Both the position numbers and the translations under genes were made by a program. The notes under the pieces are model-generated. The model did not search any database, was not told the DNA's origin, and was given only the letters and a program-made list of their open reading frames with translations. From Oscillospiraceae bacterium (GTDB lineage: Bacteria; Bacillota; Clostridia; Oscillospirales; Oscillospiraceae), in contig JAFSZQ010000037.1 of NCBI GenBank assembly GCA_017458885.1, positions 1-13,641 on the forward strand: 13,641 nt of DNA, given 5' to 3'. Positions within the stretch are counted from its first letter, which is position 1; each line of letters begins with the position of its first letter. Shown here piece by piece: positions 1 through 13,641 of this stretch.

Positions 1-2
1 AG

Positions 3-1049
3 TACGCCGCCGCGCGTCTGCTCGGCGCGGACGCGGAGCTGCGAGCCGCGGCGGGGCTGCCCTTCGCGGCGCGCGAGGCGCTGTGCTTCCCGCGCCAGGC
101 GGCGTTCGAGCCGATCCCGCTGCTCGCGGCGCTGCTGCCCGATCTCGCGGTCTACGAGCACACGCCCGTGCGCGACGTGCGCGGGACGCTCGTGCGCTGC
201 GACGGCGGGAGCGTCGAGGCGGCGGAGATCGTCGTCGCGACGCGCTACCCGATGCTCGAGCGTTGGGGCTTCTACCACCTGCGTCTGCGGCAGGAGCGGG
301 CGTACCTGCTCGCGCTCGCGGGCGCGCCGCGCATCGACGGCTGGTATCTCGACGCGGACACGCGGGGCTGGAGCTTACAGCAGCGCGGGGACGAGCTAAT
401 CTTGAGCGGCGGGCTGCACCGCTCCGGCACGGACGGCGGCGACGGGTTCGAGCGCCTGCGCGAACGGGCGAAGCTGTGGTTTCCCGAGGCGAAGGAGACC
501 CGCGCGTGGTCGGCGCAGGACTGCGTGACGATGGACGGCGTGCCGTACATCGGGCGCTACGGCGCCTCGACGCCGCGCCTGCACGTCGCGACGGGCTTCG
601 GGCGCTGGGGCGTGACGAACAGCATGGTCGCCGCGACGCTGCTCACCGCCGAGATCCTCGGCAACGAGTACCCCTACGCCGACGTGTTCTCGCCCGGGCG
701 CTTCTTCCCGTCGGCGTCCATCGAGGCGATGATGGAGGGCGCGCTCTACGCCGTGCGCGGCAAGGCGCGGCGGCTTTACACCGCCGTGGAGCGCGCGGCG
801 GACGTTCCCTGCGGCGGCGCGGCGCTCGTGCGCTGGCACGGGAAGCTCTGCGGCGTGTACCGCGACGAGCGCGGGCGGCTGTACGCGGTCTCGCCGGTGT
901 GTCCGCACCGCGGCTGCGCGCTGGAGTGGAACGCGGCGGAGAAGACCTGGGACTGCCCCTGCCACGGCTCGCGCTTCGACTACACGGGGCGGCGGGTGGA
1001 TCATCCCGCGAAGGCGGCGCTCAAGCGGTTTGAGGAGAGGGAAGTATGA
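3..1049 (+). CDS. FAD-dependent oxidoreductase with C-terminal Rieske domain (5' end missing)
   Basis: The reading frame is open from base 3 and stops at 1047-1049; the N-terminal FAD-binding Rossmann part lies outside the window. The first roughly 240 visible residues look like the substrate/FAD domain of a DAO-family (glycine oxidase-like) flavoenzyme, including the typical late motif MDGVPYIGRY followed by an ATGFGRWGVTNS segment that would close on the flavin. The last 80 or so residues form a Rieske [2Fe-2S] domain: the ligand pairs are CPHRGC and CPCHGS, about 16 residues apart, followed by FDYTG. DAO-Rieske fusions of this type (Bacillus YhfW-like) are known, but their substrate is not, so no reaction is assigned. 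An internal ATG at 168 is not the real start, because homology-like coding continues upstream of it. It converges on the Gx-transporter gene with 10 bases between stop codons. Confidence 0.85.
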   Translation, partial: YAAARLLGADAELRAAAGLPFAAREALCFPRQAAFEPIPLLAALLPDLAVYEHTPVRDVRGTLVRCDGGSVEAAEIVVATRYPMLERWGFYHLRLRQERAYLLALAGAPRIDGWYLDADTRGWSLQQRGDELILSGGLHRSGTDGGDGFERLRERAKLWFPEAKETRAWSAQDCVTMDGVPYIGRYGASTPRLHVATGFGRWGVTNSMVAATLLTAEILGNEYPYADVFSPGRFFPSASIEAMMEGALYAVRGKARRLYTAVERAADVPCGGAALVRWHGKLCGVYRDERGRLYAVSPVCPHRGCALEWNAAEKTWDCPCHGSRFDYTGRRVDHPAKAALKRFEEREV

Positions 1050-1074
1050 AGGGGCGGTTTCAGAAACCGCCCCT
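1050..1074. terminator. Hairpin between convergent genes, likely two-way terminator
   Basis: An 11-bp perfect stem (1050-1060 with 1064-1074, loop CAG) lies directly after the oxidoreductase stop codon and covers the last codons of the minus-strand Gx gene. Only short T-rich stretches follow on either strand (CGCTTTC on plus, TTCATACTT on minus), so termination efficiency is uncertain, but position and symmetry suggest it serves both genes. Confidence 0.7.
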
Positions 1075-1554
1075 CGCTTTCATGAGCAGACCCTGCGCCG
1101 CCAGCCCCGTGAACAGCCCCGTCGCCATGCCCGCGAGCAGCAGCGCGGGGAGATAGACCAGCACCGCCGCCGTGCCGTACACGGCGACGCAGACCGCCAT
1201 CTGTCCCAGATCGTGCGCCATCGCGCCGAGCACGCCGCAGACCCAGAGCTGCTTCTCCGTCAGGAGCTTCCGCAGGGGGAGCGTCACGAGCCAGCACAAA
1301 AGCCCGCCGCCGAGCGAGAAGAGCAGCGTCACCGCGGAGCCCGCGAACATACCGCCCAGCAGCACGCGCGTCAGCAGCACGAGCAGCGCGTCGCGCGCGC
1401 CGTAACGGAACAGGACGTACACCGTCACGATGTTCGCAAGCCCCAGCTTGACGCCCGGGATCGGCACGGGCGGCGGGAGCTGCGCCTCGACGGTGAAGAG
1501 GATCAGCGCCGCCGCCGTCAGCAGCGCGAGGCGGGTCAGCCGTTTCGTATCCAT
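1060..1554 (-). CDS. Gx transporter family membrane protein (heptaprenyl diphosphate synthase component I-like)
   Basis: 164 residues, very hydrophobic, with about five membrane segments. The conserved stretch PIPGVKLGLANIVTVYVL near residues 30-50 is the hallmark of the Gx_transp / Hpre_diP_synt_I family, whose members resemble small-substrate binding components of ECF-type transporters; the old name as a prenyl synthase subunit is not a demonstrated function here. It starts 10 bases after the NusG-II gene ends, with a good ribosome site (GAGGGCGG on the minus strand), so the two genes form one transcript. This pair of families often occurs together near flavin- or quinone-linked redox genes in Firmicutes and, from memory, corresponds to the eetA/eetB pair of the Listeria flavin-based electron transfer locus. 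No other redox-export genes are visible next to it. Confidence 0.85.
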   Translation of the reverse strand: MDTKRLTRLALLTAAALILFTVEAQLPPPVPIPGVKLGLANIVTVYVLFRYGARDALLVLLTRVLLGGMFAGSAVTLLFSLGGGLLCWLVTLPLRKLLTEKQLWVCGVLGAMAHDLGQMAVCVAVYGTAAVLVYLPALLLAGMATGLFTGLAAQGLLMKARGGF

Positions 1555-1564
1555 CGCGCCGCCC

Positions 1565-1939
1565 TCACCGCGTCGCGGCGTCGGCGTCCGCCGCGCCCTT
1601 GAGCGAAATGACGAGCCCGTGCGGCGCGCACACGATGGGCGACGCCTGATCGGACAGCCAGCCCTGACGCACGCAGGTCTGATCGGGGCAGTCGGCGTCC
1701 GAAACGCGGATGCGCCCGGGCTCGACGGAGACGACGTTGCGGCCGCCGTCGGGGGTCTCGACGGTGAAGCTGTACGCCTCCGCGACGCGGGAGAGGTCGA
1801 TCTCCCGCAGCACGACGCCGTCCAGCACGACCTGCGCGACGGCGCTCTCGCGCCGCGCCGAAAGGGTATAACAGGTCGCGGCGGCGAGCAGGATCGCCGC
1901 CGCCGCGAGCAGGATGATCCATGTGCGTGTTTTGAGCAT
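1565..1939 (-). CDS. NusG domain II-containing membrane-anchored protein
   Basis: 124 residues. One N-terminal hydrophobic segment (about residues 8-25) anchors the protein, with the rest predicted outside the membrane. The soluble part carries the NusG_II family pattern: VSDADCPDQTCVRQGW followed by IVCAPHGLVISL. The three cysteines in these motifs are conserved in the family, but their role is not established. The start at 1937-1939 is supported by GGAG nine bases upstream. It is the first gene of a two-gene minus-strand unit with the Gx transporter-like protein and has its own strong promoter at 1975-2003. The name reflects the fold only; it is not the transcription factor NusG. Confidence 0.85.
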   Translation of the reverse strand: MLKTRTWIILLAAAAILLAAATCYTLSARRESAVAQVVLDGVVLREIDLSRVAEAYSFTVETPDGGRNVVSVEPGRIRVSDADCPDQTCVRQGWLSDQASPIVCAPHGLVISLKGAADADAATR

Positions 1940-1974
1940 GGCCGGATACTCCGTTGGTGAGATTACTGAAAATC

Positions 1975-2003
1975 AGTATAAAATGCGGGCGGGATTTTGT
2001 CAA
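1975..2003 (-). promoter_or_regulatory. Sigma-A type promoter for the NusG-II/Gx unit
   Basis: On the minus strand a perfect -35 TTGACA (2003-1998) and a -10 TATACT (1980-1975) are separated by 17 bases. Transcription should begin near 1968, about 30 bases before the NusG-II start codon. Confidence 0.75.
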
Positions 2004-2006
2004 TCG

Positions 2007-2038
2007 GGGACGCACATCTTGTGTCCGAGGGCGCACAT
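2007..2038. promoter_or_regulatory. Repeat elements between divergent promoters, possible operator
   Basis: CGCACAT occurs at 2011-2017 and again at 2032-2038, 21 bases apart (two helical turns) and in the same orientation. The first copy also sits in an imperfect palindrome, GGACGCA (2008-2014) against TGTGTCC (2019-2025). The block lies exactly between the two -35 boxes, a usual place for a shared regulator. No known regulator motif was recognised. Confidence 0.3.
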
Positions 2039-2043
2039 AACTC

Positions 2044-2073
2044 TTGACACTGCGCCATATATTGCGATAGAAT
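2044..2073 (+). promoter_or_regulatory. Sigma-A type promoter for the ribozyme-nagB-glmM operon
   Basis: A perfect -35 TTGACA (2044-2049) and -10 TAGAAT (2068-2073) are separated by 18 bases. Transcription should start near 2080, about 48 bases before the ribozyme cleavage site, giving the ribozyme a short 5' leader. Confidence 0.75.
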
Positions 2074-2095
2074 ACCAATAGTTTCCATAAAACCG

Positions 2096-2113
2096 CCTTC
2101 TCCCGTGAGGAGG
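2096..2113 (+). other. Leader hairpin upstream of the ribozyme
   Basis: CCTTCTC (2096-2102) pairs with GAGGAGG (2107-2113) around a CCGT loop, with one G-U pair; flanking AAA and TTT can extend it past a bulge. It forms about 15 bases from the predicted transcript start and lies on the fragment that ribozyme cleavage removes. It may protect the 5' end of the uncleaved message. It could also be incidental. Confidence 0.4.
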
Positions 2114-2127
2114 TTTGGAGAGCGGTT

Positions 2128-2258
2128 AGCGCCGGGCCCGACAAGTGGGTGACGAGGGGTGGCAGTTATCGAACCATTCGGCGGATTCTGCCACGGCAGG
2201 CGGCGGGTCGTCAAGGGGAGAGCAAAAAGCGGAATGAAAACCGTAACAGAGGCTCCCC
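2128..2258 (+). ncRNA. glmS ribozyme (glucosamine-6-phosphate-responsive self-cleaving riboswitch)
   Basis: The conserved core is present in order: AGCGCC (2128-2133), GACGAGG (2151-2157), ATCGA (2168-2172) and TTCGGCGGAT (2178-2187), matching known Bacillus and Thermoanaerobacter glmS ribozymes. Cleavage should fall between A2128 and G2129. The expected helices can be drawn: a short P1 (2136-2139 with 2147-2150), P2.1 (2159-2165 with 2188-2194), P3 starting near 2195, P4 (GGGGAG 2215-2220 with CTCCCC 2253-2258) and P4.1 (2230-2232 with 2241-2243), with the usual GCAAAA and ACAGAG joining segments. In this class GlcN6P acts as cofactor for self-cleavage, and the cleaved mRNA is degraded, so the downstream operon should be switched off when GlcN6P is plentiful. 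The next gene is nagB, not glmS. Confidence 0.93.
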
Positions 2259-2284
2259 GAACGCCGCGACTATTTTGATGATAC

Positions 2285-2298
2285 GGCGCTTTTGCGCC
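2285..2298 (+). other. Small hairpin before the nagB ribosome site
   Basis: GGCGC-TTTT-GCGCC folds into a 5-bp hairpin ending two bases before the AAGGAG ribosome site of nagB. It may keep the site open or be a remnant; no T-run follows, so it is not a terminator. Confidence 0.35.
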
Positions 2299-2310
2299 AA
2301 AGGAGCCTAT

Positions 2311-3102
2311 ATGAGAGTCGTTATTCAGGAGAATTACGAGAACATGAGCCTGTGGGCGGCGCGCTACATCGCGGGCAGGATCAACGCGCACAAGGAGCCG
2401 CGCCCCTTCGTGCTGGGGCTGCCGACGGGGTCGTCCCCCATCGGCGTGTACAAAGAGCTCGCGCGCATGAACAAGGCGGGCGAGGTGTCGTTCGCGAACG
2501 TCGTGACGTTCAACATGGACGAGTACGTGGGGCTGCCGCACGAGCACGACCAGAGCTACTGGTACTTCATGCACGACAACTTCTTCGACCATCTCGTCGA
2601 CATGAAGCCGGAGAACATCAACATCCTCAACGGCATGGCGAGCGATCCCGAAGCCGAGTGCGCGCGCTACGAGGCGAAGATCGCGTCCTACGGCGGCATC
2701 GACCTCTTCATGGGCGGCATCGGCGTGGACGGGCACATCGCGTTCAACGAGCCGTTCACGAGCCTCGCGTCCCGCACGGGGCTGCGCGCGCTGACGACCG
2801 ACACGCGCATCGTCAACAGCCGCTTCTTCGGGAACGATCCCGAAAAAGTCCCCGCCTACGCGCTCTCCGTCGGCGTCGGCACGGTGACGGATTCCAAGGA
2901 AGTCCTCATCCTCATCAACGGGCACAACAAGGCGCGCGCGCTCGCCGCGACGGTGGAGGGCAGCGTCAGCCACAAGTGGACGTGCAGCGCGCTCCAGATG
3001 CACAACGGCGCGATCATCGCCTGCGACGAGGCGGCGTGCGGCGAGCTGACCGTGGACACTTACAAGTATTTCCTCGACATCGAGAAGAAGGAGAGGCTGT
3101 AA
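2311..3102 (+). CDS. nagB: Glucosamine-6-phosphate deaminase/isomerase, possibly acting in the synthetic direction
   Basis: 263 residues, the usual length for NagB. The enzyme interconverts glucosamine-6-phosphate with fructose-6-phosphate plus ammonia in the cytoplasm. Visible active-site motifs: [12 protein letters not shown] for phosphate binding (35-47), FNMDEYVGL with catalytic Asp70, and [14 protein letters not shown] with Asp140, His142 and Glu147 (E. coli Asp72, Asp141, His143, Glu148). The start at 2311 has AAGGAG five bases before it; an in-frame ATG at 2149 lies inside the ribozyme and is rejected. It is the first gene of a tight operon with a GlcN1P acetyltransferase-like gene (3-base gap) and glmM, behind a glmS ribozyme. 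Family knowledge says NagB is usually catabolic. The context here suggests instead ammonia-dependent GlcN6P synthesis; this direction is inferred, not shown. Confidence 0.93.
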
Positions 3103-3105
3103 GCG

Positions 3106-3765
3106 ATGGTCACGATCCAAGAGCTTTTCGACCTCGACCACACGCTCGCAAAGGACTATCTCGCGCGGTTCACCTACCCGTGGGAGGCGCTCAAGGGCAT
3201 CAAGGACTTCATCCTCGCCCTCGGCCCCACGCTGGGGGAGGAGTACGAGGAGGTCAGCGAGCACGTCTGGGTACATAAGACGGCAAAGGTCTTTCCGAGC
3301 GCCTACCTCGGCGCGCCGTGCATCATCGGGGCGAACACCGAGGTGCGCCACTGCGCGTTTATCCGCGGCAGCGCGCTCGTCGGCGCGGACTGCGTGGTGG
3401 GCAACAGCGTGGAGCTGAAGAACGTCATCCTCTTCGACCACGTCCAGACCCCGCATTACAACTACGTCGGGGACAGCATCCTCGGCTACTACAGCCACAT
3501 GGGCGCGGGCAGCATCACGTCCAACGTCAAGTCCGACAAGCAGCTTGTCGTCGTGCGCGACGGCGCGGAGCGCGTGGAGACGGGCATCAAGAAGTTCGGC
3601 GCGATGCTCGGCGACCACGTCGAGGTCGGCTGCAACGCGGTGTGCAACCCGGGCACGGTCATCGGGCGGCGCAGCAGCGTGTATCCCACGTCCTGCGTGC
3701 GCGGCGTCGTGCCCGCGGACAGCATTTGGAAGGACGACGGCACGGTCGTCCAAAGGAGGGCGTAA
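3106..3765 (+). CDS. GlmU C-terminal-like hexapeptide acetyltransferase, probable glucosamine-1-phosphate N-acetyltransferase
   Basis: 219 residues. After a roughly 50-residue helical N-terminus the protein is a left-handed beta-helix built of hexapeptide repeats (for example LGAPCIIGANTEV and LVGADCVVGNSV, about 65-105). The segment HYNYVGDSILGYYSHMGAGSIT (split here as residues 117-138) aligns with the acetyltransferase active site of GlmU, placing His117 at the catalytic E. coli His363 and keeping the Tyr-x-Gly-Asp that follows. The GlmU uridylyltransferase half, with its LAAGxGTRM signature, is absent. Such proteins are often loosely named UDP-N-acetylglucosamine pyrophosphorylase, but without that domain only acetylation (GlcN1P to GlcNAc1P with acetyl-CoA) is plausible. 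It lies between nagB and glmM, overlapping the glmM start by one base. Another sugar acyl acceptor remains possible. Confidence 0.8.
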   Translation: MVTIQELFDLDHTLAKDYLARFTYPWEALKGIKDFILALGPTLGEEYEEVSEHVWVHKTAKVFPSAYLGAPCIIGANTEVRHCAFIRGSALVGADCVVGNSVELKNVILFDHVQTPHYNYVGDSILGYYSHMGAGSITSNVKSDKQLVVVRDGAERVETGIKKFGAMLGDHVEVGCNAVCNPGTVIGRRSSVYPTSCVRGVVPADSIWKDDGTVVQRRA

Positions 3766-5111
3766 TGGGCAAGTATTTCGGCACCGACGGGTTCCGCGGC
3801 GAGGCGAACCAAAGCCTGACCTTCGACCACGCGATCAAGATCGGGCGCTTCCTCGGCTGGTACTACGGCGCGAACCAGGGCAAAAAGGCGAAGGTCGTCA
3901 TCGGCAAGGACACGCGCCGCTCCAGCTATCTATTCGAGTACGCGCTGTGCACGGGGCTCATGGCGAGCGGCGCGGACGCCTACATCATGCACGTCACGAC
4001 CACGCCGTCCGTCGCTTACATCACGCGCGTGGACGACTTCGACTGCGGCATCATGATCTCCGCGTCGCACAACCCGTTCTACGACAACGGCATCAAGCTG
4101 CTCAACGGGCAGGGCGAGAAGATGGACGAGGAGACCATTCTCAAGGTCGAGGACTACATCGACGGCAAGCTGGAGATCCCCATCGCGCAGCGGGCGGAGA
4201 TCGGGCGCACCGTGGACTACGTCGCGGGGCGCAACCGCTACATCGGGCATCTCATCTCGATGTCCAAGTACAGCTTCAAGGACGTGAAGGTGGGCTTGGA
4301 CGTGGCGAACGGCGCGGCGTGGCAGATCGCCAAGGCGGTCTTCGACGCGCTCGGCGCGAAGACCTACGTGATGAACGACGCGCCCGACGGCTACAACATC
4401 AACACCGACTGCGGCTCCACGCACATCGAGCATTTGCAGAAGTTCGTCGTGGACAATCAGCTCGACGTGGGCTTTGCCTACGACGGCGACGCCGACCGCT
4501 GCCTCTGCGTGGACGAGAAGGGCGGCGTCGTCACCGGCGACCATATCCTCTACGTCTACGGGCTTTACATGAAGGAGCGCGGTAAGCTGCTCAACAACAC
4601 GGTCGTGACGACCGTGATGAGCAACTTCGGGCTTTACAAGGCGCTCGACAAGGCCGGCATCGGCTACGAAAAGACCAAGGTCGGCGACAAGTACGTCTAT
4701 GAGAATATGGTGCAGAACGGCCACCGCATCGGCGGCGAGCAGTCGGGACACATCATTTTCTCGAAGTACGAGACCACGGGCGACGGCATCCTCACCAGCC
4801 TCAAGATGATGGAGGTGCTGCTCGCGAAAAAGAAGCCGATGAGCGAGCTTGCCGCGCCTGTCGTGTTCTACCCGCAGGTCTTGAAGAACGTCCGCGTCAA
4901 GAGCAAACCCGACGCGCAGAACGACCCCGACGTTCAGGCGGCGGTGAAAAAGGTCGCGGACGCGCTCGGCGACGAGGGGCGCATCCTCGTGCGCGAATCC
5001 GGCACGGAGCCGGTCATCCGCGTGATGGTCGAGGCGGGCAGCGACGCCGTCTGCGAGAAGTATGTGGACGAGGTCGTCGCGGTCATCCGGGCAAAGGGAC
5101 ACATGGCGTAA
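3765..5111 (+). CDS. glmM: Phosphoglucosamine mutase
   Basis: 448 residues, the standard GlmM length. It converts GlcN6P to GlcN1P on the way to UDP-GlcNAc, peptidoglycan and other envelope sugars. The start MGKYFGTDGFRG is typical of GlmM. ISASHNPFYDNGIK carries the phosphorylated Ser101; DGDADRC (240-246) binds Mg; GGEQSGH (323-329) contacts the sugar; and RESGTEPVIRVM (410-421) is the phosphate-binding loop. The ATG overlaps the previous stop as TAATG, with GGAGG six bases upstream, so translation is coupled. The frame is open back to 3318 but that part is the shadow of the acetyltransferase gene. With nagB and the beta-helix acetyltransferase it supplies three consecutive steps from fructose-6-phosphate to GlcNAc1P, if NagB runs in reverse. 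A strong terminator follows. Confidence 0.95.
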   Translation: MGKYFGTDGFRGEANQSLTFDHAIKIGRFLGWYYGANQGKKAKVVIGKDTRRSSYLFEYALCTGLMASGADAYIMHVTTTPSVAYITRVDDFDCGIMISASHNPFYDNGIKLLNGQGEKMDEETILKVEDYIDGKLEIPIAQRAEIGRTVDYVAGRNRYIGHLISMSKYSFKDVKVGLDVANGAAWQIAKAVFDALGAKTYVMNDAPDGYNINTDCGSTHIEHLQKFVVDNQLDVGFAYDGDADRCLCVDEKGGVVTGDHILYVYGLYMKERGKLLNNTVVTTVMSNFGLYKALDKAGIGYEKTKVGDKYVYENMVQNGHRIGGEQSGHIIFSKYETTGDGILTSLKMMEVLLAKKKPMSELAAPVVFYPQVLKNVRVKSKPDAQNDPDVQAAVKKVADALGDEGRILVRESGTEPVIRVMVEAGSDAVCEKYVDEVVAVIRAKGHMA

Positions 5112-5116
5112 AAGAG

Positions 5117-5146
5117 CGGCGGCGGGCATACCCCGCCGCCGTTTTT
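5117..5146 (+). terminator. Rho-independent terminator of the nagB-glmM operon
   Basis: A 10-bp perfect GC stem (5117-5126 with 5132-5141) with a CATAC loop is followed by five Ts (5142-5146), six bases after the glmM stop. Confidence 0.93.
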
Positions 5147-5188
5147 CATAGGATTTACCACTCAAAACAAAAGGGGTAGGGGAGTCCT

Positions 5189-5800
5189 ATGGAATCGTGT
5201 CAGAACTATGTGGAGCTTTGGGGCGTCGCGGAGGCGGAGCCGGTCTTTTCCCACGAGAACCACGCGCAGCGGTTTTACAAGTTCCCGCTGCGCGTAGACC
5301 GCCTCTCCGGTCAGGCGGACCGCCCGAACGTCGTCGTGAGCGAGAGCCTGCTGGGGAAGACGGGCGTTGCGGCGGGGGACAGCCTGCGCGTCGTGGGGCA
5401 GCTCCGCTCGTTCAACAACAAGAGCGGGCAGGGCAGCCGCCTCGTCATCACCGTGCTCGCGCAGGAGCTGGAGGCGGGCGACGGCGGCTTTTTCAACCGC
5501 ATCCTGCTCTCCGGCGTCATCTGCAAGCAGCCGTACCTGCGCCGCACGCCGCTGGGGCGGAGCATCTGCGACGTGATCCTCGCCGTCAACCGCCACTACG
5601 GACGGGCGGACTACCTGCCGTGCATCGCGTGGGGGCAGGTGGCGTCCGCCGTCGCGGAGATGGGCGTGGGCGACCGCCTCGCGCTCGAAGGGCGCGTGCA
5701 GAGCCGCGCGTACACCAAGATGCTCGACAGCGGCCCCGTGGAGCGCGTGGCGTTCGAGGTCAGCATCATGCAACTGGTAGACAACGAAAACGAGCCGTAA
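5189..5800 (+). CDS. Single-stranded DNA-binding protein-like, two OB folds
   Basis: 203 residues. Residues 1-97 look like a divergent first OB fold and 103-197 like a second one closer to classical SSB: LRRTPLGRSICDVILAVNR, then DYLPCIAWGQVA, then GDRLALEGRVQSR match the SSB pattern of strand, loop and GDxxxxxGRxxxR segment. Classical bacterial SSBs have one OB fold per subunit and end in an acidic tail with a DDDIPF-type tip that recruits partners; this protein ends LVDNENEP and lacks that tip. It may therefore be an accessory SSB paralogue rather than the main replication SSB, which would sit elsewhere. The ATG has GGGGAG four bases upstream. No clear promoter was seen in the short gap behind the glmM terminator. 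Its stop codon is part of its own terminator. Confidence 0.8.
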   Translation: MESCQNYVELWGVAEAEPVFSHENHAQRFYKFPLRVDRLSGQADRPNVVVSESLLGKTGVAAGDSLRVVGQLRSFNNKSGQGSRLVITVLAQELEAGDGGFFNRILLSGVICKQPYLRRTPLGRSICDVILAVNRHYGRADYLPCIAWGQVASAVAEMGVGDRLALEGRVQSRAYTKMLDSGPVERVAFEVSIMQLVDNENEP

Positions 5801-5815
5801 CGGCTCGTTTTCGTT
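5783..5815 (+). terminator. Terminator whose loop is the stop codon of the SSB-like gene
   Basis: A 15-bp perfect inverted repeat (5783-5797 with 5801-5815) encloses exactly TAA, the stop codon at 5798-5800. The left arm encodes the last five residues and the right arm ends in a T-rich part, with further Ts at about 5819-5822. Confidence 0.85.
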
Positions 5816-5826
5816 CACTTTTGCAA

Positions 5827-5855
5827 TTGTCAGCGCGGCGCGCGTGTGCCATAAT
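5827..5855 (+). promoter_or_regulatory. Promoter of the serA-type gene
   Basis: TTGTCA (5827-5832), 17 bases, then CATAAT (5850-5855). Transcription would begin near 5862, about 30 bases before the start codon. Confidence 0.6.
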
Positions 5856-5890
5856 GGGGAACAGCCTGAACGAAAAGGAAGCGTTTTCCC

Positions 5891-7072
5891 ATGATGAAAG
5901 ACCGCAAGATATACTGCATGAACCCCATCGCGGAGGTCGGCACGCGCCGCTTCCGCAAGGGCTATACCCTCGTGGATACGCCGGACGAGGCGGCGGGCAT
6001 CCTCGTGCGCTCCGCCGAGATGAAGGACATGGCGTTCCCGCGCGGGCTGCGCGCCATCGCGCGCGCGGGCGCGGGCGTCAACAACATCCCCGTTGACCGC
6101 TGCACGGAGGCGGGCGTCGTCGTGTTCAACACGCCGGGCGCGAACGCGAACTCCGTCAAGGAGCTGGTCGTCGCGGCGCTGCTGCTCGCCTCGCGCGGCA
6201 TTTTGGACGGCGCCGCGTGGGTGCGCGCGAACGCGGAAAACGCCGCCGTCGCCAAGGACGCGGAGGCGGCGAAAAAGCAGTTCGCCGGCAACGAGATCAT
6301 GGGCAAGACGCTCGGCGTCATCGGGCTCGGCGCGGTGGGCGTGCTGGTGGCGAACGCCGCCGTCTCGCTCGGCATGACCGTCTACGGCTACGACCCCTAC
6401 CTCTCCATCCGCTCGGCGTGGCACCTGAGCCCCGCCGTGCGCCACGCCGAGAGCGTGGAGGATATTTGCGCGCGTTGCGGCTATATCAGCATCCACGTTC
6501 CCGCGACGGATAAGACGCGCGGCATGATCGGCGCGGAGCAGATCGAAAAGATGCGCGACGGCGTGCGCTTTTTGAATTTCGCGCGCGACGCCTTGGTGGA
6601 CGAGGAAGCGATGGCGGCGGCATTGGAGCGCGGCAAGGTGCGCTGCTACATCAGCGATTTCGCGAACCCCGCGAGCGTGCGGATGAAGAACGCCGTCGTG
6701 CTGCCGCACCTCGGCGCGTCCACGCTCGAGGCGGAGGACAACTGCGCCGTCATGGCGGCCGACGAGCTGCAGGACTACCTCGACAACGGGAACATCTCCC
6801 ACTCGGTCAACTTCCCCGAGGTGAACGCCGGCGTCTGCGAGACGGAGGCGCGCGTCGCGGTGCTGCACCGCAACGTGCCGAATATGCTCTCCCAGATCAC
6901 GACGTTCTTCGGCAACCACGCGCTGAACATCGAAAACCTCGCCAACAAGGCGCGCGGCGACTACGCCTACACGCTGCTCGACCTCGCGCACCCGATGCCG
7001 CGCGACACGGTGCAGGCGCTCGAGCGGATCGACGGCGTGCTGCGCGTGCGGCGCATCTTCGAGCGGGGGTGA
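5891..7072 (+). CDS. serA: D-3-phosphoglycerate dehydrogenase with C-terminal ACT domain
   Basis: 393 residues. A D-2-hydroxyacid dehydrogenase that should oxidise 3-phosphoglycerate with NAD, the first step of serine synthesis. The N-terminal substrate part contains RAGAGVNNIPVDRC and NTPGANANSVKELV; the NAD fold has GVIGLGAVG (142-150); the catalytic region has NFARDALVD (Arg232) and PHLGAST (His273). The C-terminal 70 residues (VAVLHRNVPNMLSQITTFF onward) form an ACT domain, a usual serine sensor. The Glu of the common Arg-Glu-His triad is not visible: the place normally occupied by a DVFxxEP-like motif reads SDFANPAS. A relaxed version of this motif is, from memory, common in the short clostridial SerA group. 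ATG codons at 5891 and 5894 are both possible; AAGGAAG lies about eight bases before the first. It is a single-gene unit with its own promoter and terminator. Confidence 0.9.
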   Translation: MMKDRKIYCMNPIAEVGTRRFRKGYTLVDTPDEAAGILVRSAEMKDMAFPRGLRAIARAGAGVNNIPVDRCTEAGVVVFNTPGANANSVKELVVAALLLASRGILDGAAWVRANAENAAVAKDAEAAKKQFAGNEIMGKTLGVIGLGAVGVLVANAAVSLGMTVYGYDPYLSIRSAWHLSPAVRHAESVEDICARCGYISIHVPATDKTRGMIGAEQIEKMRDGVRFLNFARDALVDEEAMAAALERGKVRCYISDFANPASVRMKNAVVLPHLGASTLEAEDNCAVMAADELQDYLDNGNISHSVNFPEVNAGVCETEARVAVLHRNVPNMLSQITTFFGNHALNIENLANKARGDYAYTLLDLAHPMPRDTVQALERIDGVLRVRRIFERG

Positions 7073-7110
7073 GCTGCTCCCTCCGGCGCGCCGCAACCCG
7101 ATGCGCGAAC

Positions 7111-7145
7111 AAAGATCCCGAAGCGGAGACTTCGGGATCTTTTTC
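7111..7145 (+). terminator. Rho-independent terminator after serA
   Basis: A 13-bp stem (7111-7123 with 7130-7142) with a CGGAGA loop, the right arm running into a T-run that ends at 7144. It lies about 40 bases after the serA stop. Confidence 0.9.
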
Positions 7146-7203
7146 TTGCCTTGTGCGCAAAATTTGATGGAAACACAAGATATGGCGTATTTTTTCGGGG
7201 AAC

Positions 7204-7272
7204 TTGTCGTTATGTCATCCGATTGTCGAATTATGTCGAAAACAGGGGAACGATTCTCGTCCGCATCGACAA
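7204..7272. promoter_or_regulatory. Cluster of Spo0A binding sites (0A boxes) upstream of spo0A
   Basis: The known 0A box is TTGTCGAA. An exact copy is at 7223-7230 and ATGTCGAA (7 of 8) at 7233-7240, spaced 10 bases apart, one helical turn. Weaker copies are TTGTCGTT at 7204-7211 and, on the minus strand, TTGTCGAT at 7272-7265. All lie 130-190 bases before the spo0A start codon, so autoregulation is likely. Matches are by eye; no scoring was done. Confidence 0.65.
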
Positions 7273-7280
7273 GATTTTGC

Positions 7281-7310
7281 TTGAAAAATGCTGCCGGATT
7301 GTGCTACTTT
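7281..7310 (+). promoter_or_regulatory. Candidate promoter of spo0A
   Basis: TTGAAA (7281-7286), 18 bases, then TACTTT (7305-7310). It lies just downstream of the 0A boxes and about 80 bases before the start codon. The -10 match is mediocre; a second, weaker candidate (TTGATG ... TATTTT) lies upstream of the boxes. Confidence 0.4.
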
Positions 7311-7397
7311 ATAGCCAAGCAAAACGAAGACGTCCGTTTTTTGCCGCAATGGGCGGATGGCGCCGCCGCCCGATAACACGGAAAGGATTTTTTTGTC

Positions 7398-8153
7398 ATG
7401 GAAAATCAGGTCACAGTCGTTATCGCGGATGCTAATGAGGAGTTTCGTGCCATGCTGCGCGAGAACGTGGAGGAGACGGGCGAATTCAAGGTGGTCGGGA
7501 CGGCGGGCGACGGTTACGCCGCGCTCCGTCTCGTGGAGGAGCGGAAGCCGCAGCTTCTGCTCAGCGAGGTGCTGCTGCCGGAACTGGACGGCTTCGGGCT
7601 GCTCGACCGCATGGCGGCGCTGGAGACGCGGCCCAAAACGATCCTGATCTCGGCGATGTACCGCGGCGAGCTGGTCGCGCGGGCGATGGAGCGGGACGTG
7701 TCGTTTTTCATGCCGAAGCCGTTTGAGTTCGGTTCCCTGCTCGAGCGGATGCGCCAGATCGCCGGCTCCGGCGCGGCGGGGGAGGAGGACGAGCTTCACG
7801 CCCTGCAGCGCCAGGTGACCGCCGTGATCCACGAGGTCGGCGTCCCCGCGCACATCAAGGGCTACCAGTATGTGCGCGAGGCGATCGTCATCGCCGTGCA
7901 GGACATGGAGGTCATCAACGCGGTGACGAAGGTGCTCTATCCCGAGGTCGCCAAGCGTTACAACACCACGCCGAGCCGCGTCGAGCGCGCCGTGCGCCAC
8001 GCCATCGAGGTCGCGTGGGACCGCGGCGATCTGGAGACGCTGCAGCGGTACTTCGGCTACACGGTGTCGAACACGAAGGGCAAGCCCACGAACAGCGAGT
8101 TCATCGCGATGATCGCGGACAAGATCCGATTAGAGGGCAGGCACAGGGCATAA
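7398..8153 (+). CDS. spo0A: Stage 0 sporulation protein A with an altered phosphorylation site
   Basis: 251 residues: receiver domain (about 5-122), a short linker, and the Spo0A-specific DNA-binding domain (about 140-250). The latter is nearly textbook: [38 protein letters not shown] (recognition helix region, 190-207) and [20 protein letters not shown]. The receiver keeps Ser85 and Lys107 (SAMY and MPKPF), but the phospho-accepting Asp is Glu57 in LLLSEVLLP, codon GAG at 7566-7568, and the acidic pair reads Asp11-Ala12 instead of Asp-Asp. Spo0A is the master regulator of sporulation entry and is normally activated by phosphorelay. This one probably cannot accept phosphate and might be always on (Glu mimicking phospho-Asp), switched otherwise, or degenerating. 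The start has AAAGGA 10 bases upstream. It is transcribed alone with 0A boxes upstream. Confidence 0.95.
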
Positions 8154-8180
8154 CGCGCGGCTCACTGCGAGAGCCGCGCG
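8154..8180. terminator. GC-rich hairpin after spo0A
   Basis: A 10-bp perfect stem (8154-8163 with 8171-8180) with a 7-base loop immediately follows the spo0A stop. No T-run follows on either strand, so termination is uncertain. It would also sit at the end of a possible small minus-strand gene. Confidence 0.5.
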
Positions 8181-8275
8181 GGCAGGTCGGCGCGCGCCGG
8201 CAGAAAACGGCGGAACTCCACCGTGTCGCGGAAATCCGCTTCAAACGGCGGTGTCTGATTGACGTGAAAGCTCAT
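8162..8275 (-). CDS. Possible small protein of 37 residues, unknown
   Basis: A short open frame on the minus strand (ATG at 8275-8273, stop at 8164-8162) encodes MSFHVNQTPPFEADFRDTVE followed by an Arg-, Pro- and Ala-rich end. A convincing ribosome site (GAGGGGG, seven bases before the ATG) is the main support. The stop lies inside the hairpin that ends spo0A. It is not recognised as any family, and in such GC-rich sequence a frame of this length can arise by chance. Confidence 0.25.
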   Translation of the reverse strand: MSFHVNQTPPFEADFRDTVEFRRFLPARADLPARLSQ

Positions 8276-8426
8276 CCAGGTACCCCCTCATGTGCTGCAT
8301 AAACTCCTCGCGGGTCAACCGCCTGTCCGTTGCCGCCGCCTCTGCGTCGGCTTCGTCGAGCGCGCGCTCTTGCCTTTTTCTCCCGTTTGTGTTAGTATCC
8401 TGTTCGACGCCGCGTTCGCGGCGCAT
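8241..8426 (-). CDS. Possible small protein of up to 61 residues, unknown
   Basis: A minus-strand frame overlapping the 37-residue frame. The C-terminal part LTREEFMQHMRGYLDELSRQ could form an amphipathic helix and looks more protein-like than the Arg-rich N-terminus. No ribosome site precedes the ATG at 8426, and the frame runs across the plus-strand promoter of the next gene. Both small frames together fill an otherwise gene-free gap of 296 bases. Not recognised; a chance frame is the likelier explanation. Confidence 0.15.
   Translation of the reverse strand: MRRERGVEQDTNTNGRKRQERALDEADAEAAATDRRLTREEFMQHMRGYLDELSRQSDTAV
8370..8398 (+). promoter_or_regulatory. Promoter of the GH26-like gene
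   Basis: TTGCCT (8370-8375), 17 bases, then TAGTAT (8393-8398), with a transcript start expected near 8405 and GGGAGG just before the start codon at 8450. Confidence 0.6.
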
Positions 8427-8449
8427 ATCGATGCAAACGGGAGGGAATC

Positions 8450-10648
8450 ATGAAAAAACGGTTGTCTTTCGCGCTGGCGCTCGTGATGGCGCTTGCGCTG
8501 CTGCCTGCTCCGGCGTTCGCCGCCGGAGGCTTTGAGGAGGCGCTGGAACAGGTCGTCGTCTCCGCGCCGAAGGCGACAAAGTCGAGCGTGTGGGGCTACT
8601 ACACCGGCTCGAACGGCGCGGTCGCAAAGCAGGCGGCGGGCGATTACGCCGGAGCGATCACGGACTATGCCGCCGTCATCCAGTATATGCGCGGCAACAC
8701 GGACGCGGACAGCGCGATCAACGTCATCAACGCCTACCGCGAGATCGCCAATTGCTACGGCTCGCTCGGGCAGTACGGCATGGCGTCCGCCGCGTGGCGC
8801 GCCGCCGCGCGGCGGTGCGCGGCGTATATGATCGCGTTCCCCAACGGGGAGGACAAGCTGCAGGAGCAGGTCTCCTACGAGCGCAACGCCGACGCGCTGG
8901 ACACGAAAACGGAGCTCTACCTCAAGACGGACGACGCGAGCCTCGGCAGCGGGAAGTACTTCAAGGCGCCGGGCGAGTCGGTCAACGGTCTGGTGCCTGG
9001 CATCTACGCGGAAGCCGATCCCAGGCTGCACGACGCCTACAGCTCGTCGAAACGCTACTGGAACGAGTTCCCCGCCGTCGTCGGCGTGACCGCCGGCGTC
9101 TACCTGCTGTATCTGGACTACGGCAAGCCGCTGTCCGCCTACCAGTCGCACGTCACCGCCGCGAAGGAGAAGGGCTTCGCCATCCAGCTCGCGCTGCAGC
9201 CGCGCAGCGGCGTCGGCATGGTCAAGGAGGGCGACGGCTACCTCCGCGAACTGGCACAGGCGATGGAGAGCAGCGGCGTGCAGTTCTACGTCCGCTTTGC
9301 CGGCGAGATGAACGACGCCTCCGGCGGCAACTCCTGGTTCACCGAGAACACGCAGGAGTACATCAAGGCGTTCCGCACGGTCGCGGACGCGGTGCACACC
9401 TACGCGCCGTCGGCGGCGATGGTCTGGGCGCCGAACTACTACCCCAGCTACAACATCAACGACTACTACCCCGGCGACGCCTATGTGGACTTCGTGGGCA
9501 TCTCGCTCTACATGAGCTACAGCCCCGAGCTTGACCCGCTGGGGCAGAACGAGGACAACCGCCGCTGGATCGACGAGATGGACTACCTCTACTCCCAGTA
9601 CGGGGACCGCAAGCCCATCATGATCACCGAGGGCGCGGTCTGCCTCGCCACCGTCGGCGGCGTCGACCTCACCGACTTCGCCGTGCGGCAGCTCAAGGAT
9701 CTGTTCCTCTATCTGCCGATCCGCTATCCGAACGTGAAGCTCATGGTCTGGTTCGGCGGACACGACGAGGTGGGCGACAACGTGTACGACTACCTCACCG
9801 CCAACCAGACGGTGATGAACGCCTACCGCGACGCGCTGACGGGCAGTCCCAGCGTGCTGGCGTCCGTGAAGGCGGCGGCAGCGCCGGTGTACTATGGGCG
9901 TCTGGCGTCCGGCTCCGCCGTCCCCGACGGAAGCGTGACCCTGTGCGGCTACGTCAAGGGCGTCAAGCCCATTGCCGCCGTGCGCTACGCGATCAACGGC
10001 GCCAAGCTCGGCGACGTCTACGCCGCGCCGTTCCAGATCACGGCGGACTTCTCCGCCTACCGCGGGCAGACCGTGGAGGTGACGGTGACCTCGTTCTACG
10101 CCGGCGGCGTGACGGCGGGGCAGGAGACGTTCTCCCTGCGCGTTGCCGGAGCCGCGTCCGCCGCGCCCGCGACGCCGCCTGCGCCCGCGAAGGGCGGCAC
10201 GGCGTACGAGCGTTCCCAGACGATCGAGCTGGACGGCAAGAGCGTGACGCTGCCCGCCTACGCGCTCAAGGACGGCAAGGGCGGCGAGACGAACTACGTC
10301 AAGCTGCGCGACCTCGCGAGCCTGCTGAATGACACGACGGCGCGGTTCAACGTCGGCTGGGACGAGGCGGCGAACGCCGTGACCGTCACGTCGAAGACCG
10401 CCTACGCCGCGAACGGCAGCGAGATGACGACGCCGTTCTCGGGCGACCGGAGCTACCAGGAGAACACCGCGGCGGTGCTGCTCGACGGCGCGGCGGCGGA
10501 GCTCGCGGGCATCGTGCTGACCGACAGCAAGGGCGGCGGCTACACATATTTCAAGCTGCGCGACGTGGGCAAGGCGCTGGGCTTCAACGTCGGCTGGAGC
10601 GAGGCGCGCGGCATCTACCTTGAGAGCGATCGGCCCTACGCGGGATAA
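8450..10648 (+). CDS. Secreted GH26-like glycoside hydrolase with C-terminal stalk domain
   Basis: 732 residues. MKKR plus a hydrophobic stretch and APAFA form a signal peptide with likely cleavage after residue 24. Residues about 55-160 are helical with a TPR-like look (AGDYAGAITDYAAVI, LGQYGMASAAWRAA). Residues about 170-460 resemble a GH26 beta/alpha barrel: YVRFAGEMND gives the candidate acid/base Glu286, VDFVGISLYM is the next barrel strand, and IMITEGAV gives the candidate nucleophile Glu394. Residues about 475-566 look like an Ig-like domain, then comes an Ala/Pro linker (567-582), then a copper-amine-oxidase-N-like stalk module (586-732) with two related KLRD motifs at 616-622 and 700-706. 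GH26 enzymes mostly cut beta-mannans or mixed-linkage glucans; the substrate cannot be told here. It has its own promoter and terminator, with no sugar transporter nearby. Confidence 0.8.
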   Translation: MKKRLSFALALVMALALLPAPAFAAGGFEEALEQVVVSAPKATKSSVWGYYTGSNGAVAKQAAGDYAGAITDYAAVIQYMRGNTDADSAINVINAYREIANCYGSLGQYGMASAAWRAAARRCAAYMIAFPNGEDKLQEQVSYERNADALDTKTELYLKTDDASLGSGKYFKAPGESVNGLVPGIYAEADPRLHDAYSSSKRYWNEFPAVVGVTAGVYLLYLDYGKPLSAYQSHVTAAKEKGFAIQLALQPRSGVGMVKEGDGYLRELAQAMESSGVQFYVRFAGEMNDASGGNSWFTENTQEYIKAFRTVADAVHTYAPSAAMVWAPNYYPSYNINDYYPGDAYVDFVGISLYMSYSPELDPLGQNEDNRRWIDEMDYLYSQYGDRKPIMITEGAVCLATVGGVDLTDFAVRQLKDLFLYLPIRYPNVKLMVWFGGHDEVGDNVYDYLTANQTVMNAYRDALTGSPSVLASVKAAAAPVYYGRLASGSAVPDGSVTLCGYVKGVKPIAAVRYAINGAKLGDVYAAPFQITADFSAYRGQTVEVTVTSFYAGGVTAGQETFSLRVAGAASAAPATPPAPAKGGTAYERSQTIELDGKSVTLPAYALKDGKGGETNYVKLRDLASLLNDTTARFNVGWDEAANAVTVTSKTAYAANGSEMTTPFSGDRSYQENTAAVLLDGAAAELAGIVLTDSKGGGYTYFKLRDVGKALGFNVGWSEARGIYLESDRPYAG

Positions 10649-10651
10649 GCG

Positions 10652-10683
10652 AACAAAAAAGCGGCGAGAGCCGCTTTTTTGTT
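10652..10683 (+). terminator. Rho-independent terminator after the GH26-like gene
   Basis: GCGGC-GAGA-GCCGC (10661-10674), extended by an A-run before and a T-run after to a 14-bp stem (10652-10665 with 10670-10683). The symmetry allows action in both directions. Confidence 0.93.
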
Positions 10684-10709
10684 TGTCCGCGGTTTTTGAC
10701 AAATTTCCC

Positions 10710-10738
10710 TTGACTTTTCATGCGCAATGAGGTAAACT
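10710..10738 (+). promoter_or_regulatory. Promoter of the ylxM-ffh-rpsP-khpA-rimM operon
   Basis: TTGACT (10710-10715), 17 bases, TAAACT (10733-10738). A second TTGACA sits 14 bases upstream of this -35 box but has no good partner. Confidence 0.65.
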
Positions 10739-10747
10739 GGCTTTTGT

Positions 10748-10769
10748 TGTAAAGCGATACCACTTTACA
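10748..10769. promoter_or_regulatory. Inverted repeat at the operon transcript start, possible operator
   Basis: TGTAAAG (10748-10754) and CTTTACA (10763-10769) form a perfect 7-bp inverted repeat around 8 bases, right at or just after the predicted transcript start near 10745. It could bind a dimeric repressor or fold as a 5' hairpin in the mRNA. No known regulator motif was matched. Confidence 0.35.
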
Positions 10770-10796
10770 CAAAATCTCACCGAGGAGGGGATCCCT

Positions 10797-11162
10797 GTGA
10801 AGAACCAGACGTTCCGCATGACCATGCTCTTCGACTTTTACGGGGAACTTCTGACAGAGAGACAAAAGGAGTTTTACCAGCTCTACTACGACGAAGACCT
10901 GTCGCTTTCCGAGATCGCGGAGAACTACGGCATCTCCCGCCAGGGCGTGCGCGACGTGATCGTCCGTGCCGAGGCGTACATGACCGAGATCGAGGACAAG
11001 ACGGGGCTCGTCAAGCGGTTCATGCAGCTCGCGCCGCACGTCGAGGCGATCGAGAGCGCGCTCGAAGAGCTTCGCAAGCTGAACCGCCGTCTGTTCGAGG
11101 ACAAGCGCCTCGACGAGTTGTGCGCCGTCATCGGGAACGAGGCGGCGGCGCTCAAGGAGTGA
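10797..11162 (+). CDS. ylxM: YlxM, HTH protein of the signal recognition particle operon
   Basis: 121 residues, UPF0122/YlxM family. A helix-turn-helix is visible at about 36-60 (LSLSEIAENYGISRQGVRDVIVRAEAY), resembling sigma-70 region 4, followed by a charged helical C-terminus. YlxM homologues precede ffh in Firmicutes and, in streptococci, were reported to modulate the signal recognition particle. The start is GTG at 10797, supported by GAGGAGGGG six bases upstream. Next gene ffh follows after nine bases. Role inferred from family and position. Confidence 0.92.
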   Translation: MKNQTFRMTMLFDFYGELLTERQKEFYQLYYDEDLSLSEIAENYGISRQGVRDVIVRAEAYMTEIEDKTGLVKRFMQLAPHVEAIESALEELRKLNRRLFEDKRLDELCAVIGNEAAALKE

Positions 11163-11171
11163 CGAGTACTT

Positions 11172-12554
11172 ATGGCGTTTGAGGGACTTTCCGAAAAACT
11201 CAACGCGGTCTTCAAGAGCCTGCGCGGCAAGGGGCGCGTGACCGAGGAGGACGTCCGCGTCGCGATGCGCGAGATGCGCATGGCGCTGCTCGAAGCCGAC
11301 GTGAGCTATCCCGTCGTCAAGGATTTCGTCGCGCGCGTCAGCGAAAAAGCCATGGGCGCGGACGTGCTGGACAGCCTGACCCCCGCGCAGCAGGTCGTCA
11401 AGATCGTCAGCGACGAGCTGACGGCGCTCATGGGCGGCGCGAACGCGCACATCGCCTACGCATCCCAGCCGCCGAGCGTCGTGATGATGGTTGGCTTGCA
11501 GGGCGCGGGCAAGACGACGAACGTCGCCAAGCTCGCGGGGCTGCTCCGCTCGCAGCAGGGCAAGCGCCCGCTGCTCGTCGCGTGCGACGTGTACCGCCCC
11601 GCGGCGATCACGCAGCTGCAGGTCGTGGGCGCCCAGCTCGGCCTGCCCGTGTTCGAGATGGGGCAGGGCGACCCCGTGCGGATCGCGCAGGAGGCGGTGC
11701 GCCACGCCCGTGACCACGGCAACGACGTCGTGCTGCTCGACACCGCCGGACGGCTCCACATCGACGAGACGCTGATGGACGAGCTGAAGCGGATCAAGGC
11801 GGCGGTCAAGCCCAGCGAGATCCTGCTGGTTGTGGACGCGATGACCGGTCAGGACGCGGTCACCGCCGCCAAAGCCTTTGACGAGGCGCTCGGCATCGAC
11901 GGCGTGCTGCTGACGAAGCTCGACGGCGACGCCCGCGGCGGCGCGGCGCTCTCGATCCGCGCGGCGACGGGCAAGCCCATCAAGTTCATCGGCACCGGTG
12001 AAAAGCTCGACATGATCGAGCCCTTCCACCCCGATCGCATGGCCTCCCGCATCCTCGGTATGGGCGACGTGCTGTCGCTCATCGAGAAGGCGGAGCAGAC
12101 CTTTGACGAGGAGCAGGCGAAGAAGCTGGAGGAGAAGATCCGCAAGAACCGCTTCACGCTTCAGGATTACTACGATCAGCTCGTTCAGCTCAAGAAAATG
12201 GGCGATCTGAGCCAGATCGCGGACATGATGCCGGGACAGCTGGGCAAGCAGATGCAGTCCACGGAGATCGACCCGAAGATGATGGCGCACACCGAGGCCA
12301 TCATCCTTTCCATGACCCCGGAAGAGCGGGAGAATCCCAAGGTGATCGGCCCCAGCCGCAAAAAGCGCATCGCGGCGGGCTGCGGCCTCGAGGTGGTGGA
12401 CGTCAATCGGCTTTTAAAGCAGTTCGAGATGATGCAGCAGCTTACCAAACAGCTCTCCAGCGGCAAGCTGCCCAAGGGCCTCGGCGGGTTCCCGGGCCTC
12501 GGCGGCGGAGGCGGCCGCATGCACGGCTTCGGCCGCAAAAAGCGCCTGAGATAA
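11172..12554 (+). CDS. ffh: Signal recognition particle protein (SRP54 GTPase)
   Basis: 460 residues, full length. It binds signal peptides of nascent membrane proteins and delivers ribosomes to FtsY at the membrane, together with the 4.5S/6S-type SRP RNA. The N domain (1-90) is followed by the GTPase domain: G1 GLQGAGKTT (108-116), DVYRPAA (139-145), G3 DTAGR (190-194), G4 TKLDGDARGG (248-257) and GTGEK. The Met-rich M domain starts near 300 and includes the SRP RNA-binding segment SRKKRIAAGCG (395-405) and the MMQQL helix. The tail is Gly-rich with basic residues. AAGGAG lies 12 bases upstream of the ATG, inside the end of ylxM, so translation is probably coupled. Confidence 0.97.
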   Translation: MAFEGLSEKLNAVFKSLRGKGRVTEEDVRVAMREMRMALLEADVSYPVVKDFVARVSEKAMGADVLDSLTPAQQVVKIVSDELTALMGGANAHIAYASQPPSVVMMVGLQGAGKTTNVAKLAGLLRSQQGKRPLLVACDVYRPAAITQLQVVGAQLGLPVFEMGQGDPVRIAQEAVRHARDHGNDVVLLDTAGRLHIDETLMDELKRIKAAVKPSEILLVVDAMTGQDAVTAAKAFDEALGIDGVLLTKLDGDARGGAALSIRAATGKPIKFIGTGEKLDMIEPFHPDRMASRILGMGDVLSLIEKAEQTFDEEQAKKLEEKIRKNRFTLQDYYDQLVQLKKMGDLSQIADMMPGQLGKQMQSTEIDPKMMAHTEAIILSMTPEERENPKVIGPSRKKRIAAGCGLEVVDVNRLLKQFEMMQQLTKQLSSGKLPKGLGGFPGLGGGGGRMHGFGRKKRLR

Positions 12555-12620
12555 TATCGTTGATTCAATGCCAAGCATTTTATCAAAAAAAAAACACATT
12601 ATATTTGGAGGAAATTCACC

Positions 12621-12863
12621 ATGGTTAAGATTCGTCTTCGCAGAATGGGCGCCAAAAAGGCCCCTTACTATCGCGTCGTCGTCGCTGACAGCCGCTATCC
12701 CCGCGACGGCCGCTTCATCGAGGAGCTGGGCACCTACAATCCCTGCGTCAGCCCCGCTGAGATCAAGATCGACACCGATCGCGCTCTTGAGTGGATCAAG
12801 ACCGGCGCTCAGCCCACCGAGACCGTCCGCGCGCTTCTGAAGAGAGTCGGCGCGCTCAACTAA
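12621..12863 (+). CDS. rpsP: 30S ribosomal protein S16
   Basis: 80 residues, complete. It opens [20 protein letters not shown], the typical S16 start, followed by [13 protein letters not shown]. The protein helps assemble the small ribosomal subunit. A strong GGAGG lies 12 bases before the ATG. The 66-base gap behind ffh is A/T-rich, unlike the rest of the window, and holds a run of 10 As (12585-12594). Codon choice is less GC-extreme than in the neighbours, as expected of a highly expressed ribosomal gene. No hairpin separates it from ffh, so it belongs to the same operon. Confidence 0.97.
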
Positions 12864-12882
12864 AGCGGGGGTCGTTCAGAAT

Positions 12883-13113
12883 ATGAAGGACTTGCTGCTC
12901 TACATCGCCCGCAGCCTGGTTGAACATCCAGACGACGTGACGGTCACGGAGGTGCAGGGTACGGACGAACTCACGCTGGAGCTGCGCGTCAACCCCGACG
13001 ACATGGGCAAGGTCATCGGCCGTCAGGGCCGCATTGCCAAGGAGATCCGCACGATCATGCGCTCCTACGCCCAGCGCACCGGCGTCAAGGTTTCCGTTGA
13101 TATTGTTGATTGA
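12883..13113 (+). CDS. khpA: KH-domain RNA-binding protein
   Basis: 76 residues. A single type-II-like KH domain with the RNA-binding loop in KVIGRQGRIAKEIRTIM (about residues 43-59; GRQG is the GxxG loop). KhpA family proteins (YlqC) bind RNA broadly, often as partner of KhpB, and affect cell division and elongation genes in streptococci. The place between rpsP and rimM is the standard one in Firmicutes. The start is 19 bases after the rpsP stop; the upstream GGGGGTCG gives a moderate ribosome site. Confidence 0.95.
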   Translation: MKDLLLYIARSLVEHPDDVTVTEVQGTDELTLELRVNPDDMGKVIGRQGRIAKEIRTIMRSYAQRTGVKVSVDIVD

Positions 13114-13116
13114 CGC

Positions 13117-13146
13117 GCAAAAGCGGCTCGTTTGAGCCGCTTTTGC
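13117..13146 (+). terminator. Hairpin between khpA and rimM, partial terminator or attenuator
   Basis: A 13-bp perfect stem (13117-13129 with 13134-13146), loop GTTT, four Ts in the right arm. It ends four bases before the rimM ribosome site AAGGAG (13151-13156). It resembles a terminator but has no T-run beyond the stem, so read-through to rimM is expected. Confidence 0.6.
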
Positions 13147-13161
13147 CATAAAGGAGCTACT

Positions 13162-13641
13162 ATGGGTCTATTTGACAAAGCCCCCGCGCCCACGCCGGCG
13201 CCGGAGTTTATCGAGGTGGGACAGATCGTCAACACCCACGGCGTGCGCGGCGAGGTCAAGGTGCAGCCCTGGGACGTCAGCGCCGAGCGCCTGTGTACGT
13301 TCAAGACGTTCTACATGGACGGCACGCCGTTTCGCCCACTGTCGAAGCGCGTCCACGGCGAGATGGTATTGATGACGCTGCCGGAGATCACGGACATGGA
13401 CGCCGCGGCAGCGCTCAAGACCAAGGTGCTGTCCATCCGGCGCGAGGACGTACGCCTGCCCAAGGGGGAGTACTTTGACGAGGAGATCGTCGGCATGAAC
13501 GTGTTCAACTATTTCCCGCACACCTACGTCGGCACCGTCGCCGAGGTGCTGACCTATCCCGCCCACAAGCTCTACCGCGTCAAGGGGCCGGAGAAGACCT
13601 ATCTGATCCCCGCGGTGAAGGACATTTTCGTCACGGATATC
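13162..13641 (+). CDS. rimM: Ribosome maturation factor RimM (3' end cut off)
   Basis: 160 residues visible, running off the window. RimM binds the 30S head and S19 during small-subunit maturation. After a Pro/Ala-rich start extension (MGLFDKAPAPTPAPE) the family opens with FIEVGQIVNTHGVRGEVKVQ, followed by the RimM N-domain; the PRC-barrel domain begins near residue 110 (YFDEEIVGMNVF) and ends LIPAVKDIFV as in other RimM proteins. About 10 residues appear to be missing. The ATG at 13162 is supported by AAGGAG five bases upstream, so the odd N-terminal extension is probably real. In Firmicutes trmD and rplS usually follow and are likely just beyond the edge. Confidence 0.95.
   Translation, partial: MGLFDKAPAPTPAPEFIEVGQIVNTHGVRGEVKVQPWDVSAERLCTFKTFYMDGTPFRPLSKRVHGEMVLMTLPEITDMDAAAALKTKVLSIRREDVRLPKGEYFDEEIVGMNVFNYFPHTYVGTVAEVLTYPAHKLYRVKGPEKTYLIPAVKDIFVTDI

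Follow-up and report, generated by a model that had tools for sequence, protein, structure and literature searches.

The ribozyme and the operon in the window

The window is the whole stretch of 13,641 nucleotides of Oscillospiraceae DNA that was analysed. Within it, a glmS-class ribozyme lies behind a promoter-like site and in front of nagB, LbH and glmM. The features of the locus are as follows.

2044-2073, plus strand: sigma-70-type promoter TTGACA-18-TAGAAT, 11 of 12 consensus matches, upstream of the ribozyme
2117-2269, plus strand: glmS-class self-cleaving ribozyme, nagB-linked subtype (RF00234; our own model R1)
2128-2133, plus strand: AGCGCC with the expected cleavage site 2128/2129
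2151-2157, plus strand: GACGAGG core element
2160-2193, plus strand: helix 2160-2165/2188-2193 around ATCGA...TTCGGCGGAT (100% of cells paired, double changes in 3 of 6 pairs)
2168-2172, plus strand: ATCGA core block
2177-2186, plus strand: TTCGGCGGAT core block
2215-2258, plus strand: P4/P4.1 domain, pairing 2215-2220 with 2253-2258 and 2229-2232 with 2241-2244
2285-2298, plus strand: small hairpin GGCGC-TTTT-GCGCC, just before the ribosome-binding site
2299-2305, plus strand: AAAGGAG, likely ribosome-binding site of nagB
2311-3102, plus strand: nagB, annotated glucosamine-6-phosphate deaminase, proposed ammonia-dependent GlcN6P synthase (TIGR00502, PF01182, residues)
3106-3765, plus strand: LbH, left-handed beta-helix acetyltransferase, like the C-terminal half of GlmU (TIGR03992 Arch_glmU; hexapeptide repeats)
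3765-5111, plus strand: glmM, phosphoglucosamine mutase (TIGR01455, 529.8 bits, cut-off 447.55)

RF00234 (glmS) was the sole Rfam match in the whole window (cmscan, 4227 families, gathering thresholds). The match was full length (model 1-167) and covered 2117-2268 of the plus strand at 49.5 bits (gathering cut-off 37, E 3.8e-9). The preliminary description had recognised a glmS ribozyme by its core blocks and had proposed this covariance search; the blocks were in place and the match stood above the gathering score. R1, a covariance model built from 20 nagB-linked ribozymes, scored 146.9 bits at 2117-2269, with the window as one of its own training rows. The conserved core of the RF00234 class (AGCGCC, GACGAGG, ATCGA, UUCGGCGGAU) is present, and the cut at 2128/2129 is presumed from the known class. 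The window copy shares with RF00234 the core blocks, the helices, the covariance score, the expected cut before GCGCC and the place in a 5' leader behind a promoter. It differs in leading nagB-LbH-glmM rather than glmS, so that the usual context directly upstream of glmS, which is customary and not defining, is absent.

The first downstream gene is an intact nagB, as had been described: its product scored 378.8 bits against the TIGR00502 equivalog (cut-off 236.9) and holds D72, D141, H143, E148, R172 and K208 (E. coli numbering). RNA and protein belong to known families, RF00234 and TIGR00502; it is the wiring that varies. LbH starts after a gap of 3 bases and overlaps glmM by one base. It aligns to positions 215-393 of TIGR03992 Arch_glmU with 141.9 bits, below the full-length cut-off of 292.1. 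GlmU is marked by an N-terminal uridylyltransferase and a C-terminal acetyltransferase; LbH matches only the C half and falls under the GlmU cut-offs. The three genes stand for consecutive steps, in which NagB connects Fru6P and GlcN6P, GlmM converts GlcN6P into GlcN1P, and GlcN1P becomes GlcNAc1P. The acetylation activity of LbH is inferred from likeness.

The region 1900-2400 holds four promoter-like sites on both strands, against 0.3 expected. Judging from the promoter at 2044-2073, the transcript should start near 2080 with the ribozyme first. The preliminary description had considered a nagB promoter downstream of the ribozyme; no plus-strand promoter-like site was found between the two in the window. 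Of the 44 ribozyme loci collected below, 27 have a promoter-like site with at most 2 mismatches in the 110 nt ahead of the ribozyme, and 0 have one between the ribozyme and the first mapped gene. The contrast is not fully fair, since these gaps are mostly shorter than 110 nt; 11 of the 44 gave no candidate. Transcription of nagB from a promoter in the gap was accordingly rejected, with the proviso that many gaps are too short. By raw count, 24 of the 44 loci have a short perfect hairpin in the 45 nt that precede the first gene. On the minus strand, 1060-2003 encodes a NusG-domain-II protein and a protein like heptaprenyl diphosphate synthase component I. A promoter-like site for these genes (2003-1975) lies back to back with the ribozyme promoter.

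Covariation and subtype of the ribozyme

Twenty nagB-type relatives were aligned, and these nagB-linked ribozymes align tightly with each other. AGCGCC, GACGAGG and UCGGCGG are invariant in the alignment, and the remaining core letters vary slightly. GCGCC and GGCGG, which would form the P2.1/P2.2 pseudoknots, are complementary and invariant in all 20 sequences, so these strands are unable to covary. Overall, 97.1% of the cells pair and 14 of 28 pairs are double-changed, a result reached by 0 of 500 shuffles. The pairing of P4 and P4.1 that had been described was seen here too, with 89.2% and 96.3% of cells paired and double changes in 6/6 and 2/4 pairs. The covariation value was 0.378, compared with 0.193 in shuffles and 0.08-0.11 when the structure was slid along the alignment. 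The shuffle control ignores kinship and the slid control retains it; the structure was taken from the Rfam alignment of the window and is thereby favoured over its slid versions. The count of further pair types did not exceed that of the shuffles (27 vs 27.5).

Compared with seven glmS-linked RF00234 copies of the family, the nagB-linked copies differ in the letters of P2, P3 and P4.1. They are best classed as a subtype of the glmS ribozyme and as no new class. A MAFFT alignment mixing glmS- and nagB-linked ribozymes misplaced AGCGCC, and no counts were drawn from it. The window ribozyme might also be an inactive relic, in line with its modest Rfam score of 49.5 and with the mismatched pairs that the RF00234 alignment shows in its P3a. 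The core is invariant and the helices covary among the 20 nagB-type sequences, which speaks against a relic, as do the promoter-like sites ahead of the ribozyme in 27 of 44 loci. We consider a relic extremely improbable.

Recurrence of the ribozyme upstream of nagB

A scan of genomes with the window NagB gave at least 586 relatives, of which the best 80 (72-91% identity) were kept. Nearly all of these 80 come from metagenome-assembled genomes, many from ruminant gut sites; 'Ruminococcaceae bacterium P7' is one apparent isolate. The genomes of these 80 relatives were scanned for RF00234 in two sets of 40, of which 31 and 10 gave a match. The match was over the gathering score in 40 of the 80 genomes, 37 of them in the nagB locus, where 38 relatives have a match in all. 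In the other three it lies outside the nagB locus, before glmS in G209 and G223 and without glmS in G226. Beyond the best 80 and the window, the arrangement was also found in G060, G004, G131, G090, G521 and G580. A one-off or a misassembly is ruled out by the 38 of the best 80 relatives together with these six further genomes.

The R1 model gave 44 hits in 92 sources, 20 of which are its own training rows. Its 38 places in the loci of the 80 relatives all coincide with RF00234 matches. We use 'clade' for NagBs set apart by an identity gap (72-91% vs at most 48%), not by monophyly in a tree. Of the 91 clade loci, 43 hold a ribozyme, and the other 48 are without one or are cut too short to tell. 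The ribozyme heads the gene run that contains nagB in 43 of the 43 clade loci with an R1 match. At L086, a glmS ends shortly upstream of the ribozyme.

The preliminary description had held that this class is found almost only upstream of glmS, which proved partly right. Order-wide, R1 matched 88 of 394 genomes, and the best 30 of these 88 loci largely bear the statement out: 23 lead to glmS, 4 to nagB (including the window and G131) and 3 to no mapped gene. It holds less well within the family. In a draw of 150 family genomes, RF00234 was found in 16 (15 over the cut-off, strict-filter run), which with the window's own, missed by that run and detected in a separate one, makes 17 loci. Eleven lead to glmS, five to nagB (the window, G060, G090, G004 and G131) and one to glmM-LbH-nagB (G036), so that 6 of the 17 head a nagB run. 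Three loci cut by a contig end, L011, L157 and L170, were assigned by hand to nagB, glmS and glmS.

Metagenome-assembled genomes labelled Flexilinea and Spirochaetales (L103, L083, L118) hold NagBs of the same clade at 82-89% identity. This suggests either transfer of NagB beyond Clostridia or mislabelled bins. In G036 (L058, 3989-7023), the ribozyme at the head of the run scored 48.2 bits with RF00234 and only 22.9 with R1. The NagB of G036 is only 35% identical to that of the window, and glmS lies elsewhere in the genome. G036 apparently holds an independent ribozyme-nagB operon.

Gene order and neighbours of nagB

Downstream of the 44 ribozymes, only nagB, LbH, glmM and glmS were mapped, and some runs are cut by contig ends (e.g., L051). 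The tabulation of downstream genes suggested in the preliminary description gave nagB as the first mapped gene in 35 of 44 loci, LbH in 7 and glmM in 2. The orders were nagB-LbH-glmM (23 loci), nagB alone (9), LbH-nagB-glmM (4), LbH-glmM-nagB (2), nagB-glmM (2), and nagB-LbH, glmM-nagB-glmS, LbH-nagB-glmM-glmS and glmM-LbH-nagB (1 each). The gene order is shuffled, while the membership and the leading ribozyme persist.

In 53 of the 91 clade loci, nagB has glmM, LbH or glmS no more than 1.5 kb away; nagA is that close in 1 of 91, some of these loci being cut by contig ends. Among 19 other NagBs of the family that were examined, nagA adjoins 8. Three of the 19 adjoin glmM and LbH, and NagB may, by this arrangement, have been recruited to the UDP-GlcNAc operon more than once. 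These other-type NagBs (L032, L034 and L046; in a wider set L177, L178 and L179) show 42-45% identity, and no R1 match was found at L032, L034 or L046. G148 (95% complete) has an other-type NagB beside glmM and LbH and no glmS over the cut-off.

These orders bear on the reading that NagB is a catabolic deaminase carried as a passenger, the ribozyme serving glmM and LbH. LbH or glmM does come first in 9 of the 44 loci, the ribozyme heads glmM-LbH-nagB in G036, and nagA is present elsewhere in many ribozyme-nagB genomes. The passenger reading fits poorly with nagB coming first in 35 of 44 loci, with the nine loci that have no LbH or glmM after nagB in the mapped run (L051 among them, cut by a contig end), and with nagA adjoining 1 of 91 clade nagB genes. 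A deaminase turned off at high substrate would also have the wrong sign. We regard a passenger NagB as quite improbable.

Residues, type and phylogeny of NagB

D72, D141, H143, E148, R172 and K208, whose catalytic roles we take as given, are kept in 92 of 92 NagB rows. The GlcNAc6P-binding residues are listed as S151, R158, K160, Y121, D141, E148 and Y254 in the literature on the Giardia enzyme (PMC4281351). Y121, D141, E148 and Y254 are conserved throughout or with few exceptions. S151, R158 and K160 are replaced by T, G and R in 91 of 92 rows, the exception being the divergent NagB of L058. These replacements would fit an enzyme that is not run as a GlcNAc6P-activated deaminase; they are no proof of it. 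As a control, 19 other NagBs of the family were compared: 14 of them are without R158, and all 19 are without K160. Both are missing in 8 of the 8 nagA-linked NagBs of the family, and the altered allosteric site is therefore not diagnostic. Its loss was rejected as a mark of the clade because the other family NagBs are mostly without R158 and K160.

The window NagB, a long form, scored 335.7 bits to 1cd5 and 189.7 to 2bkv, presumably the E. coli and B. subtilis structures. By these scores, the clade NagB is nearer to the E. coli hexameric type than to the B. subtilis type. It shares with the E. coli type the long form and all six catalytic residues. It differs in three of the seven GlcNAc6P-site residues (S151T, R158G, K160R) and in having glmM and LbH, not nagA, as neighbours.

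In the NagB tree, 61 of 108 inner branches were open, and long branches meet. Rooted on E. coli, 20 other NagBs branch inside the clade on a branch of 2.43, which is likely an artefact. At least 13 changes are needed to place the ribozyme label on this tree.

Distribution of glmS and nagA

A glmS over the cut-off is present in 114 of the 150 family-draw genomes. G131 (100% complete, 1% contamination) and G004 (94%) both carry the ribozyme-nagB arrangement and gave no glmS match at E 0.001 and no nagA match. No glmS was found in the genome of the window either, which at 64% completeness carries little weight. Among the best 80 NagB relatives, glmS over the cut-off is held by 46 of 63 genomes of clade A, counting the broken copy of G192, and by 3 of 17 of clade B. 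Of the 17 clade A genomes without glmS, some hold a fragment: G180, where it scores 383 bits, and G202 and G209, where it lies at a contig end.

Several glmS copies are in decay, and an assembly error is possible for any single case. In G521 (100% complete, ribozyme-nagB-LbH-glmM), a glmS-like stretch is split over three reading frames. The glmS of G192 has three in-frame stops and frame changes; its locus reads nagB-glmM-LbH, where no ribozyme was found. The glmS of G200 (ribozyme-LbH-glmM-nagB) has no match to the first 104 residues and shows frame changes. G164 holds one intact glmS and a second, broken copy.

A glmS over the cut-off is also present in 29 of the 38 relatives whose nagB locus has a ribozyme; the nine without include G180 with a fragment and G200 with the broken copy. 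G060 and G580 hold glmS over the cut-off too, and the isolate-like P7 holds two. A single RF00234 match was found per genome in 37 of the 38; G176 has another one, before glmS. In 28 of the 29 genomes, no ribozyme was found that belongs to glmS itself. In G197 and G207, glmS stands at the end of the ribozyme-nagB run, which at L109 and L119 continues into glmS after at most 75 nt. A simple replacement of glmS was rejected, and the replacement claim was softened, because most ribozyme-nagB genomes keep glmS. A proposed link by which a genome without glmS has some NagB was also set aside: some NagB occurs in 14/16 near-complete genomes without glmS vs 45/80 with it (Fisher p 0.024), which makes it weak, uncorrected for kinship and with the glmS fragment of G030 counted as glmS in this family-draw test.

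The strongest rival to a synthetic NagB is a reversible valve beside GlmS. NagB would run in both directions as set by ammonia and GlcN6P, the ribozyme would set the amounts of NagB, LbH and GlmM, and GlmS would cover low ammonia, much as glutamate dehydrogenase may be pictured beside glutamine synthetase/GOGAT. The 29 of 38 genomes with glmS agree with a valve, as do L109 and L119 and the nagA that passes its cut-off in the genome of the window and in 22 of 37 others searched. It leaves unexplained G131 and G004, with neither glmS nor nagA, and the broken glmS of G521, G192 and G200, where synthesis is the more evident need. A valve is, in our judgement, unlikely.

Two clade B genomes, G215 (L127) and G220 (L132), encode a protein of 366-369 aa that matches the C-terminal (isomerase) half of GlmS with 190 and 178 bits and lacks the glutaminase half. 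This protein may be a further GlcN6P deaminase or synthase, a possible alternative enzyme for the GlcN6P step.

In G226 (L173, 6732-6886, minus strand), a glmS-type ribozyme and the stop codon of glmM, in LbH-glmM, overlap. Behind this ribozyme come a hairpin that ends in a T run and a convergent gene that, judged by its letters, resembles purL. No glmS match was found in this clade B genome, and the ribozyme looks like a scar of a lost glmS. In G285, G313 and G246 (L147, L148 and L151; one genus; 98-100% complete), a glmS-type ribozyme (R1 92-101 bits) lies at about 1501-1660, the loci being turned so that it reads on the plus strand. It sits between convergent genes with a hairpin downstream. 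No glmS, nagB or glmM was found within 1.5 kb, and glmS lies elsewhere. In two of the three, the flanking genes are 4-alpha-glucanotransferase-like and CAAX-protease-like (named from their letters). Our reading is an orphan or 3' UTR ribozyme.

Probable direction of NagB and proposed control by the ribozyme

A self-destruct triggered by GlcN6P would be positive feedback on an enzyme that consumes GlcN6P and product control on one that forms it, which favours synthesis. This sign of control, the operon, and the genomes without another visible source of GlcN6P lead us to favour synthesis. We think it probable that NagB, in the GlmS slot of a UDP-GlcNAc operon, is an ammonia-dependent GlcN6P synthase and that the ribozyme provides product feedback. 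The preliminary description expected the pairing to tell of the enzyme's direction or of a new wiring of amino-sugar control. The UDP-GlcNAc operon, the absent or broken glmS of several genomes and the ribozyme at the head of 43 of 43 loci support this. The recurrent LbH/glmM architecture had not been foreseen, and the exchange is not a clean swap, most genomes keeping glmS.

In the proposed scheme, NagB would form GlcN6P from fructose-6-phosphate and free ammonia, GlmM would convert GlcN6P into GlcN1P, and LbH would acetylate GlcN1P to GlcNAc1P. Plentiful GlcN6P would enter the ribozyme as cofactor, and the leader would be cut at 2128/2129. The cut would lead to destruction of the nagB-LbH-glmM message; RNase J is the enzyme that degrades the cleaved glmS message. 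This would be ordinary product feedback, moved from glmS to a substitute nagB. GlcN6P riboswitches are described as repressing downstream glmS genes (PMC2258182), and cleaved glmS message is described as degraded by RNases (PMC11477304).

Anabolic NagB has been described for Giardia and Entamoeba (PMC4281351). According to that report, the Giardia lamblia NagB is efficient at forming GlcN6P out of Fru6P and ammonia, and it is insensitive to GlcNAc6P. GlcN6P synthesis from Fru6P and ammonia is what we propose for the clade; the amination was measured for the Giardia enzyme and is only inferred for the clade (PMC4281351). Giardia differs in being a eukaryote whose NagB is induced at encystment, and the excerpts of the report used here mention no ribozyme (PMC4281351). 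The Giardia NagB also keeps the counterparts of Ser151 and Arg158, unlike the clade (PMC4281351), so its insensitivity to GlcNAc6P has other causes.

Against the synthase reading stand the 29 of 38 genomes with glmS, the nagA in the window's genome, and the NagB of Akkermansia muciniphila. For the latter, Km values of 41 mM for NH4 and 5.5 mM for Fru6P are given, and its authors judged amination at physiological levels unlikely (PMC5902328). Gut ammonium can reach the Km of 41 mM, and Fru6P is the obstacle (PMC5902328). Akkermansia muciniphila shares the lack of glmS with the glmS-less genomes seen here, and its NagB is reported as not activated by GlcNAc6P; it differs in requiring GlcNAc or GalNAc from the medium (PMC5902328). 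The allosteric-site control and the proteins of G215 and G220 that resemble the C half of GlmS slightly lowered our estimate of the synthase reading and of the broader picture given below, and slightly raised that of two rivals.

In the literature searched, no report of a glmS ribozyme ahead of nagB was found, and an earlier mention is possible. PMC7967978, PMC6171935 and PMC8307235 mention both the glmS ribozyme and nagB, and the excerpts used here do not place the ribozyme before nagB.

Genomes with an intact glmS are found next to others where it is broken or missing, which suggested a reading of GlmS displacement. We lean slightly towards this broader picture, in which a large clade of ammonia-driven GlcN6P synthases with the NagB fold, present in Clostridia of the ruminant gut, has spread between lineages, is displacing GlmS and has its own glmS-ribozyme subtype as a feedback switch. 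If this is true, the glmS ribozyme class tells in which direction an enzyme commonly listed as catabolic works, and 'glucosamine-6-phosphate deaminase' labels assigned automatically in gut genomes of this kind could be read the other way round. GlcN6P mimics have been studied as activators of the glmS ribozyme (PMC11477304); in these bacteria their effect would fall on a different enzyme. At its first step, cell-wall sugar synthesis would draw on free ammonia in place of glutamine. The supply of cell-wall precursors would then be tied to free ammonia, and these bacteria would offer a testable case of an anabolic bacterial NagB.
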